From the IMG/VR virus record IMGVR_UViG_3300025030_000176, positions 1-47,038 of that record: DNA of 47,038 nt; one strand, given 5' to 3'. Shown here piece after piece: positions 1 through 47,038 of the stretch (positions are counted from its first letter, which is position 1; the number at the start of each line of letters is the position of its first letter). The position numbers and the translations under genes were made by a program. The stretch comes from a virus. The notes under the pieces are model-generated. The model did no database searches, was not told where the DNA came from, and saw nothing but the letters and a program-made list of their open reading frames with translations.

Positions 1-67
1 TCACGTAGTCACCAGCTACTACGAGACCGATGCCGATCGGTTTCTCGGCGATCACCAGGAGGCGTAA
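1..67 (+). CDS. 3' end of a hypothetical gene, cut by the window edge
   Basis: The reading frame starting at base 2 encodes 21 residues ending GDHQEA and stops at TAA 65-67. It is identical to the end of the gene at 505-783, and the identity continues for 50 bases past the stop (1-117 equals 717-833). It is either a tandem duplicate of that gene or an assembly overlap. No function is known. Confidence 0.55.
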   Translation, partial: HVVTSYYETDADRFLGDHQEA

Positions 68-145
68 CTGGCAGACCGAGGCCACCTCACCGTGTGGTGC
101 GCCTCGCGTCTGGGAGTTAGACCCAGAAAAAAGACAGAGAGGACT
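68..145 (+). repeat. Intergenic hairpin repeat, copy A
   Basis: This is the first of four related intergenic repeats. It begins right after a TAA, holds the core ACCGTGTGGTGCGCCTC, then a CTGGG...CCCAG inverted pair, then a purine-rich ribosome binding site for the next gene. The left arm has small deletions compared with copy B, so the stem is bulged. No run of T follows, so a simple rho-independent terminator is unlikely. Confidence 0.7.
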
Positions 146-147
146 AG

Positions 148-426
148 ATGATGTCGATATCGGAGCTGGTCGCACAGCTCAGGGAAGCACATCCCGCGGC
201 CGAGGTGTTTGAGACTCGGCCCAATACGGTATTCTCCGGCCGGCGGCCGGAGGGTGACCCGGCAGGTGCCATCATGTTTGAGCGCCTGCCAAGCGGCCAG
301 AGACGCGAGACTCGGTTCGATGGGACATCTGGTGTCCTGATCCCATTCGAGACGAACGAGTACTGGCCGCGGCCGCCCGGCTGGTTCCTTCCTCAGAATG
401 AGGACGGAATGGGCTGGCGTAACTGA
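148..426 (+). CDS. Hypothetical protein (92 aa)
   Basis: A soluble protein with no motif I recognise. It starts at ATG 148, or possibly the adjacent ATG 151, behind an AGAGGA ribosome binding site. It ends in an aromatic, Pro-rich stretch (WPRPPGWFLPQ). Repeats of the same hairpin family lie immediately before and after it, like its two neighbours. That suggests a cassette of small, independently movable genes. Function unknown. Confidence 0.75.
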   Translation: MMSISELVAQLREAHPAAEVFETRPNTVFSGRRPEGDPAGAIMFERLPSGQRRETRFDGTSGVLIPFETNEYWPRPPGWFLPQNEDGMGWRN

Positions 427-500
427 CAGACGCGAGGCGCACCTCACCGTGTGGTGCGCCTCACGTCTGGGAGTGAACCCAGAAACGAAAGAGAGGAGAC
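427..500 (+). repeat. Intergenic hairpin repeat, copy B
   Basis: This copy forms the best stem: a 17-base arm at 427-443 pairs with 453-469 with one G-U pair, around a 9-base loop (444-452). The right arm then overlaps a second possible stem, CTGGG...CCCAG, so the two folds compete. A GAGAGGAG ribosome binding site follows. This could be an attenuator, a processing site or a transcript-end stabiliser. Confidence 0.75.
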
Positions 501-504
501 AGAA

Positions 505-783
505 ATGAACAGACAATACTATGCCCTCACCAGCCAGAATCCCCAGCTGCTCGGCTGGCGGATCGTCGGCCTCGGCGTAACTGCCGCCGAGGCCGAGCGC
601 GTAGCCATAGCTACGTTGCCCCCGCTGCGGGCCGATGATCTCTTCGCCCAGACCGACCACCGCAATCTGCGCATCGTTAGCCGTACCGAGGCGCGGCGGC
701 GGTACGGCATCACTGATCACGTAGTCACCAGCTACTACGAGACCGATGCCGATCGGTTTCTCGGCGATCACCAGGAGGCGTAA
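505..783 (+). CDS. Hypothetical protein (92 aa)
   Basis: ATG 505 is chosen because AGAGGAG lies 8-9 bases upstream; the open frame reaches further back only through the hairpin repeat. The N-terminus (YYALTSQNPQLLGW) reads as a small mixed alpha/beta fold, and the middle has an Ala/Glu-rich helix. There are no catalytic motifs I can name. The last 67 bases are duplicated exactly at the window start. Confidence 0.75.
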   Translation: MNRQYYALTSQNPQLLGWRIVGLGVTAAEAERVAIATLPPLRADDLFAQTDHRNLRIVSRTEARRRYGITDHVVTSYYETDADRFLGDHQEA

Positions 784-848
784 CTGGCAGACCGAGGCCA
801 CCTCACCGTGTGGTGCGCCTCGCGTCTGGGAGTGACCCAGAAACGAAA
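784..848 (+). repeat. Intergenic hairpin repeat, copy C
   Basis: It is identical to copy A up to base 833, then diverges. The sequence beyond it looks like the tail of another gene rather than a ribosome binding site, as if recombination had joined two units inside the repeat. Confidence 0.65.
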
Positions 849-915
849 GCGGCTTACTGGCCGGCAGTGGGACCGGCGGGCCGACGCGATCACGCTGGAG
901 GAGATTGAGAGTTGA
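832..915 (+). pseudogene. Possible remnant of a gene 3' end (27 codons)
   Basis: From GTG 832 a short frame encodes a basic peptide ending in DAITLEEIES, with a protein-like helix pattern. Its stop (TGA 913-915) overlaps the next start as TGATG, the usual sign of coupled genes. There is no ribosome binding site or recognisable N-terminus, and it begins inside the hairpin repeat. I read it as the surviving end of a gene whose front was lost by recombination. Confidence 0.35.
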
Positions 916-1277
916 TGACCAATCAGCAGAACCAAGCACCGCGCTGCCGGATCGAGGGCTTCATTAACGGCGTTGCTGCCGCCCGCAGTGGCGCACTTTA
1001 TCCCGTCCGCATGGGGCGGATGGAGATCGCCGATCTGATGGGTTGGCAGGACAGCGGGCGCGCCGTGCCGGTGATCACCGGCACCCTCAGGCTGCTGGCC
1101 GAGGGTAAAGCGGTCAAGTTGACCAGTCACAATGGTCACGTCACCCTGCTGCCGCTGCGCGACGACGAAGACGGCTCTGGCCTGCCGGCCAGCCTTACCA
1201 CTGTCTACACCTCCGAGGGGCAGACAGTGGAGCAATGGCCGCCGCGTAGTGAGTGGCGGCCTGTCGACGGCTCGTAG
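915..1277 (+). CDS. Hypothetical protein (120 aa)
   Basis: It starts at ATG 915 behind GGAGGAGATTGAG, with a TTG directly upstream as an alternative. The sequence has alternating hydrophobic beta-strand-like stretches (VPVITGTLRLL, AVKLTSHNGHVTLLPL), suggesting a small beta-rich fold. No known motif is visible. Hairpin repeat D follows the stop. Confidence 0.75.
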   Translation: MTNQQNQAPRCRIEGFINGVAAARSGALYPVRMGRMEIADLMGWQDSGRAVPVITGTLRLLAEGKAVKLTSHNGHVTLLPLRDDEDGSGLPASLTTVYTSEGQTVEQWPPRSEWRPVDGS

Positions 1278-1278
1278 T

Positions 1279-1335
1279 ATCACCGTGTGGTGCGCCTCGC
1301 GTCTGGGAGTTAGACCCAGAAAAAAGACAGAGAGG
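1279..1335 (+). repeat. Intergenic hairpin repeat, copy D
   Basis: It matches copy A almost exactly over the core and through the GAGAGGA ribosome binding site. The left arm of the large stem is missing, but the CTGGG/CCCAG stem remains. Copies A and D are therefore closer to each other than to B and C. Confidence 0.65.
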
Positions 1336-1341
1336 ACATAG

Positions 1342-2090
1342 ATGACAACGAAGATCCGTCAGGGGTGGAAGGTCCTAACACACGACTACCGCCCGTACAA
1401 GGGGGCGATCCTGTCTGGGACGGGACTACCCTGCCGTGGACGTTGCCCGCCGTGCCGCTGGACACGACCACGGCGGAGTATGGGTCCGGCTGGCACTATT
1501 GTGCCACGCTGGCTGCTGCCCTCCAGGTGGCTGGGCTGTGGCCGGACGGCTGGCCGGTCGTGGTGCTCAGGATCGAGGCGTCCAAGGACGCACTCCCGCG
1601 GGGTCGCAAATACCGTGCGAGCCAGCTGACGATCATGCGCCGCGCCGACGACACCGAGATCGCCGAGGCGATCCACGCGCTGTCGGCCGGCTTCGGCCGC
1701 CACCAGGATCAGATGGCGGTGGAGCAGCTCGCGTGGCGCGAGGCCCTGGGCCGACCGCGGCACGATCCTGTTGCCGTCGAGCGATGCTTGCGTGAGGCCC
1801 TGGAGGCCCGCGGACTGGCCGCCTGGCGGCTCCAGCCCTTCGACACGGCCCGGGACGCCTGGGCCGCCTGGGCCGCTCGGGCCGCCGGGGCCGCCTGGGC
1901 CGCCTGGGCCGCGCTCGTGGTGACCTATGCCTCGCTAATGTCATGGGTGCCTCGGGCACCCGACCGGCTTACCAGAGGGCTGCGCGAGGCGTATGCCGGC
2001 GGACTGGCGCTGGCGATCCCGGTCGCGCCCGGCATCCTGGGTTATGCCCTGGTGGAGCGCATGCATTCACCAGGTACGCCGGTGTCCTAG
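1342..2090 (+). CDS. Hypothetical protein with apparent -1 frameshift near 1390
   Basis: ATG 1342 has a good GAGAGGA ribosome binding site and encodes a start ending GWKVLTHDY. The protein then continues one frame back (PPVQGGDPVWDG onward) to TAG 2088-2090. The joined product is about 248 residues. The WKVLTHD...GGDPVWDG...P opening is a pattern I associate with phage proteins of unknown function. Residues about 170-190 form an Ala/Trp repeat (AWAAWAARAAGAAWAAWAA), encoded by near-repeats of GGCCGCCTGG. The shift could be real, programmed or a sequencing error; no classical slippery heptamer is present. A GTG at 1365 could start the second frame alone, but it would lose the conserved opening. 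Confidence 0.6.
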
Positions 2091-2168
2091 CTGTTCTCGC
2101 TGTGTGAGACCGGCAGCCGACGAGGCCAGACTCGCGCAACTGACAGAAGAAAGAGAGGAAGAGAGACG

Positions 2169-2507
2169 ATGAGACTCCTGCTCAATGCCGCCATGGTGCC
2201 CAACCCCGGTATTTTTCGCTACCAGCAGATCAGCCGCGACGAAGCGGTTGCCTGGCTCAAGAGCGCTGCGCTCGCTCCGGAGCGAGCGCAGTCCTACATT
2301 GGCTACCCCCAGACGGCAGAGCACATCAATCAGCTCTCCGGCCGCCGGATGGACGTGCCGCTCAATCGCGCCAAGTGCACGATGCGCCTCGGTGATGAGG
2401 CCTTTGTCTGCAAGCTGGCCTACCGGCTGGAGAACCCCGCAACCAAGGGCCAGCCCCAACCCGAGGACTGGGAGTACGGGTTGCTGGAGATGCTCGCCGA
2501 TGCCTAA
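2169..2507 (+). CDS. DUF1874 family protein, AcrIII-1 (anti-CRISPR ring nuclease)-like
   Basis: The 112 residues follow the DUF1874 (STIV B116/AcrIII-1) plan: LLLNAAMVPNPG at 3-14, an EAVAWL helix, the IGxxxTA segment at 44-50, VPLNR at 63-67, a beta stretch GDEAFVCKLAYRL at 75-87, and EYGLLE at 102-107. Known AcrIII-1 proteins bind and cut cyclic tetra-adenylate, the alarm signal of type III CRISPR systems. The usual active-site His of the IGH motif is Tyr46 here (IGYPQTA). Arg86 and Glu102 could match the other conserved residues. It may bind cA4 without cutting, cut by another route, or have another role. RBS GAAAGAGAGGAAGAGAG is strong. The family is fairly sure, the activity is not. Confidence 0.8.
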   Translation: MRLLLNAAMVPNPGIFRYQQISRDEAVAWLKSAALAPERAQSYIGYPQTAEHINQLSGRRMDVPLNRAKCTMRLGDEAFVCKLAYRLENPATKGQPQPEDWEYGLLEMLADA

Positions 2508-2748
2508 GCGCCGGCGAGTCTGTCTCGACTGCGGCGCGGCGCTGGTCAATCCTCATGCCTTGCGCTGCCGATCTTGTGCCGCCCGGCAGCGCCACCGGAC
2601 GCGGCCGCCGGCTACCCGCTGGACGCCGGCGACGGGTGCGCGGGCGCGGGAAGCCGCCCAGCGCAAGCACGCGCTGGACGCTGAGGCGCACCAGGATGTC
2701 GAGCGGCTGCGGGCGGAGGTCGCGCGGCTCCGCGAGGGCGCGGCATGA
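2500..2748 (+). CDS. Small zinc-ribbon protein (82 aa)
   Basis: It starts at ATG 2500, overlapping the stop of the DUF1874 gene by 8 bases, so the two are translationally coupled. Two Cys pairs, CLDC and CRSC, sit about 15 residues apart near the N-terminus and form a likely zinc ribbon, followed by basic residues and a C-terminal charged helix (VERLRAEVARLREG). A nucleic-acid-binding role is plausible. Its coupling to a putative anti-CRISPR protein makes it a candidate partner or autoregulator. Confidence 0.75.
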   Translation: MPKRRRVCLDCGAALVNPHALRCRSCAARQRHRTRPPATRWTPATGARAREAAQRKHALDAEAHQDVERLRAEVARLREGAA

Positions 2749-3050
2749 CCGGCACCAGCAAGGGAAACTACCACACCGGCCGGCAACGGCGGATGGTGGC
2801 TCCTACCAGGCAGCGGATGTTGGCAACGGCGGTGGCGTTCCGCTCCCCGCCCGAGTTCGGCGGTGGCGCCATCTTGCCGGCGACCCGGGTGGCGAACGTG
2901 GCGCACGCGCTGCTGACGGCGGTGAGCTACCAGTCGTACCCGGGCCAGTTGGATGAGGTGCGCCAGATCGCGCGGCAGCTCTACCGGCTGGCCGAGCTGC
3001 ACGAGGCGGGCGAGCTGGGCCCGATCGTGGACGACGGTTCACCGTTTTGA
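2745..3050 (+). CDS. Hypothetical protein (101 aa)
   Basis: It begins in an ATGA overlap with the preceding stop. The N-terminal third is basic and Gly/Arg-rich. The C-terminal two thirds are helical (LDEVRQIARQLYRLAEL). No family recognised. It belongs to the same coupled run as the DUF1874 and zinc-ribbon genes. Confidence 0.7.
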   Translation: MTGTSKGNYHTGRQRRMVAPTRQRMLATAVAFRSPPEFGGGAILPATRVANVAHALLTAVSYQSYPGQLDEVRQIARQLYRLAELHEAGELGPIVDDGSPF

Positions 3051-3088
3051 GCGAGGCGACGAGACTTGACGAGAGAGGAGACGAGACG

Positions 3089-3355
3089 ATGGCAGAGACG
3101 CTGTACGACGACACCTATACAGGCGACCGTTGGACCTACGGCCTCACCTACCGGCCGCTCGGCTACGCGCAGGTGCCGGCCGGATTTATCGTTTGGTCGG
3201 ACCGCCCGCATCCCGACTTCCGCTTCGGCACCATCGACTACCCCGAGCCGTTGCCGGAGCGCGTGGCGCAGCAAGCGAGTCTCACCCTCGTGGCCGTCAT
3301 GAACTCCCGGCTAAAGCCGGGGAGCTTGTGCCTAGAGCTGCACCATGAACGCTAA
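3089..3355 (+). CDS. Hypothetical protein (88 aa)
   Basis: ATG 3089 is chosen because GAGAGGAGACGAG lies just upstream; the open frame runs back to 3047 without a better start. The protein is rich in Tyr, Trp and Pro (TYGLTYRPLGYAQVPAG) and ends in a helix. It looks like a small beta-rich fold. Function unknown. Confidence 0.7.
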   Translation: MAETLYDDTYTGDRWTYGLTYRPLGYAQVPAGFIVWSDRPHPDFRFGTIDYPEPLPERVAQQASLTLVAVMNSRLKPGSLCLELHHER

Positions 3356-3468
3356 CGCCCAGGGACAGCCCCGACACGTGCGTCCACCTGGCCGCGGCTA
3401 TCTGGCGGGCGCAGGACGAGCGGGCGGCGCAGCGGCGGCAGTTGCGCGTGGTAGAGAGAGGAGCGTAG
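3345..3468 (+). CDS. Small hypothetical protein with apparent single-base frameshift
   Basis: ATG 3345 overlaps the end of the previous gene. After MNANAQ the protein-like sequence jumps one frame at the GGG of 3362-3364 and continues as DSPDTCVHLAAAIWRAQDER..., ending at TAG 3466-3468. Removing one G restores an intact frame of about 40 codons. The second frame has no start of its own. It could be a sequencing error or a recently broken gene. Confidence 0.4.
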
Positions 3469-3471
3469 GCG

Positions 3472-3816
3472 ATGACCTTCGACGAGATGAAGTGCGAGCT
3501 CCAGGAACGCGCACTGGAAGAGTTTGAGGCCCTCACCGAGGAGCGCCGCCTGGTGGTGGAGTTCGACGCGAAGTGCGCCGTCAAGCTGCTGTTCGCGCTG
3601 GCCCGGGCCTCGCACCATACCAAGGGGATCATCCGCGAGCAGTGCCTCGAGCTGGGCCGCGATATCCAACGGCAGTATCTCGAACCGGGCAGCGTGCTGG
3701 ACGGGTGCGTCGATCTCATGTGGGAGCGCGACGACCTCGTGATGAGCCTCGTGGAGACGATTCCCGTGCCGGACGCCTTCCGCATCGCGTTCAAGGAAGT
3801 GCACCGTGAGGATTGA
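3472..3816 (+). CDS. Hypothetical helical protein (114 aa)
   Basis: It starts at ATG 3472 behind AGAGAGGAG. It is acidic and almost wholly helical: an N-terminal amphipathic helix (EMKCELQERALEEFEAL), then KLLFALARASHHTKGI, then a C-terminal helix. No catalytic motif. It overlaps the next gene by 11 bases. Function unknown. Confidence 0.75.
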   Translation: MTFDEMKCELQERALEEFEALTEERRLVVEFDAKCAVKLLFALARASHHTKGIIREQCLELGRDIQRQYLEPGSVLDGCVDLMWERDDLVMSLVETIPVPDAFRIAFKEVHRED

Positions 3817-4099
3817 CCCCCTGGGCCAGATCCAGGAATTGACCCAGGCCCTCGCTCAGGAGCAGCGCATGCGCCGGCGCTGCGGCGAGCACTGCGCCGC
3901 ACTGGAGCGTGAGGTGACGCGCTTACGGGTGCTGCTCCATGAACTGCTGGACGACGCGCCGGCGGTGCTGCCGGACGGCGACGGAGCTATCGTGCCCCGC
4001 CGGGATCGCGCGGCCTACGCGGCGGCACTGGACCGAGCGCGTGCCGTGCTGGAGTCGCCTACGCCGCTACCTTCGCCGCCGCGAGCACCTGGTCGATAG
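3806..4099 (+). CDS. Hypothetical coiled-coil protein (97 aa)
   Basis: It starts at GTG 3806 inside the previous gene, indicating coupled translation. Residues about 8-48 form a long charged helix with two Cys (RRRCGEHCAALERE), followed by a Pro-rich tail. It is the last gene of the plus-strand run and overlaps the minus-strand response-regulator gene tail to tail by 41 bases. Confidence 0.7.
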   Translation: MRIDPLGQIQELTQALAQEQRMRRRCGEHCAALEREVTRLRVLLHELLDDAPAVLPDGDGAIVPRRDRAAYAAALDRARAVLESPTPLPSPPRAPGR

Positions 4100-4442
4100 C
4101 GGCGGTGAGTTCAGACACCGAGTACGGCTTGCCGACGAACCCCGCGGCGCCCAGCCGCGCCGCCTGCTGCCGGCCGTCCGCGGCCCCCGAGCAGACGACG
4201 ATCGGCGCCGTGCCGCCCTGCTCGCGGTAGACGCGGGCAAACGCCGGGCCGTCCATTCGGGGCATCTGCAGGTCGAGCAGGATGGCGTCCGGCTCACCGT
4301 GGCGGGCGATCTGGCGCAGCGCGCAGGCGCCGTCGTGCGCCAGCGTCACCCCGTAGCCGTCCAGGACCAGGATCTCTGCCGCCACGTGGCGCAGCACCTC
4401 GTCGTCCTCGACCACCAGGATATGCCTGCTCACGTCGCTCAC
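4059..4442 (-). CDS. Response regulator receiver domain protein (127 aa)
   Basis: A stand-alone CheY-like receiver. The acidic pocket is VVEDDE (Asp13, Asp14), the phospho-acceptor is Asp57 in LLDLQM, the switch Ser is Ser85 and the conserved Lys is Lys105 in GFVGKPYS, so every catalytic position is present. It has no output domain. The start is GTG in a GTGA overlap with the holin stop. It is the last gene of the lysis end of the late operon. Receivers are normally bacterial; here it may be a captured gene that sequesters a host kinase or acts on host signalling. The family is certain, the role is unknown. Confidence 0.9.
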   Translation of the reverse strand: MSDVSRHILVVEDDEVLRHVAAEILVLDGYGVTLAHDGACALRQIARHGEPDAILLDLQMPRMDGPAFARVYREQGGTAPIVVCSGAADGRQQAARLGAAGFVGKPYSVSELTAAIDQVLAAAKVAA

Positions 4443-4669
4443 TTGAGCACCTTTGGGACAGCGCCGGCGTCTTCGAGCGCGTTCTGGGTCCATGAGAGCA
4501 GCGCGATCACCCCCGCCACGGTGGCGGCAATCAGCACGCGCTTGGCGGTATCCGTGTCCGGGAGCGTGCCGGGGGACAGGTTAAGCGCCATCCAGGTCGC
4601 CAGTAGCGTCCCCACGAAGGACTGCACAAAGGTCCGGGTGGCGCGTTTCAGAGCATCGGCTAGGGGCAC
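4439..4669 (-). CDS. Putative holin (76 aa)
   Basis: A small membrane protein with an N-terminal helix typical of phage holins (ALKRATRTFVQSFVGTLLA) and two hydrophobic segments at about 12-30 and 44-60, separated by a short loop. Holins form lesions in the cytoplasmic membrane to release or activate endolysin. It lies three bases from the endolysin gene and overlaps the response-regulator start by four, consistent with a lysis cassette. Confidence 0.8.
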   Translation of the reverse strand: MPLADALKRATRTFVQSFVGTLLATWMALNLSPGTLPDTDTAKRVLIAATVAGVIALLSWTQNALEDAGAVPKVLK

Positions 4670-4671
4670 GG

Positions 4672-5313
4672 TTACACCTCCTGCAGGGCTTTGGTGATCA
4701 ACTGGTCGGTAGTACCGCGCTTCAGGCGGCGGCGGGCTTCGAGGTGCCGCAGCAGGTACTCGAACTCGGCTTTCAGTGCGTTGATACGGGCTTGGTCGAC
4801 CTCGAGCGCGCTGATTCTGTCCAGCAATGCTTGACGTTCTTCGTGGGTCATAGCGTCTTCCTCCTGTTGCGCGGCTAGTTTCGTCAGCACCGGATACGGG
4901 TCGACGTAGCCGCCGTAGCCGTTGCCACGGTCGAACCCCGGCGGCCGGAGTCCCAGGTGCAGGTGCGGCCCGCTGCTGTTGCCGGTGCTACCCGAGAGCG
5001 CCAGGTCTGCGCCCCACGCGACGCGCTCGCCGGACGCCGCCAGTGCCATCCGGCAGTGGCCGAACAGCCAGATGCGCCCCGAGTCGGCGGTCAGCGTGCC
5101 GTAAATGCCGTAGCCGACGAGCCGGCCTTGGGCGTCGATGTCGAGTCCCGTCCACCACACGCCCGGCTCCGGCGCCCGCAGCAGCGTGCCTACGGGCATG
5201 CCCAGGTCCAGCCCGTTGTGGCCCTTGATGTCGTAGATGCGGTAGTCAAAGTAGCGCATCTCGCCGAATAACTGCGTGATGCGGTGGTCACCGTCCCAGG
5301 CCAAGCTCTTCAT
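4672..5313 (-). CDS. M23 family peptidase, endolysin or tail-associated lysin (213 aa)
   Basis: The N-terminal domain is a zinc-dependent M23 metallopeptidase that cuts peptidoglycan cross-links: GHNGLDLG (His32, Asp36), GHC (His86) and HLHLG (His117, His119). The C-terminal about 60 residues are a charged helix (LLDRISALEVDQARINAL), probably for oligomerisation or targeting. ATG 5313 is chosen because GGAAGAG lies upstream and the start overlaps the stop of the preceding small gene. The holin neighbour makes an endolysin role most likely. Confidence 0.88.
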   Translation of the reverse strand: MKSLAWDGDHRITQLFGEMRYFDYRIYDIKGHNGLDLGMPVGTLLRAPEPGVWWTGLDIDAQGRLVGYGIYGTLTADSGRIWLFGHCRMALAASGERVAWGADLALSGSTGNSSGPHLHLGLRPPGFDRGNGYGGYVDPYPVLTKLAAQQEEDAMTHEERQALLDRISALEVDQARINALKAEFEYLLRHLEARRRLKRGTTDQLITKALQEV

Positions 5314-5483
5314 GGCTGCGTCTCTTCCTTCGGTTGCTCCGGCGCTTCCTTCCAGGTATGGACGCCGCAGCCGCGCGCCCGCTGCCCCTGGCCGTGCCAA
5401 TAGGTTGAGCCGTGCCGCTCAACGGGGACCCGCCGGCCTTCCAGCCGCCAACAGATTGGGCAGATGAGCGGCGCCGGGCTCAT
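5310..5483 (-). CDS. Small zinc-binding-like protein (57 aa)
   Basis: A short gene with ATGA overlaps at both ends: its start overlaps the stop of the upstream gene and its stop overlaps the endolysin start. It encodes MSPAPLICPIC..., with a CPIC pair, a basic middle and further Cys and His residues. The tight coupling on both sides is the best evidence that it is real. Function unknown. Confidence 0.7.
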   Translation of the reverse strand: MSPAPLICPICWRLEGRRVPVERHGSTYWHGQGQRARGCGVHTWKEAPEQPKEETQP

Positions 5484-5812
5484 GCCACCGCTCCGGTGGG
5501 GTCGCTGCCGTTGAGCGCCTGGCGGGCCAGCAGCGCGCCCCGGATCTCCAGGATGCGGGCCTGCTGCTCGGCGTGCTCGCGGGAGCCGCTGGCGGCGTGC
5601 GTCTGCTGGAGCGTCATGAGCCGGTGGAGCGACTGCTCATGGCCCTCGATGCGCTCCTGGATCAGCGCCAGGGTCTTGACCGTCTCCGTGTTCACTGAGA
5701 GTAGGCTGTCCGTGCGCCGTTCGGCGACGCGCCAGACGACGCCCAGGGCGGCGGCGATGCCACTGATACCGGCCACGAGGGCGCCGCTGAGGGTAATGCT
5801 GTCGGGGATCAC
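5480..5812 (-). CDS. Membrane-anchored coiled-coil protein, possible lysis accessory (110 aa)
   Basis: GTG 5812 is chosen because it overlaps the upstream stop as GTGA. Residues about 7-27 form one transmembrane segment (GALVAGISGIAAALGVVW), followed by a long charged helix (LALIQERIEGHEQSLHRLM). This layout resembles small phage lysis-associated membrane proteins of the XhlA kind, but the similarity is only in architecture. Confidence 0.7.
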   Translation of the reverse strand: MIPDSITLSGALVAGISGIAAALGVVWRVAERRTDSLLSVNTETVKTLALIQERIEGHEQSLHRLMTLQQTHAASGSREHAEQQARILEIRGALLARQALNGSDPTGAVA

Positions 5813-6129
5813 GAGGCGCCTCCCGGCTGGCATTGCGCCCCGTTGCCAGGCGGCTTGGGCGCACTGTCGGTGATCTTGCCCGCGCCCACTTTGAGCGAGT
5901 AGACCCGATCTGGGGGCAGACCTTTCCCCAAGAGCCAGCCATGCCACAGCAGACCGCCCTGCTCGCTGCGGAACGCGATCGACACGAGGGCGTCGATGAG
6001 CGCGGCGTCGAGGACGGCGCCCACGCCGGGTTTGGTGTTGGTGGATGAGGCGGCGAGTAGGTCCCCTACCACGTGCTGAGCGAGGAGTTCCGGTGTCCCG
6101 TGCAGTTCGGCGGCTGGTAAGTCAGTCAT
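5809..6129 (-). CDS. Hypothetical protein of the lysis region (106 aa)
   Basis: It starts at ATG 6129 behind GGAGAGCACAG. A helical N-terminal half (LLAQHVVGDLLAASST, VLDAALIDALVSIAF) is followed by a Gly/Pro-rich tail. No family recognised. It is coupled by GTGA to the membrane coiled-coil gene. Confidence 0.7.
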   Translation of the reverse strand: MTDLPAAELHGTPELLAQHVVGDLLAASSTNTKPGVGAVLDAALIDALVSIAFRSEQGGLLWHGWLLGKGLPPDRVYSLKVGAGKITDSAPKPPGNGAQCQPGGAS

Positions 6130-6164
6130 CTGTGCTCTCCTGCGGCGTGCTTGGCGGCCCATCT

Positions 6165-6383
6165 CTAGTTCGGCGTGTAGGGCCCGTGCTGCTCACGTTG
6201 ACGTACGCCATACAACGTCTCGATCCGCCGCTGTCCACACCAGCAGCATATCTGCGGCTGTTGCGGTGGAAATGTAAGCACCGACGGCCCGTCCTCATGC
6301 CAGCAGTGAGTAACGACGCAATGCCTATGAGCCACTGCCGGCTCAGTTATATTCACGATGATTTCCTTCTCGGTCTCGCTCAT
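6165..6383 (-). CDS. Small Cys/His-rich protein (72 aa)
   Basis: It starts at ATG 6383 behind GAAAGGCATAGG. After a short beta stretch (KEIIVNITEP) it has HRHC, HC and CCWC groups, compatible with one zinc site. It lies between the tail fibre and lysis genes. Function unknown. Confidence 0.7.
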   Translation of the reverse strand: MSETEKEIIVNITEPAVAHRHCVVTHCWHEDGPSVLTFPPQQPQICCWCGQRRIETLYGVRQREQHGPYTPN

Positions 6384-6404
6384 CCTATGCCTTTCGTCGG
6401 CGCC

Positions 6405-7445
6405 CTAATTCAGCCGGGCTTCGAGGGCGGCGATGCGCTCATAGAGCGCCTGGATAGCCGTTGCCGCGTGTCCAAACGCACTCACGGGGCTAAAAATGCC
6501 GCCGTCGTGGTGCATCAACCAGGGGGCTTCATCTGCCATCGCACCAGCGTAGATCGTCTCGTAGTCGCCCGTCCCGCGTGGACGGGAGCCATCGTCCATT
6601 ACGGACTTGTAGGTAAATTCGTAGATGGGTACTGACAGAATGCGCCGTAGCGCTTCACCAGAGTCAAGGCGTCCACGCACATGTTTGTACTCTCGCTGTG
6701 ACGCGGCGGCCTCCCAGGTACAGGTTCCACTCCCGTTGGTTTGGAGCTGCTCGCCAGCATCACCATCGTCTGGCGGCAGTGTCCACGTCCAGGTGCCGGC
6801 GGCGGCGGCGCCCGTCACTGTAATCAGGCCAGAAGTGGCTCCAGCCAGGCCAAGAGTACCTTGCGTCGTCCCAGCCAGGCCGACATGTAGCAATGTAGAT
6901 GGTGCCGTCGTCCCGATGCCGACGTTGCCGTTATTAGTAATTACCATATGTACATCAGTAGCGTCGGCAGTTACGACGTCACCGGAAGATCTATTCATGA
7001 AATATAAAGAACCGCGATTCCATCCAGAACCGTCATCTAGGTAAGCGATTGCCCCCTTACCTACACGATTAGCATCACTTCCTGTTTCAAATACGATACT
7101 CGGGCCAGCTCCAGCGAAGGCAGTGCCTCCTGCTTGTAGTCTTAGAAGATGTTGTAGGGTTTGGCTAGTTGAACCTACGATATCAACTAGCCGCTGTGGC
7201 CCCGCCGTCCCGATGCCGACGTTGCCGCTCACCGTCAACGCCGCCAGCGTCCCCACACTCGTGAGGCTGCTGGCCGTGACGCCTGAGGCGAGGGTAGTGC
7301 CGGAGAGGTCGTTGGCGTTGACCTTCTTGCCCTCGGTGCCGTCGTGATCATGGCCGCTCGTAGCGTCGAGTACGTCAAGGCGCAGATTGTTGTATTGGCC
7401 GGCGAGGATATCGTCAAGCGCTGCGACGGTGCTGCTGTTGGCCAT
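6405..7445 (-). CDS. Tail fibre/spike with C-terminal S74-like chaperone domain (346 aa)
   Basis: The N-terminal part is typical of fibre attachment regions. The middle carries repeated NVGIGT-type beta turns (GNVGIGTAGP, GNVGIGTTAPSTLLHV), common in fibres matured by the peptidase S74 intramolecular chaperone. The last about 100 residues (SQREYKHVRGRL ... IYEFTYK ... YAGAMADEAP ... ALYERIAALEARL) follow that chaperone's plan, ending in a trimerising coil. It probably forms the host-contacting fibre. It is the most distal tail gene, next to lysis. An 11-bp triple repeat precedes the start. Confidence 0.82.
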   Translation of the reverse strand: MANSSTVAALDDILAGQYNNLRLDVLDATSGHDHDGTEGKKVNANDLSGTTLASGVTASSLTSVGTLAALTVSGNVGIGTAGPQRLVDIVGSTSQTLQHLLRLQAGGTAFAGAGPSIVFETGSDANRVGKGAIAYLDDGSGWNRGSLYFMNRSSGDVVTADATDVHMVITNNGNVGIGTTAPSTLLHVGLAGTTQGTLGLAGATSGLITVTGAAAAGTWTWTLPPDDGDAGEQLQTNGSGTCTWEAAASQREYKHVRGRLDSGEALRRILSVPIYEFTYKSVMDDGSRPRGTGDYETIYAGAMADEAPWLMHHDGGIFSPVSAFGHAATAIQALYERIAALEARLN

Positions 7446-7446
7446 A

Positions 7447-7479
7447 CGTTAGGGTTCCGTTAGGGTTCCGTCAGGGTTC
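7447..7479. repeat. 11-bp tandem repeat, three copies
   Basis: Three units of CGTTAGGGTTC (the third with one change) lie immediately upstream of the fibre start. They are non-coding on both strands. They could bind a regulator or be slippage products; no promoter is clear. Confidence 0.8.
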
Positions 7480-7622
7480 CGGATATGCAAAGAGCCGCCA
7501 GGCGGGCGCACAGTGGCGCACACGTGGCGGCTCTCAGAAGGGTGGAGCTCGGTATGGAGTTGTCGGCTGCTGTCGCTAGTGTAGCATGGCTCTGTTACGG
7601 TGCGAAAGGTACACTGTGCCGC

Positions 7623-8093
7623 ATGCTGTTGCTACAACTGCTCGTGACGGTCTGGTTCAACGGCCTGGCGGTGCCGTGCGTCGTCGACACTGGGGCCGCC
7701 TTCACCGCAGTGCGCCGCTCCGTCTACGATGCGATCCCCCAGCAGCCCGTGGCGCCGCGAGCGCGGCCGTTCCCGCGCTATCTGTTCCCGGTGACCGTCA
7801 TGACAGCGAACGGCGCGCTCGTGCATGGTGTCGTGGAACCGGTCCACGAGGTGCGCACCGAGTACCTCACCTGGCACGATGCCGAGGTGTTAGTCGTGGC
7901 GGACGAGCAGGCCGCGTTTTCCTGCCTGCTCGGTGCCAACCTCCTCAGACAGCAGCCGCTGGTGCTGGATTGGGAGGCGCAGACGGTAATGCCACTAGAA
8001 CGGCTGTTGGCCCGTCCCGAGGACGAAATCCCAGTAGAAGATGGCTTGGGTCCCGGACGCATGGGAAACGCCAGTCCCGCCGTCGACCAGTGA
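7623..8093 (+). CDS. Retropepsin-like aspartic protease (156 aa)
   Basis: A lone plus-strand gene inside the minus-strand tail operon. From ATG 7623 the protein reads LVTVWFNGLAVPCVVDTGAA, with the clan AA active-site motif DTGA at 22-25, then beta strands, a second hydrophobic block (AFSCLLGANLL) and WEAQTVMPL, the order seen in single-domain retropepsin-like proteins that dimerise to cut peptides. A weak GAAAGG lies upstream; the frame also opens earlier (7485), but without family-like sequence. It overlaps the end of the facing tail gene by 99 bases. Its role in the phage is unknown: processing of virion proteins or a host-interaction gene. Confidence 0.72.
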   Translation: MLLLQLLVTVWFNGLAVPCVVDTGAAFTAVRRSVYDAIPQQPVAPRARPFPRYLFPVTVMTANGALVHGVVEPVHEVRTEYLTWHDAEVLVVADEQAAFSCLLGANLLRQQPLVLDWEAQTVMPLERLLARPEDEIPVEDGLGPGRMGNASPAVDQ

Positions 8094-8474
8094 CCACGCG
8101 AACAAGAGCACGCTGCCCGGCCCTTCGCTGGCGGCGGCGCCGAGTTCGGTGATGGTTCCGGTCATTTCGGTTGGCCCCAGGCTCGCATACAAGCGCGCGG
8201 TCAGCCCCGAGGTGCCGAGCGCCGATGACGCGGCCGTCGCCTTGGCCGTCACGTAGGTACCGATCTGCGTGGCCGCCGCTACCGGGACCGCCGTCCCCGT
8301 GCCGAAGTGAAAAAACCGCGGATAGACGGCCGTGGCGACCAACTGCTGATCCAGAAGGCGATTGATGAAACTCTGGCGCAGGTTGTTGGTGGCGATGTTA
8401 GACCCCTGCCAGGCCGTCACGACCGCGCCGCACGCATCGCGCACCTCACACCCCACGTTGCTCTGGATCCGCAT
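7995..8474 (-). CDS. Tail-region protein, paralogue of 8496-8939 (159 aa)
   Basis: A Gly/Thr/Ala-rich beta protein. It shares the core FFHFGTGTAVP, the later EMTG.ITE block and the overall length with its upstream neighbour, so the two arose by duplication. Position after the tail hub suggests a baseplate or fibre-associated component. No enzymatic motif. Confidence 0.75.
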   Translation of the reverse strand: MRIQSNVGCEVRDACGAVVTAWQGSNIATNNLRQSFINRLLDQQLVATAVYPRFFHFGTGTAVPVAAATQIGTYVTAKATAASSALGTSGLTARLYASLGPTEMTGTITELGAAASEGPGSVLLFAWSLVDGGTGVSHASGTQAIFYWDFVLGTGQQPF

Positions 8475-8495
8475 TTCTCGTGCCTCTGTTGTGCC

Positions 8496-8939
8496 TCACG
8501 CCTGCATGGCGAAACGCCAGGTGAACACCATCGTGTTGCCGCTCTGGTGGTTGGCCGAAATGAGCGCCCGGGCGAGGGCATGGGTCTGGGCGACGTTCGA
8601 TGCACTGGCGTACAGGATCTCCGTGATCAAGCCCGTCATCTCGGTCGCGCCGAGCGTCACCTTGACCTGCCCGGTGAAATTACCCGGCGTGTCGAAGTCG
8701 CTCCGTATCTTCGCCGTCACCCACATTTGTAGCGCGGTATTAGTCGGTTGGGGGACCGCCGTCCCCGTACCGAAGTGGAAGAACTGGGCATTCAGCCCGA
8801 ATCCGTAGTTCCCCATCACCCACTCCGCAAACACGACGCGTCCGGGATCAAGGAATAGATTGTGTGCCGAGCCCGAGGCGATGGGCCTGCCGCTCGCATC
8901 GCGTTCTTCCCAGGAGACTCTGCCGATCATGCCCAGCAT
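8496..8939 (-). CDS. Tail-region protein, paralogue of 7995-8474 (147 aa)
   Basis: It shares FFHFGTGTAVP and EMTGLITE with the next gene. ATG 8939 follows a purine-rich GGGGAAGAG; ATG 8972 would overlap the preceding gene more deeply. Beta-rich and lacking catalytic motifs. Probably a small structural protein near the tail tip. Confidence 0.72.
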   Translation of the reverse strand: MLGMIGRVSWEERDASGRPIASGSAHNLFLDPGRVVFAEWVMGNYGFGLNAQFFHFGTGTAVPQPTNTALQMWVTAKIRSDFDTPGNFTGQVKVTLGATEMTGLITEILYASASNVAQTHALARALISANHQSGNTMVFTWRFAMQA

Positions 8940-8952
8940 CTCTTCCCCATCC

Positions 8953-9195
8953 TTATCCCCATTGGCCAGCAATGTTCCATTGGAAGTTGCCCCCGTCTGG
9001 GCCGCTAGTAGTCGGGCCCCATTGCGCGGGATAAATCATGGTCGTGGTTTGGGCGGTCGGTTGCTCGAGCAGTGTGACCACCTCCTGCGCTCCCTGGAAT
9101 GTGATCAGCGTACGGTTCACTCGGATGGTCGGGTTACTGATGCGATCCGCCTTCTCGATGGCGTCGCGCAACAGGCGAAAATAGTCACTGGCCAT
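8953..9195 (-). CDS. Small tail-region protein (80 aa)
   Basis: It starts at ATG 9195 with GAGAGGAC upstream. An N-terminal helix (YFRLLRDAIEKADRI) precedes a beta/Gly-rich tail ending FQWNIAGQWG. It lies between hub and fibre-associated genes. No family recognised. Confidence 0.72.
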   Translation of the reverse strand: MASDYFRLLRDAIEKADRISNPTIRVNRTLITFQGAQEVVTLLEQPTAQTTTMIYPAQWGPTTSGPDGGNFQWNIAGQWG

Positions 9196-9222
9196 GGGTG
9201 CTGCGTCCTCTCGATAAGCGAA

Positions 9223-10548
9223 CTACACGTCTCCGTGCAACTGATCGATCCAGGTGATCGACCATTCCCAGGTGCCGCTGGTGCCGTCCACGACGCGCTT
9301 GGTCACCGACTGGACGTACATCCGGCGGTTGAGGTTGAGTGCCGCCGAAATGATCTGGGCGTACTGGCCGGCGCGCCAGCCCTCCACCTTCGTCCGAAAC
9401 GCGAGGCGCTGCCGCGGCCAGGCATTCTGCAGCAGCGCCAGGTCGAGGCGCGCCTCGAGCGCGTCGGTCGTCGCCCCCTGGAGTTGCGGCAGGCCGATCA
9501 CGTGCTCGTGCGCGCCGGCGCGTCCGGTCAGGCCCTCCCGGCGGCTCATCTCGGAGATCGAGGCGCCGTCCTGCTTCCATGCCATCCGGGGCGTGGTGCG
9601 CTTGTAGCTGGCGGTGAATATCGTGCCGGCGGTGAGCGCCGACTCCAAGCGCAGGCCGCGGTTGAAGACACACAGGAAAGCCGTGCCGGTGCCGCTGCGC
9701 TCATCGCTCGGTGTGTACCCGGACTGATCATCGAACCGCGTCACCCACCCCACGCCGGCGGCGGAAATGGTTACGTCGGCCGTGCGGGGCGACGGCGGGT
9801 AGCTCAACGGGAAAAATCGGGACACGCCGTTGCCGGTGAAATACTCGTTGATCGTCGTCGTGTCGGTTAGCTGGACGTCGCGTAGATAGATCGAGTTGTG
9901 TACCTGCGACACGTCGCCGTCTTCGCCCTGCGTGTCGTAGATGCGCGACTCGTTGTCCAGGTCGATGCGGTCGATGGGCGCAATGTTCTGCTCGAGGACA
10001 AAGAAATTGACGACCTTGGTGTAGCTGAGGTTCCAGATGTAACCGGTCTCGCGCGCCAAGCGGTCGAGGGCCTCGCTGACCGGGATGGCATCGAACTCCT
10101 GCCCCTGGGCCGTGAGCCCGGTCGCGATACCACTGGTGTCGAAGCTGCCATCAGTGTAGGTGTTGATCAGGGCAATGGCCGTGGTGCCGGCGGCCTGCGA
10201 CGGGTAGACGGCGCTGCTGCCGCTGTCGCGGTCGTAGACAAGGTAGCGATCAAGGATCCACGCGTAGTCAGTGCACTCGCAGGTGAAGTCGAAGACGACG
10301 TTCCCGGCCTCGTCGCGCCACATGGTAAACGTCGGGATGACGAGGTGGCCGGCGAACTCGCGCGTCGCGCCGTTGGTGATTATCACCTCGTTGCCGCCCT
10401 CCGGCTTGGCGGGGGAACCGTTGACGACGCGGTAGCGGAAGCGGCACGTCGAGCCGCGGGCACGCAACTGCTCGCTGATCTCGATGCTCTCTTGATCGAT
10501 AGCGCTGCTACGATCCACGCCGTTCAGCGTGAGTTGGAAGACGCCCAT
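9223..10548 (-). CDS. Putative tail hub / baseplate protein (441 aa)
   Basis: It lies directly downstream of the tape measure gene, where siphoviruses encode the distal tail and hub proteins. The sequence is beta-rich with a probable hub core: GVFQLTLNGVDRS at the start, the CECTDYAWILDR block near 90-103, and repeated strands near the C-terminus (WEWSITWIDQ). The assignment rests on position, length and fold pattern rather than on a diagnostic motif. Confidence 0.65.
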   Translation of the reverse strand: MGVFQLTLNGVDRSSAIDQESIEISEQLRARGSTCRFRYRVVNGSPAKPEGGNEVIITNGATREFAGHLVIPTFTMWRDEAGNVVFDFTCECTDYAWILDRYLVYDRDSGSSAVYPSQAAGTTAIALINTYTDGSFDTSGIATGLTAQGQEFDAIPVSEALDRLARETGYIWNLSYTKVVNFFVLEQNIAPIDRIDLDNESRIYDTQGEDGDVSQVHNSIYLRDVQLTDTTTINEYFTGNGVSRFFPLSYPPSPRTADVTISAAGVGWVTRFDDQSGYTPSDERSGTGTAFLCVFNRGLRLESALTAGTIFTASYKRTTPRMAWKQDGASISEMSRREGLTGRAGAHEHVIGLPQLQGATTDALEARLDLALLQNAWPRQRLAFRTKVEGWRAGQYAQIISAALNLNRRMYVQSVTKRVVDGTSGTWEWSITWIDQLHGDV

Positions 10549-10557
10549 TTTCGTCGC

Positions 10558-13500
10558 TTACACCGAGTTGAGGCTGAAGCTGCCGTAGGTGCGCAGCGTG
10601 CGCGTGAACTGCTGCGCAACTTCCTGCGCCAGTTCACGGATGGCGCCGGGTTGAGCGTAGACGCCGCCGGACAGGTGGATATGCACCGTGACGCCGCCTT
10701 GCCCGCCATTTGGCCCGCCGCCGAAGCCGAACTCGCGAGCACGAGACAGGGGAAACACGCCTTCGGGTTCACGGCCTTCGCCGATGAGTGCGCGCGTCGG
10801 GCGGGTGACGATGCCGCCGGCGGCGAAGTCGATCGACTTGAGATTGTGGACGACGAGGCCGGCCGCCAGGTAGTTGTGCTGATCGAAGTCGTCGCCGGCT
10901 TCCACGTGCAGGTTGAACACGTCGTACATGCCCGGCAGGGCGACGATGCTCACGACCGGCGCATCGTTCCACCGTTCGCCGTCCCAGGAGCGCAGTACGG
11001 TGCCGGGGCCGCACTTCCCCGCGGGCCGCCACGCGCCAGTGACGTACAGTAGGTGCTCAGGGGTCACGTCGATGAACGTGCCGCCACGCACCTTGAGGCG
11101 CAGCAGCCGGTGGCCCTCGCTCGCGGCGTGGCGGCACGTCTCGGTGACGGTGCGCGCCACCAGTCCCTCGGTGGCAGGGTCGTAGGAGAGCACCACGTCA
11201 CCCGCGGCGATAGATTCGATGGGCCGCTCGCCGTCCGGGGTGCTGATCAACGTGCCGGCGCGGAAGCAGCCGCCCTGATCCGGCGGCCCCGGTGGTGGCC
11301 CTGGTGGGCCAATGGGGGCCGGCGGTCCTGGTGGGCCGATGGGCGCTGGTGGGCCGCCACCATCACCGCCACCGGGTGGTGGCCCTGGTGGGCCAATGGG
11401 GGCCGGCGGTCCTGGTGGGCCGATGGGCGCTGGTGGGCCGCCACCATCACCGCCACCATCACCGCCACCATCACCGCCACCATCACCGGGTGGCGGTGAT
11501 GGTGGCGGTGATGGTGGCGGTGATGCCGGTTGACCAATCGGTGAGGGCACAATACCCCGGAGCAAGTTCTGCAACCATGTGGGCAGCGTGTTAAACAGGG
11601 CATTCATCGCATCCACGATGCCCTGCATGAGGGCCGTACCGATGCCCGCTACCGACTCCTGGAGCGCCTGCCAATTCTCGCTGATCCAGGTAGCGATGGT
11701 GTCGGGAAGCTCACTCAGCCGCTCCCAAACTTTGCCGGCCAAGTCCAGCGACGCCCAGAAGCCGCCGGCGATGGCTGTGCCGACGTTGCCAATGGCCGTA
11801 CCAACGGCCTCAATGGAAGTCGCCGACCATGTCGCAATAGCGTCATAGATTTCGCCCAGTCGGTTCCTCACATCGGCGGCGAGGTCCAAGGCGCGGTACC
11901 AGACATTCCTGATCCAAGCCGCAATAGCGTCAAACTGTGTTTCTACCGTTCCCTTCGTTGTCTCCCAGGCCTCGTCAACCGCCGCGGTCAAGCTGCCCCA
12001 CAGCTCGCCGGCGTTGTGCTGCAGCAGGAGCCAGTTCCAGCGCAGACCGGCGATGTTCTCGTCGGTCCGTTGCTGGATCATGCGCCAGGCCTCATCCAGT
12101 GCGTTACCCACCTGCGTTCGTACCGTCGCGATGATGTCGGGCGCAGCAATGGCAAAGATGATGGCGAGGGGGATACTCAACGGCCCGCCGAAGGCGAGGA
12201 TCAGGGCGGCGCCAAGGCCGGCAGCGACGTCATCGGCAACGCCACCCCAATTGCGCGCCCGTACGTCACGCTGTATCTCGGCGGCGACGATGGCGGCAAC
12301 GCCGAGTCCGGCGAAACTTGTCGCCGTCAGGCCGCCGATGGCCCGCACCAAGACAAAGACCAGCGCAGCCCCTATCGCCTCAACGGGATTCGTTCGAATC
12401 CAATCGATGATGCCCTGAATCAGCGTATGGGCGAACCTCTGCGCCCCCGGCACGATCCCATCGCGAAAGACGGCCCAGGCGTCATCCAGCAGATCGAGGA
12501 GCACCATGGCGAGCTCTTCGGCGAGCTTCCCTTGATTGTCCTTGAGCGTTTGCCAGAGGCCGCCCCAGTCGATCTGCTTGAAACGCTGCCATAGACTGCC
12601 AAACAGGTCGATCACCGGCTTGAGAAACCGGCCGATCCACTGCAGTGCGGCCCCGATGCCGTTGAGCGCGACGGCCGCGACCCGCAAGCCCAGAGTCAAC
12701 GCATCGAAGCCGAGACGGCCCAGGGCGCGGAAGAGCGGCGCGGCAGCGCGTCCTGCCGCCAGCAGTGCATCAACAAAGCGTTGCCAGAGGGGTCCGGCGA
12801 CGAGCGCTTTGGCGGCCGCCTGGGCCTGGGTCAAGCCGCTGATCAGGAAGCTGATCAGCGGCTTGACCACGGGATCGAGCCCCGTACCGAAGATGGTGAG
12901 CAGCCGCCGCCCAGCCGCAATGAGATTGCTGACCAGGCCCGTCGTCGTCTGGGCGGCCCGTTCCATGCCGCCGCCGAAGCGCTCGCGGATGCCCTCGCGG
13001 ATGGCGGCGATCGCGCGCTCACTCTCAATGCCCGCCGCGCCCAGGTTCTGCATGGCCTTTTGCGAAAGACCGAGCTTCTCGGCCAGGATCGCGAACGCGG
13101 GGATACCCGCCTCGGTCAGCTGATTGATCTCCTCCATCGACGCGCGGCCCTTGGCCTGCATCTGTCCCAGGGCCAGTGCCGCCCGTCCGAAGCGCTCCTC
13201 GTCGGCCCCGACGGCATCGCCCAGATCGGTCATGATCGGGATAATGTCACGCGCTTGAAAGCCAAAATTCAGCAGCTTCTCGGCGCCGCGGAAGGTCGCC
13301 GGATCGGAGAAGGGCGTGTGATCGGCAAACTCCTGAAGCTCCTCGAAGAGCGCATTGCCCTGAGCCACGTCCCGGAGCAGTGTCTCGAACCGCGCCCGAA
13401 ACACCTCGGTGTCTGCGGCGTTCCCAAGCATGCCCCGGCCCAACCCGACCACGGCAGCAGTCGCGCCGGCGATGAGTCCAATCGTGCCCATGCCGAACGT

Positions 13501-13770
13501 CACCATCATGGCGCCGCCGAGCGTGGAGAGCGCCCTGCCACCGACCTGGGACGACATCATGAGCGCCATGCCGAACTGGTGGATGGCATTGGCGCCACCA
13601 TGCGCCGCCCGGGCATGCCGGTGCATGGCTCGCTCGGATTGGACAAGCGCCTGTCCTTGCCGTTGCAAGGCGCCGGACGTATCCCGTGTTGCCCGCGCCA
13701 TCTGCTGCTGGCCGCGGATAGCGCCGGCGCTATCGAGCTGGAGGCGAATGGTGGAGACGCGAACCGCCAC
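10558..13770 (-). CDS. Tape measure protein with embedded Hint domain (1070 aa)
   Basis: The largest gene. It sets tail length by spanning the tube. GTG 13770 is chosen because GGGGAG precedes it and the open frame upstream overlaps a plus-strand gene. It has an N-terminal helix, hydrophobic segments near 60-100, long Ala/Trp-rich helices, then a Pro/Gly repeat region, a Hint/BIL domain (10843-11268) and a C-terminal tail domain. The frameshifted tail assembly chaperone lies just upstream. The Hint ends in His-Asn followed by Leu, so canonical splicing is not expected but Asn-driven cleavage is possible. Confidence 0.88.
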   Translation of the reverse strand: MAVRVSTIRLQLDSAGAIRGQQQMARATRDTSGALQRQGQALVQSERAMHRHARAAHGGANAIHQFGMALMMSSQVGGRALSTLGGAMMVTFGMGTIGLIAGATAAVVGLGRGMLGNAADTEVFRARFETLLRDVAQGNALFEELQEFADHTPFSDPATFRGAEKLLNFGFQARDIIPIMTDLGDAVGADEERFGRAALALGQMQAKGRASMEEINQLTEAGIPAFAILAEKLGLSQKAMQNLGAAGIESERAIAAIREGIRERFGGGMERAAQTTTGLVSNLIAAGRRLLTIFGTGLDPVVKPLISFLISGLTQAQAAAKALVAGPLWQRFVDALLAAGRAAAPLFRALGRLGFDALTLGLRVAAVALNGIGAALQWIGRFLKPVIDLFGSLWQRFKQIDWGGLWQTLKDNQGKLAEELAMVLLDLLDDAWAVFRDGIVPGAQRFAHTLIQGIIDWIRTNPVEAIGAALVFVLVRAIGGLTATSFAGLGVAAIVAAEIQRDVRARNWGGVADDVAAGLGAALILAFGGPLSIPLAIIFAIAAPDIIATVRTQVGNALDEAWRMIQQRTDENIAGLRWNWLLLQHNAGELWGSLTAAVDEAWETTKGTVETQFDAIAAWIRNVWYRALDLAADVRNRLGEIYDAIATWSATSIEAVGTAIGNVGTAIAGGFWASLDLAGKVWERLSELPDTIATWISENWQALQESVAGIGTALMQGIVDAMNALFNTLPTWLQNLLRGIVPSPIGQPASPPPSPPPSPPPGDGGGDGGGDGGGDGGGPPAPIGPPGPPAPIGPPGPPPGGGDGGGPPAPIGPPGPPAPIGPPGPPPGPPDQGGCFRAGTLISTPDGERPIESIAAGDVVLSYDPATEGLVARTVTETCRHAASEGHRLLRLKVRGGTFIDVTPEHLLYVTGAWRPAGKCGPGTVLRSWDGERWNDAPVVSIVALPGMYDVFNLHVEAGDDFDQHNYLAAGLVVHNLKSIDFAAGGIVTRPTRALIGEGREPEGVFPLSRAREFGFGGGPNGGQGGVTVHIHLSGGVYAQPGAIRELAQEVAQQFTRTLRTYGSFSLNSV
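10843..11268 (-). other. Hint / bacterial-intein-like (BIL) domain in the tape measure protein
   Basis: It encodes 142 residues, from Cys in CFRAGTLISTPDGERPI to Asn in AAGLVVHN. It has the N-terminal block, an internal VTPEHLLYV (block B-like His) and the C-terminal YLAAGLVVHN block. No endonuclease insert. The residue after Asn is Leu instead of Cys, Ser or Thr, which points to a BIL-type domain or a decayed intein. Confidence 0.85.
11280..11533 (-). repeat. Collagen-like Pro/Gly coding repeats
   Basis: Two near-identical blocks of about 110 bp encode APIGPPGPPAPIGPPGPP units, joined by runs of GGTGGC/GGTGAT encoding GDGGG and flanked by SPPPSPPP. They form a flexible linker directly before the Hint domain. 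Such repeats are prone to slippage, so length may vary between isolates. Confidence 0.85.
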
Positions 13771-13809
13771 TGCTATTGCGCTCCCCGTATGATTGGACTG
13801 GGGACAATC

Positions 13810-14094
13810 ATGCTCTACCTCGTCGCGCTCATCGTGCCGCCACTGGCCGTGCTCTTGGCGGGCCACCCCTGGCAAGCCCTGCTCAACCTGGCCATCTTCC
13901 TCGTCACGGTGCCGATCTTGGCAGCCGGCCCGGTGGCACTGGCCGGCAGCACGCTGGCCGTCATCCATGCCCTCGTCGCCGTCCACGGCGAGTATGCTGA
14001 CTGTCGCATGGCGCGCTGGCACGACCAGCAGCGAGGCGCACCGAGCCGGCCGAGCCGGCCACCCGCCAGGCGGTCGACTAGTCGAGTGCCATGA
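13810..14094 (+). CDS. Pmp3/YqaE (UPF0057)-like membrane protein (94 aa)
   Basis: A lone plus-strand gene between the tail chaperone and tape measure genes. ATG 13810 has ACTGGGGAC upstream. The protein begins MLYLVALIVPPLAVLLAGHP, matching the YqaE/Pmp3 pattern of two hydrophobic segments with a PP turn and an IHAL motif near residue 52. The second segment is about ten residues longer than usual and a basic tail follows. Pmp3-family proteins affect membrane potential in known organisms. Here it may protect or alter the infected membrane. It slightly overlaps the facing chaperone gene. Confidence 0.65.
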   Translation: MLYLVALIVPPLAVLLAGHPWQALLNLAIFLVTVPILAAGPVALAGSTLAVIHALVAVHGEYADCRMARWHDQQRGAPSRPSRPPARRSTSRVP

Positions 14095-14287
14095 GCAGCA
14101 CGGCGAGATTGCGGCCCCAATCCCCTTCTGGCCACTGCGCCAGGTAGGCCTGTTTCACCTCGTCGCGCTCTCGCTCCAACGCCAGCAGTTCCAGCCGGTA
14201 CTCGCGGGCCAGCTCGTCCCACTCGTCCGGCCGCAAGTGCCAGCGCCGCGCGGTGGCGAGATCGCGCCGCCGCTCCGGGGTTAGGCT
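14078..14287 (-). CDS. Tail assembly chaperone, -1 frameshift extension (gpT-like part)
   Basis: This reading frame has no start codon. It follows the upstream chaperone frame after a GGGAAAA slippery heptamer and adds about 69 residues: SLTPERRRDLATARRW..., then a long charged helix (LLALERERDEVKQ) and a hydrophobic end (LAVLLMALD). The fusion equals the G-T product of lambda-like tails that guides tape measure assembly. Its position before the tape measure gene fits exactly. Confidence 0.85.
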   Translation of the reverse strand, partial: SLTPERRRDLATARRWHLRPDEWDELAREYRLELLALERERDEVKQAYLAQWPEGDWGRNLAVLLMALD

Positions 14288-14766
14288 TTTCCCGCGGCAT
14301 CAATGTCCTCGGGAGTCGCGCCATGCAGCGGGCCTAACCCTTCCGAGAGGCCGCGGAGCGCCCAGGCGCCGATGCGTTCCTCGAGCGCAGCGACTTGCTC
14401 CTCCGCCGTCTCGCCGGGGACGGAGACGCCGCCCTTCACCAGACAGCGCACCACGACACGATAGGCGTACTGCTGTGTCGCGTCCTCACGCGCCGTCTTG
14501 TAGCCCTCATCGTCGTAATTTGGCACCATCTGCGGCCGGCCGCCCTTGGTGGTAGTCGCCGTCGCCAGCAGTATCTGCGGTGGCGTTGGCCACTTGATCG
14601 CCCGACGTTCCGCGGCTAACTCTGCCGGCGTCAGGGAGCGCACCGGCACCAGGAGACACGCACCATCCGGGCGGCGCAGCTCGATCTCGGTCTCGATGAC
14701 CTCTAGATCCGCCAGGGAGCCGACACGAATGCGTACCGGCTCGGATTGATTGGTCTTAGTACTCAC
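14281..14766 (-). CDS. Tail assembly chaperone (gpG-like, 161 aa)
   Basis: It starts at GTG 14766 behind GAGGAGAGA. An N-terminal beta domain (VIETEIELRRPDGACLLVPV) precedes helices (LTPAELAAERRAIKW, AEEQVAALEERIGAW). It ends at TAA 14283-14281 just past the slippery site, so most ribosomes make this short form and a minority the extended one. Location between tail tube and tape measure genes supports the role. Confidence 0.85.
   Translation of the reverse strand: MSTKTNQSEPVRIRVGSLADLEVIETEIELRRPDGACLLVPVRSLTPAELAAERRAIKWPTPPQILLATATTTKGGRPQMVPNYDDEGYKTAREDATQQYAYRVVVRCLVKGGVSVPGETAEEQVAALEERIGAWALRGLSEGLGPLHGATPEDIDAAGKA
14287..14293 (-). promoter_or_regulatory. Programmed -1 ribosomal frameshift site (GGGAAAA)
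   Basis: Read on the minus strand, G GGA AAA GCC TAA: the zero frame stops two codons later, and slipping back one base opens the 14078 frame. The heptamer fits the X XXY YYZ rule and resembles the lambda G/T site GGGAAAG. Confidence 0.88.
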
Positions 14767-14814
14767 ACTCTCTCCTCTGCTTGACTGTTTGCGTGCTGCA
14801 GTGATTTCCCCGGG

Positions 14815-15255
14815 CTAACCCCAGAGCGCCGACAACTCGGCGAATTGCATGCTCACCTGTGCCTCCCAGATCCCGCCCTCCTGGCCGACCAGCCGGCAGC
14901 CATTGAACCGGCCGGAGACACAGCGCACCGCCGCGGAATAGAGTCCGCCACCGTCGGTGTTCTGCACGGTCTGAAAATGCGCGTTCACGGCGGTCCCACT
15001 CTTGTACACCGCGAAGAACCCGACCGTGAGCCCGGTGAAGTGGGCGCGGAAGCTGAGTCCCACCGGTTGATCCTTCAAGGCGTAGGTCACCCGCGAGCGC
15101 ATCAAGGCGCTGACCGGGGAAAGGTGCCGTTCCCACTCCTGCTGGTCATCGACCTCAACTGACTGCACGAAGGCCAGCGGCGCACCGGTGTTGCCGGTAT
15201 TCGTATCCGTGTAGACATGCAGCTGACCTTCCGGCCAGGAAAACACCTCGCCCAT
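14815..15255 (-). CDS. Tail structural protein (146 aa)
   Basis: A beta-rich protein (LHVYTDTNTG, VTYALKDQPVGLSFRAHFTGL, WEAQVSMQFAELSALWG) between the putative major tail protein and the chaperone. It could be the tail tube subunit or a second tube/decorating protein. No strong ribosome binding site is seen; the hairpin at 15288-15307 lies in its leader. Confidence 0.6.
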   Translation of the reverse strand: MGEVFSWPEGQLHVYTDTNTGNTGAPLAFVQSVEVDDQQEWERHLSPVSALMRSRVTYALKDQPVGLSFRAHFTGLTVGFFAVYKSGTAVNAHFQTVQNTDGGGLYSAAVRCVSGRFNGCRLVGQEGGIWEAQVSMQFAELSALWG

Positions 15256-15287
15256 ATGTTGATGCGCCGAATGCAGAGATCCCGGGA

Positions 15288-15307
15288 GTTATGCCGCGGG
15301 GCATAAC
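15288..15307. other. Perfect short hairpin between two tail genes
   Basis: GTTATGCC-GCGG-GGCATAAC, eight base pairs with a four-base loop, lies between the stop of the 15321 gene and the start of the 14815 gene. No T run follows on the minus strand, so it is more likely an mRNA stability or processing element than a terminator. Confidence 0.7.
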
Positions 15308-15320
15308 ATCAGGAGGCCGC

Positions 15321-15827
15321 TTACCCCAAGATGCCCGAGCCGGTCATCCACGTCGCCGACCAGCACTCCGCCCGGAAGCGGATCATCGTCGGATCGCCCT
15401 CGTCTACCGACCGGCCGCGTTCGATAGCGTGATGGAACTGGCAATACAGACCACTTCCGGCCGAGATGGAGTGCTCTGGCGTCTGCATCCGGTACTCCAG
15501 ATGGAACGCCGGGATCGACTTGCCGGCCGCCGTGGAGCTGATCGCGAAGAGCGAGGCCGTGTTCACGGCCGCCATGCGGAACTCGACCGTGTAGGGGCCG
15601 CCATCATTGATGCGCTTGGCGTGGTCGAGCACGCCGCGGTTCCGGACCCATGTGTACTCGGGCGGGACAAAATCCAGCCGCGCTTCCTCGCAGAACGCGA
15701 GCAGCGCGGTCAGCGTGGCCGACGCCGTGGCAAACGCCCCACCGGCAGCCGTGGCATTGACGCCTGACGCGACGTAGGCAATACGCAACTGCCCCTCGGC
15801 AGCGACCCTGGTTTCAACGGTGGCCAT
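15321..15827 (-). CDS. Putative major tail protein (168 aa)
   Basis: ATG 15827 follows GGAG at suitable spacing; the frame is open upstream without a better start. It is a beta-rich protein with Gly/Ala-rich strands (LRIAYVASGVNATAAGG) and aromatic strands (YTVEFRMAAVN). It sits in the tail-tube position between tail-completion genes and the chaperone. The assignment is positional. Confidence 0.6.
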   Translation of the reverse strand: MATVETRVAAEGQLRIAYVASGVNATAAGGAFATASATLTALLAFCEEARLDFVPPEYTWVRNRGVLDHAKRINDGGPYTVEFRMAAVNTASLFAISSTAAGKSIPAFHLEYRMQTPEHSISAGSGLYCQFHHAIERGRSVDEGDPTMIRFRAECWSATWMTGSGILG

Positions 15828-15885
15828 CTTGGTTGCGACTCCTGTGTGTCTGCTGGTCTGTGTGCCCTGTGAGACACTGAAACAC

Positions 15886-15940
15886 AAGCAACCGCTTCGT
15901 CCGGCGGCTCAATGGCCGCGCCAGGACGAAGCGGTTGCTT
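15886..15940. terminator. Perfect 17-bp inverted repeat, possible terminator or operator
   Basis: Arms 15886-15902 and 15924-15940 (AAGCAACCGCTTCGTCC and its exact complement) surround a 21-base loop. It lies in the 169-base gap between two tail genes. On the minus strand the stem is followed by GTGTTTCAG, only weakly T-rich. It could set transcript levels between connector and tube genes, or be a protein-binding palindrome. Confidence 0.65.
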
Positions 15941-15996
15941 CGTGCGATGCAATTCGGTGTGTGGGGTTAGCTTCCGCTACCTATCATAGCATGCGC

Positions 15997-16569
15997 TCAG
16001 CCAACAGTCTCCATCGACTCCCAGGAGAGCAGCAACCGCCTTCGCATGAAGGCCGGGTTCGGGTCTGGCGGCACCGCGACCTCACGAAGATCGGTGAACC
16101 GGATCAGGCCGGCCGTGGTGAAGGGCGAAGCCGTCGCGCTGTTGAAATCGAGTAATGGCGTCGTACGGGTCCCCGAGGTAGCGAGGTAGGCCACCATGTC
16201 GCGCAGGTCGCGGAGCTGGGACGGCCAGCTGACGTTGAGCGCACCCGAGGTGGTACCGGTCAGTGTGTAGCGCGTGTGCCAGCAATCAATCTCGCTGAGA
16301 TGGCGCTTGTATTCGCCGACGCTCCCGGAGGGAGAGACTATGCGCTGCATCGCCTGGCCGCCGACTTTGGGAGTCGTCTCGAGGTGGGTGATCGTGAAAC
16401 ACGGCGGTAGCAGGGGCACGTCGGCGTAGTCGAGGCGTAGATGCGCGCTTTCCTCGGGAGTCGTCGTCCACGTCGTGAACCACGAGGCCGTCTGGGCAGA
16501 CAGGTTAATCCACCAGAAGCGGTCAAAGGACGCAAGTGTCGTGTACTGGCCGCGGCTCCAAACTGGCAT
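15997..16569 (-). CDS. Putative tail terminator/neck protein (190 aa)
   Basis: ATG 16569 has an excellent GGGGAGGT ribosome binding site. The protein is aromatic-rich at the N-terminus (FDRFWWINLSAQTASW) and beta-rich later, ending MRRRLLLSWESMETVG. It lies between the gp10-like gene and the major tail protein, where tail terminator or neck proteins are encoded. No diagnostic motif. Confidence 0.55.
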   Translation of the reverse strand: MPVWSRGQYTTLASFDRFWWINLSAQTASWFTTWTTTPEESAHLRLDYADVPLLPPCFTITHLETTPKVGGQAMQRIVSPSGSVGEYKRHLSEIDCWHTRYTLTGTTSGALNVSWPSQLRDLRDMVAYLATSGTRTTPLLDFNSATASPFTTAGLIRFTDLREVAVPPDPNPAFMRRRLLLSWESMETVG

Positions 16570-16574
16570 GATCG

Positions 16575-16994
16575 TTACCTCCCCACCGCCGCCTGTTCGA
16601 TCAGCGCGGCAATGCCGGCCTCGAGCGCGCGTTCGCCTTCCAGCCACACACTCTCGACCGTGCCAGATGGCATCTGGCGGCTGTGGCCGGCGGCCAGCGC
16701 CTCGGCATAACTGACGTTCGTGCCGATCTCGACGCTGCTGTCGTCCTCAGTCCAGTACGCATCGTCGGCCGAGGCCTCGGCATTGGGTTGCACGAGGTCT
16801 CCCGGGGTGTAGTGGCCGATGCTGGCCCGATAGCGGCCGGTCAGCACCGGCGCTCTCGTCTTCCAGTTGCGCTCCACATCGAACGCGACCTTCTGCAGCA
16901 CTTGCCTGGCGCGACGCTTCAAGCTGCGACCCGAACCATCGAGGTCACGAGCCAATGCATCAAGCTGGCTGGTATTGATATGGGCCCGTGGCAT
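16575..16994 (-). CDS. HK97 gp10-like head-tail joining / tail completion protein (139 aa)
   Basis: An N-terminal helical region (LDALARDLDGSGRSLKRRA) leads to the block VERNWKTRAPVLTGRYRASI, the hallmark of the HK97 gp10 family (R-A-P-V-x-T-G-x-x-R-x-S), then VSYAEALAAGHSRQMP. These proteins join head and tail. Its location between head connectors (beyond the glycosylation island) and tail genes agrees. Confidence 0.82.
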   Translation of the reverse strand: MPRAHINTSQLDALARDLDGSGRSLKRRARQVLQKVAFDVERNWKTRAPVLTGRYRASIGHYTPGDLVQPNAEASADDAYWTEDDSSVEIGTNVSYAEALAAGHSRQMPSGTVESVWLEGERALEAGIAALIEQAAVGR

Positions 16995-17026
16995 TGTTCG
17001 TGTTCCACCAAGAGAAGTCTAGCGAA

Positions 17027-17731
17027 TCATTGGTCACCGCCGGCGAGCGGCAGCTTTCGCAGCGTGAAACGGAACTCATAGATCACATTGCGCTGCCGGT
17101 GGGCAAGTCGCTCCACTTCCTCAGAGGGAAGCCCCACGAAGGCGGTATCGATGGAAAATTGGACTTCCACGATCTGCCAGTGGAAGTAGCTCCCCAGGTG
17201 GTAGTCAAACGTCGGGCTCTGCTGCTGGCAGAGATAGCTGATCGTGGTCGGGACCAGATAGCGGGTGTGTTGCGGGTCTTGATCGGCGCCGTCGCTCCCG
17301 GCATGCGGGACGACGACCAGGATCGTGCCGCCCGGCTTGAGGACACGCCAGCATTCGGCAAAGAAGGCGTAGAAGCCATCGAGGTCCTGATAGCGTTTCC
17401 ACGTTTCGGCGGAACACCAGCCTGAGTATCGCGGCTGGTGTGGAATGTGCTCGACCACGTGCGAGCAGAAGAGATGGTCGAAATACTCGTCAGGCAGCGG
17501 CCAGGGATACTGAAAGAGATCGAGCTGCTGCTCGACGCCGGGCAGCGGCAGCCGATCGATATTCAGCCAATCGACGTGCGGCTCCGCCTCGCGCATCTCC
17601 GGCGTGGGGAAGATTACCTTGCCGCAGCCGAGATTGCCGTGCAGGTAGCGCTCACGAGGTAGCGGCGTCTCAATGACAGGAGATACGGCAGTCTCGGCGA
17701 GCTGTGCTTCTGTCTCAATCACGTTCATCAC
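17027..17731 (-). CDS. Class I SAM-dependent methyltransferase (234 aa)
   Basis: A Rossmann methyltransferase of the Methyltransf_11 type: glycine motif LHGNLGCGK near 30-38, DWLNIDRLPLPGV (acidic end of strand 2), CSHVVEHI and WRVLKPGGTILVVVPH. It is a paralogue of the upstream gene; both share DRLPLPGV, a DLDGF/SLDGF block and FRFTLRK/WRFTLRK near the end. It overlaps that gene by four bases. Its setting among glycosyltransferases suggests sugar or cell-surface methylation rather than DNA modification; the substrate is unknown. Confidence 0.82.
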   Translation of the reverse strand: MMNVIETEAQLAETAVSPVIETPLPRERYLHGNLGCGKVIFPTPEMREAEPHVDWLNIDRLPLPGVEQQLDLFQYPWPLPDEYFDHLFCSHVVEHIPHQPRYSGWCSAETWKRYQDLDGFYAFFAECWRVLKPGGTILVVVPHAGSDGADQDPQHTRYLVPTTISYLCQQQSPTFDYHLGSYFHWQIVEVQFSIDTAFVGLPSEEVERLAHRQRNVIYEFRFTLRKLPLAGGDQ

Positions 17732-18465
17732 GACTCCGTTTTGAGTGGTATGTCATCTAGCGGTGGCGCCGCGACCTTGCGCAGCGTAAACCTCCAGTAG
17801 TGCACCGTCGACCAATGGCGGCGGGCCTGAGCAATCGCCTCTTGCTCGCGTCCTCGCCAGTCGGGGGTGAGAAAGAAGGTGAAATCCCCGACGACCTCGA
17901 AGAGGAAGGGTAGCCGGTAATCCTGCTGCGTCTGTGGGCTGCACAAGTAGCTGAGCGTCTGGGGGCTAATGAAGCGCCGGTGCGTTGGATCGCTGATCGT
18001 CTCAAACGACGTCGGGTAGGGCACTTCATGGGTGGTCAGGCCGCTCGGTTTGAGGCAGCGCCAGATCTCCGCGAAGACGGCGAAGAAGCCATCCAGCGAG
18101 CGGAGCTGATCGGTCCATTGCTGGCGGTGCAGACACGTTTCAAAGGCGAGCCGCGCCGCATCGGTACGAGCCTTGCTCGTATACTCCCACTCGGCGACAG
18201 CCAGAGCCTGCCGCAGGACCGCGGCTCGACGGTGCATCGCCTCCCTGGACTCAAAGCCCGCCTCATGCCCGATATGCTCAAGGAAATGGCGGCTCCTGAT
18301 CTCGTCAAAGCTGCTGTCATCCCACCACGACCAGGGGAGCGTCATGAGATCGATCACCTGGTCGACGCCGGGCAGCGGCAGCCGGTCGACGTTGGTCCAA
18401 TGCTCATCGGCGGTGCTGCCGATGGGATGGCGGCCACACCCAAGGTTGAGTAGGCGGCGAGTCAC
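17728..18465 (-). CDS. Class I SAM-dependent methyltransferase, paralogue (245 aa)
   Basis: It carries RLLNLGCGRHPIG at the N-terminus, NVDRLPLPGVDQVIDL, RSRHFLEHIGHEAG and WRCLKPSGLTTHEVP. A helical insert of about 50 residues (EAMHRRAAVLRQALAVAEW) distinguishes it from its paralogue. It overlaps the next gene by four bases. Probable acceptor: a sugar or lipid-linked glycan, inferred from neighbours. Confidence 0.82.
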   Translation of the reverse strand: MTRRLLNLGCGRHPIGSTADEHWTNVDRLPLPGVDQVIDLMTLPWSWWDDSSFDEIRSRHFLEHIGHEAGFESREAMHRRAAVLRQALAVAEWEYTSKARTDAARLAFETCLHRQQWTDQLRSLDGFFAVFAEIWRCLKPSGLTTHEVPYPTSFETISDPTHRRFISPQTLSYLCSPQTQQDYRLPFLFEVVGDFTFFLTPDWRGREQEAIAQARRHWSTVHYWRFTLRKVAAPPLDDIPLKTES

Positions 18466-18782
18466 GACTCGGGCACCTTCTGACCATGAGCGTGGGCGAA
18501 CTCATCTACGCGCTTCTGGTCGGGTGACCAGTGATAGATTTTCGCCTGTGCATACTGTGCCGATAGCCCGTTGACCAATCTGAGCCCTTGCGCCACCCGT
18601 GCGGCATCCTCTCGACGGAACTGGACGATAGCTGCTACATCCAGCCATTCTCCGTTGACCGCCACAACGTACACGTTGCGCGAGTAGGGGGTTAGGTCTA
18701 CGTGCTGGTAATGATTTTCCAGGAGCGGCGCCCACGACTTGCCAATCGGTTGGCCATTCAGCCCTGTGATGGAGTTGCTCAC
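18462..18782 (-). CDS. Hypothetical protein of the glycosylation island (106 aa)
   Basis: GTG 18782 overlaps the stop of the glycosyltransferase gene as GTGA. It is a small alpha/beta protein (SRNVYVVAVNGEWLDVAAIVQF, DAARVAQGLRLVNGL, QAKIYHWS). The strand-helix-strand pattern could be a binding domain. No family recognised. Confidence 0.72.
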   Translation of the reverse strand: MSNSITGLNGQPIGKSWAPLLENHYQHVDLTPYSRNVYVVAVNGEWLDVAAIVQFRREDAARVAQGLRLVNGLSAQYAQAKIYHWSPDQKRVDEFAHAHGQKVPES

Positions 18783-19678
18783 CGGTGTGTCCCTCTCATT
18801 GTTTCGGCCCACACAAACGGCGCATACTCGCCGCCGGCCGCGACGCCCTCGCGCACGCATAAAGGATACGTCTCGTCTATCGGCACGCGGCGGTACATGT
18901 CGCCGCGGACGAACGGGTCAAGTCCCCGATCGATGCATTGTCGCAGGTGCTCGGCGGTATTCAACGGCGCGACGTTGTACTGCGAGTGTCCATAGGCAGC
19001 GAGCTTGCGCTGGATGCGCGCTATCCCATCAGGCGCCGCACCGGACAGGTACGAGAAATGCCAGCCGGCATCGGTGAGTCGCAAGCCGTCAGCGGAGAGC
19101 CGTAGGGTGTAGAGGCTCCCGTTCCAGGTAGTGTGTACGTCTCTCGCAAACGCCATCCGCGTCCCCCACCAGACGCCGGCGCTCGACTGGCAGTTGAGCC
19201 AGTAGTAGTGCAGGGGCATGCCGAAGAGGACGGCTCGTGCAGCGCCCGTCTGCGCCGTTTCCCGGAGATAGGCCACTGCTTCCCGGACCCGCGCGGCCCG
19301 GGGGATCTCATCGGCGGCAGAGATCATGACCAGGTCACTGGCGATGATCTCCCACCGGAGGAGGGGCCCGTCATACATTCCATAGTCAAACTGCTGGCGC
19401 TCCAGGGCGAAGGGTTCCATCGCCGCCAACGGGGCGGGCACCCTGATCACCTGGAGCCGTTCCGCTCCCTGGCCCGGCTCTTCGCCGCGCAGATAGCGCG
19501 CGAGATGCTGATAGTTCCGTAGGCGCTTGCCGGCTAGGGCGATCTTCCGTGCACCGCCCTGAAACGTGACGGGACTCTCGATAGCGACGTGGTAATCCAC
19601 CTGGTGGGCTAGCTCATGGAGGCGAATGGTCAGGCACTCAAACTCGTCTAGGAAGGGGAAGAGATCTATCACTCCCAT
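18779..19678 (-). CDS. Glycosyltransferase family 17-like (299 aa)
   Basis: The opening DLFPFLDEFECLTIRLHELA followed by VDYHVAIESPVTFQGG is the GT17 signature (beta-1,4-N-acetylglucosaminyltransferase relatives). The middle has ISAADEIPR, equivalent to the SDxDEIP metal/nucleotide-sugar motif with Asp-Glu retained. It probably transfers a sugar to a host or virion glycan. The start overlaps the end of the small gene at 19669 by ten bases. Confidence 0.85.
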   Translation of the reverse strand: MGVIDLFPFLDEFECLTIRLHELAHQVDYHVAIESPVTFQGGARKIALAGKRLRNYQHLARYLRGEEPGQGAERLQVIRVPAPLAAMEPFALERQQFDYGMYDGPLLRWEIIASDLVMISAADEIPRAARVREAVAYLRETAQTGAARAVLFGMPLHYYWLNCQSSAGVWWGTRMAFARDVHTTWNGSLYTLRLSADGLRLTDAGWHFSYLSGAAPDGIARIQRKLAAYGHSQYNVAPLNTAEHLRQCIDRGLDPFVRGDMYRRVPIDETYPLCVREGVAAGGEYAPFVWAETMRGTHR

Positions 19679-19830
19679 CCGACACTCCGCAGTGCGTCCT
19701 CAAGGACTCCCACGGCATTGGCACGGATACTGGATTCGGTGAGTCGCAGAACCGTGAAACCCTTTCTGCCGTTCCAAGTGCCACGCCGCCGGATGTTACA
19801 AGCATCGCGGCGGCAAATTTGCCCCTTCAT
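19669..19830 (-). CDS. Small protein resembling a nuclease C-terminal end (53 aa)
   Basis: From ATG 19830 it encodes a Cys/Arg-rich start and then GFTVLRLTESSIRANAVGVL, which looks like the last strand and helix of DUF559/VSR-type endonucleases. The catalytic part is missing. Its overlap with the GT17 start suggests translation. It may be a remnant of a homing nuclease or simply a small coupled protein. Confidence 0.45.
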   Translation of the reverse strand: MKGQICRRDACNIRRRGTWNGRKGFTVLRLTESSIRANAVGVLEDALRSVGWE

Positions 19831-19858
19831 TATAGTCGCTTCCGGGTAGCACGCACTC

Positions 19859-20908
19859 CTAGACCCCAAACGCTCGCCGGTACTGCGCGGCCGTCTCCCG
19901 ACCATCGAACCGTTCACAAACATGCTCTCGATTGCGGGCGCCCAGTGTTCGCCGTAGTGACCCATGCTCAATCAACGCCACCAGCCGATCCCGCAAGCCC
20001 ACCCAGTCGCGCGCCGGCACGGTCCAATGCGCTTTGAGCTCCGGCGGGATCATCTCGCGGAACGCCCCCACGTCGGTCGTGAGCACCGGTAATCCGCAGC
20101 TCATTGCCTCTACCACCGACAGTCCCCATTGTTCGAGCCAACCGCTCGTCGGCCAAGTGGGATAGATAAATATGTCGAGCATGGCGTAGAAGCCGGGCAT
20201 CTCGTGGTGAGGAATAGCCGGGTACGTGCCCAGGGCAATCCCGTCGATGGAGTCGGTCGTCAGCGTAAAGCCGCCGGCGAGCAACAGGCGCGTTCGCTCG
20301 CGCAGCTCGCGTGGCAGCGCACGCAACGCCGCCATGATATCGTTGAGTCCCTTCTCGGGGACTGGGCGGCCGGCAAAGCCGATCGTCACGCGATCGTCGG
20401 CTTCGCCGAACCGGATACCTTCCGGCTTGAAGCGTTCCGTGTCTACGCTGGCGTGACAGAGGTGGATGCGCTCGTGTCCTACGCCGTAGAGCCGCAGCAG
20501 CTCGCAGGCCATGGAGGAGCGGGCGATGAAGCCGGCGGCACCGTGGAGAATGACTGGCGTGTGCTCGCTGACATCAATCCATGGGAGGTTCTGCCAGACG
20601 AGAGGGAACACCCGAGCCTTGGCGCGAGGGGCTATGTCGCATAGGGTGCGCGTCCAGTCATAGCCGAGCTCGGCAGGTTCCACTACATCCATTTGCGGTG
20701 GCTCGTTAAATCCATCAAAAAACACTTGCTGGAGTAAGTCATACCGACGATTGATGACGCCAGGCGCCTCTTGTTCACTGAGTGGTGGCTTGCGGCAGTA
20801 CGACACGTACCAACCGTTCTGCCGAGCCACGGCGGCGTACGTCATCGCATCGCCGCCGCCGCCGTAGCCGTCTCGTACCACCGCTACTCGTAGAGCTTGG
20901 CTCATCAT
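19859..20908 (-). CDS. Glycosyltransferase family 4-like (349 aa)
   Basis: A GT-B retaining glycosyltransferase. Residues near 185-200 read GFAGRPVPEKGLNDIMAAL, a donor-binding loop of GT4 enzymes, and the C-terminal domain has the EX7E-type motif WGLSVVEAMSCGLPVLTTDVG. The start is ATG 20908 or 20905, overlapping the previous stop. It belongs to the coupled glycosylation island. Confidence 0.86.
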   Translation of the reverse strand: MMSQALRVAVVRDGYGGGGDAMTYAAVARQNGWYVSYCRKPPLSEQEAPGVINRRYDLLQQVFFDGFNEPPQMDVVEPAELGYDWTRTLCDIAPRAKARVFPLVWQNLPWIDVSEHTPVILHGAAGFIARSSMACELLRLYGVGHERIHLCHASVDTERFKPEGIRFGEADDRVTIGFAGRPVPEKGLNDIMAALRALPRELRERTRLLLAGGFTLTTDSIDGIALGTYPAIPHHEMPGFYAMLDIFIYPTWPTSGWLEQWGLSVVEAMSCGLPVLTTDVGAFREMIPPELKAHWTVPARDWVGLRDRLVALIEHGSLRRTLGARNREHVCERFDGRETAAQYRRAFGV

Positions 20909-21180
20909 ATCCTCGGATCTCCCGGTACGGGCGGCGTCACCGGCACCTGGGGGCCGTTCACTCCTGATGCGCCGCCCATCGCCAATTGCAGGAACGAGTT
21001 TACGCCGGCGATGATCCAGGCCGGCGCCGCTAGGTAACTCACATAGCGGATCTCGCCACCGCACGCGGTATCGACATGCACGAAGAGGAATGGATCACCA
21101 CGAGAGAGGGCCGCCCGAACGGTAGCGGCTAGGGTGAGATGATCTGTCTGGTTCTCTGTCTGGTTCTCTAACTGATTCAT
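20905..21180 (-). CDS. Hypothetical protein with hydrophobic segment (91 aa)
   Basis: ATG 21180 overlaps the upstream stop as ATGA. Hydrophilic N-terminal repeats (ENQTENQTD) precede a helix, a beta segment (PFLFVHVDTACGGEIRYVSYL), a hydrophobic stretch (PAWIIAGVNSFLQLA) and a Gly/Pro tail. Function unknown. Confidence 0.68.
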   Translation of the reverse strand: MNQLENQTENQTDHLTLAATVRAALSRGDPFLFVHVDTACGGEIRYVSYLAAPAWIIAGVNSFLQLAMGGASGVNGPQVPVTPPVPGDPRI

Positions 21181-21497
21181 GGCTGACACAATCCGTAGGT
21201 CCCGGCCATCTGCTGCCGCCACTCCAGCGGAAGTGGTACCCAGTCTCGCGCTGCCCGGACGATCTCTTGCCGCCACTCGGGCACGGCCACCCGGGTAGCG
21301 AGGGCACTGGCCGCCGGATGGAGCGCGGCGACGGCGGCCACGGAACGGATGCCGCCATCAAAAAGCTGAATGGCCAGGTCCGCGCGCACGAGACCGCGGC
21401 CAACGTGCGGCCGCGTCTGTTGCCACCAGACGAACAATTCCAGGCTATCGACGGTATCCGCGGCAGAGAGTTCGTAGGGATCGCAAGGCAAGCTCAT
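21177..21497 (-). CDS. Hypothetical helical protein whose start abuts the IS element (106 aa)
   Basis: ATG 21497-21495 is the last codon before the IS element; its native leader has been replaced by the element's left end. The protein is helical and Trp-rich (LELFVWWQQTRP, WRQEIVRAARDWVPLPLEWRQQ), which suggests a small adaptor. Originally its start overlapped the stop of the gene now at 23180-23650 (see the IS entry). Confidence 0.7.
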   Translation of the reverse strand: MSLPCDPYELSAADTVDSLELFVWWQQTRPHVGRGLVRADLAIQLFDGGIRSVAAVAALHPAASALATRVAVPEWRQEIVRAARDWVPLPLEWRQQMAGTYGLCQP

Positions 21498-21558
21498 CTA
21501 AATCGCGGGCGGAAACCCCGTGTCTTCAGACCGGGGAGGAAGCCCGCCTCCTTTCCTG
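21498..21558 (+). repeat. IS left end, shared by three elements
   Basis: The first about 61 bases are identical in the copies at 33502 and 46933. They contain the nested hairpin probably recognised by TnpA and lie 3' of a TCAT in all three. Confidence 0.9.
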
Positions 21559-21565
21559 GCAATAG

Positions 21566-21985
21566 ATGGCCCATGTGCTGTATACTTTCTTCGTGGAGTA
21601 CGAGACGACGGCACACGCGGTCCATTTGCTGGTCTACCACCTGATCTGGTGCCCGAAGTACCGTCGCCCGGTGCTGGATGGCCCGATCGCCGCTCGTCTG
21701 CGGGAGCTGGTCTCGACGGTAGCCGATGAGCACGGCTGGACTGTCGTGGAGGCAGCCATCCAACCTGACCACGTGCATCTGTTTCTGCGTTGCCGGTCCA
21801 CGGATGCACCGCACCTGGTGGTACGTGCGCTCAAGGGTCGTACCAGTCATGCGCTCCGGCAGGAGTTCCCTGCGCTCAAGCGGCGCTTGCCGACACTCTG
21901 GACGAGGAGCTACTTCTGCGCGAGTGCCGGGAATGTGAGCGCTGCCACGATCCAGCGCTACATCGAGGCCCAGAAGGGTGTCTGA
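21566..21985 (+). CDS. tnpA: IS200/IS605 family Y1 transposase TnpA (139 aa)
   Basis: A complete HUH single-strand transposase. The HUH metal motif is His69-Val-His71 in QPDHVHLFL and the nucleophile is Tyr132 in IQRYIEAQ. The length is usual for the family. It cuts and rejoins single-stranded ends, probably during replication, at TCAT targets. TnpB starts four bases after its stop. Confidence 0.93.
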   Translation: MAHVLYTFFVEYETTAHAVHLLVYHLIWCPKYRRPVLDGPIAARLRELVSTVADEHGWTVVEAAIQPDHVHLFLRCRSTDAPHLVVRALKGRTSHALRQEFPALKRRLPTLWTRSYFCASAGNVSAATIQRYIEAQKGV

Positions 21986-21988
21986 GTA

Positions 21989-23197
21989 GTGATGCCCGTC
22001 TTGACGGCGACCATCAAGCTCAAGCTCCACCCCACGCTGGAAGAGGCGGCGGCCTTTACGGCCACCCGTGAGGCCTTTACGGCCTGTTTCAACCATGTTT
22101 GCGCCTACGGCTGGCAAGAGGGTGAGTGCAACGGGACCGCCCTGCACCGGGCCACCTATGTGCCACTGCGGGCCGAGTACCCGACGCTGCCGAGTCAGTT
22201 GGTGTGTGCGGCGCGCGTCAAGGCCACCGAAGCGCTCAAGGCGGTGCATGCCCGCCAGCAGCAGGGGCGCAACATGACCTGCCCGCAGTCCGATGGCATC
22301 GCCATCCGCTACGACGCCCGCAGCAGCTGGGTCCGACTTGGGCCGGGTGAAGCCAGCGTGACCACCGTGGTGGGTCGTATCCGGTTGCCATTCCGTTTGT
22401 GCGACCACTATCAGCGGTACCAAGACTGGCAGGTCCGCAGCAGTGACCTGTGCCAGGATCGGCGCGGTCGGTGGTTCCTGCATGTTGTGGTGCAGCAGAC
22501 CATCGAGGCGCCTCTCCCAAACGGCGAGGTGATTGGCATCGATCTGGGCATCCGGCGTATCGCCGTCACGAGCGACGGCCGGAACGCCACCTTCTACAGC
22601 AGTGGACACCTGACCGACCGGGTACGCCGCTACCAACGGCTGCGCCGGTCTCTCCAGGCCAAAGGCACCAGGAGCGCGAAACGCCATCTGCGGCAGCTTG
22701 GACGTGACTGGCAACGGTTTACGGCCTCGGTCAACCACGTGATCGCGCGGCGCATCGTGGACGCCGCTTCTCCAGGCACTGTGTTCGGTATCGAGGATTT
22801 GAACGGCATCCGTGATCGCTGCAAGCACCGCAAAGGCGAACAGCGGGGACGGTTCCACCGCTGGAGCTTTGCCCAGTTGCAAGGCTTCCTGCGGTACAAA
22901 GCAGCGGCGGCGGGGCAGCACGTCGTCACGGTTGACCCGCGCTACACGTCCCAGACGTGTCTGCGCTGCGGCCACGTGGCCCGCGGGAACCGGCGGACGC
23001 AATCGTTGTTTGTCTGCCAGGTCTGCCATTTCAGTCTCAATGCCGATCTCAGTGCCGCGCGGACTCTTCGCCGGCGAGCCATCGACTCGTTGGTGGCGCC
23101 GTTGTCAGGCGGCGTATCGTGTCAGGACGATGGTTCGGTGTTCGCATCGAATGGTCGTCTTAGGCGCAAGCTCCCGGCTTCAGCCGGGGGTTCCTGA
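21989..23197 (+). CDS. tnpB: TnpB, RNA-guided nuclease of the IS element (402 aa)
   Basis: All three RuvC residues are present: Asp185 in GIDLGIRR, Glu269 in FGIEDLNG and Asp353 in NADLSAA. A zinc finger with CxxC pairs 324/327 and 343/346 sits between the second and third. The usual N-terminal beta-barrel and helical lobe precede. TnpB proteins use an RNA made from the element's right end to cut DNA next to the transposition target sequence, which favours element retention. GTG 21989 or ATG 21992 is the start. The last bases of the gene form the right end. Confidence 0.93.
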   Translation: MMPVLTATIKLKLHPTLEEAAAFTATREAFTACFNHVCAYGWQEGECNGTALHRATYVPLRAEYPTLPSQLVCAARVKATEALKAVHARQQQGRNMTCPQSDGIAIRYDARSSWVRLGPGEASVTTVVGRIRLPFRLCDHYQRYQDWQVRSSDLCQDRRGRWFLHVVVQQTIEAPLPNGEVIGIDLGIRRIAVTSDGRNATFYSSGHLTDRVRRYQRLRRSLQAKGTRSAKRHLRQLGRDWQRFTASVNHVIARRIVDAASPGTVFGIEDLNGIRDRCKHRKGEQRGRFHRWSFAQLQGFLRYKAAAAGQHVVTVDPRYTSQTCLRCGHVARGNRRTQSLFVCQVCHFSLNADLSAARTLRRRAIDSLVAPLSGGVSCQDDGSVFASNGRLRRKLPASAGGS

Positions 23198-23198
23198 C
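23060..23198 (+). ncRNA. Predicted omegaRNA/reRNA scaffold of TnpB (right end)
   Basis: By family rule the guide RNA overlaps the 3' end of tnpB and runs out through the right end. The terminal hairpin is at 23172-23189. The guide would be the flank just after TGAC, beginning CGTGAATGGTCC. The 5' limit is a guess. Confidence 0.6.
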
Positions 23199-23650
23199 CG
23201 TGAATGGTCCTCTTTGGCGGAACTCTGCGGATAGCACTGCGCCCAACCACGGACGCTGTAGTAGGACGAACGGTCACCCAGTAACGGAGCCTTGTTGGGC
23301 TCGTAAAGGGATACGCCACTGACTTCGCGAGCGACAGCCGGCCAATCAAGGGTACAGGCACAGGTCGACCGGAATGGTGGCGGCACCGTACCGCGATAGC
23401 TCGCCGGCCCCCAGATGGACGCCCCACAGCGCATCCATTGGCCGCTGGGGGAGGGCTTGGGACACAGGGCATACAGCGCCTCACCGGGTTGGGCATGGGT
23501 CAGACAGTCACAGGTATAGACCCAACCGGCCGGGGCTGCACGAGCGTTCCACTCTCGCGGTCGACGGAAATAGGCGATTGCCCCACAGGATGGACATGCA
23601 CCCCTCGGCTCCAGGACCTCATCGGCATTGGGTGACTCAACACCTACCAT
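23180..23650 (-). CDS. Zinc-ribbon hypothetical protein, 3' end altered by IS (156 aa)
   Basis: It has an N-terminal CPSCGAIAYF pair, then CDC, and later CPKP and CACT groups, compatible with zinc binding. The reading frame now runs five residues (SGTPG) into the IS right end. Before insertion it would have ended HSR with a TGA overlapping the next gene's start. Function unknown. Confidence 0.72.
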   Translation of the reverse strand: MVGVESPNADEVLEPRGACPSCGAIAYFRRPREWNARAAPAGWVYTCDCLTHAQPGEALYALCPKPSPSGQWMRCGASIWGPASYRGTVPPPFRSTCACTLDWPAVAREVSGVSLYEPNKAPLLGDRSSYYSVRGWAQCYPQSSAKEDHSRSGTPG

Positions 23651-23656
23651 CGTCGT

Positions 23657-24508
23657 TCACCACCAGCTTTCGCAGCGTACATTCACGTCTCTACTGACCT
23701 TCCCGGTATCGACCCACGTCTGCCGGAAGCGCCGGGCATTGGCGGCGAACTGCTCGGCCTTGACCCCGCCGGACGTGGCGACCTTGTGCAGAAATCTCGC
23801 CGCCGGGCAGTACCACACGCGCCACCCCGCAGACTGTGCCCGGCAGCAGGCGTCCACATCCTCAAAATAGCCGCCCTGATAGGCCACATCATAGCCGCCG
23901 ATGGCCTCGAACGCCTCACGCCGCCAGCAGTGGACGGCACCGGTAATCCAGGAGACCTCCTGATAACGGTTCGCTTCCGGGTAGTCCTCTCGGTACCCGA
24001 GATAGCGATGTGTGGGCTGACACACCTGGTCGTAGATGCCGCCGCAGGATTGGAGCGTGAGCAGTCCTGTCGTCGTAAAGTCCGGGCTTTGCTCGTGCGG
24101 AAACAGCAGCTTGGGGCCGGCCAACCCGACCTGCTGCCCGGCTTCGATCCCTCGGTTGAACGTCTCTAAGAGCGGCGCGTACCAATTCCCGAGTGCCAAG
24201 ATGTCCTGGTTTATGAACAGCAGATAGCGCCCGCGTGCCCGCCGCGCCGCCGCGTTGCAGTTGCCGGCAAAGCCCAGATTGGTCGGGTTGCGCTCGTACC
24301 CGACTAAGCCAGGCAGCACGCCGTCGAGCGTATCGATACCGGGGGATGCATCATCCTGGACGAGCAATTCGCAGAACTGCGGCGGCGAAGAGGCGATCAA
24401 GCCACGGACGCAACGCACGAGGTCGGCCAGGACGCTGCCGGCGCGGTCACCCTTGGGGATATACGCTGGGATGATCGCGGAGATGGTGGGCGTAGCGGTA
24501 TCAGTCAT
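23657..24508 (-). CDS. Glycosyltransferase family 2 (283 aa)
   Basis: A GT-A enzyme: ISAIIPAYIPKGDRAG at the start, LVQDDASPG (nucleotide-sugar binding), NPTNLGFAGNCNAAARRA and GRYLLFINQD (DXD-equivalent), then GAVHCWRREAFEAIGGYDVA and GGYFEDVDACCRAQ, typical of rhamnosyl- and similar transferases. ATG 24508 is chosen because it overlaps the upstream stop as ATGA. It acts in the phage's glycan-modifying set; the acceptor is unknown. Confidence 0.9.
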   Translation of the reverse strand: MTDTATPTISAIIPAYIPKGDRAGSVLADLVRCVRGLIASSPPQFCELLVQDDASPGIDTLDGVLPGLVGYERNPTNLGFAGNCNAAARRARGRYLLFINQDILALGNWYAPLLETFNRGIEAGQQVGLAGPKLLFPHEQSPDFTTTGLLTLQSCGGIYDQVCQPTHRYLGYREDYPEANRYQEVSWITGAVHCWRREAFEAIGGYDVAYQGGYFEDVDACCRAQSAGWRVWYCPAARFLHKVATSGGVKAEQFAANARRFRQTWVDTGKVSRDVNVRCESWW

Positions 24509-24681
24509 GAGGACAGCCACGGCGCTGACATTCTCCCCTCCCAACGGTGCGTTTCACAGATATCGCACCAGAAGCCCTCATACCAGACCTCGGGGTAGGT
24601 GAGGCCGCCACGGGCATACTCCGCGTAGTGCCAATGTGGATAGAAATGCAGAAAGAAGCAACGCCAAGCACGCCAGCTCAT
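24505..24681 (-). CDS. Small Trp/Cys-rich protein (58 aa)
   Basis: A short gene starting at ATG 24681 and ending in an ATGA overlap with the GT2 gene. It encodes MSWRAWRCFFLHFYPHWHYA and later FWCDICETHRWEG, with a CDIC pair. Coupling and protein-like composition support it. It resembles other small Cys-pair proteins in this genome. Confidence 0.7.
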   Translation of the reverse strand: MSWRAWRCFFLHFYPHWHYAEYARGGLTYPEVWYEGFWCDICETHRWEGRMSAPWLSS

Positions 24682-24684
24682 GAC

Positions 24685-24957
24685 TTAGCTCGTCCCGCTT
24701 GATGGCACAAACGTCTCGGACTTCAAGGCTCCCATCCGCTCCATCTGCTCGACTAACGCCTTCAGCGCCGCGCGCGGCGTGCTGCCCGTGGCGTGGTAGA
24801 AGCCGCGCATGCCCGGTTTGTCCGCCAGCACGCCGTAGACCGGACTGCGGTGAGGCGGATTCATCGCCCATGAGCGCAGGGCATAGCCCGCCGCCAACAG
24901 GCGCTTCTTCAGGCACACATCAATCGGTAAGCGCGTTTCCGGCACGTTCGCGCTCAT
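24685..24957 (-). CDS. Hypothetical protein (90 aa)
   Basis: It starts in an ATGA overlap with the glycosyltransferase stop. It has a helical middle (LKKRLLAAGYALRSWAM), then ATGSTPRAALKALVEQMERM near the C-terminus, a pattern seen in small phage proteins of unknown role. Function unknown. Confidence 0.7.
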   Translation of the reverse strand: MSANVPETRLPIDVCLKKRLLAAGYALRSWAMNPPHRSPVYGVLADKPGMRGFYHATGSTPRAALKALVEQMERMGALKSETFVPSSGTS

Positions 24958-26339
24958 GCCCCTACTCCTGCCGCCTGCGTCGCCGGCACCAGCGACGTGA
25001 CGCCTGATACGAGTCCATCTGGGGACAGCCTCAAGGCCGAGTCGGGCGCATCGAGGGCCAACGGCACAACCGCGGCCGGCCCTATCGGCCCTATCGGCCC
25101 TGGCACAGCGCCGTGCTGCACGACGCTCGTGATGTACTGCTGCTGTGACGCAGCCCGCCGCTCCAGCACACGGCGGATGCCATCGTCAAGCACGTCGGCG
25201 GCGCCGTCCCACGTCTCCCGCTTGACCGCTTCCAGCGCCGTCTCCCGGATCGCCGCCGCCTTGCCCGGATGCCGGTAGGCGTCCACCAGAATGGCGAGGG
25301 CATGGTCAAGATCCGGGTCCTTATCGATCGCATTGCCCCAGGTGCCGAACCGACCCGGTTCTTTGGAGTCGCAGAGCAAACCGCGGCCATTCCCACACAG
25401 CTCCGTCCCCGAGCACCAGTTTTGCGCGAGGGTCAGGACACCGCACGACTGAGCTTCGGCAATCGGCAGGCCATAGCCTTCGCGGCTGGCGAGCTGCAGG
25501 GCGACATCGCACAGCACGTAGCGCTCCCGCAAGCCGCCCAGTCCTGAGCGCTGCAGATCCTCCCGGAAGAGAATAGCCTCTCGGAAGGGCTGGATGCCGC
25601 GGTAGGCGGCGATCTGGCGCGCGAGGCTGTCGAGCCGCCAGCCGGCGGGGCTCTGCCGGTCAGTATCGGCGATGAGGACGGCCTCGGGCGCATGCAACGC
25701 GCGGAAACGGCCGAAGAGCTCCTCGACTTCGGGCCACTGCTTCCGTCCCTGGTTAGCCATGAATGCGCCGAGGACATACGCATCAGGCTTGATGCCGGCC
25801 TGCTGCCGGAGGGCACTGCGTTCCTGAAGCGATGCCGGCCGAAACTCATTCCGATCCACACCGGGGAGCAGCAGCTCTACCGCGCCGCCATAACGATCGC
25901 GGCCGCCTTGCAGGCGAAACGTGTTGGTGCCGAAGCGGCTGATCGTGTAGAGCGCATCAAAGCGCGGACAGGCGGCGATCCATTCCTCATCGATCGGTGC
26001 ACCATCTACCGGCGTAATGCCGATCAGTGCCGTACGGGAGTAGTCAATGCGCGGCAGTTGTGCCGCCGTGAGGAGATAGGGAAAGTCCTGGCAGACGAGG
26101 AGGACGTCCCAGGGCCGCCCATTCACTGATGCCTGGGAGAGCTGTTGCAGTTCGCCCCATAGATCGTGCCCTTGGAGTCCCCAGACCTGATAGGGCCAGC
26201 CGTAGGGCACATGTTCGGTAAAGATGCCGGCGGCGGCGACGGTATGGCCGCGCAGTTGTAAACGTTTGAGCAGTTCATTGCCGATCCGGCCAAAGCCGTC
26301 GGTGGAGACGACATTCCCGAAGAGCAGGACATTCGCCAT
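24954..26339 (-). CDS. Glycosyltransferase family 4-like (461 aa)
   Basis: ATG 26339 opens MANVLLFGNVVSTDGFGRIG, the N-terminal Rossmann strand and donor loop of GT4 enzymes. Later blocks are LIGITPVDGAPID, LLLPGVDRNEFRP, FMANQGRKQWPEV and SREGYGLPIAEAQSCGVLTL (EX7E-like). The C-terminal about 50 residues include a GPIGPIGP linker. It is the first gene of the island, 128 bases downstream of the connector gene, so the island may have its own promoter there; TTCGTAACGAA at about 26408 is a near-palindrome. Confidence 0.86.
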   Translation of the reverse strand: MANVLLFGNVVSTDGFGRIGNELLKRLQLRGHTVAAAGIFTEHVPYGWPYQVWGLQGHDLWGELQQLSQASVNGRPWDVLLVCQDFPYLLTAAQLPRIDYSRTALIGITPVDGAPIDEEWIAACPRFDALYTISRFGTNTFRLQGGRDRYGGAVELLLPGVDRNEFRPASLQERSALRQQAGIKPDAYVLGAFMANQGRKQWPEVEELFGRFRALHAPEAVLIADTDRQSPAGWRLDSLARQIAAYRGIQPFREAILFREDLQRSGLGGLRERYVLCDVALQLASREGYGLPIAEAQSCGVLTLAQNWCSGTELCGNGRGLLCDSKEPGRFGTWGNAIDKDPDLDHALAILVDAYRHPGKAAAIRETALEAVKRETWDGAADVLDDGIRRVLERRAASQQQYITSVVQHGAVPGPIGPIGPAAVVPLALDAPDSALRLSPDGLVSGVTSLVPATQAAGVGA

Positions 26340-26467
26340 AGACGCCCAGCGGCCTCCAGCCCGCATCCACAACACGTGCATGGCGGCCTCGTAACCGCCG
26401 CCATACGTTCGTAACGAATGCTAGCAGATCACGGCCGTGGCGGTCTCCACCGCGGCGTGTACCGCCG

Positions 26468-26866
26468 TCAGGCCCCTTGGCGTCGCAGGACGACGCTCAA
26501 GAAGCGCTGGCCGTAGAGGTGCTGAGGCCGCGGCTCACTGGCGATCTGCCATTCTGCGCCTTCGATGGCAATATGGTCGCGTGCGGACACATCCCCCGCC
26601 GCCTGGGACGGCAAGAGGGCGATCATGTCCCCCTCGAGGAGCCGCCCGCCGGCTTCGGCAATCTCACGCATCGTGGCCGGCCGGAGACTGATGAGCCGTA
26701 CGCGCCGCTCCTGGACGGTAGGCGTGGCGCGCGTGCCGAGCCAGGGCGTCGCGCTCGCCGTCTCGGCCACGTAGCGGCGGATGGTAGCGGCCGTGCCGGC
26801 CGCCTCGGCAATGCCGGCGAGGTCGGCGGCGATCTGTCGAGCTTCAGGCAGCGCGTAGTTCGTCAT
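26468..26866 (-). CDS. Putative head-tail connector/head closure protein (132 aa)
   Basis: An N-terminal helical part (EARQIAADLAGIAEAAG) is followed by beta strands and IEGAEWQIASEPRPQHLYGQ. The size, position two genes from the capsid and beta-barrel-like pattern fit a head closure protein. No definitive motif. Confidence 0.6.
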   Translation of the reverse strand: MTNYALPEARQIAADLAGIAEAAGTAATIRRYVAETASATPWLGTRATPTVQERRVRLISLRPATMREIAEAGGRLLEGDMIALLPSQAAGDVSARDHIAIEGAEWQIASEPRPQHLYGQRFLSVVLRRQGA

Positions 26867-26875
26867 GAGGTGATC

Positions 26876-27418
26876 CTAGTAGAGGCCGTCGCGCGGTTGC
26901 GACCATTCCGCCCAGCTTTCCAGCCCACCTTCGACGGTCTGCTGCCGTAGTTTTTCGTTGTACTGTTTCCAGAGGGCTTCCAGCGCTCGCGCCGCGTTGG
27001 TTGGGTCAACCGAGGGACCCTGCGCCATGCTCCACTTGACGCGCTTCGCGTAGTCGGCCTGGAGCCATTCGATCCCGGCCAGGGCTTGCTCTTCACGTGT
27101 GCCGTAATCGGCGGTGATTTGTTCGAGCTCCGCCTCGCTGAATACCGACCAGTGATAGTTGATCAGGGCCGCGCTATTCGCCGAGAGGGCGGTGGCAAAG
27201 GCGACGATGCCGTTTTCATAGTCCCACGCCGTGCCGCCGGTCGCACTGAGGACGCCGACGCCGGAAACGATATGGACGGTGGGGGCCGTCCCCGAGTAGA
27301 TTGGCGCACCGCTCAGGAAAAACCCGGTCGCGGTGCCGTCGCCGTAGACGTAGCTAGCGGTGCGGCGGATGGGATCGGCCAGGGCGCGGCGGAGCCAGGC
27401 TGCGGTTGTGATCGCCAT
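26876..27418 (-). CDS. Putative head-tail adaptor protein (180 aa)
   Basis: An N-terminal helix (WLRRALADPIRRT) leads to a beta domain (TVHIVSGVGVLSATGGTAWDYENGIVAF) and a C-terminal helical region (ALAGIEWLQADYAKRVKW). It lies directly before the closure-like gene. The role is inferred from gene order. Confidence 0.58.
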   Translation of the reverse strand: MAITTAAWLRRALADPIRRTASYVYGDGTATGFFLSGAPIYSGTAPTVHIVSGVGVLSATGGTAWDYENGIVAFATALSANSAALINYHWSVFSEAELEQITADYGTREEQALAGIEWLQADYAKRVKWSMAQGPSVDPTNAARALEALWKQYNEKLRQQTVEGGLESWAEWSQPRDGLY

Positions 27419-27430
27419 ACATGCGCGCTC

Positions 27431-28264
27431 CTAGCTCTTCAGCACGACCGTGAACGGGAAAGCAGATGGTTCTGCCGCAGGGGTGACCATCTTCACCCAG
27501 GGCCACACCGCGACCGCGGTAGGCACGCCATAGGCGCGGCTCGCGGTCACCACCTGGATGATTTGGGTGTTGGTCGTGTCGTAGAGATCCAGGAAAGTGG
27601 CGCCGCTCGCCGTAGCGACCTGGTAGGTCAGTGCCGTAGCAGAGAGACCCGCGCCGATCACGAGACCAAGCCTTGCGTAGCCACTGATGGGGAACTGCGG
27701 CGAGGCGCTGGCCCCACTCGCCAGGGTCACGAGCTGGGACTCGGCCGAGCGCACCATCTGCGCGGTCACCACGCCAACGGCAGTTACTGTCCCCACCTGC
27801 GCCGTGACCGTGCCGACGGCGGTCACCGTCCCGACCTGCGCCGTGACCGTCCCATGGGCAGTCACCTGGCCGTGCGCGGTGATTTGACCGCTTACCTGGA
27901 CATTGAGTTGCGTGGCCGTGAGCTGAACGGCCGTGAAGTCACCGACGCCGACGGCGGTCACGGTGCCGACCTGCGCAGTCAGCGTGCCCTTGACTTCGGC
28001 CGTGACGATCCCCACCTGGGCCGTCACCGTCCCGTGAGCCGTGACCTGCCCATGGGCCGTGAGCTGGCCGCTCACCTGCACGTTCAGCTGTGTCGCGGTC
28101 AGCTGTACCGCAGTAACGTTCCCGGCGATGCCACCCACTGACCCGCTGACCAGCGCCATACGAAGCGCACTCGCCGCCGTATCGCCCACGGCGGCCAAGG
28201 TTCCATCGGCATCCGGCGCAAAGATCTGCACCTGCTGGCTGTTCGGATCAATCACGCCTGCCAC
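27431..28264 (-). CDS. Repetitive beta-rich head protein, possible decoration protein (277 aa)
   Basis: Residues about 50-180 are two long repeats beginning TAVQLTATQLNVQVSGQ and followed by runs of TAHG, TVTAQVG and TVTAVG units, typical of a beta-helix or beta-prism. A globular C-terminal domain (QFPISGYARLGLVIGAG) follows. Such repeats suggest a surface fibre or capsid decoration. It lies between connector and capsid genes. Confidence 0.62.
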   Translation of the reverse strand: MAGVIDPNSQQVQIFAPDADGTLAAVGDTAASALRMALVSGSVGGIAGNVTAVQLTATQLNVQVSGQLTAHGQVTAHGTVTAQVGIVTAEVKGTLTAQVGTVTAVGVGDFTAVQLTATQLNVQVSGQITAHGQVTAHGTVTAQVGTVTAVGTVTAQVGTVTAVGVVTAQMVRSAESQLVTLASGASASPQFPISGYARLGLVIGAGLSATALTYQVATASGATFLDLYDTTNTQIIQVVTASRAYGVPTAVAVWPWVKMVTPAAEPSAFPFTVVLKS

Positions 28265-28279
28265 CGTCGGAGGTCCTTC

Positions 28280-28648
28280 CTAAAAGCCGGGCGGGCCGCC
28301 CTGCAGACTGACGTTCACGGTCGCCGTGCGGACGCCGCCCGATACCCAGGAAAGCTGCAGGACCATCCAGGGGTAGTACCCGGTGAGCATCGCGCTGCCG
28401 GTCGCGCCGGCCGCCATGCTCAGGCTCGTGGCGGAAATCCATGGGCCATTGACCGGATCGCCATGCAGTGGCACCAGCAGATCGGCCGTTGCCTGGTTGC
28501 CTGAGCACTGCCATGCAAGCAGCCGGCGGCCCCAGCCGCGGCCATCGGCGGTACCCGGCAGGTAGCCCAGGGAACCGGAACCGGAAACCTGGGCAGTGCC
28601 AACCGCAGAGGCGCTACGAGCGAGCCAGGCGAGATCGGCGAACGGCAT
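28280..28648 (-). CDS. Head-region protein, paralogue of 28666-29046 (122 aa)
   Basis: It shares LARSASA.GTA near the N-terminus and a Gly/Ser/Thr-rich beta pattern with its upstream neighbour. It probably arose by tandem duplication of a small virion protein. No enzymatic motif. Confidence 0.68.
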   Translation of the reverse strand: MPFADLAWLARSASAVGTAQVSGSGSLGYLPGTADGRGWGRRLLAWQCSGNQATADLLVPLHGDPVNGPWISATSLSMAAGATGSAMLTGYYPWMVLQLSWVSGGVRTATVNVSLQGGPPGF

Positions 28649-28665
28649 CTTCTCCAGCCTCTCTC

Positions 28666-29046
28666 TCAGCTCGCGAGATGGGCGGCCACATGAAGGTGGG
28701 CCGTCGTGCCTGCGGCACGGCCGTCGATCCGCGCGACGAGGAACGGCTGTACCAATGCGGTGAGCAGGCCCGTGCGGACACCGGAGGCCGTCGAGACAAT
28801 GGACGTGATGGCCACCGCCGGCCAGCCGGCCGCGTTGACCACCCCGAGCAACGTGGCGGTCGCGGTGCCGGCGTTACACGCCATCGTCACCAATGCACTG
28901 GGCAGGCAGTTGCGCAAGTCCGCCGTCCCGGCAAAGGCATGGCTGCCGAGCCCCTGGACGAGCGCCGTCCCAGTGGCCGAGGCGGACCGAGCCAGAAATA
29001 CGCCGCCCTCTTCACCATCATGCAAACCAGCGAGTACACCGGGCAT
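28666..29046 (-). CDS. Head-region protein, paralogue of 28280-28648 (126 aa)
   Basis: Contains FLARSASATGTALVQGLGS, aligned with ARSASAVGTAQVSGSGS in its paralogue, then beta-rich sequence ending in TTAHLHVAAHLAS. It follows the capsid gene, the usual place of decoration or stabilising proteins. Confidence 0.68.
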   Translation of the reverse strand: MPGVLAGLHDGEEGGVFLARSASATGTALVQGLGSHAFAGTADLRNCLPSALVTMACNAGTATATLLGVVNAAGWPAVAITSIVSTASGVRTGLLTALVQPFLVARIDGRAAGTTAHLHVAAHLAS

Positions 29047-29073
29047 GAGCCGTCTTCTCCTTCCCGGGCGATG

Positions 29074-29105
29074 CCACTGGCTGGCTGCTTCCAGTCAGTC
29101 AGTGG
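29074..29105. terminator. Hairpin after the capsid gene
   Basis: CCACTG...CAGTGG with an inner CTGG...CCAG pairing lies in the 66 bases between the capsid stop and the next start. No long T run; possibly an attenuator that raises capsid mRNA relative to downstream genes. Confidence 0.5.
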
Positions 29106-29112
29106 CGGTCCC

Positions 29113-30486
29113 TTACGCCCAGCTTGCGGCCGTCACGCTGTCGCTCAGATACCAGTAGCGATCGTCGTAGAGCCCAACGCCGTACCAGGTGCGCGCCTTG
29201 TAGCGCCACACGTCGCGGGTGAACCACCCCTCGTTCGTCGCGTTGGGCAGGTTCTGGTCGACCAGCGTGAGCGGATCGACTTCCTGGTACACGGCGCCTT
29301 TGAAGCGGCGCCCGAGCAGCCAGTTGTACAGCCCAATCTGTGGCGTCGAGATGATGTTGGGCACCAGACCGAACAGCGGGTTCTGCTCACCGACGCCGCC
29401 GATCCCGCCGCCGGCCTGCGCGCCGTCCTCGCCCGACTGGACCCGCGCCGAACGGAGCAGTTGCGTCGCGGCGAAGACGACGTTCGCGCCGCAGACGAGC
29501 ACATCCGGCTGAATGCCGAGGAAACGCAGCGAGCGCGCATCGCGCATCGTGGTCAGGGTCGTGTAGGCGACGATCAAGTTCGCGGGGGTGAACGTCGTCG
29601 TCCCGGTATTGTTGCCGACGAGGTTATCCGCGCTGGTGCGCGTGTAGTTGCCGGTGGTCGTCATCACACCCCAGAAGGCGTTGTCGATCTCCTCGCGCAT
29701 CGCCTCGCCACGGTCACCGGCGAGCTGGCTGATCTGGTTCGTTTTGTCGAACCGGATCATTTCCTCCGTGACTTTGAGGATGTAGCCCTTCTTCACGTTG
29801 CGCACGGTCTTCGGGGCCAGCCCCGTCACCGTCACCTCAGGGTATTCCTCATCCTCGTCGACTCGCCCCGGCCGGCCCAGCCGCGAGAGCTCCAACCACA
29901 TCTCGACTTCCTTGTCCGATGGTGCGTTGAGCGCGACCTCCTGATACGTCGTCTGGAAGTTGGCGAAGGCGTTGAAGAGGATCGTTTTGAAGCCGGCCCG
30001 CAGAAGATAGGGAAACTCCGTCGTGTGGATCGCCTCGGACAACTTGAGCACGCGCCCAGAGGGCAGGTGGAAGCCGTGGGCATCCAGCAAGGCGGTGACC
30101 CGCTGCCGGCCGGCGGCCGGGGCGCCATGGACATACCCCCGGACGTCCTCATTGATCGCCTGCCACTCCGCGGCGCTGCGATAGCCACGCCGTACCGTCT
30201 CGGGGAGCGCGATGCTGCCCTGGTACTGGTACTGGTACTGGCCGGCGCCCGGCCCAAACTGCGGCGGGCCAATCTGCACGGCGCCGGCGGCAGGGCCATC
30301 AGCCGGTGGGGCCGGCGGCGGGACGCCGGCGGCGGCCGCGATCGCGGCGTTGGGGGCCGGGATGGTGCCGTTATACACGAGCGGGGAGATCCGCTCGATG
30401 AAGTTGCGGATCTCGCCCCAGTGTTCCTGCGTCAGATAGGGAATGCGGCCCGTTTCCTGGGGAGCCGTTACCGTTACGTCAGGCAT
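29113..30486 (-). CDS. Putative major capsid protein (457 aa)
   Basis: The size and place (after protease/scaffold, before connectors) fit an HK97-fold capsid protein. Features include the P-domain-like LSEAIHTTEFPYLLRAGFK, ALNAPSDKEVEMW, a long segment KVTEEMIRFDKTNQISQLAG, MREEIDNAFWGVM, and a C-terminal VDPLTLVDQNLPNATNEGWF, resembling the Mu gpT class. An N-terminal Pro/Gly/Gln-rich linker (about 50-85) includes a QYQYQYQ run encoded by CTGGTA repeats and may be a processed delta-like region. Confidence 0.75.
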   Translation of the reverse strand: MPDVTVTAPQETGRIPYLTQEHWGEIRNFIERISPLVYNGTIPAPNAAIAAAAGVPPPAPPADGPAAGAVQIGPPQFGPGAGQYQYQYQGSIALPETVRRGYRSAAEWQAINEDVRGYVHGAPAAGRQRVTALLDAHGFHLPSGRVLKLSEAIHTTEFPYLLRAGFKTILFNAFANFQTTYQEVALNAPSDKEVEMWLELSRLGRPGRVDEDEEYPEVTVTGLAPKTVRNVKKGYILKVTEEMIRFDKTNQISQLAGDRGEAMREEIDNAFWGVMTTTGNYTRTSADNLVGNNTGTTTFTPANLIVAYTTLTTMRDARSLRFLGIQPDVLVCGANVVFAATQLLRSARVQSGEDGAQAGGGIGGVGEQNPLFGLVPNIISTPQIGLYNWLLGRRFKGAVYQEVDPLTLVDQNLPNATNEGWFTRDVWRYKARTWYGVGLYDDRYWYLSDSVTAASWA

Positions 30487-30514
30487 TGTCGTTTTCCTTT
30501 TGACTTTCCCCTGG

Positions 30515-31117
30515 TTACCGGTCCACGATCGGTGCGGCGAGCGTCAGCGGGTGGAGCAGGACGATGTCCCACTGCCCAGTCGCCGCATTGGTCACGACGC
30601 GCATGATCTGGCCGACCGCACTGGTCGGGTCAACGCTGTAGGTGAAGCTGGTGAAAATGCCAGAGGCGGTCTGTCCACCAGAGACAGAGACCTCCTGCGC
30701 GCTGTTGGCACTGAGCAGACCGCCCAGCGTGGCGGTCGCGCTCCACAGGGCACCCTGGCCCGTGCGGCCAGTCTGCCCGACCACACCGGAACCGGTTTGC
30801 ACGGGGAAGACGTACGCGCCGGCCGAGAAGTTGGCCGTCACGGCCGACACCCGGAAGATGCCGCGCCGCCCGACCGGCATTTTGCCGTTGGCCGACGCCG
30901 AGCCGAAGGCGTCCCACATCGGGTTCTGGGCCAGGGCAATGCCGATGCCCGAATGCGGGAAATAGGCCGCCGCCGGCGTGCCGGTGGCCACCGCGATCAC
31001 GCTCTTGCCGCTAAAGGCCAGGTAGTCACCACGCATCGCCGTGTTGTTCGTGGACAGCATGTCCACGTAGACGATGGCATCGTCTCCCTGGCGAGGGTCG
31101 CCAATTGCTCCAGGCAT
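30515..31117 (-). CDS. Putative capsid decoration or head protein (200 aa)
   Basis: A beta-rich Gly/Ala/Thr protein: LSTNNTAMRGDYLAFSGKSV, FRVSAVTANFSAGAYVFPVQ. It lies between protease/scaffold and capsid genes, the common position of a decoration protein. Assigned by position and composition. Confidence 0.62.
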   Translation of the reverse strand: MPGAIGDPRQGDDAIVYVDMLSTNNTAMRGDYLAFSGKSVIAVATGTPAAAYFPHSGIGIALAQNPMWDAFGSASANGKMPVGRRGIFRVSAVTANFSAGAYVFPVQTGSGVVGQTGRTGQGALWSATATLGGLLSANSAQEVSVSGGQTASGIFTSFTYSVDPTSAVGQIMRVVTNAATGQWDIVLLHPLTLAAPIVDR

Positions 31118-31156
31118 TGCTCTTACTCCGATACTCCGTGTACTGGCTCACCGCGC

Positions 31157-32659
31157 CTAGGCGGCACCATTGACTGTGTGACGAAGCCGCGCGGCCTCAT
31201 CGCGACGGGCTTTCCATTCGAGGAAGTTCTCCCCGTCCTCGACGGGGGGCAGATCGTAGACCACGCGCTGCGCCGGCTGGCTCGGGGCCACTGGCCCGCC
31301 ACCCTGTACGAGGATGGGGGCAGTCGCCGTGTGCGCCGCGAGCAGTGCCGACTGCGCCGCCAGGAAGGCCGGCCAGTGCGTCTCGTCGGCCACCGCTGTA
31401 AGGAGCTGGCCGAGCACCTGGCCTCGATAGGCGTAGGGAATGCGCGCCGCTTCGACGGCGTGCGCCGCCCGCGCGCCGCGCTCATAAAGCGCCACCTGGG
31501 CCTGCACGGCGTCGAGCGCCTGCGCCTGCGTCACGGCTGCTTCCTGTGCCGCCGTCACTGCCGCTTGCGCGTCGGCGAGCGCCGTCTGCACTTCAGCGAG
31601 TTGGGTCGCGGCCTCGGCCAACTGCTCGTCACGCCTTACGGTCTGCACCTCGCGCCGCAGACGCGCGACGAACTCCGGTCGAGCCTCGCGCCACTCGTCA
31701 AAGTCCAGGGCGGCCAACAGCCGCTGCATCAATTCGTCCCCATTGCTGGCGGCGAGCGCCTCGAAACGGCCGCCGGCCGCCGGCCGGGTCACGATGTCTA
31801 CGCTATCGAAATCGATGAGCTCGGCGACGATCGGGCCCTCGCGCCCTTCGGCCTCACCTTTCTCGGTGCGGCCGATGCCGTTGATCGATAGGCCCATGAG
31901 CGGCTGGCCACTGGCGATGCTCTCTTCCGCCCAGGCCATGACATGCTCTTTGCGATCAGCAGCGCCCACCAGCTTGAGCTGGCCCTTGAGCGAACCGTCG
32001 TCCGCCGCAGAGACGTTGCGGTAGACACCCACCTGATCCATGATCGAGCGCTCGGGCCGGTCGCCCTTGAGCGGATGGTCGGCAAAGGCGCGGAGCCCCT
32101 CGAGCTTGGGCAAGGCCGCCGCCAGGGCTTCCCGCGGGTAGTAGCGGCCATTGAGCGACCAGCCGGGCCGGATCAGGGTCACGTCGAGCACGCCCTCAGC
32201 GCGGTTAGCAGCCTCGACCGTCACCTGCTCCAGCAGCACGCTGGTCTTCCGCCGAGGCATCGCTGCCGGTTCCCCGGCTTGCCCGGCGATGGCTTCTTTC
32301 TTGCTCGCGTCACCGCTGCCATCGCCGGCGAGCATGGCCTTCATATCGGTCAGGCTCATCTTGTGTTTCTTCGCCATGGCCGCCATGGCGTCATCATGGG
32401 AGAGGCCCTTGGCCATCATGGCGGCCATCTCAGCGCGCATACTGGCCGCGGATGGCGGCTTACCGCCCATCTCGCCCTGGCCATGCTCAGCCTCGTCGCT
32501 CGGTTCCAGCTCCGCTTGGCTTGCGCCCTCACCCTGGTGCTTGAAGAACTGAATCTCGCGTTCTCGCGCCTGCGCCGCCGCCTCGCTGTCGAAGCTGCCC
32601 AGCTGCTTCTTGCCATCGTGGCTGTAGAGGACGTACTTTCCGTCTTCTTTGCGGATCAT
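31157..32659 (-). CDS. Putative head maturation protease with scaffold domain (500 aa)
   Basis: ATG 32659 opens MIRKEDGKYVLYSHDGKKQL. The middle (GWSLNGRYYPREALAAALPK ... FADHPLKGDRPERS ... LMGLSINGIG) is typical of phage prohead proteases. The C-terminal half is a long Ala/Gln/Glu coiled coil, like a scaffold, then a Pro-rich end. Protease and scaffold fused in one chain is a known head-assembly plan; the protease would cut the scaffold away during maturation. The frame is open upstream through 9-bp repeats (PEPPEPPEP), but these are better read as leader. Confidence 0.75.
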   Translation of the reverse strand: MIRKEDGKYVLYSHDGKKQLGSFDSEAAAQAREREIQFFKHQGEGASQAELEPSDEAEHGQGEMGGKPPSAASMRAEMAAMMAKGLSHDDAMAAMAKKHKMSLTDMKAMLAGDGSGDASKKEAIAGQAGEPAAMPRRKTSVLLEQVTVEAANRAEGVLDVTLIRPGWSLNGRYYPREALAAALPKLEGLRAFADHPLKGDRPERSIMDQVGVYRNVSAADDGSLKGQLKLVGAADRKEHVMAWAEESIASGQPLMGLSINGIGRTEKGEAEGREGPIVAELIDFDSVDIVTRPAAGGRFEALAASNGDELMQRLLAALDFDEWREARPEFVARLRREVQTVRRDEQLAEAATQLAEVQTALADAQAAVTAAQEAAVTQAQALDAVQAQVALYERGARAAHAVEAARIPYAYRGQVLGQLLTAVADETHWPAFLAAQSALLAAHTATAPILVQGGGPVAPSQPAQRVVYDLPPVEDGENFLEWKARRDEAARLRHTVNGAA

Positions 32660-32675
32660 CTCGGTTCGCTTGCTT

Positions 32676-32710
32676 GGTTCTGGCGGTTCTGGCGGTTCTG
32701 GCGGTTCCGG
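32676..32710. repeat. 9-bp tandem repeat before the protease gene
   Basis: Nearly four units of GGTTCTGGC lie 17 bases upstream of the start. They resemble the 9-bp array in the portal gene in unit length, but not in sequence. Confidence 0.75.
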
Positions 32711-32731
32711 TCGGGAAAGTCGGGAAACACA

Positions 32732-32779
32732 AAAAAGCGCCGTCCTCGGCGACCAGGGGTCGCGCAAGAAGACGGCGCT
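32732..32779 (-). terminator. Rho-independent terminator
   Basis: On the minus strand AGCGCCGTC (32779-32771) pairs with GACGGCGCT (32744-32736), enclosing a second stem GCGACC/GGTCGC, and is followed by six T (complement of the A run 32731-32736). It ends the small RNA and separates it from the head operon. Confidence 0.9.
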
Positions 32780-32830
32780 CTATGGCGCTCAGCTATTCGG
32801 TTGAGGTGGACTGGGCTACTTCCTTACTTC

Positions 32831-32866
32831 GCTTCAATGGGGCCACGGCTTTTCAGCCGTGGAAAC
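32831..32866 (-). CRISPR. Solitary 36-nt CRISPR-like repeat
   Basis: Minus-strand reading: starts GTTTCCACGG, has an eight-pair stem (CCACGGCT/AGCCGTGG around GAAA) and ends in ATTGAAGC, the form of the 8-nt 5' handle left on crRNAs of many type I and type III systems. Length 36 is typical. No second copy is present nearby, so this is not an array. Confidence 0.72.
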
Positions 32867-32893
32867 ACCAGAAGAGCAAAGCACCTGGAAACT

Positions 32894-32923
32894 ATCCTAC
32901 AGCAGACTCGCGCGTGCTGTCAA
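32894..32923 (-). promoter_or_regulatory. Sigma70-like promoter of the small RNA gene
   Basis: TTGACA at 32923-32918 (a perfect -35 box) and TAGGAT at 32899-32894 (4 of 6 of the -10 box), separated by 18 bases. It points at the CRISPR-like repeat. Confidence 0.75.
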
Positions 32924-32956
32924 GTCGGTGCGAGCGAAGAGGCTCTCGCCGGCCGA

Positions 32957-33433
32957 TCAGGTCAAGCCGGCACGCTCCAAAATGGCCTCAATACGGTTAA
33001 TGCGGGTGTGGTCATACATCTGCACGGAAAACAAGAAGGCAAGCACTTTGGCCTGCGCGTCATGGGCGGTCAGCTCATCCGGGTCAAGCAGTGCCAGATC
33101 AGTACCTGTGGCGATCATCAGCCCTTTGCCAATGCGGCGCTGCGCCATTCTCTGCTGCGCCTTCGTCAGACGAACATGCTCACGAGGGTGGACGACACGA
33201 TAGCCGACCCCCTCTTCGACCTCCAACCAGCGATGCCGTAGATCACCCATCTCGCGACAGGCGCGATACAGCGGAGAACGTGACCGTTTGAATGGCCGCC
33301 CCAACGTCTCGTCAAGCTGGCTATAGGTAATCACGTCGCCTATAGCCACATTCGTCAGCAGGTCGTCGTAGATCCGTCGCCATTCCGGGACATTGACGAC
33401 GGTCGGTAGCGGAGTGTGTTCGATGATGTCCAT
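32957..33433 (-). CDS. Hypothetical DNA-binding-like protein (158 aa)
   Basis: A compact alpha/beta protein beginning MDIIEHTPLPTVVNVPEWRR. The segment VAIGDVITYSQLDETLGRPF followed by SPLYRACREMGDLRHRWLEV reads like a winged-helix fold. REHVRLTKAQQRMAQRRIG is basic and helical. I have the impression it is a recurrent family in phages of this kind, without a known role. It sits next to the small RNA gene and could regulate it. Confidence 0.68.
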   Translation of the reverse strand: MDIIEHTPLPTVVNVPEWRRIYDDLLTNVAIGDVITYSQLDETLGRPFKRSRSPLYRACREMGDLRHRWLEVEEGVGYRVVHPREHVRLTKAQQRMAQRRIGKGLMIATGTDLALLDPDELTAHDAQAKVLAFLFSVQMYDHTRINRIEAILERAGLT

Positions 33434-33501
33434 CCTCTCAATCCTCTTGTTGCTCTCCAGTGGTCGACGCCCCGCGGCGAAAGCCGCGAGATGTGGTCAT
33501 C

Positions 33502-33841
33502 TAAATCGCGGGCGGAAACCCCGTGTCTTCAGACCGGGGAGGAAGCCCGCCTCCTTTCCTGGAATTGGTACAATCTCCATGAGCGCAAAGGCACTGCGGC
33601 GTGTCACCGCAGCAACGGTTTCGCGCCTTAACAATTCAGGTTGCAGGTTCCGCCGCGCAGCCATACGGCGGGTAAAACGTGAAGTGCCAGGGCTTCGGCC
33701 CTGTGACACGCAGCATGGGCTACACGCCTGTGCTGCGGGGCGTGTTGTCGAGCGCCCCAACGTCTCGGAATTGCGGAGTGCTGTTCGCATCGCTCGTTGC
33801 TTTCAGGGACAAGCTTCCGGCTTCAGCCGGAAGTACTTGAC
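33502..33841 (+). mobile_element. 340-bp non-autonomous IS200/IS605-like element
   Basis: The first about 61 bases equal the left end of the full IS, again directly after TCAT (33498-33501). The right end (CCGGCTTCAGCCGG, ending TTGAC) is related but diverged. There is no tnpA or tnpB; the interior is different and strongly structured. It is probably moved by the TnpA of the full copy. Borders are set by alignment with the full element. Confidence 0.85.
33680..33841 (+). ncRNA. Candidate omegaRNA-like structured RNA of the small element
   Basis: Stems include CAGGGC-TTCG-GCCCTG (33688-33703), CGCAGCA/TGCTGCG (33709-33737) closed by GACA/TGTC, and an alternative GGGGCG/CGCCCC. The right-end hairpin follows. 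A stretch before it (TGTTCGCATCG...) aligns with the end of tnpB in the full copy, so this may be an omegaRNA gene kept without its nuclease. The guide would start AAGATATTCC in the flank. Confidence 0.5.
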
Positions 33842-34117
33842 AAGATATTCCCTGCCTTGCCCGGCCCTGCCTTGCCCTGCCTTGCCCGGCCCCGCCTGGC
33901 CCAGCCCAGCCCTGCCGTGCCCTGCCCCGCCCCGCCTGGCCCCGCCTGGCCCCGCCTGGCCACGCCTGGCCCTGCCGTGGACTTCGTGGCCCGTAGAGAG
34001 GCGACCAGCCATCCCTACAGAAGGGAGCCTCGCCCTGCCCTGCCGTGCCACGCCACGCCACGCCCCGCCGTGCCCAGCCTGGCCCTGCCATGCCCAGCCC
34101 GGCCCTGCCCAGCCGTG
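33842..34117. repeat. Degenerate 5-bp tandem repeat array (NNGCC), left of gene 34118
   Basis: About 130 bp (33851-33979) and 85 bp (34030-34114) are runs of NNGCC in which the GCC is nearly fixed and the two other bases vary. A non-repeat island of about 50 bp (33980-34029) separates them. The minus strand is (GGCNN)n and includes four G triplets with 2-base loops (34093-34110), a G-quadruplex motif just after the next gene's stop. No convincing gene here. Confidence 0.85.
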
Positions 34118-34720
34118 TTACTCGGCGGTCTGGTGCTTGTGGTCGTCGGCGGCAATCTCAGCGGTAAACCGGCCGTAGCCCAGCTTGCGTGCGTCGCCGA
34201 GCCCTTCCATCCGTCCAGCGCTCTGCACAATACGAGTCAGCATATCGAGATTCATCACATCCTCTAGAAGCTCTGCCTCAACCGTCAGGCGCCACTGACG
34301 GAAGCAAGGCCGCACGCGAATGACCTTGCCGCGCTGGATGCCGACGAGCCGCCGATCGTGGTAGAGCGGTTTCGCCCAGAGCTCGACTGGCTTGCGCGGG
34401 CCATCATACTGGAGCGCTACTCGATCGGTGGTGACCGCAAACGCGCGCACGACATTGGTTCCCTGGCGCACCACCTTGGCAGCGTTCTCGAAGCAGCGCA
34501 CCAGGTTTGCCGTGGGAATGTACGGCCCTAGCGCGGGATCGTGATAGAGCCCGCCCATAAATTCCAGCCGCTCGATCTCCACATCGTCGGCCTCCGTCCG
34601 GTTCGTTTTCTTCGCGGTAATCTCCGCAATGGCCTTGGTCAGCTCATCCGCTTTGTCCGCGAGGCGGACGTTGTGCATCAAGAGCGTCGTCGTCCCGGTG
34701 AGTTCAATCAGCACACGCAT
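34118..34720 (-). CDS. Hypothetical protein with RAMP/Cas7-like features (200 aa)
   Basis: ATG 34720 opens MRVLIELTGTTTLLMHNVRL. The middle has a Lys/Asp/Glu-rich helical insert and PYIPTANLVRCFENAAKVV; the C-terminal block is SAGRMEGLGDARKLGYGRF, a glycine-rich loop. A ferredoxin-like start, an IPTANL helix and a G-rich loop late in the chain remind me of RAMP (Cas7-type) folds, and I recall relatives in other phages. The assignment is tentative. NNGCC repeat arrays lie on both sides of it. Confidence 0.55.
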   Translation of the reverse strand: MRVLIELTGTTTLLMHNVRLADKADELTKAIAEITAKKTNRTEADDVEIERLEFMGGLYHDPALGPYIPTANLVRCFENAAKVVRQGTNVVRAFAVTTDRVALQYDGPRKPVELWAKPLYHDRRLVGIQRGKVIRVRPCFRQWRLTVEAELLEDVMNLDMLTRIVQSAGRMEGLGDARKLGYGRFTAEIAADDHKHQTAE

Positions 34721-34740
34721 GGTGTGTCGTCTTTCCTTTC

Positions 34741-34828
34741 GTGCCTTGCCGTGTCGTGTGTCCTTGCCTTGCCGTGCCTGGCCCCGCCTTGCCGTGCCTG
34801 GCCGCGCCTCGCCCGGCCTCGCCGCGCC
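34741..34828. repeat. Degenerate 5-bp tandem repeat array (NNGCC), right of gene 34118
   Basis: The same NNGCC period as the 33842-34117 array, starting about 20 bases upstream of the gene's ATG and so forming its leader. On the mRNA it reads GGCNN, with AAGG-like stretches near the start. The remaining bases up to 34976 contain no gene I can support. Confidence 0.85.
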
Positions 34829-34976
34829 ATGGCATCTTGGGTTGTGCACCAAGCTACGTTCTTCTACTACTACAACGTACACGTTTCGCGCACGTCTCGT
34901 TACGCAGTAAAATCGTGACACGCAGAGAAGGTGACAGCGCGCAGGCGCTCTAGAGGCGAGAGGCAAGAGGCCGTCG

Positions 34977-35384
34977 TTACCGCGCCGCCCTGCTCAGCAT
35001 CCTCACGCGCCCAGCCTGGCCATTGAGCGAGCTGAGCGACGGGCCGCCCTCGTAGGCCGACACACTCGCCGAGACGCCGGCATCAGAGACGTAGAGCACC
35101 GTGAGCTGGCGGCAATGGGAACGCCGGCAGCAGAGGTCGATCTGGGCCGACACGCCGGCGCCCAGAGGGCCATAGACCCGTAGGTAGCCGTACGGCGTGT
35201 GGCACATCTGGCAGCGATACTCCCAGATGTGGGCCGTGTGCGCCTGCGGATGCGGCACTGTCCCCGCATGGCGGGCGCTCTCGCTCAGGCTCAATGCTGA
35301 CGCGACCACCGCCTGCGCACTGGGCGAGATGGCAGGCAGCAGAGCGGGCGGACGGAAGCCGAGCCAGCCGGGCGGTGTGGTCAT
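34977..35384 (-). CDS. Zinc-finger protein, possibly Com-like (135 aa)
   Basis: An N-terminal Ala/Ser-rich helix precedes YRCQMCHTPYGYL, then IDLCCRRSHCRQL about 20 residues later, giving two Cys pairs like the Mu Com translational regulator. The C-terminal part is beta-rich. In Mu, Com acts on a phage DNA-modification gene. That role here is only a possibility. Confidence 0.62.
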   Translation of the reverse strand: MTTPPGWLGFRPPALLPAISPSAQAVVASALSLSESARHAGTVPHPQAHTAHIWEYRCQMCHTPYGYLRVYGPLGAGVSAQIDLCCRRSHCRQLTVLYVSDAGVSASVSAYEGGPSLSSLNGQAGRVRMLSRAAR

Positions 35385-35390
35385 CGGTGG

Positions 35391-35759
35391 TTAATCCTCT
35401 TCCTCTTCCGCTTCCACTGGTGGACCGGCAGCGAACCGCTGGATCGACAGCGCAAGGGCATGACACGCCTCGGGAAGCGTGCGGCCGCCGGCATTGATGC
35501 ACTCGCGCCGGTCCCACCACCACGAGTCGTAATCGTCTGGCATATCCGGACCCGCGGCGGCGCCATCACTGACATGCCTGATCAGACGGAACTCGCAGCG
35601 ATCGCGGTAGTACGTGCCGGTGCCCCGATCCTTCAGGCGCAGCTCCCACCCAGCCGCCTCGGCATCGGCACACAACGCAGTGAGATCACCTGCGCGCGCC
35701 GCGGCCGAGAGCTCAGGCAGCCGGTTGCGCGGTGGTTCCGTCCTCTTGAGTCTTGCCAT
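35391..35759 (-). CDS. Hypothetical protein (122 aa)
   Basis: ATG 35759 opens MARLKRTEPPRNRLPELSAA, inside the end of the MuF gene (47-base overlap). AARAGDLTALCADAEAAGWE and a WWWDRRECINAGGRTLPEA block follow, with an acidic tail. No family recognised. It is coupled to MuF expression by position. Confidence 0.66.
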   Translation of the reverse strand: MARLKRTEPPRNRLPELSAAARAGDLTALCADAEAAGWELRLKDRGTGTYYRDRCEFRLIRHVSDGAAAGPDMPDDYDSWWWDRRECINAGGRTLPEACHALALSIQRFAAGPPVEAEEEED

Positions 35760-37971
35760 CTTTTTCACCTGTCTTCGTCGTCGTCTTTCCCGTTCGCTCC
35801 AGCCTCTTGCCGCGCTGCTGACGCAAGCCGCCGTCCTCGTCGTCAGGGATACCATGTTCCGCCGCCCATTGCTTGTAGGTCTTGCGCGGCTTTGGCTCGA
35901 ATTGTTCGAGGCCAGTGAGGCCCAGCTCGGCAAACGATTTGGACACTGGCAGCCAGGCGCAACGACAATTGTGTACCACTATTCCGTTGCAGATGTATAA
36001 TGAGTACATACCATCCTGGAGGTCGTAAACATGTCCGTGACACGCTATCCGCCTGATGGCAACGATTGGATCGAGTGTTATCGCGCTGGCGCATCGTTGG
36101 CGAAACTGGCGAAGCAATACCGAGCCGCTGCTGAAACCGTGCGATGGTGGCTGATCGAGGCGGGCGAGCCCATCCGTGATCGAGTTGAGTCGTCGCGCAG
36201 TGCCATGCGCACTTTGCGCCGCCGGTTGCCCCTCGAAGACAGCCTGGTGCGGCTGTACCACCAAGGCGTGTCGATCAAGCGCCTGGGCGAACTGAACGGG
36301 ATCGATCGCAGCGCGATCACCCGGCGACTGCGTGATGCTGGCGTTCCCATCCGCGGACGCAGCGAGAGCATGTACATCCGCATGGCCCAGACTACTGCCA
36401 AGGATCGGCAATGGTTGACCGCCGCCGCCAATGCGGTCCAGCGTGGCGTGCCAAAGACCTGGGATGATCTCTGTACGAAGGCCATTGGCCGGCAACAGAG
36501 GCTCTCCCATGTCGCACCCGCTGAGCAAATGCTGGCGAAGTGGCTTCGCCAGCGCGGCGCGCCAATCACGCCCCAACTCGCCATCGGCCCGTACAACGTG
36601 GATATTGGCATCCATGAACCGCCCATCGCCGTGGAAATCTTCGGCGGCGGCTTTCATGGAAGCGGCAAGCACGCCATCCGCATGCATAAGCGCACCAAAT
36701 ACCTCCTCAATCAGGGATGGACGCTCATCATCGTGTGGGTAGACGGTCGCGCCGATCCGCTCACCGAGGCCGTAGCTGACTACGTGGTCGCCCTCGCACA
36801 ACAACCCAGCAGCGACCCATCCATTCGGAGTCGCTACCGGGTGATTGGGGGTAACGCGCAACCGGCGACCGTGCGCAGTACACACTTCAATGACGACGCC
36901 TTCATAGAGGCTCTTGGTCGCCGCGACTAGGCTGGGCACCGCTACCCACTGCCCGGGCAGCACACAGCGAGCATGCAATGGGATCGTCGGCGCCGCCGGA
37001 TCATCGATCGCCCAGCTCTTGCCGTCCAGGGCGCGACACCGAGATTCGGTGATACGGTCGTTCGTCGCCTGCCATTCTTTCTCGGCGACGACATCGGCAT
37101 TCGCCGCCATCACGGCCTCGGCGCCGGTCGCACTGGCCCGGATCAACTCTGTCCTGACCAGCAGCTCCGCGTGTTTCCGTGGGGTCATCCCACGGCGTAC
37201 GGGCTTGACGTTCAGTGCATCGGCCGCCGCCTGCCGCCGGGCAGCGACCGGCCCCTCGCCGACCGTGACGCCGAGCAGCCGCAGCAGCCGTGAGGTCGCC
37301 TGCGAGACGCTCTCCCCTTCGAGCTGCGAAAGGGCAATCGTGCGCCGCAGCGACAGCAGCAGCGCGGGCCGTTGCTCGGCGTACCGCTCGAGGTAGGTCA
37401 TACCCTGGTACGGGTGCAGCACGGCCGCCATGACGGCTTGATGCGGCAGGACGGGTGCCGTGACGCCGAGCTGAAGGGGCAGTTGCTGATCGAGCGTCCA
37501 GGAAGTGCCGTAGTAGCTCTGGCGGTAGGCCTCCATCGTCGCTCGCAGGGTCTCGTCGCCGGCTGCCTGCACCATCCGCTGCATGGCGACATCCACCTGC
37601 TGCATGAGGGCCTGGAGACGTGCTGCCTGCTGCTGCGCCGAGAGGGGTACACGGCCGGCGGCGAGCGCCTGCGTCCAGGTGTGCTCACCACCATAGTCCT
37701 CGATAATCCGCCGCCACTGCTCAGCCAGCTCACGCCCGCCCTCGGCATAGTACGCGCTCACTCGCCGTAGCGTCTCGGCGACCTGCCCGTTAATCCGTTG
37801 GCGTACCCAATCGACATTCTGACGCGCCTGGCGGCGGGCGGCATCGGTATCGGTGTCTTGCTGAGCCGACTGGCGGGATTTGCGCGCCTTCGCCTCAGTC
37901 TGATGCACCGCTACGAGGCGACTGGTCCAGTGCCAGCGTGGATAGTCGTCATAGTTGTCATGGAAGGTCAC
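35713..37971 (-). CDS. MuF/SPP1 gp7-like head protein carrying an intein (752 aa)
   Basis: The N-extein (1-335) is a helical phage Mu F/SPP1 gp7-type head morphogenesis protein next to the portal gene. The intein spans residues 336-668. The C-extein starts with Cys669, and splicing would join LHAR to CRCAWLPV, rebuilding the conserved HxxCRC end motif of the family. So the intein sits in the most conserved spot, as inteins do. A C-terminal basic tail follows. Translation starts at ATG 37971 in an ATGA overlap with the upstream gene. Splicing is required for a normal product. Confidence 0.9.
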   Translation of the reverse strand: MTFHDNYDDYPRWHWTSRLVAVHQTEAKARKSRQSAQQDTDTDAARRQARQNVDWVRQRINGQVAETLRRVSAYYAEGGRELAEQWRRIIEDYGGEHTWTQALAAGRVPLSAQQQAARLQALMQQVDVAMQRMVQAAGDETLRATMEAYRQSYYGTSWTLDQQLPLQLGVTAPVLPHQAVMAAVLHPYQGMTYLERYAEQRPALLLSLRRTIALSQLEGESVSQATSRLLRLLGVTVGEGPVAARRQAAADALNVKPVRRGMTPRKHAELLVRTELIRASATGAEAVMAANADVVAEKEWQATNDRITESRCRALDGKSWAIDDPAAPTIPLHARCVLPGQWVAVPSLVAATKSLYEGVVIEVCTAHGRRLRVTPNHPVATPNGWVAAGLLCEGDHVVSYGLGERIGATVYPHDDERPSLIEEVFGALMHADGVLAASMKAAAEDFHGDGRFMDANIHVVRADGELGRDWRAALAKPLRQHLLSGCDMGEPLLPANGLRTEIIPGLWHATLDRIGGGGQPLPILGSSLGHADVHALAASADGNASITQSPGDRAAIDPVQFAQALDRHALVVQPHQAVFEGQPAAQSAHGTARRLNSITDGLARLDQPPSHGFSSGSVLLRQFRQRCASAITLDPIVAIRRIACHGHVYDLQDGMYSLYICNGIVVHNCRCAWLPVSKSFAELGLTGLEQFEPKPRKTYKQWAAEHGIPDDEDGGLRQQRGKRLERTGKTTTKTGEKDGKTQEDGTTAQPAA
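35996..36023 (+). promoter_or_regulatory. -10 box and ribosome binding site of the antisense nuclease
   Basis: TATAAT at 35996-36001 (perfect -10; the -35 is weak) and GGAGGT at 36018-36023, seven bases before ATG 36031. On the other strand the same bases encode the conserved intein end YSLYICNGI, so both strands are under constraint. Confidence 0.72.
36031..36930 (+). CDS. VSR/EDxHD-type homing endonuclease, antisense within the intein (299 aa)
   Basis: Two helix-turn-helix units come first (ASLAKLAKQYRAAAETVRWW at 21-40 and VSIKRLGELNGIDRSAITRR at 80-99, each followed by AGxPIR), then a VSR/DUF559-like nuclease core: Glu165 in APAEQMLAKWL, Asp191 in YNVDIGI, Glu202 in AVEIFGGGFHG, and His/Arg-rich HAIRMHKRTKYLLNQGWTL, ending in a helix. 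EDxHD nucleases are known partners of some inteins. It would cut intein-free MuF alleles and drive homing. It has its own promoter-like box and strong RBS. The unusual point is its antisense position inside the intein. Confidence 0.85.
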   Translation: MSVTRYPPDGNDWIECYRAGASLAKLAKQYRAAAETVRWWLIEAGEPIRDRVESSRSAMRTLRRRLPLEDSLVRLYHQGVSIKRLGELNGIDRSAITRRLRDAGVPIRGRSESMYIRMAQTTAKDRQWLTAAANAVQRGVPKTWDDLCTKAIGRQQRLSHVAPAEQMLAKWLRQRGAPITPQLAIGPYNVDIGIHEPPIAVEIFGGGFHGSGKHAIRMHKRTKYLLNQGWTLIIVWVDGRADPLTEAVADYVVALAQQPSSDPSIRSRYRVIGGNAQPATVRSTHFNDDAFIEALGRRD

Positions 37972-38591
37972 GGCCGGAAACGCTCCACGACACCCCCCGT
38001 ATCGTCATCGTAGCCGTCATCATCTCCCGGCTCACTTCCATGTTTGCTCGCATCAGCGTCGTCGGCTTCGTCGGCCAATCGGGCCTTGCGCGCGTCGGCC
38101 TGAGCATGAGCCGTCAGAGCCGCCATTTCCTGCATCTTCTGCCGCACCTCGGCCAGCGCCCCCGCCGGGGCGGTGAGCGGGCCGGCGATAGGCAGCGGCT
38201 CGGCGGGTGGCACGAGGGCACTACTCAGCGTCCCGGCGGCGGTTACCGTTGCCGGGACCGTCCCAGCGGAAATACTGAAGGATGCCCGAGGCTCCGCAGG
38301 TTCCTGGAAAGCAAGGGGCCGCGGCACAAAGCGGCCCCGGCCATCTATCACCGGACCAGGCAGCCAGGCTGCCGCATCAGGCGCGACCGCCAGCAGCCGA
38401 TCAAGCGCATGATACGCCTGCGCCGCCGAACAAAAGTCGTGATCATCGGCGGCTACCAGCTCATGAACGACGTAGCCCAGATCGGGCGCATCTGCTGCGG
38501 CTGCCGCAGTAGAGCAGCGCACTAGATAGAGCACGCGATAGCCCTTCTGCTGCCGCGCGGCTTCAAGAGCAGCGATCTCTGAGAGTTTCAT
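37968..38591 (-). CDS. Hypothetical protein (207 aa)
   Basis: ATG 38591 overlaps the upstream stop as TGATG. It has an N-terminal domain with helix-strand pattern (KLSEIAALEAARQQKGYRVL, YVVHELVAADDHDF), a Thr/Ala/Pro linker, a helical segment (LAEVRQKMQEMAALTAHAQA) and a very acidic tail (DDDGYDDDTGG). The acidic tail fits a head-assembly partner of the portal or MuF protein. Function unknown. Confidence 0.66.
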   Translation of the reverse strand: MKLSEIAALEAARQQKGYRVLYLVRCSTAAAAADAPDLGYVVHELVAADDHDFCSAAQAYHALDRLLAVAPDAAAWLPGPVIDGRGRFVPRPLAFQEPAEPRASFSISAGTVPATVTAAGTLSSALVPPAEPLPIAGPLTAPAGALAEVRQKMQEMAALTAHAQADARKARLADEADDADASKHGSEPGDDDGYDDDTGGVVERFRP

Positions 38592-38851
38592 CACGGTGTG
38601 GGTGCCGGCGTCCGTTCGAGAACCATTACTGTTCCCTCTCGCACAGGCAAGCTGTTGCGGTGGGACGTACACACAAAGCCCTGCGTGGGTGGCACACGCG
38701 GATGATCCCACTGATACCCAGATACCAATATGTGCCGTTGCCACCGATAGCCGGACACCACGGCCCGCTGACAGAAGGGGCACCAATAGGAGACGTTCGC
38801 ATCTCCATCACTCATCGGTTCGTGTCGCATCTCCCGCTCATCGGAACTCAT
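38591..38851 (-). CDS. Zinc-ribbon protein, paralogue of 38859-39104 (86 aa)
   Basis: YWCPFCQRAVVSGYRW, then QGFVCTSHRNSLPVREG and TPAPTP at the end. The same order WCxxC, SGYxW, QGFxC, RNxxP and TPxP recurs in the next gene, so this is a tandem duplication. One Cys of the second pair is replaced by His. Confidence 0.72.
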   Translation of the reverse strand: MSSDEREMRHEPMSDGDANVSYWCPFCQRAVVSGYRWQRHILVSGYQWDHPRVPPTQGFVCTSHRNSLPVREGTVMVLERTPAPTP

Positions 38852-38858
38852 GGACCCA

Positions 38859-39104
38859 TCACCTCGGGGTCGGCGTCCAGGTAATCGTCATCGACAAGCC
38901 GGTGCTAGGCGGGATAGTGTTGCGGCACGGGCCACACAGGAAGCCCTGTTGCCCGAAGAAGGACGAGCTCCACCAGTAGCCGGACGCCACCTCGCGGCAA
39001 CACGACTGGCACCAATAGAATCCGTTGCCCCCTGCCGTGAGGGACGCCGCCGGCCCTGGTGCCGGTTCACGGAGCACCTTGAACGTACCGAAGTTACCAG
39101 TCAT
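38859..39104 (-). CDS. Zinc-ribbon protein, paralogue of 38591-38851 (81 aa)
   Basis: ATG 39104 overlaps the upstream stop as ATGA. Motifs YWCQSCCREVASGYWW and QGFLCGPCRNTIPP form two complete Cys pairs, followed by TWTPTP. Likely nucleic-acid or protein binding. Role unknown. Confidence 0.72.
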   Translation of the reverse strand: MTGNFGTFKVLREPAPGPAASLTAGGNGFYWCQSCCREVASGYWWSSSFFGQQGFLCGPCRNTIPPSTGLSMTITWTPTPR

Positions 39105-39412
39105 GCGCGCAGCACCTCTCGATCCTTCGTCCACCCTTTTTGCTCTGCCTGCTTCGCGGCCACAAGCAAGGCTTCCCCATACGTCTCCCGGTCGGTGAGC
39201 AACGTCTGATCCAGCCGCGCCTGTTCACGCTGATCATGGCTCACTACGACCTGGCTGCGTCGGGCAATGACGCGCTTGATCGGCGGATCGCTGCGCGTCG
39301 GCGGCTCTACGGTCACCGTCCAGCCATTGTGCAACAGCAACAAGAGCGCGTCTACCTCCGCCGAGGCCAAGAGCGCTCGGCCGTCCTCACCATTCACGGA
39401 TCTCTGCTCCAT
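39101..39412 (-). CDS. Hypothetical protein (103 aa)
   Basis: ATG 39412 or GTG 39397 can start it; both lie inside the end of the upstream gene. ASAEVDALLLLLHNGWTVTV is followed by a basic strand (PIKRVIARRSQVVVSHD) and a C-terminal helix ending WTKDREVLRA. No family recognised. Confidence 0.65.
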   Translation of the reverse strand: MEQRSVNGEDGRALLASAEVDALLLLLHNGWTVTVEPPTRSDPPIKRVIARRSQVVVSHDQREQARLDQTLLTDRETYGEALLVAAKQAEQKGWTKDREVLRA

Positions 39413-39743
39413 TGAGCGCCTCGCCACAGTTGAGACACAGTAAGAGTGTCCCCCGCTGCTGGCCATCGCGATAGCCCGCCGCCAGGCGCACGACGGGGAT
39501 GGCGGCGTAGAGCGGGCATTTGCACTTGGGACAGGCCGTGTCCTGCTGGCGTGGCGTGAGGCCGGCTAGGTCGAGCTGCCGCACCGATGCCGGCAGCAGA
39601 TAGGTCCCCATGGCCGTGGCCACGGGCTGCGACATGGTTGCCGGTGGCGGTGCCGGTGGCGTCTGCGCAGGCCGCACCGTGTAGGCCTCCGGTTCCCTAG
39701 GCTGTGGCTTCGCGGGTTTCGTATCGCGTACGAGTGTGGTCAT
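39387..39743 (-). CDS. Zinc-ribbon protein with Pro-rich N-terminus (118 aa)
   Basis: The first 40 residues are Pro-rich. CPKCKCPLYAAIPVVRLAAG and LLLCLNCGEALN form a four-Cys ribbon at the C-terminus. It overlaps the portal stop by four bases (ATGA). It is one of several ribbon proteins between portal and MuF genes. Confidence 0.7.
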   Translation of the reverse strand: MTTLVRDTKPAKPQPREPEAYTVRPAQTPPAPPPATMSQPVATAMGTYLLPASVRQLDLAGLTPRQQDTACPKCKCPLYAAIPVVRLAAGYRDGQQRGTLLLCLNCGEALNGAEIREW

Positions 39744-41395
39744 CGTGTGGTGTTGCCTCCTACCGTACTTCCAGCCGGCACCCGGCCGTTCGTGCCGTTC
39801 GTGCCGTTCGTGCCGTTCGTGCCGTTCGTGCCGGGAATATCGTCTGCCCCCGGCTGTCCGAGCAAGTCCAACTCGTCGTCGTCATTGCTGATGAAGCCCG
39901 CCGCGGCCCGTGCCGTGTCCGCCTCGCGCTCCGCCTCGATCCGCTTGATCTCCAGTTGCGGATCGCGCCCGAGGTCCTGCATCGCCGTCTGCCGCGACAC
40001 GAGTTCCTGGCCTAGTTGCAGGACCAGCGCCTCGGTCAGGGTCTTCGGGTCTTCCTTCGCCGGCGGCGGATAGGCGAGGTCGAACGCTTCCAGCGCCTTG
40101 ATCAACTTCGGTTCGCCGGTCACATCGTCAATGATCGGCTCGCCCTCGCCGTCGATCTCGGGTTCCTCGTCCTCGACCAACCCAACGGCGATCGCCGTTT
40201 CCACCACCCGGCGATAGATCGGCCGCCAGACCTGGTTCGCCATCACATCCTGATAGTCGGCAAAAAGCCGGTTGGCCGGGGACTCTTGTGAGCGCGTGCT
40301 CGCGAGGTTGGAGTTCTCGGCATCGCCCGCGTAGACATATTCTGGCAGATTGAGGCCTGCCGCGGCGGCGAGCTTGATCTGCCGGCCGTCTTCCGCCACC
40401 TCGGCCGCGCCGATCTTCGGTTCCACCGTTTCGAGCTTCTGATTGTCCGACGTAACGAGAATAGATGCCGGCGGCGGCGCCACGCGGTACTGATTGCGCA
40501 GCGTGCTGATCTGCGCCGCCGTCGCATTCGCCACGGACAGGTGAAAATAGATGTTGCCCTTGTAACGGTTGATGCGCGCCCGATCTTCCAGCCAGTCCTT
40601 GTACAGCTTGAGCCAGGGCAGGACCGCCAGCAGCTCGGAACGGCCACGGCGCTCGTACGCCAAGAGGTTGATGGGGACATGCAACACGTCGGCCGCCGGG
40701 ATTTCCTGTGGCCCATCATCTGGATACGTGCGCTCGGGCACATCACCGGTGAAAAGCTGGACCCAGTACGCACGCACCCGACGGCGGAACTGCGGTTCAC
40801 TGCGGATTTCCAGGACCCACCACGGCGGCAGTGGGTCAATCACGACTTGCGCCGAGACTGGCGCGCCGCTCGCCCGATCGACGGGCGCCGGCGTCATCCG
40901 CACGAACAGTTCGCCGTCGATCAACAGTTGCTCGCAGAACTGTTTATCGTAGGCCTCGATGGCATTCTCGGGCAGCGTACGGAAGGCTTCGAGCACGGTC
41001 TTCACGCTGGCGGCGCGGTAGGTCATCGTATGGCCCTGAGCTACCGTGCTGGCGCGAATGATTCGGATGGCGCCCTTGGCCCACGGGTTGCGCTCCCAGG
41101 CAGCGTGCGCGCGGCGCCACATCACCAGGCGCTCCTGCCAGGTCATCTCCGCGAGGTCGTAGTCTTCGCCGCGAATGCCGGCCGCGCGCCGATAGGGCGG
41201 CCCCGGCTCGAAGTCGTACAGGCCGCTCGGCTGCTCGGCCGTATAGGACGCCTCGCGGGCGCGCAGTACCTCTCGCAGCTCTGGATCGCTCACCTCGGCG
41301 GCATCCAGATCAACGAAGGCGGCGCCCAGACGTTGCCGTAGAAGTTGGCCGTACTGATCGACCAACCCATCGCTTCCTGGTGGTGTTGCAGCCAT
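39740..41395 (-). CDS. Portal protein (551 aa)
   Basis: A phage portal protein: AHAAWERNPWAKGAIRIIRA (wing/stem opening), FCEQLLIDGELFVRMTPA, VLHVPINLLAYERRGRSELL and LGQELVSRQTAMQDLGRD near the C-terminus, the order and length usual for the family. The dodecameric ring forms the DNA channel. It follows terminase and precedes MuF, as expected. The last residues are a slippage-prone NGT run encoded by 9-bp repeats. Confidence 0.88.
   Translation of the reverse strand: MAATPPGSDGLVDQYGQLLRQRLGAAFVDLDAAEVSDPELREVLRAREASYTAEQPSGLYDFEPGPPYRRAAGIRGEDYDLAEMTWQERLVMWRRAHAAWERNPWAKGAIRIIRASTVAQGHTMTYRAASVKTVLEAFRTLPENAIEAYDKQFCEQLLIDGELFVRMTPAPVDRASGAPVSAQVVIDPLPPWWVLEIRSEPQFRRRVRAYWVQLFTGDVPERTYPDDGPQEIPAADVLHVPINLLAYERRGRSELLAVLPWLKLYKDWLEDRARINRYKGNIYFHLSVANATAAQISTLRNQYRVAPPPASILVTSDNQKLETVEPKIGAAEVAEDGRQIKLAAAAGLNLPEYVYAGDAENSNLASTRSQESPANRLFADYQDVMANQVWRPIYRRVVETAIAVGLVEDEEPEIDGEGEPIIDDVTGEPKLIKALEAFDLAYPPPAKEDPKTLTEALVLQLGQELVSRQTAMQDLGRDPQLEIKRIEAEREADTARAAAGFISNDDDELDLLGQPGADDIPGTNGTNGTNGTNGTNGRVPAGSTVGGNTTR
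39785..39829. repeat. 9-bp tandem repeat in the portal 3' end
   Basis: Five units of GCCGTTCGT encode repeated Gly-Thr-Asn on the minus strand (TNGTNGTNGTNG) at the portal C-terminus. The array keeps the reading frame whatever its copy number. Confidence 0.85.
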
Positions 41396-41444
41396 CGTCC
41401 TGATGCTCTCTCCGTCCTGATCCTACGCGAGTGCGTCTAGCCAA

Positions 41445-41768
41445 TTATGCCTCTGCAGACCCGCGCGGCCCCTGGCCCACGAGCCGCCAACCCGGCTGCT
41501 CGCGTTGCACCTGGCCAGGACCGCGCGGGCCGTCAATGTATTCCACGCCATCGTCCACGCCGATTGCCATCGCTGGTGACGCCGGGATAATCGCGATATC
41601 AGCCGGAACCGTGCTCGGCGATATCGTACCCGATGTCGATGATGGCGGCGCTTGCGCCCCGGCCCGGCGTACCTGCTCGGCGGCCGCCGCCGCCTGACAG
41701 AGACGCACGAAGGCGGCGCACGCTTCGGGAGACATGCGAAGAAACATAGTGCTAATACTCCCGATCAC
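41445..41768 (-). CDS. Hypothetical protein (107 aa)
   Basis: It lies between terminase and portal, overlapping the terminase end by 17 bases. An N-terminal helix (PEACAAFVRLCQAAAAAEQV) precedes a Pro/Ser-rich middle and an AMAIGVDDGVEYIDGPRGPG block. Perhaps a small head-assembly factor. Function unknown. Confidence 0.62.
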   Translation of the reverse strand: MIGSISTMFLRMSPEACAAFVRLCQAAAAAEQVRRAGAQAPPSSTSGTISPSTVPADIAIIPASPAMAIGVDDGVEYIDGPRGPGQVQREQPGWRLVGQGPRGSAEA

Positions 41769-43083
41769 TCCCCAGGCTCGTCCAGTACGGATCAGGCAAG
41801 ATCACCTCGACGGCCCCACTCGACGCTCCTGCGAGCACGGCATGCCAGGCCAGCGCTCGCGCGATAACCGTATCGTCATGCATGCCGACCGGGGCGGTAT
41901 ACGTCGCCCGGTTGGTCTGCGGATTCACCCGCCGCTCGTAGCTTTCCAGCTCGCCCTTCCACAGGTCGTCCGCCTGCCACTGGCCTTCGACGCGCTCAAA
42001 GGCCAGCACGAGGCTCTCAATGAGTGGCGGCTTTGAGCTCGCGGTCGTGAGGAACGGCGTCACGGGCAGATCGTCGCGCTGGAGCTGCTCGATGATGGGC
42101 ACGCCGGCCGCGTTCTGCTCCGCCACAATCTGCCCAATCTGCCAACGGGCATGCAGCGTCCCGAGACGCGCCCGTTGCAGCGCGTAGTCGATCTGGTGAA
42201 ACCGATCGCGGGCCACCTCACACCGACAGGTACGGCAGACCACCGAGATGGCCGTGAAGTCCTGCATGCCCCAGTCGACGCCGGCGACGAGCTCATGCCC
42301 GGCATGCTCTTCCGGCGTCGTGTGCAGCGGCGCCCCCAAGCAAGCGCCGAGGTTCCGAAAGACGGCGCCGGCGCTTTCGAGAAACTCGGCCAGGATCTCC
42401 TGCCGGTAGGCATCCTCGGTCATATCCTGCGTGATCTCCGCGAGGGCGGCCCGGCTCAAGTAGGGGTTGTCATAGCTGGTGAAGTGGAACGCGGCCCACC
42501 GGCCCGTCTCGTCCTGCACGGCACGCTGATAGAGGGCGAAGGCGTGGTTGCGCCGCTGCGGCGTGAAGATGAAGACGGCATCGCCATCATTGTCGAGCAG
42601 CATCGGGGCGCCTACCTGGTCCCAGGCGTCGGGGCTCATCAGCGAATATTCATCCAAGATCAGGAGGTCGGCGTAGTCACCGCGGAGTGAGTCGGCGTCC
42701 CAGGCGGTCTTGGTGCGGATACGTCCGCCGCCCGGAAACGTCAGCAGCCGCTCAGTCTCGTTCTTGTGGATGTAGCCGCCGATGAGCGCGTCATTCAGGG
42801 CTCGCTTACAGGCATCCCAGAAGGCCGCCGTCTGGTCGGCCGTGGGCGCGGCTTCGAGCACGCGCCGGCCCCGCAAGGCCGCCTCGACGGCCAAATCGGC
42901 CACGCCGGTGGTCTTGCCGCCACGGCGGCCGGCGACGATGCACTTGCGGCGGGCCGGCGAGTGCAGGAAGGCGGCCTGTTTGGCGTGTGGCTGGTGGAGA
43001 TGAATGAGCACCTCGCGTGAGTCACGCACCGGCGATGATGCCGCGGTGCGTGTACGCTGCTTGGTGGCTGTTGCGGTACCCAT
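41752..43083 (-). CDS. terL: Terminase large subunit (443 aa)
   Basis: DNA-packaging motor. Walker A is AGRRGGKTT at 51-59 (Lys57). Walker B is LLILDEYS with Asp144-Glu145. FTPQRRNHAF is the coupling motif. The nuclease domain starts with VAGVDWG (Asp270) and ends near DDTVIARALAW. It powers DNA entry through the portal and cuts the genome. The small subunit lies just upstream. Confidence 0.93.
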   Translation of the reverse strand: MGTATATKQRTRTAASSPVRDSREVLIHLHQPHAKQAAFLHSPARRKCIVAGRRGGKTTGVADLAVEAALRGRRVLEAAPTADQTAAFWDACKRALNDALIGGYIHKNETERLLTFPGGGRIRTKTAWDADSLRGDYADLLILDEYSLMSPDAWDQVGAPMLLDNDGDAVFIFTPQRRNHAFALYQRAVQDETGRWAAFHFTSYDNPYLSRAALAEITQDMTEDAYRQEILAEFLESAGAVFRNLGACLGAPLHTTPEEHAGHELVAGVDWGMQDFTAISVVCRTCRCEVARDRFHQIDYALQRARLGTLHARWQIGQIVAEQNAAGVPIIEQLQRDDLPVTPFLTTASSKPPLIESLVLAFERVEGQWQADDLWKGELESYERRVNPQTNRATYTAPVGMHDDTVIARALAWHAVLAGASSGAVEVILPDPYWTSLGSDREY

Positions 43084-43096
43084 GACGCTTGCTGTC

Positions 43097-43702
43097 TCAG
43101 TCCGCCGCCGTCGCCGGCGGACCCAACTCCTTCACCGTCACGTCGACCAACTCGGCATGCGACTCCTGTACCGCCGGCGCACGCCGTTCTGTACTGCCGC
43201 CATAGACCACACGGAATACCAGATCCTCACCGTTCTTGCCGGTAAGCTCGCCTTTTGTCGGTGCCTTCGTGCCCAACAAATCCGCTTCCTGGCTGAGCGC
43301 CGCCAGCACCGTGTTCAACGCGGAGACCGCCCACTCTGGCGGCTTCTTGACGATCCGCGCCACCTGCCGCACGGCAGTCCCTTCCGATGACGGTGGCCCG
43401 ACCCGTTCGGTCGTCGTTTCTACGCGCTCTTGCTGCGAGGCCTCCCATGCCCGCCAGGCCTCGCTTCGCACCTCTGCCAGCTCTTCCAATTGCTTCCGCC
43501 GCTGCGCATCAACTCCACTCAGTTGAGTCTGTTTCCAGCGCCGATCCAGCTCCGCGAGATCGCGATGGATTTGTGGCTGACCAACGCCGAAGCGCCGCGC
43601 GAAAGACACCTGGGTTACGCCGCGGCGCAACATCTGCGCCATTTCGGCCAGATCGCGTTCGCGTTGCTCTTTCGAGCGCTTCGGCCCAGTCTGCTGGGGC
43701 AT
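43097..43702 (-). CDS. terS: Terminase small subunit-like protein (201 aa)
   Basis: An N-terminal helix-turn-helix (EMAQMLRRGVTQVSFARRFG ... QPQIHRDLAEL) for DNA recognition precedes a helical oligomerisation part (RRKQLEELAEVRSEAWRAWE) and a C-terminal basic region. It directly precedes terL, with a 13-base gap. The motif and place agree with TerS. Confidence 0.8.
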   Translation of the reverse strand: MPQQTGPKRSKEQRERDLAEMAQMLRRGVTQVSFARRFGVGQPQIHRDLAELDRRWKQTQLSGVDAQRRKQLEELAEVRSEAWRAWEASQQERVETTTERVGPPSSEGTAVRQVARIVKKPPEWAVSALNTVLAALSQEADLLGTKAPTKGELTGKNGEDLVFRVVYGGSTERRAPAVQESHAELVDVTVKELGPPATAAD

Positions 43703-43789
43703 ATCGTTCCCGTATTATCGTTCCTGGCTACGCATAGGTGAGGGGAGTCGGGACCGGCTTGCGGCCGGCGCCAGGGCGTCGGGTCGCCG

Positions 43790-45088
43790 TCATGACGAGG
43801 CCGCCTCCCGACGCGGCTCGAGGCCCATCCCCGCCATTCTTTCTAAGACCACGGCCACATACTTAGGTGCAAGCTCGCATCCGTAGCACAGGCGGCCCAA
43901 CTGTTCGGCCGCCGCCATCGTGGTACCACTCCCCAGGAATGGGTCATACACCAGTTCACCCGCCCGAGTGGAGTTCTCGATGGCCCTCGCCACCAAGGCA
44001 ACCGGCTTCATGGTCGGGTGCTCGGGTGATTTCGATGGCCGGTCAATCTCCCACACCGTGTCTTGCCGACGCCCGCCATAGAAGCGGTGCCCCGCGTTGG
44101 GGAGCCATCCATAGAAGATCGGCTCAGCGCGCCAGTGATAATCCACGCCCAACGGCGCGAAGGTTGCATTGTTCTTCACCCACTGGATGGTTTGCCGCCA
44201 GATGCCCCGCTCCTTGAGCACCTGCCCGAAGAGCAGATGTAGCGGCCCCGCCGGGGCCGCTACATACCACGCGGCCCCGCCGGAGCAGTGCGCAATGGCG
44301 TGGTCGAATGCCTGCTGAAGCATGGCCACCAGACCCGACTCATCCAGCGTGTCGTTCGCCAGGTTTTCCTCAACTCGATTGCTCCGAGCAGTCGAGTTGA
44401 GGTACTTATTCTTGTCGCCGATCGCCACGCCGTACGGCGGGTCCGTCCACACCATTTCAGTCCGCTCGCCCGCCATCAGCCGCGCCACGTCCTCGCCCCT
44501 CGTACTATCCCCGCACAGCAGCCGATGCGTCTTCCCCGACACGGTGTAACTCGGGATCAGCCACAACTGCCCCGATGCGGTCTGCCATTTCACCTGCAGC
44601 TCGGCCGCGCGATCAAGCTGCGGCTCGGGCACGTCCCCTGCCGGCAACCCGCTGCCGCCATACTCCAGCCCATTCGTCTTCGCCAAGTTAGTCAGAAATA
44701 CCTGGAGCGCTGCGTCTCCTGTCGTCACGTCATGCAGCAGCGCATCCAGGGCCTCGGTATCGTGCACCGCGAGCGAGCCGATAGGATCGAACGTCGCCAG
44801 CGCCAGTGCCTCCTGCTCGGGCAGGAGGTCAACGTAGGCGACTGGCACGACCTTTTCACCGCGGCTGATCGCCAAGCCAATCCGCGCATGACCATCAAGC
44901 ACGTGTTGCGTCTGGCGGTTAATTATCACCGGCGCGAGCCAGCCAAGCTCACTGATCGCCGCACCAAGCGCGACTTGCTGAGCACGTGGATGGATCTTGG
45001 CATTTTGGGGGTGAGCCAACAGTTGCGTCGGAGCCTCCTCGCCGTACCCCACAATAGCATTTCTCCAGGACCCGGCCGGCTCAGTCAT
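43790..45088 (-). CDS. ParB/Srx-DNA methyltransferase fusion (432 aa)
   Basis: Residues about 15-130 are a ParB/sulfiredoxin-like domain (HPQNAKIHPRAQQ, WLAPVIINRQTQHVLDGHAR). The rest is an amino DNA methyltransferase with DPPYG at 216-220 (catalytic motif IV) and DPFLGSGTT at 382-390 (SAM binding), in the beta-class order. This fusion is common in phages and modifies adenine or cytosine N atoms in DNA. It probably protects phage DNA from host restriction. It lies just upstream of the packaging genes. Confidence 0.88.
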   Translation of the reverse strand: MTEPAGSWRNAIVGYGEEAPTQLLAHPQNAKIHPRAQQVALGAAISELGWLAPVIINRQTQHVLDGHARIGLAISRGEKVVPVAYVDLLPEQEALALATFDPIGSLAVHDTEALDALLHDVTTGDAALQVFLTNLAKTNGLEYGGSGLPAGDVPEPQLDRAAELQVKWQTASGQLWLIPSYTVSGKTHRLLCGDSTRGEDVARLMAGERTEMVWTDPPYGVAIGDKNKYLNSTARSNRVEENLANDTLDESGLVAMLQQAFDHAIAHCSGGAAWYVAAPAGPLHLLFGQVLKERGIWRQTIQWVKNNATFAPLGVDYHWRAEPIFYGWLPNAGHRFYGGRRQDTVWEIDRPSKSPEHPTMKPVALVARAIENSTRAGELVYDPFLGSGTTMAAAEQLGRLCYGCELAPKYVAVVLERMAGMGLEPRREAASS

Positions 45089-45165
45089 GATATGCCCTTG
45101 CGGCTTCGTCTACGTCGCCGCGCTCGTTGTCGACTCGATACCCTTCCGTAACGGTCTAGCAGTCC

Positions 45166-45420
45166 TCAAGGTTCCATCCTCCCGCTCTCGCGCTCTCCCT
45201 CTCGTTTCGGTTCCCACCCCAGTACCCGCCGGCTGGCCCGCAATGCCGCGACACACACGTCCAGCCGGTTGGCCGTCACCGCGCGCAGGCCGCCCACCCG
45301 CACGGTGTAGAGCGGCGCGCCCCGCTTGTCTCTTTGGTAGACGACGGTGGCGGCTTCGTCGTGCAGCCAGTCAAGCCAGTCGGGGACGGCTTTCGTGTTG
45401 TTCGTGCTGTTCGGTATCAA
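45166..45420 (-). CDS. Hypothetical protein (84 aa)
   Basis: It overlaps the upstream gene by four bases (ATGA). DWLDWLHDEAATVVYQRD and LYTVRVGGLRAVTANRLDVC suggest a small alpha/beta fold with a basic C-terminus. Function unknown. Confidence 0.66.
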   Translation of the reverse strand: MIPNSTNNTKAVPDWLDWLHDEAATVVYQRDKRGAPLYTVRVGGLRAVTANRLDVCVAALRASRRVLGWEPKREGERESGRMEP

Positions 45421-46292
45421 TCGGGCTCCTTTCGCACGACCCGCCGATAGTGGTTGACCGCCACACGCTCGAACTCGCCTTTCTCAACGAGGCCGTAGTG
45501 ACCCAAGAACGCGCTGCCGATCGTCGAGTGGTTGCGCCCGGTGGCCTGCGCTACCTCCCGTACGTGGACCTCACCGCCATGCGTGGCCGCCCAGTCACGT
45601 ACGAGCTGCCTGGCTGGCGGCTCGCCAAAGGACAGGCGACGCGTCCTCACCGTCCGCCGATCTGCTGTCTGGGCTGCGCCCGCCTCACGCGCCCGTTCAG
45701 TCACTTCGGTAGCTCGGTCCGATGCAGCAAGGGCACTGAGCTCAGCGGCCACGGCGGCCAATGCCGGCGTCTCTCCCTGCCGGTACGGCTCCCAGGCATC
45801 CTCATAGGCCCGCTGCGCCGCCAGCAGCGCGACGAGGTCGCGTTCGGCGGCCTCCAGGCGGCGCTGCAGGCCGCCGAGCTCCTCGCGCAACTCGCTTACT
45901 AGGTGCGTACGTGTGGCGATTAGGGCCGCGAGGTCAGTTGAGAAGTTTCCGTCGGTCCCCCTGGCAGCGTTGGGGGCCGCTGGTGCCGCCCGAGCAGGGA
46001 GCACGGTCCCAACAGCGGCCGGCGTGGCCGGCACCTCGGCCCCGGCCGCCGTCATCGGCCCTTTGCTAGTAAGTGATGCGGTCTGCATCGTCTGCATCAT
46101 CTTGGTCTGTCCTTTCTCGTGCTCAGTGTTCCCGTACCGCACCGGATGGCCCGCCGCCCGGATGGCCCGCGCCACGCCATCGACATCGTCCTGGCTCGCC
46201 GTGCCGGCGAGCACCTTGGCGGCGGCGGCGTTCCAGGTATCCAGCAGGGTGGAGGGCCAGTTCCAGACATCAGCTTCGGGCAAGACGAGCAT
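45417..46292 (-). CDS. Hypothetical protein with C-terminal winged helix (291 aa)
   Basis: ATG 46292 opens MLVLPEADVWNWPSTLLDTW; the open frame upstream overlaps another gene. The middle is a long coiled coil (LVSELREELGGLQRRLEAAE, LVALLAAQRAYEDAW). The end, VHVREVAQATGRNHSTIGSA, is a clear helix-turn-helix followed by a beta wing (GLVEKGEFERVAVNHY). It is probably a DNA-binding regulator or packaging accessory. Confidence 0.68.
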   Translation of the reverse strand: MLVLPEADVWNWPSTLLDTWNAAAAKVLAGTASQDDVDGVARAIRAAGHPVRYGNTEHEKGQTKMMQTMQTASLTSKGPMTAAGAEVPATPAAVGTVLPARAAPAAPNAARGTDGNFSTDLAALIATRTHLVSELREELGGLQRRLEAAERDLVALLAAQRAYEDAWEPYRQGETPALAAVAAELSALAASDRATEVTERAREAGAAQTADRRTVRTRRLSFGEPPARQLVRDWAATHGGEVHVREVAQATGRNHSTIGSAFLGHYGLVEKGEFERVAVNHYRRVVRKEPD

Positions 46293-46297
46293 CGGGG

Positions 46298-46489
46298 TTA
46301 CTCGCTCGTCTCGGACCGAGGCGCCGTCTCGATCTTCCCGCCCGGCAGCACCCGCGCCTCCAGCCGGTACGCCGGACGCCGCCGGCACTCGCGGCAGAGA
46401 TGCCAGTGCGACCGGCGATGCGTCGCGAGGTTAGGGCAGCGGCCGCCCTCGATGATGGCCTCGCACTGGGGCAGTGCTGGTGCGGGCAT
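46298..46489 (-). CDS. Small Cys/His protein (63 aa)
   Basis: CEAIIEGGRCPNLATHRRSH followed by CREC gives a Cys-Cys-His-Cys pattern of a small zinc finger. It overlaps the next upstream gene by one base. Function unknown. Confidence 0.68.
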   Translation of the reverse strand: MPAPALPQCEAIIEGGRCPNLATHRRSHWHLCRECRRRPAYRLEARVLPGGKIETAPRSETSE

Positions 46490-46932
46490 CAGTCGTGCGT
46501 CTCCTCATCTCCCTCGTCTCCCAGCGCGGCCAAACAGCGCTTGAGGTGCTCGCGTACCCGCCGCCGGTGCCGCCGGCGCTGCCACCACGCCGTGTGCGGC
46601 CGGCCGGCGTCGTCGCAGCGCTCGGCGTCGGCCAGCACGAGCAGGAGTCTTCCAAACTCACCGCGCACGTCCAGCAGATTGCCGAGGAACGCGGCGCACT
46701 GCTCGGCGTCCCAGCCGTATTCGGTCACCTGCGGATAGGTCGCCACCACCTCGGCCCAGCCGCCACGCACCAGGTAGCCAGGGAAGCACCACAGCGGCAG
46801 CCGGCTGCGGCCAACCGTGATCGAGCCGCTAACACGGTCGTCATCGACCACGAGGCCGGGATACAGTCCCGCCGTCTCTTCGGCCGGCTGCCGCCACGGC
46901 CAGGGTGGCGGGTGTTGCTTGTTGACCGTCAT
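46489..46932 (-). CDS. Hypothetical protein whose start abuts an IS element (147 aa)
   Basis: The start ATG 46932-46930 is part of the TCAT at which the right-end IS copy is inserted, so its native leader is lost. The protein has VDDDRVSGSITVGRSRLPLW, a helical middle and a very basic end (WWQRRRHRRRVREHLKR) with a final acidic tail. Function unknown. Confidence 0.68.
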   Translation of the reverse strand: MTVNKQHPPPWPWRQPAEETAGLYPGLVVDDDRVSGSITVGRSRLPLWCFPGYLVRGGWAEVVATYPQVTEYGWDAEQCAAFLGNLLDVRGEFGRLLLVLADAERCDDAGRPHTAWWQRRRHRRRVREHLKRCLAALGDEGDEETHD

Positions 46933-47038
46933 CTAAATCGCGGGCGGAAACCCCGTGTCTTCAGACCGGGGAGGAAGCCCGCCTCCTTTCCTGGAATTGG
47001 TACAATCTCCATGAGCGCAAAGGCACTGCGGCGTGTCA
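46933..47038 (+). mobile_element. Left end of a third IS200/IS605-like copy, cut by the window edge
   Basis: These 106 bases equal 33502-33607 without a mismatch, so this is the start of a second copy of the small 340-bp element, again after TCAT. The window stops inside it. Confidence 0.88.

Follow-up and report, generated by a model that had tools for sequence, protein, structure and literature searches.

The viral DNA analysed here (a 47,038-base record, the whole of which we call the window) carries a gene for a 112-amino acid DUF1874 protein in which tyrosine stands in place of the catalytic histidine of the AcrIII-1 and Crn2 ring nucleases. Because two residues that define that active site, a His and a Glu, are both replaced, the protein is a DUF1874 member that is not a canonical AcrIII-1/Crn2 ring nuclease. 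Our leading reading, to which we give a probability of roughly 40%, is that it is an anti-type III CRISPR protein that captures cyclic oligoadenylate without the fast His chemistry, as a sponge or a slow cleaver; taken more broadly, it may still act as the ring nucleases do, by disarming a cyclic oligoadenylate signal. The catalytic His is regarded as a hallmark of AcrIII-1/Crn2, and a clade that has replaced this residue, the Glu that pairs with it and the lid over the pocket (the "GY" proteins below) offers a natural experiment for telling binding from cleavage in anti-defence against type III systems. That a His-to-Tyr swap is fixed across a viral protein family suggests that these proteins silence the alarm in a different way. 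The features of the window that concern us are the following:

2169 to 2507, + strand: GY-type DUF1874 gene (AcrIII-1/Crn2 fold), 112 amino acids; from the PF08960 match and the AlphaFold2 model
2298 to 2318, + strand: IGYPQTA motif, Tyr46 (codon TAC at 2304-2306) replacing the catalytic His; from column counts
2421 to 2447, + strand: rebuilt lid loop Y85-R-L-E-N89-P90-A-T-K93; from column counts and lid residues 81-93 of AFV3-109
2500 to 2748, + strand: 82-amino acid ORF, zinc-ribbon-like (CxxC/CxxC); from sequence, Pfam hits all sub-threshold
2745 to 3050, + strand: 101-amino acid ORF of unassigned function, continuing the series of overlapping genes

The 2169-2507 frame opens with ATG, 5' of which is a purine-rich stretch resembling a ribosome binding site (GAGAGGAAGAGAGACG), and its coding bias is strong (GC content of 0.66, 0.44 and 0.82 at codon positions 1, 2 and 3). 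It had been proposed that this gene is translationally coupled to a zinc-ribbon protein; the 8-nucleotide overlap between its end and the 2500-2748 ORF is real, and coupling is what we infer from it. The CxxC...CxxC arrangement of the latter ORF was recognised by eye, and it matched no Pfam family above that family's cut-off and none at E 0.01. It overlaps the 2745-3050 ORF in turn through an ATGA, and Pfam and PHROG searches with that ORF gave no match. The zinc ribbon as a functional partner is unsupported, no such gene having been seen beside the relatives examined (by eye, with a simple home-made gene caller).

Membership of DUF1874, the starting point of the original prediction, is borne out by a match to PF08960 (DUF1874, STIV B116-like; E value 3e-10, 40.6 bits against a curated cut-off of 26). 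PHROG 5063 also matches the protein (E 1.6e-8), NCBIfam gave no match, and in a sequence search of the PDB only AFV3-109 (E 0.0076) and STIV B116 (E 0.029) come near. The PADLOC Csx16 profile matches it more weakly than PF08960 does (E 7.5e-6, 24.7 versus 40.6 bits), and since a classical Crn2 in the Chloroflexota genome G228 matches the same profile, this does not single out Csx16, models of which are reported to resemble 2J6B (PMC12409355). The predicted fold was likewise expected to be AcrIII-1-like, and structure prediction and superposition returned just that. A single-chain AlphaFold2 model (mean pLDDT 91.0, pTM 0.83) finds only DUF1874/Crn2 chains among its top 17 Foldseek hits, 16 of them at E <0.001, and VIA-align gives it Z scores of 14.4 to Csx1-Crn2 H495A with cA4 (8y7g), 13.1 to the AcrIII-1 entry 6scf and 12.9 to 2j6b, against 2.6 for the first unrelated row (rmsd from 6scf and 8y7g 2.1-2.4, with 102-107 residues aligned). 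The model of a second GY protein, L008, scores 14.8 to 2j6b and 13.3 to 6scf. A modelled fold in common with AcrIII-1/Crn2 is of course no proof of a function in common.

The motif I44-G45-Y46-P47-Q48-T49-A50 puts Tyr46 in the conserved-His column, where AcrIII-1 and Crn2 read IGH, as had been noticed at the outset. This residue is Tyr in all 27 GY proteins (window included) and His in all 22 classical members aligned. In the AFV3-109 structure, His45 is described as hydrogen-bonded to Glu86 of the opposing monomer and near Arg64, Asn6, Glu86 and Thr48 are in contact with a glycerol molecule next to it, and residues 81-93 help cover the cavity (PMC1796864). In AFV3 numbers, the GY proteins keep Asn6 (27/27), Arg64 (27/27) and Arg83 (25/26; the divergent GY protein L042 is without an equivalent), which in the window protein are Asn6, Arg67 and Arg86; the Thr48 position is Thr in 19 and Asn in eight. 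The Glu86 position, Glu in 19 of the 22 classical members, is Asp in 15, Asn in four, Glu in one and other residues in five of the 25 GY proteins counted, and the window protein has Asn89 there. A new Tyr precedes Arg83 in 24/26 (window Tyr85 before Arg86) and the Gly87 position is Pro in 22/26 (window Pro90), so that the GY lid consensus is YRxx[DN]PxxKG and the window protein reads YRLENPATKG. Since the changes extend to the partner Glu and to the lid, the GY active site has been rebuilt, which is more than a point mutation. AcrIII-1 (SIRV1 gp29), STIV B116 and AFV3-109 thus share with the window protein PF08960, the predicted fold and the pocket Asn, Gly, Thr, Arg and Arg, but they have His, Glu and an RLPEG lid where it has Tyr46, Asn89 and YRLENPATKG, and they belong to a separate clade. 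Host-encoded Crn2 (e.g. Marinitoga Csx1-Crn2) has the same fold (Z 14.4 to 8y7g), but it lies in CRISPR loci and keeps the His, whereas the window gene is carried by a phage and has IGY.

SIRV1 gp29 H47A is reported to keep cA4 binding (KD ~25 nM; PMC7213978) and Csx1-Crn2 H495A to have lost cleavage (PMC7293037), so a protein that has lost only the His can still bind tightly, and the simplest reading is that GY proteins retain binding while cleavage has been lost or altered. The same pocket bears on whether they antagonise a nucleotide signal at all. AFV3-109 bound double-stranded DNA in fluorescence titrations (PMC1796864), many DUF1874 records are annotated "DNA binding protein", and one GY gene (L003) is flanked, as judged by eye, by an SNF2-like and a PolA-like ORF, all of which would suit a DNA-binding or regulatory protein. 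We think such a role very improbable, however, as conservation lies in the residues of the cradle pocket and not in a surface patch, and the DNA-binding proposal is older than the cA4 work.

Besides that of the window there are 26 GY proteins, encoded on contigs of uncultivated phages, in a prophage and in metagenome-assembled genomes. Neither an initial scan with P0001 (the window protein) alone nor one with L052 plus P0001 found a relative, and one with L052 only returned a single contig already among those collected. L052, a Chloroflexota gene, was obtained through a Pfam profile search, and scans with small alignments gave L003, then 17 more viral contigs, then three further viral contigs, and in genomes four contigs (Caldisericaceae, Chloroflexi and two Saprospiraceae). 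The patterns used were SYIG[YH][PQ][QA]T plus a second pattern for L003, YIGYPQT plus an N-terminal pattern for the 17, and the N-terminal L[LM]NSAMM(P) pattern only for the three viral and four genome contigs. Circular sampling through a Tyr-bearing pattern was considered and rejected: the N terminus is of the LLNSAMMP or LMNSAMMP type in 25 of the 26, and L052 was obtained through Pfam, so none depended on the Tyr. What the N-terminal pattern selects is a single clade, beyond which intermediates may have been missed. Duplicate contig copies were left out (L023-L032, L034-L038, L040, L041, L043, L048-L051, L068, L069), a single residue distinguishes L018 from L019, and L020 (75 amino acids, cut at a contig end) is in the column counts and out of the trees. 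We chose the 22 classical members ourselves from those matched records that were read, in most cases taking one for each type of virus or plasmid, and added the G228 gene; they represent crenarchaeal viruses, phages of Fusobacterium, Vibrio, Hydrogenobaculum, Synechococcus and Microcystis, plasmids and one CRISPR locus; L004/L005 (Fnu1, whose protein is identical to FNU2) are not counted separately.

In a tree built from 26 GY rows and 16 classical ones the GY proteins lie on one side of one branch with support of 99/95, and without columns 45 and 86 (26 GY and 15 classical rows) the same branch has 100/99; several terminal branches are long, and deeper placement is unsure. The window protein, which has the Tyr and the lid YR..[DN]P..KG, falls on the GY side of this branch and pairs with L052 (99/93), its closest relative at 48% identity, the identities of other GY proteins to it reaching down to 25%. 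The suggestion that GYPQT is a conserved phage subtype survives in part: GY is fixed in 27/27, but the core is [IV]GY, and P47 and Q48 vary. Both Tyr codons are used (TAC in 14, TAT in 13), which together with the 27/27 excludes chance or assembly error, and in one GY subclade dN/dS is 0.08-0.31 over 36 pairs (one without a dS estimate), indicating purifying selection and, with the fixed Tyr and its two codons, ruling out a lone mutation or a decaying gene. Among isolated phages and plasmids, searches with P0001 matched two phage and no plasmid records, with L008 24 phage and four plasmid, with L009 no phage and with L022 two phage; none of the matched records read is GY, all having His, so GY proteins are likely absent there. 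PF08960 matches were found three times in 301 Chloroflexota genomes and once in 296 Bacteroidota genomes, and a P0001 search of 29 genomes of the class of G109 (the genome that carries L052) found only G109 itself. We found no description of a His-less or Tyr-bearing DUF1874 protein in the literature searched, most subscription papers lying outside its scope. A 2025 survey is reported to have dropped a few hits without conserved residues as false positives (PMC12409355), so ring-nuclease surveys could overlook GY proteins.

A Tyr that is fixed across so divergent a clade while its codons vary must itself have been selected, and its invariance down to 25% identity exceeds the needs of a mere binder, which favours catalysis or a specific contact. 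GY proteins could accordingly be active metal-independent ring nucleases in which Tyr46, with Arg67 and the partner's Asp/Asn89, replaces the His as general acid or positions the 2'-OH. The partner residue has shifted in step with the Tyr, from Glu to mostly Asp or Asn. At neutral pH, on the other hand, tyrosine performs poorly as a general acid, and Asp is not uniform at the partner site (15 Asp, four Asn and six others of 25), the window protein itself having Asn. Other ring nucleases without the His motif, Crn1 and Crn3, do exist (PMC12409355), but His-to-Ala changes are reported to kill activity in two relatives (PMC7293037, PMC7213978), and on balance we regard a Tyr-based nuclease as unlikely.

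Under the capture reading, we infer that the GY gene product would be a small dimer, shaped like a cradle and with the AcrIII-1/Crn2 fold, by which a tailed bacteriophage would counter the signalling of type III CRISPR systems. The retained Asn6, Arg67, Arg86 and Thr49 would bind a cyclic oligoadenylate, cA4 being the likeliest, and since the fast AcrIII-1 chemistry (a His general acid paired with the other subunit's Glu) has given way to Tyr46 and Asn89 under the rebuilt lid, the signal would be removed from circulation mainly by being held or by slow cleavage. In this putative action it would resemble the phage nucleotide sponges Tad1, Tad2, Acb2 and Acb4 and the cA4-binding Csx15, small signal-sequestering proteins of phages or hosts; we have seen no match in sequence or fold between these and the window protein. 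It has been argued that sponging may be fruitless against type III systems, given how much messenger they make (PMC13148439), and natively expressed AcrIII-1 has been reported not to act as an anti-CRISPR (PMC11065993); the dispute over the role of native AcrIII-1 extends to the GY proteins.

The genomic settings are those of phages and prophages. L052 lies in a Chloroflexota prophage, on a 32-kb contig of G109 with integrase, terminase, SPP1-type portal and amidase genes, and in L046 the GY gene comes after a phage integrase. The terminases of the window phage and the L052 prophage are 25% identical and their portal families differ, so distant phages have the GY gene in common. One base downstream of L052 is a 68-amino acid HTH_31 gene, a layout which we take to resemble acr-aca pairs. 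Inspection by eye suggested the 3' end of a tRNA in this prophage, but ARAGORN detected no tRNA gene, so we claim no tRNA attachment site for it. The G109 genome has a type III-A CRISPR system with Cas10/Csm1, a Csx1 CARF-HEPN effector (E 2.6e-87) and Cas1. Of the other GY-bearing genomes, the Saprospiraceae genome G003 has Cas10a and Csx1/Csm6, in the Saprospiraceae genome G004 a Cas10-like protein is accompanied by two RAMPs and by a CARF-PDDEXK effector, and G001 has a GGDEF-like match only. At E 1e-15 the Cas10 palm family is present in three of five GY genomes versus 40/151 Chloroflexota and 25/148 Bacteroidota, a weak enrichment that is only suggestive, two of the five GY contigs being <4 kb and of unsure binning.

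These effectors also bear on the ligand. The lid that covers the cavity has been rewritten as a block (Tyr85 in 24/26, Pro90 in 22/26), so it might set a new specificity, for cA3, cA6, SAM-AMP or a CBASS or Thoeris signal. The pocket Asn/Arg/Arg is kept, however, and the type III effectors found are of the Csx1 kind (G109) and the CARF-PDDEXK kind (G004), both of which are commonly cA4-driven. Crn4 does show that broad specificity has evolved among ring nucleases (PMC12830947); even so, we consider a different defence nucleotide decidedly unlikely. More broadly, we suggest tentatively, while thinking it the less probable outcome, that GY-type DUF1874 proteins are a separate and widespread phage anti-defence class whose Tyr site and new lid would provide either novel cleavage chemistry or a trap for something other than cA4.

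Several DUF1874 and type III loci met along the way may be recorded here. The DUF1874 gene of G228 lies inside a type III-B-like locus (L081, 5917-6725) and reads IGH; this classical Crn2 gene is next to a SAVED protein and, as judged by eye, has cmr-like neighbours. A YddF-type (IGH) gene adjoins a gene annotated cas1 on a Vibrio aerogenes plasmid (L063, NZ_AP024863), and at a Saprospiraceae locus (L086) RAMPs and a CARF-PDDEXK protein accompany a Cas10-like GGDD protein.

The window itself encodes a terminase, a lambda-type portal, an M23 lysin and an IS200/IS605 element. Relatives of its terminase occur in seven of 301 Chloroflexota genomes (30-55% identity) and in three viral contigs (64% identity), none of these three contigs having a DUF1874 gene in the stretch read. 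There were no terminator- or promoter-like signals beyond chance in positions 1-5000, and Rfam matched nowhere in the window. An intergenic element of about 58 nucleotides is present in four copies (87-144, 444-501, 803-860 and 1280-1337), each directly 5' of a small + strand ORF, with a 31-nucleotide core that has 0-1 mismatch in all four (0 in 100 shuffles) and a predicted RNA hairpin not clearly better than shuffles (z -1.03); it is reminiscent of the start-associated sequences of some actinophages. Positions 1-117 are repeated exactly and directly at 717-833, and the left contig end may have stopped inside this 117-nucleotide repeat. An IS200/IS605-type pair, TnpA (Y1_Tnp) and TnpB (Cas12f1-like TNB), is inserted in the phage genome at 21566-23197, and an ORF with a retropepsin-like aspartyl protease domain lies at 7485-8093 on the + strand amid genes that are mostly on the - strand.

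Follow-up and report, generated by a model that had tools for sequence, protein, structure and literature searches.

Locus and signals within the phage head operon

The locus described here lies on the minus strand at positions 32731-32923 of the IMG/VR record IMGVR_UViG_3300025030_000176, a stretch of 47,038 bases referred to below as the window. Terminase, portal, minor head and capsid proteins are encoded on the same strand. The locus occupies the gap between an upstream gene of 158 amino acids (32957-33433, minus strand, phrog_5926) and a downstream gene of 500 amino acids with a head-maturation-protease-like product (31157-32659, minus strand; phrog_15531, 1.8e-10). From the upstream stop (32957) to the downstream ATG (32659) there is no credible ORF, in agreement with an earlier note on this DNA, which held that nothing else is encoded there. 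The idea that the 158-amino-acid product is a regulator found no backing: neither Pfam nor PADLOC gave a match, there was no viral relative, and the structure model was unusable (pLDDT 36). PADLOC matched 0/10 of the nearby ORFs, and no cas gene lies beside the unit.

Read along the minus strand, the locus consists of TTGACA, 18 nt, TAGGAT, 27 nt, the 36-mer GTTTCCACGGCTGAAAAGCCGTGGCCCCATTGAAGC, 51 nt and a terminator hairpin with T6. The sigma-70-type promoter spans 32894-32923, with the -35 TTGACA at 32923-32918 and the -10 TAGGAT ending at 32894; the promoter consensus thus ends 27 nt before the repeat, well inside the 250 bp used as a criterion for solitary repeat units. A start site predicted from the -10 falls at about 32887, giving a 21-nt leader (32867-32887, minus strand), and the RNA would be about 157 nt long, close to the 155 nt or so proposed previously. 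The intrinsic terminator (32731-32779, minus strand) has an 11-bp outer stem. Both signals had been called in the earlier note and both are present. In a scan of both strands of the whole 47 kb, no other exact TTGACA was paired with an acceptable -10 (4/6 or better), and no other stem of at least 8 bp ran into T5 or more. A generic consensus scan of 3 kb is much weaker evidence, and gives little weight to promoter or terminator taken alone (promoters 1 vs 0.5 expected; terminators 2 vs 1.7 expected). The RNA folds with a z-score of -4.7, better than 200/200 shuffles. An Rfam search of the window returned 0 matches, no tRNA or tmRNA was detected, and phage and plasmid records gave chance-level pieces only. 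What is shown is a single canonical type I-G CRISPR repeat that sits between genes in the head operon of a tailed phage, with promoter-like and terminator-like signals on either side.

Several other features of the window were recorded. A TnpB gene (21989-23197, plus strand) lies within 21493-23197, behind an end-like sequence of about 66 bp, further copies of which lie at 33497 and where the contig ends (46928-47038); this locus and the recurring ends are an IS200/IS605-type element and stray ends. Hint/intein domain matches were found in the tape measure protein (10558-14022, minus strand) and in the Mu F-like minor head protein (35713-37971, minus strand). Positions 83-1340 contain 58-bp repeats (TCACCGTGTGGTGCGCC...) in both orientations at a spacing of about 360-480 bp, the first 117 bp recur at 717-833, and at 33829-34851 5-bp GCCNN units are repeated in long stretches with a 10-bp register.

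Among 301 Chloroflexota-phylum genomes, 9 had a match to the window TerL (top score 250 bits, with 38% over nearly full length and 52-55% over half), as did 39 of 294 genomes from the phylum of L004, a Planctomycetales record (top score 172 bits, 34%). With these two phyla compared, TerL appears to lean towards Chloroflexota, where the matches are fewer but better. Of the 12 window proteins compared, TerL alone had a match in nine viral sequences (L039-L041 and L109-L114).

A type I-G CRISPR repeat and its relatives

The 36-mer (32831-32866, minus strand) starts with GTTTCC and ends with ATTGAAGC, exactly as reported earlier, though no strand had been stated. Its layout is 4+8+4+8+4+8 nt: GTTT, an 8-bp stem with a GAAA loop, CCCC and the 8-nt handle ATTGAAGC. 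Covariance model R1, built from 12 repeats of prokaryote genomes with the window excluded and with L004 and L028 represented by single repeats near stretch ends, recognised the 36-mer with 65.4 bits and E = 2.1e-16, E-values of this tool being rough. The next-best place in the window scored 10.4 bits. A match of this strength to a model that excluded the 36-mer is far beyond chance, and the proposal that the sequence is CRISPR-like is borne out. The covariance-model search found one copy and no partial repeats nearby, and the locus is therefore not an array. The repeat search of sister phages with the model left out L109-L114.

Over 19 aligned repeats, a set that takes in the window repeat and six viral ones, 98.7% of 152 stem cells were paired, changes on both sides occurred in 6/8 pairs, and the covariation score was 0.733 vs 0.173 in shuffles. 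In the I-G repeat for which the Csb2 cut has been mapped, cleavage falls 4 nt 3' of the stem and leaves an 8-nt handle (PMC9638904). The window repeat matches this geometry, with an 8-bp stem (7 bp in the published repeat), 4 nt and an 8-nt handle, and on the basis of that mapped site a Csb2 cut is predicted between C28 and A29 of the repeat (32838-32839, minus strand).

A gapped pattern search of genome_contigs matched 36 stretches. An ungapped I-G-type hairpin repeat was present in 11 of these (L004, L013, L016, L019, L023, L025, L027, L028, L030, L033 and L036), one (L029) was a longer look-alike, and the remaining 24 look like chance. Seven of the 11 (L013, L019, L023, L025, L027, L030 and L036) contained arrays with a repeat spacing of mostly 71-78 nt. 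Proteins adjoining L013, L019, L025 and L030 were Cas8g/Csx17, Cas7g/Csb1, Cas5-6g/Csb2, a Cas4-Cas1 fusion and Cas2, all of type I-G; the genes tested differed between loci, so that not every gene was tested at each. Because the neighbours of the matching arrays are I-G cas genes, the 36-mer is assigned to the type I-G repeats and an identity as a type III repeat was ruled out. In L019, a Methanothrix record, one near-perfect and three degenerate I-G repeats were also seen outside the main array (4350-4936), between it and the Cas4-Cas1 gene.

Repeats within 3 mismatches were found in 3/400 genomes of the phylum of L028 (Chloroflexota), in 2/110 genomes of the class of G400 (one of them additional) and in 1/29 genomes of the class of G178 (already counted), giving four Chloroflexota-phylum genomes with close repeats (G400, G435, G178 and G358). 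The closest array found was that of G400, a genome with a full Cas3g-Csx17-Csb1-Csb2-Cas4/1 operon. Allowing up to 3 mismatches, 68 copies were counted in G400; almost all share a single sequence, and the two changes that set it apart from the window repeat affect a base in the loop and one member of the base pair closing that loop. Csb1, Csb2 and Cas4-Cas1 are present beside the G178 array, and G358 is assigned to I-G by Cas3g alone. Csb2 was present in 11/201 Chloroflexota-phylum genomes. The earlier note had pointed to type III and type I arrays of Chloroflexota; the phylum and type I were supported, and type III was not. It had also named the lack of any matching host repeat family as the outcome that would tell against its reading, and the 36-mer was found to belong to the type I-G family.

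I-G arrays with the same consensus as the window repeat occur in Chloroflexota-phylum genomes as well as in records of Thermoplasmata, Micrarchaeota and Methanothrix, and cellular I-G repeats (Thioalkalivibrio sulfidiphilus effector, PMC9638904) likewise have 36 nt, a hairpin, 4 nt and an 8-nt handle. The exact 36-mer was found in none of the cellular genomes covered by the genome_contigs pattern, the Chloroflexota phylum search and the two class searches. Unlike cellular I-G arrays, the window repeat is solitary and phage-borne, with its own promoter and terminator.

Searches of IMG/VR for other viral I-G units gave 0 with a pattern containing TGAAAA and 11 matches with TGNAA, 0/11 of which had the right hairpin. 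A further pattern gave three stretches (L106, L107 and L108), 3/3 with the right hairpin, and another gave 22 stretches in which the same three alone had 8/8 pairs. L106 (IMGVR_UViG_2791354756_000002, 64 kb) is an unrelated virus with DNA polymerase, helicases and an anaerobic ribonucleotide reductase. Within 3860-4520, a cluster of about 500 bp contains five or more I-G-like repeats, four of them found by the model and a fifth, degenerate one recognised by eye; their stems differ but are paired. They are arranged as three or four units in tandem, with arms of the GTGCAGGGTG / CACCCTGCAC type on either side that would close each RNA, and a generic scan placed a promoter-like site before one unit alone. 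The cluster is a possible multi-copy RNA anti-CRISPR locus. L107 (IMGVR_UViG_3300037465_000103) has two identical I-G repeats 75 nt apart (6983-7093), a mini-array among phage tail genes, and L108 (IMGVR_UViG_3300037465_000121), which has its metagenome number in common with L107, has a single I-G repeat (485-520, minus strand) and encodes major head and tape-measure-like proteins. A weaker I-G-like hairpin (24 bits) was also seen in L128 (6084-6119, minus strand), adjoining a putative tRNA end; the stem of this hairpin recurs in inverted orientation further downstream.

The 51-nt tail and alternative explanations

The 51-nt tail (32780-32830, minus strand) had been called spacer-like. The term describes length only, and no match was found among 226 spacers of I-G arrays. 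There was likewise no match elsewhere in the five viral sequences tested, and the exact 20-mer formed by its first 20 nt was absent from viral_contigs. The longest match elsewhere in the window was 10 nt, which is at chance level. Conversely, when the 226 spacers were compared with the window, the top matches were 15 nt vs 17 nt in a reversed control, and no targeting was seen. The end of the tail may pair with the leader, but this pairing is weak: 87/2000 shuffles and 44/126 Chloroflexota array flanks formed a closing helix as good or better, and the helix was ruled out as evidence. As the pairing is no better than these controls, the closed design of the L106 units is not claimed for the window.

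One alternative is that the locus is a virus-borne mini-CRISPR, in which the tail is a true spacer used by host I-G machinery against a competing virus or plasmid. A canonical handle does precede the tail, viral mini-arrays exist (PMC6858448), and L107 carries two I-G repeats 75 nt apart. A mini-array is, however, recognised by at least two repeats around a spacer, and the covariance-model search of the window found no second one, so that the tail also lacks a Csb2 hairpin at its 3' end. The tail is longer than array spacers, which measure about 35-40 nt, and, in the five viral sequences and for its exact first 20 nt in viral_contigs, matches no virus. We regard this explanation as very unlikely. 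The window unit resembles the viral mini-CRISPR arrays of SPV1/2 (PMC6858448, PMC11656645) in that a virus carries a host-like repeat, and differs from those described there by the missing second repeat and spacer match. A guide of the CreA kind, whose tail would partly match a host or phage promoter (of a toxin or cas operon) and allow I-G Cascade to repress it, is also quite improbable. One or two ectopic repeats making CRISPR-like RNAs are the hallmark of such guides (PMC9458426), and the window unit shares with CreA/CreTA RNA guards an ectopic repeat RNA outside an array; yet the CreA repeats described there are degenerate, whereas the window repeat equals the consensus and is phage-borne, the tail finds nothing beyond its chance-level match in the window, and no toxin or target was found.

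Without any RNA function, the locus might also be the remnant of a host array or serve for docking and recombination with CRISPR arrays, an integration that has been suggested for solitary units (PMC10651486); the perfect consensus of the repeat could reflect a recent capture. A dedicated promoter and terminator would be surprising in a relic, the leader is unlike the array leaders compared, and the tail matches none of the 226 spacers; this reading appears highly improbable. Finally, the stem-loops might regulate the late operon as an attenuator or insulator, with an incidental likeness to CRISPR. The sole strong terminator of the window does lie inside the head operon, but with E = 2.1e-16 an incidental likeness to a 36-nt I-G repeat is very unlikely, and we give this explanation hardly any credence, although a double role is possible.

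A candidate RNA anti-CRISPR of type I-G

We consider it likely that the phage carries here an independent gene whose product, a small non-coding RNA, imitates a type I-G repeat, which makes it a candidate RNA anti-CRISPR (Racr). Speaking for this are the identity and solitary state of the repeat, the I-G cas neighbours of the matching arrays, the agreement with the Csb2 site, the flanking promoter and terminator, the precedent of RacrIF1, the occurrence of Csb2 in Chloroflexota-phylum genomes and the leaning of TerL to that phylum. Most likely, the RNA would act as a decoy that ties up host CRISPR proteins, as decoys known from other CRISPR types do. Transcribed from its own promoter during infection, it would be bound at the hairpin by host Csb2, a Cas5-Cas6 fusion, and cut after CCCC. 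Csb2 keeps hold of the 3' hairpin in type I-G (PMC9638904), and would here stay on an upstream piece of about 49 nt made up of the 21-nt leader, GTTT, the hairpin and CCCC. About 25 nt of single strand before the hairpin would leave room for a few Cas7 subunits. The downstream piece (ATTGAAGC handle, 51 nt and terminator hairpin) would resemble an over-long crRNA that has no Csb2 hairpin, and may draw off Cas7 as a second decoy. Either way, Csb2 and Cas7 would be diverted from real guides and the I-G effector starved. Capture of Csb2 is the most likely action because the hairpin and cut site are intact in the window RNA. A fuller version, in which Csb2 cleavage produces two decoys held together by the leader-tail helix, one the hairpin with its bound Csb2 and the other a pseudo-crRNA that bears the handle and ends in the terminator hairpin, seems unlikely.

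The closest precedent is RacrIF1 of a Thiocystis violascens prophage, a phage-borne repeat with a promoter of its own whose RNA binds Cas6f and Cas7f (PMC10651486). Its RNA is cut by Cas6f and carries Cas6f and a long Cas7f filament; the inhibitor is a 70-76-nt upstream product, and the handle alone is not inhibitory (PMC10651486). Like RacrIF1 as described there, the window unit has one repeat in a phage intergenic region with its own promoter, no array, and an intact hairpin and processing site. It differs in being I-G rather than I-F, in having about 21 nt upstream of the repeat, and in the 51-nt tail and strong terminator that follow it. The short upstream piece, about 49 nt vs 70-76 nt in RacrIF1, counts against the Racr reading. 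So do the absence of the repeat from L038, the sole relative covering the junction, the lack of targeting of the window by any of the 226 spacers, the lack of an exact genomic 36-mer, and the position of the unit in a head operon rather than beside a known defence-related gene.

Solitary repeat units form a recognised class, with 2,103 viral units of all types but VI (PMC10651486). The terms 'I-G' and 'I-U' are absent from the main text of that paper, the supplement of which may already contain this record, and no I-G RNA inhibitor was among the papers listed in literature searches on type I-G with anti-CRISPR or Racr. The assignment of the window unit to this class as a type I-G member is convincing on sequence grounds, its function being a candidate one.

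Among the type I subtypes, I-G has been called the least well understood (PMC9638904). If the reading is correct, a natural RNA inhibitor of I-G would provide a switch for I-G tools and a probe of how Csb2 and Cas7 pick guides, and the clean borders of the unit make it easy to clone and test. Such an inhibitor would also link this phage to hosts with I-G immunity.

Follow-up and report, generated by a model that had tools for sequence, protein, structure and literature searches.

A homing element spreads when a break is repaired from the copy that bears it, and once inserted it abolishes the target site. The closest described systems are large inteins with an in-frame LAGLIDADG or HNH nuclease, which share with the locus described here a HINT domain whose DNA also encodes a nuclease, a conserved site in a conserved gene, and precise presence or absence. 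They differ in that the nuclease here is antisense, is a separate protein with its own putative promoter, Shine-Dalgarno sequence and ATG, and overlaps part of the splicing domain, the sense linker being mostly predicted to be disordered. In the fractured genes described by Dassa and colleagues in 2009, the two halves of a split intein are reportedly separated by a free-standing gene for a Vsr-like endonuclease. An intein and a separate Vsr-like endonuclease gene thus meet at one site in both cases, but there the nuclease gene parts two intein halves, whereas the present intein is unbroken and is read from the same base pairs as the antisense nuclease.

Homing endonucleases of the EDxHD type tether a nuclease domain to DNA-binding modules (PMC3943268). 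I-Bth0305I resembles the present nuclease in this arrangement, in catalytic-domain fold and in phage setting, but is a group I intron enzyme of low sequence identity, and the antisense nuclease has an N-terminal pair of helix-turn-helix (HTH) units. Antisense homing endonuclease genes (HEGs) occur in nuclear group I introns, for example I-DsqI, where the gene sits in the peripheral segment P9.2 and overlaps no other protein (PMC9548176). Such HEGs are likewise antisense to the splicing element that they would mobilize; they lie in an intron RNA segment, whereas here one stretch of base pairs yields both a splicing protein and a nuclease. Stand-alone REase_MTES_1575, DUF559 and Vsr nucleases share the catalytic domain profile and fold, but are not known in antisense or in inteins. 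In the open-access literature antisense HEGs were found in group I introns only, and no report was found of an intein with a nuclease encoded antisense to itself.

The DNA analyzed was IMG/VR virus record IMGVR_UViG_3300025030_000176 (47,038 bp), referred to below as the window; its features are listed in the table. With a probability of about 0.88, we take the element in its MuF gene to be a mobile intein that has its homing endonuclease encoded by a separate gene, opposite the intein coding sequence. The data supporting this reading concern anatomy, family, predicted fold, strand-specific selection, start-signal selection, presence/absence, occupation of more than one site, and transfer. Classed as an intein by motif tests and as carrying a homing-type nuclease by fold and context, the element would work like a homing intein.

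Table. Features of the intein-nuclease locus (window positions) and of the free-standing homologue L110 (positions in its own contig)
Feature	Position	Strand	Evidence or remark
MuF-like minor capsid/head morphogenesis gene, intein-bearing	35713-37971	-	Pfam Phage_Mu_F E 1.1e-8; PHROG head proteins
N-extein of MuF gene	36967-37971	-	
C-extein of MuF gene, with stop	35713-35967	-	
Intein, 333 aa, before Cys+1 of the conserved MuF CRC motif	35968-36966	-	Intein_splicing E 3.3e-10
Intein block B region, VTPNHPVAT	36829-36852	-	T39 and H42 invariant; overlapped by C-terminal part of nuclease
EDFHGDG linker motif	36622-36642	-	Mirror of nuclease PIAVEIF (residues 198-204)
Intein block F, HVYDLQ	36016-36033	-	Complement is nuclease Shine-Dalgarno and start codon
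Putative antisense homing-type endonuclease gene, 299 aa, ATG start	36031-36930	+	MTES_1575 8.2e-8; HTH_58 1.2e-5
First HTH unit, residues 10-43	36058-36159	+	AlphaFold2 helices; structural matches to repressor/transposase HTH domains
Second HTH unit, residues 69-102	36235-36336	+	HTH_58/HTH_28; AlphaFold2
Vsr/PD-(D/E)xK-type catalytic core, residues 163-238	36517-36744	+	Structural matches; conservation
Shine-Dalgarno GGAGGT, seven bases before ATG	36018-36023	+	Complement of intein Asp-Leu(CTC)-Gln codons
-10 box TATAAT, inside intein C-terminus	35996-36001	+	
Candidate -35 box GTACCA, weak	35973-35978	+	
L110 free-standing nuclease homologue	2986-3681	+	Thermoleophilia MAG
L110 intein-free MuF gene	3665-4711	-	Thermoleophilia MAG

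An earlier examination of the letters alone (the sequence-only reading) had proposed a 999-bp intein with splicing motifs in MuF and no endonuclease in the intein's own frame, and both points held: the coordinates were right, and the intein and its host gene matched Intein_splicing and Phage_Mu_F. The intein has a nucleophilic C1, block A, block B (TxxH, as T39-P-N-H42), block F (HVYDL) and block G (HN), followed by Cys in the C/S/T+1 position. Among 36 members searched with Pfam profiles, all matched Intein_splicing and none carried an endonuclease family in the frame of the intein; no Pfam family was found for the linker in any member examined. The HINT ends were modeled with high confidence, residues 67-128 with moderate confidence, and residues 129-277 with pLDDT below 50.

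The 299-residue plus-strand protein with two HTH units and a VSR-type core, as the same reading described it, was recovered as an ORF with HTH profile matches, AlphaFold2 helices and a Vsr/I-Bth0305I-like predicted fold. The gene lies wholly within the intein borders with its 3' end near the intein N-terminus, and the antisense frames are in codon register, so that every codon of the plus frame is the reverse complement of one in the minus frame. The AlphaFold2 model (mean pLDDT 84) has two HTH units and an E-E-E-H-E nuclease core, and its best matches among solved structures were Vsr (1cw0, VIA Z 11.2) and a Vsr-like nuclease (3hrl, 9.7); the I-Bth0305I catalytic domain (3r3p) scored 9.1 at a sequence identity of only 11%. 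In the core, E165, D191, E202 and H209 are conserved, the presumed catalytic His209 in alignment A6, with replacement in the Jersey-like group. Against REase_MTES_1575 (PF18741) the window nuclease scored 32.7 bits, below the Pfam gathering cut-off of 38.2, and it is treated as a related family and not filed as a member; a match to this profile at E 0.01 or better was obtained for 37/37 aligned nuclease members. According to the predicted structures, much of the overlap pairs folded nuclease with disordered intein, the disordered nuclease tail (residues 282-299) lies opposite folded intein, and both proteins are folded at the overlap ends. An open frame alone is weak evidence in GC-rich DNA; it is the profile, structure, substitution and start-signal tests that make a strong case for the plus ORF, which is a real gene and not an antisense shadow.

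Judged from the letters, the C-terminal splicing block of the intein, read backwards, is a predicted sigma-70 promoter, Shine-Dalgarno sequence and ATG. The nuclease ATG is the complement of the block F His codon, with the -10 and -35 boxes facing the stretch that joins block F to block G. The TATAAT and GGAGGT elements of the window, which had been singled out beforehand, are both perfect and stood, but the -35 box of the window itself is poor, though perfect in many relatives; -35 and -10 together match at 9/12 positions (synonymous-null p 0.03), and a simple promoter scan of the window did not report the site at TATAAT. A perfect TTGACA-N16-18-TATAAT was present in 10/67 loci. The block F Leu codon was CTC in 56/62 cases versus a background of 21%, and the block F His codon was CAT, also in 56/62, versus 42%.

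For the start-signal null, the intein protein was kept and synonymous codons were resampled from the same host ORF. Against this null the promoter stood at z 13, the Shine-Dalgarno length at z 11 and the ATG at z 8. Because the sequences are related and nominal p-values are optimistic, thinned and replicate sets (sequences under 60% identical) were used, with sites chosen blind to codon: z was 15.3 for the promoter and 9.4 for the Shine-Dalgarno sequence in the first thinned set, and 9.7 and 6.4 in a separate second one. The bias was absent in 22 control inteins without an antisense gene (z 0.6 and -1.4), where His never precedes Val-Tyr and Leu is CTC at background level (4/14). An ATG stood opposite the block F residue in 60/82 relatives of the first thinned set; others have GTG or TTG starts, and some have no start opposite block F.

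About 200 distinct relatives, from diverse phage isolates, viral contigs and prophages, were found within inteins on the opposite strand. A tblastn search with the plus-strand protein matched 122 phage records and, among the matches listed, almost all run antisense to MuF or another head gene. Relatives are encoded in at least 535 stretches of IMG/VR, and two further scans gave 384 and 266; scans of IMG/VR with single window proteins gave no matches. The minus frame was open across the nuclease in 102/102 loci of the first set and in 114/114 distinct loci of the later scans, the two viral sets partly overlapping. Many of the loci are metagenomic, and cultured isolates, among them Salmonella, Escherichia and Gordonia phages, show the same design. 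A scan of GTDB contigs yielded 18 bacterial loci from several phyla; in 17 the nuclease lies antisense in an intein, with the minus frame open across it. In the remaining locus, L110, a nuclease gene stands free, tail-to-tail with an intein-free MuF gene; homologues are thus not confined to antisense frames, and this one is possibly an ancestral or an escaped homing gene. L110 is the only full-length HTH plus nuclease arrangement seen outside inteins, and a scan with its protein found no close viral relatives. Among 400 Chloroflexota genomes there were only three long matches, the remainder being isolated HTH or nuclease domains.

The host genes include MuF, Phage_min_cap2, dCMP deaminase, the terminase large subunit and the head maturation protease; the dCMP deaminase case (virus Rctr197k, L004 616-1968, minus strand) has the same intein-nuclease design outside the head and packaging genes. 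No antisense gene was annotated over the intein in the 19 phage intein regions examined, and a few other phage records annotate small extra hypothetical proteins under the nuclease match. As a separate observation on annotation, the PHROG profile phrog_15127, "head protein", appears to include the intein and linker (window 35968-36966); in terminase, protease and other hosts it aligns with the intein portion, and it could mislead annotation.

Intein-free alleles were sought with joined flanks. For Jersey/Kaguna-type flanks, 403 phage records cover at least 80% in one place, and intein-bearing phage records match only half of the Jersey-type joined flanks; for Gordonia flanks, 110 phage records cover at least 80% in one place, many at 95-97% identity. 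Such presence and absence alone could come from ordinary phage recombination. Between Escherichia phage Snoke and Salmonella phage LP31, the intein DNA is 95.3% identical and the flanks only 71-73%. The size and sharpness of this difference speak for transfer, and by this comparison the element has evidently moved between Escherichia and Salmonella phages. The MuF proteins of Snoke and KMB36 are 95.7% identical, but their inteins share only 26.8% identity and occupy two different sites, neither phage having an insert where the other has one, so that movement of the element is again independent of the host gene. Gordonia pairs show the reverse (inteins 86-90%, flanks 94-96% identical). Double coding may account for part of the slower divergence of some inteins. 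The expectation that intein and nuclease gene would move together is matched by the precise presence/absence, the use of more than one site and the transfer.

For the selection test, differences in 21 pairs were classed by their effect on both proteins, changes at plus-codon position 3 being mostly silent for the nuclease and those at position 1 mostly silent for the intein. Within the overlap, position 3 changes exceeded position 1 changes in 21/21 pairs, whereas the pooled exteins had the reverse bias (2058 vs 1289), with a few diverged pairs near parity or slightly opposite. Plus-strand constraint was strong throughout the overlap (NN/SN 0.44-0.54; NS/SS 0.34, 0.31-0.38). On the minus strand, block B was the most constrained stretch (NN/NS 0.46), and constraint facing the HTH region was weak (NN/NS 0.89); because SS sites are scarce and confined to special codon types, the minus-strand SN/SS ratio gives no more than rough guidance. 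Constraint is thus not limited to the minus strand and is the stronger on the plus strand.

A reading in which the plus ORF is no gene, and arises as a side effect of intein conservation in GC-rich DNA, is scarcely credible, although the codon-aligned antisense phase commonly yields shadows and a shadow does exist here. When the intein residues were fixed and the codons resampled, the nuclease HMM still gave the shuffles a median score of 94 bits, and part of the tblastn similarity is shadow. It explains only part of the nuclease similarity: the medians were 338 bits for real model members and 291 for real sequences outside the model. The one-sided substitutions in every pair, the independent REase profile match, the confident nuclease fold, the codon-level selection for Shine-Dalgarno sequence, ATG and promoter, and the free-standing homologue L110 all tell against it as well. 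A chance antisense ORF was ruled out by the substitution pattern, by the start-signal null, and by the openness of the shuffles, in which the plus frame stayed open in 1% of cases for the window and in 4% averaged over 74 loci. The shadow runs the other way in the linker. The recurring DFHGDG motif mirrors the A-V-E-I-F segment of the nuclease, exactly opposite as the sequence-only reading had it, and its suggestion that such linkers mark hidden antisense nucleases is upheld. Motifs are indeed recognizable on both strands, but in the linker it is the nuclease strand that leads, constraint on the intein falling mainly on its splicing blocks, and the linker "family motif" is therefore for the most part a nuclease shadow. 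Among 208 distinct loci, which were selected for having the nuclease residues so that only the alternation on the intein side is informative, the nuclease Glu codon was GAA (intein Phe) in 158 and GAG (intein Leu) in 50, and the Asp codon, GAC or GAT, gave Val or Ile in the intein. It is accordingly very improbable that the linker is itself a functional domain from which the antisense similarity follows. Its conserved positions and the moderately confident residues 67-128 would fit such a domain, yet it has no Pfam family, residues 129-277 are disordered in the model, minus-strand constraint is weak opposite the HTH region, and the F/L and V/I alternatives of the motif correspond to codons that are synonymous for Glu and Asp in the nuclease. 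A nuclease encoded by the linker on the sense strand was also considered, and the profile search found none.

Two further readings accept the nuclease and differ over what it does. In most copies it might be a decaying passenger of inteins that persist by splicing alone. L122 (2929-3510) retains a short intein of 194 aa with an open frame opposite a nuclease with a large internal deletion, a possible decay stage of the homing cycle, and the loci without a start codon opposite block F point the same way; but many pairs show purifying selection on the nuclease and the plus frame is intact in nearly every locus examined, and such decay is improbable as the general state. Alternatively, the nuclease might mainly harm co-infecting phages by cutting intein-free head genes, with homing secondary. 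Nucleases of phage introns can disable a co-infecting phage, the genes that house the element are mostly essential ones for head and packaging, and relatives without the intein are common. We regard this as unlikely but worth keeping in view: transfer and alternative sites are what homing predicts, and the two roles need not exclude each other.

Under the reading of a mobile intein with an antisense homing nuclease, MuF would be translated from the sense strand with the intein, and the HINT domain, split by its mostly disordered linker, would, judging by its motifs, splice itself out and restore MuF. On the antisense strand, the embedded promoter, Shine-Dalgarno sequence and ATG opposite blocks F-G would drive the nuclease, perhaps early in infection through the sigma-70 polymerase of the host, MuF being a late gene. 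Unless suitably timed or weak, such convergent transcription would disturb expression of the host gene. The HTH units would recognize the conserved insertion region and the Vsr-like core, as its fold suggests, would cut the intein-free allele; repair of the break from an element-bearing copy would spread intein and nuclease together, the insertion destroying the target. The distribution of the element points to such homing.

The element probably represents a widespread, undescribed class of homing element, with a splicing protein and a homing nuclease on the two strands of the same DNA and a splicing block that doubles as promoter, ribosome-binding site and start codon. If so, inteins catalogued as lacking an endonuclease may harbor active antisense nucleases and hence be mobile, the classification of inteins without an in-frame endonuclease would change, and annotation of phage head genes would be missing a gene family. 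A recurring intein "linker" motif would be explained as the mirror image of a nuclease active site. The locus would also offer a clear case, open to statistical testing, in which the two strands of one stretch of DNA each encode a conserved protein, and a model for the upkeep of overlapping genes in which much of a folded nuclease faces a disordered intein part.

The window has some other features. GC-rich, short-period imperfect tandem arrays (CCCTGCCTGG and similar) lie near MuF at 33850-33976, 34026-34114 and 34766-34833. There is a perfect 84-bp tandem duplication at 11291-11457 and a perfect 9-bp array (GCCGTTCGT x 5.4) at 39785-39833. Long opposite-strand ORFs of 712 and 457 aa overlap at 28468-30606 (plus strand) and 29113-30486 (minus strand).
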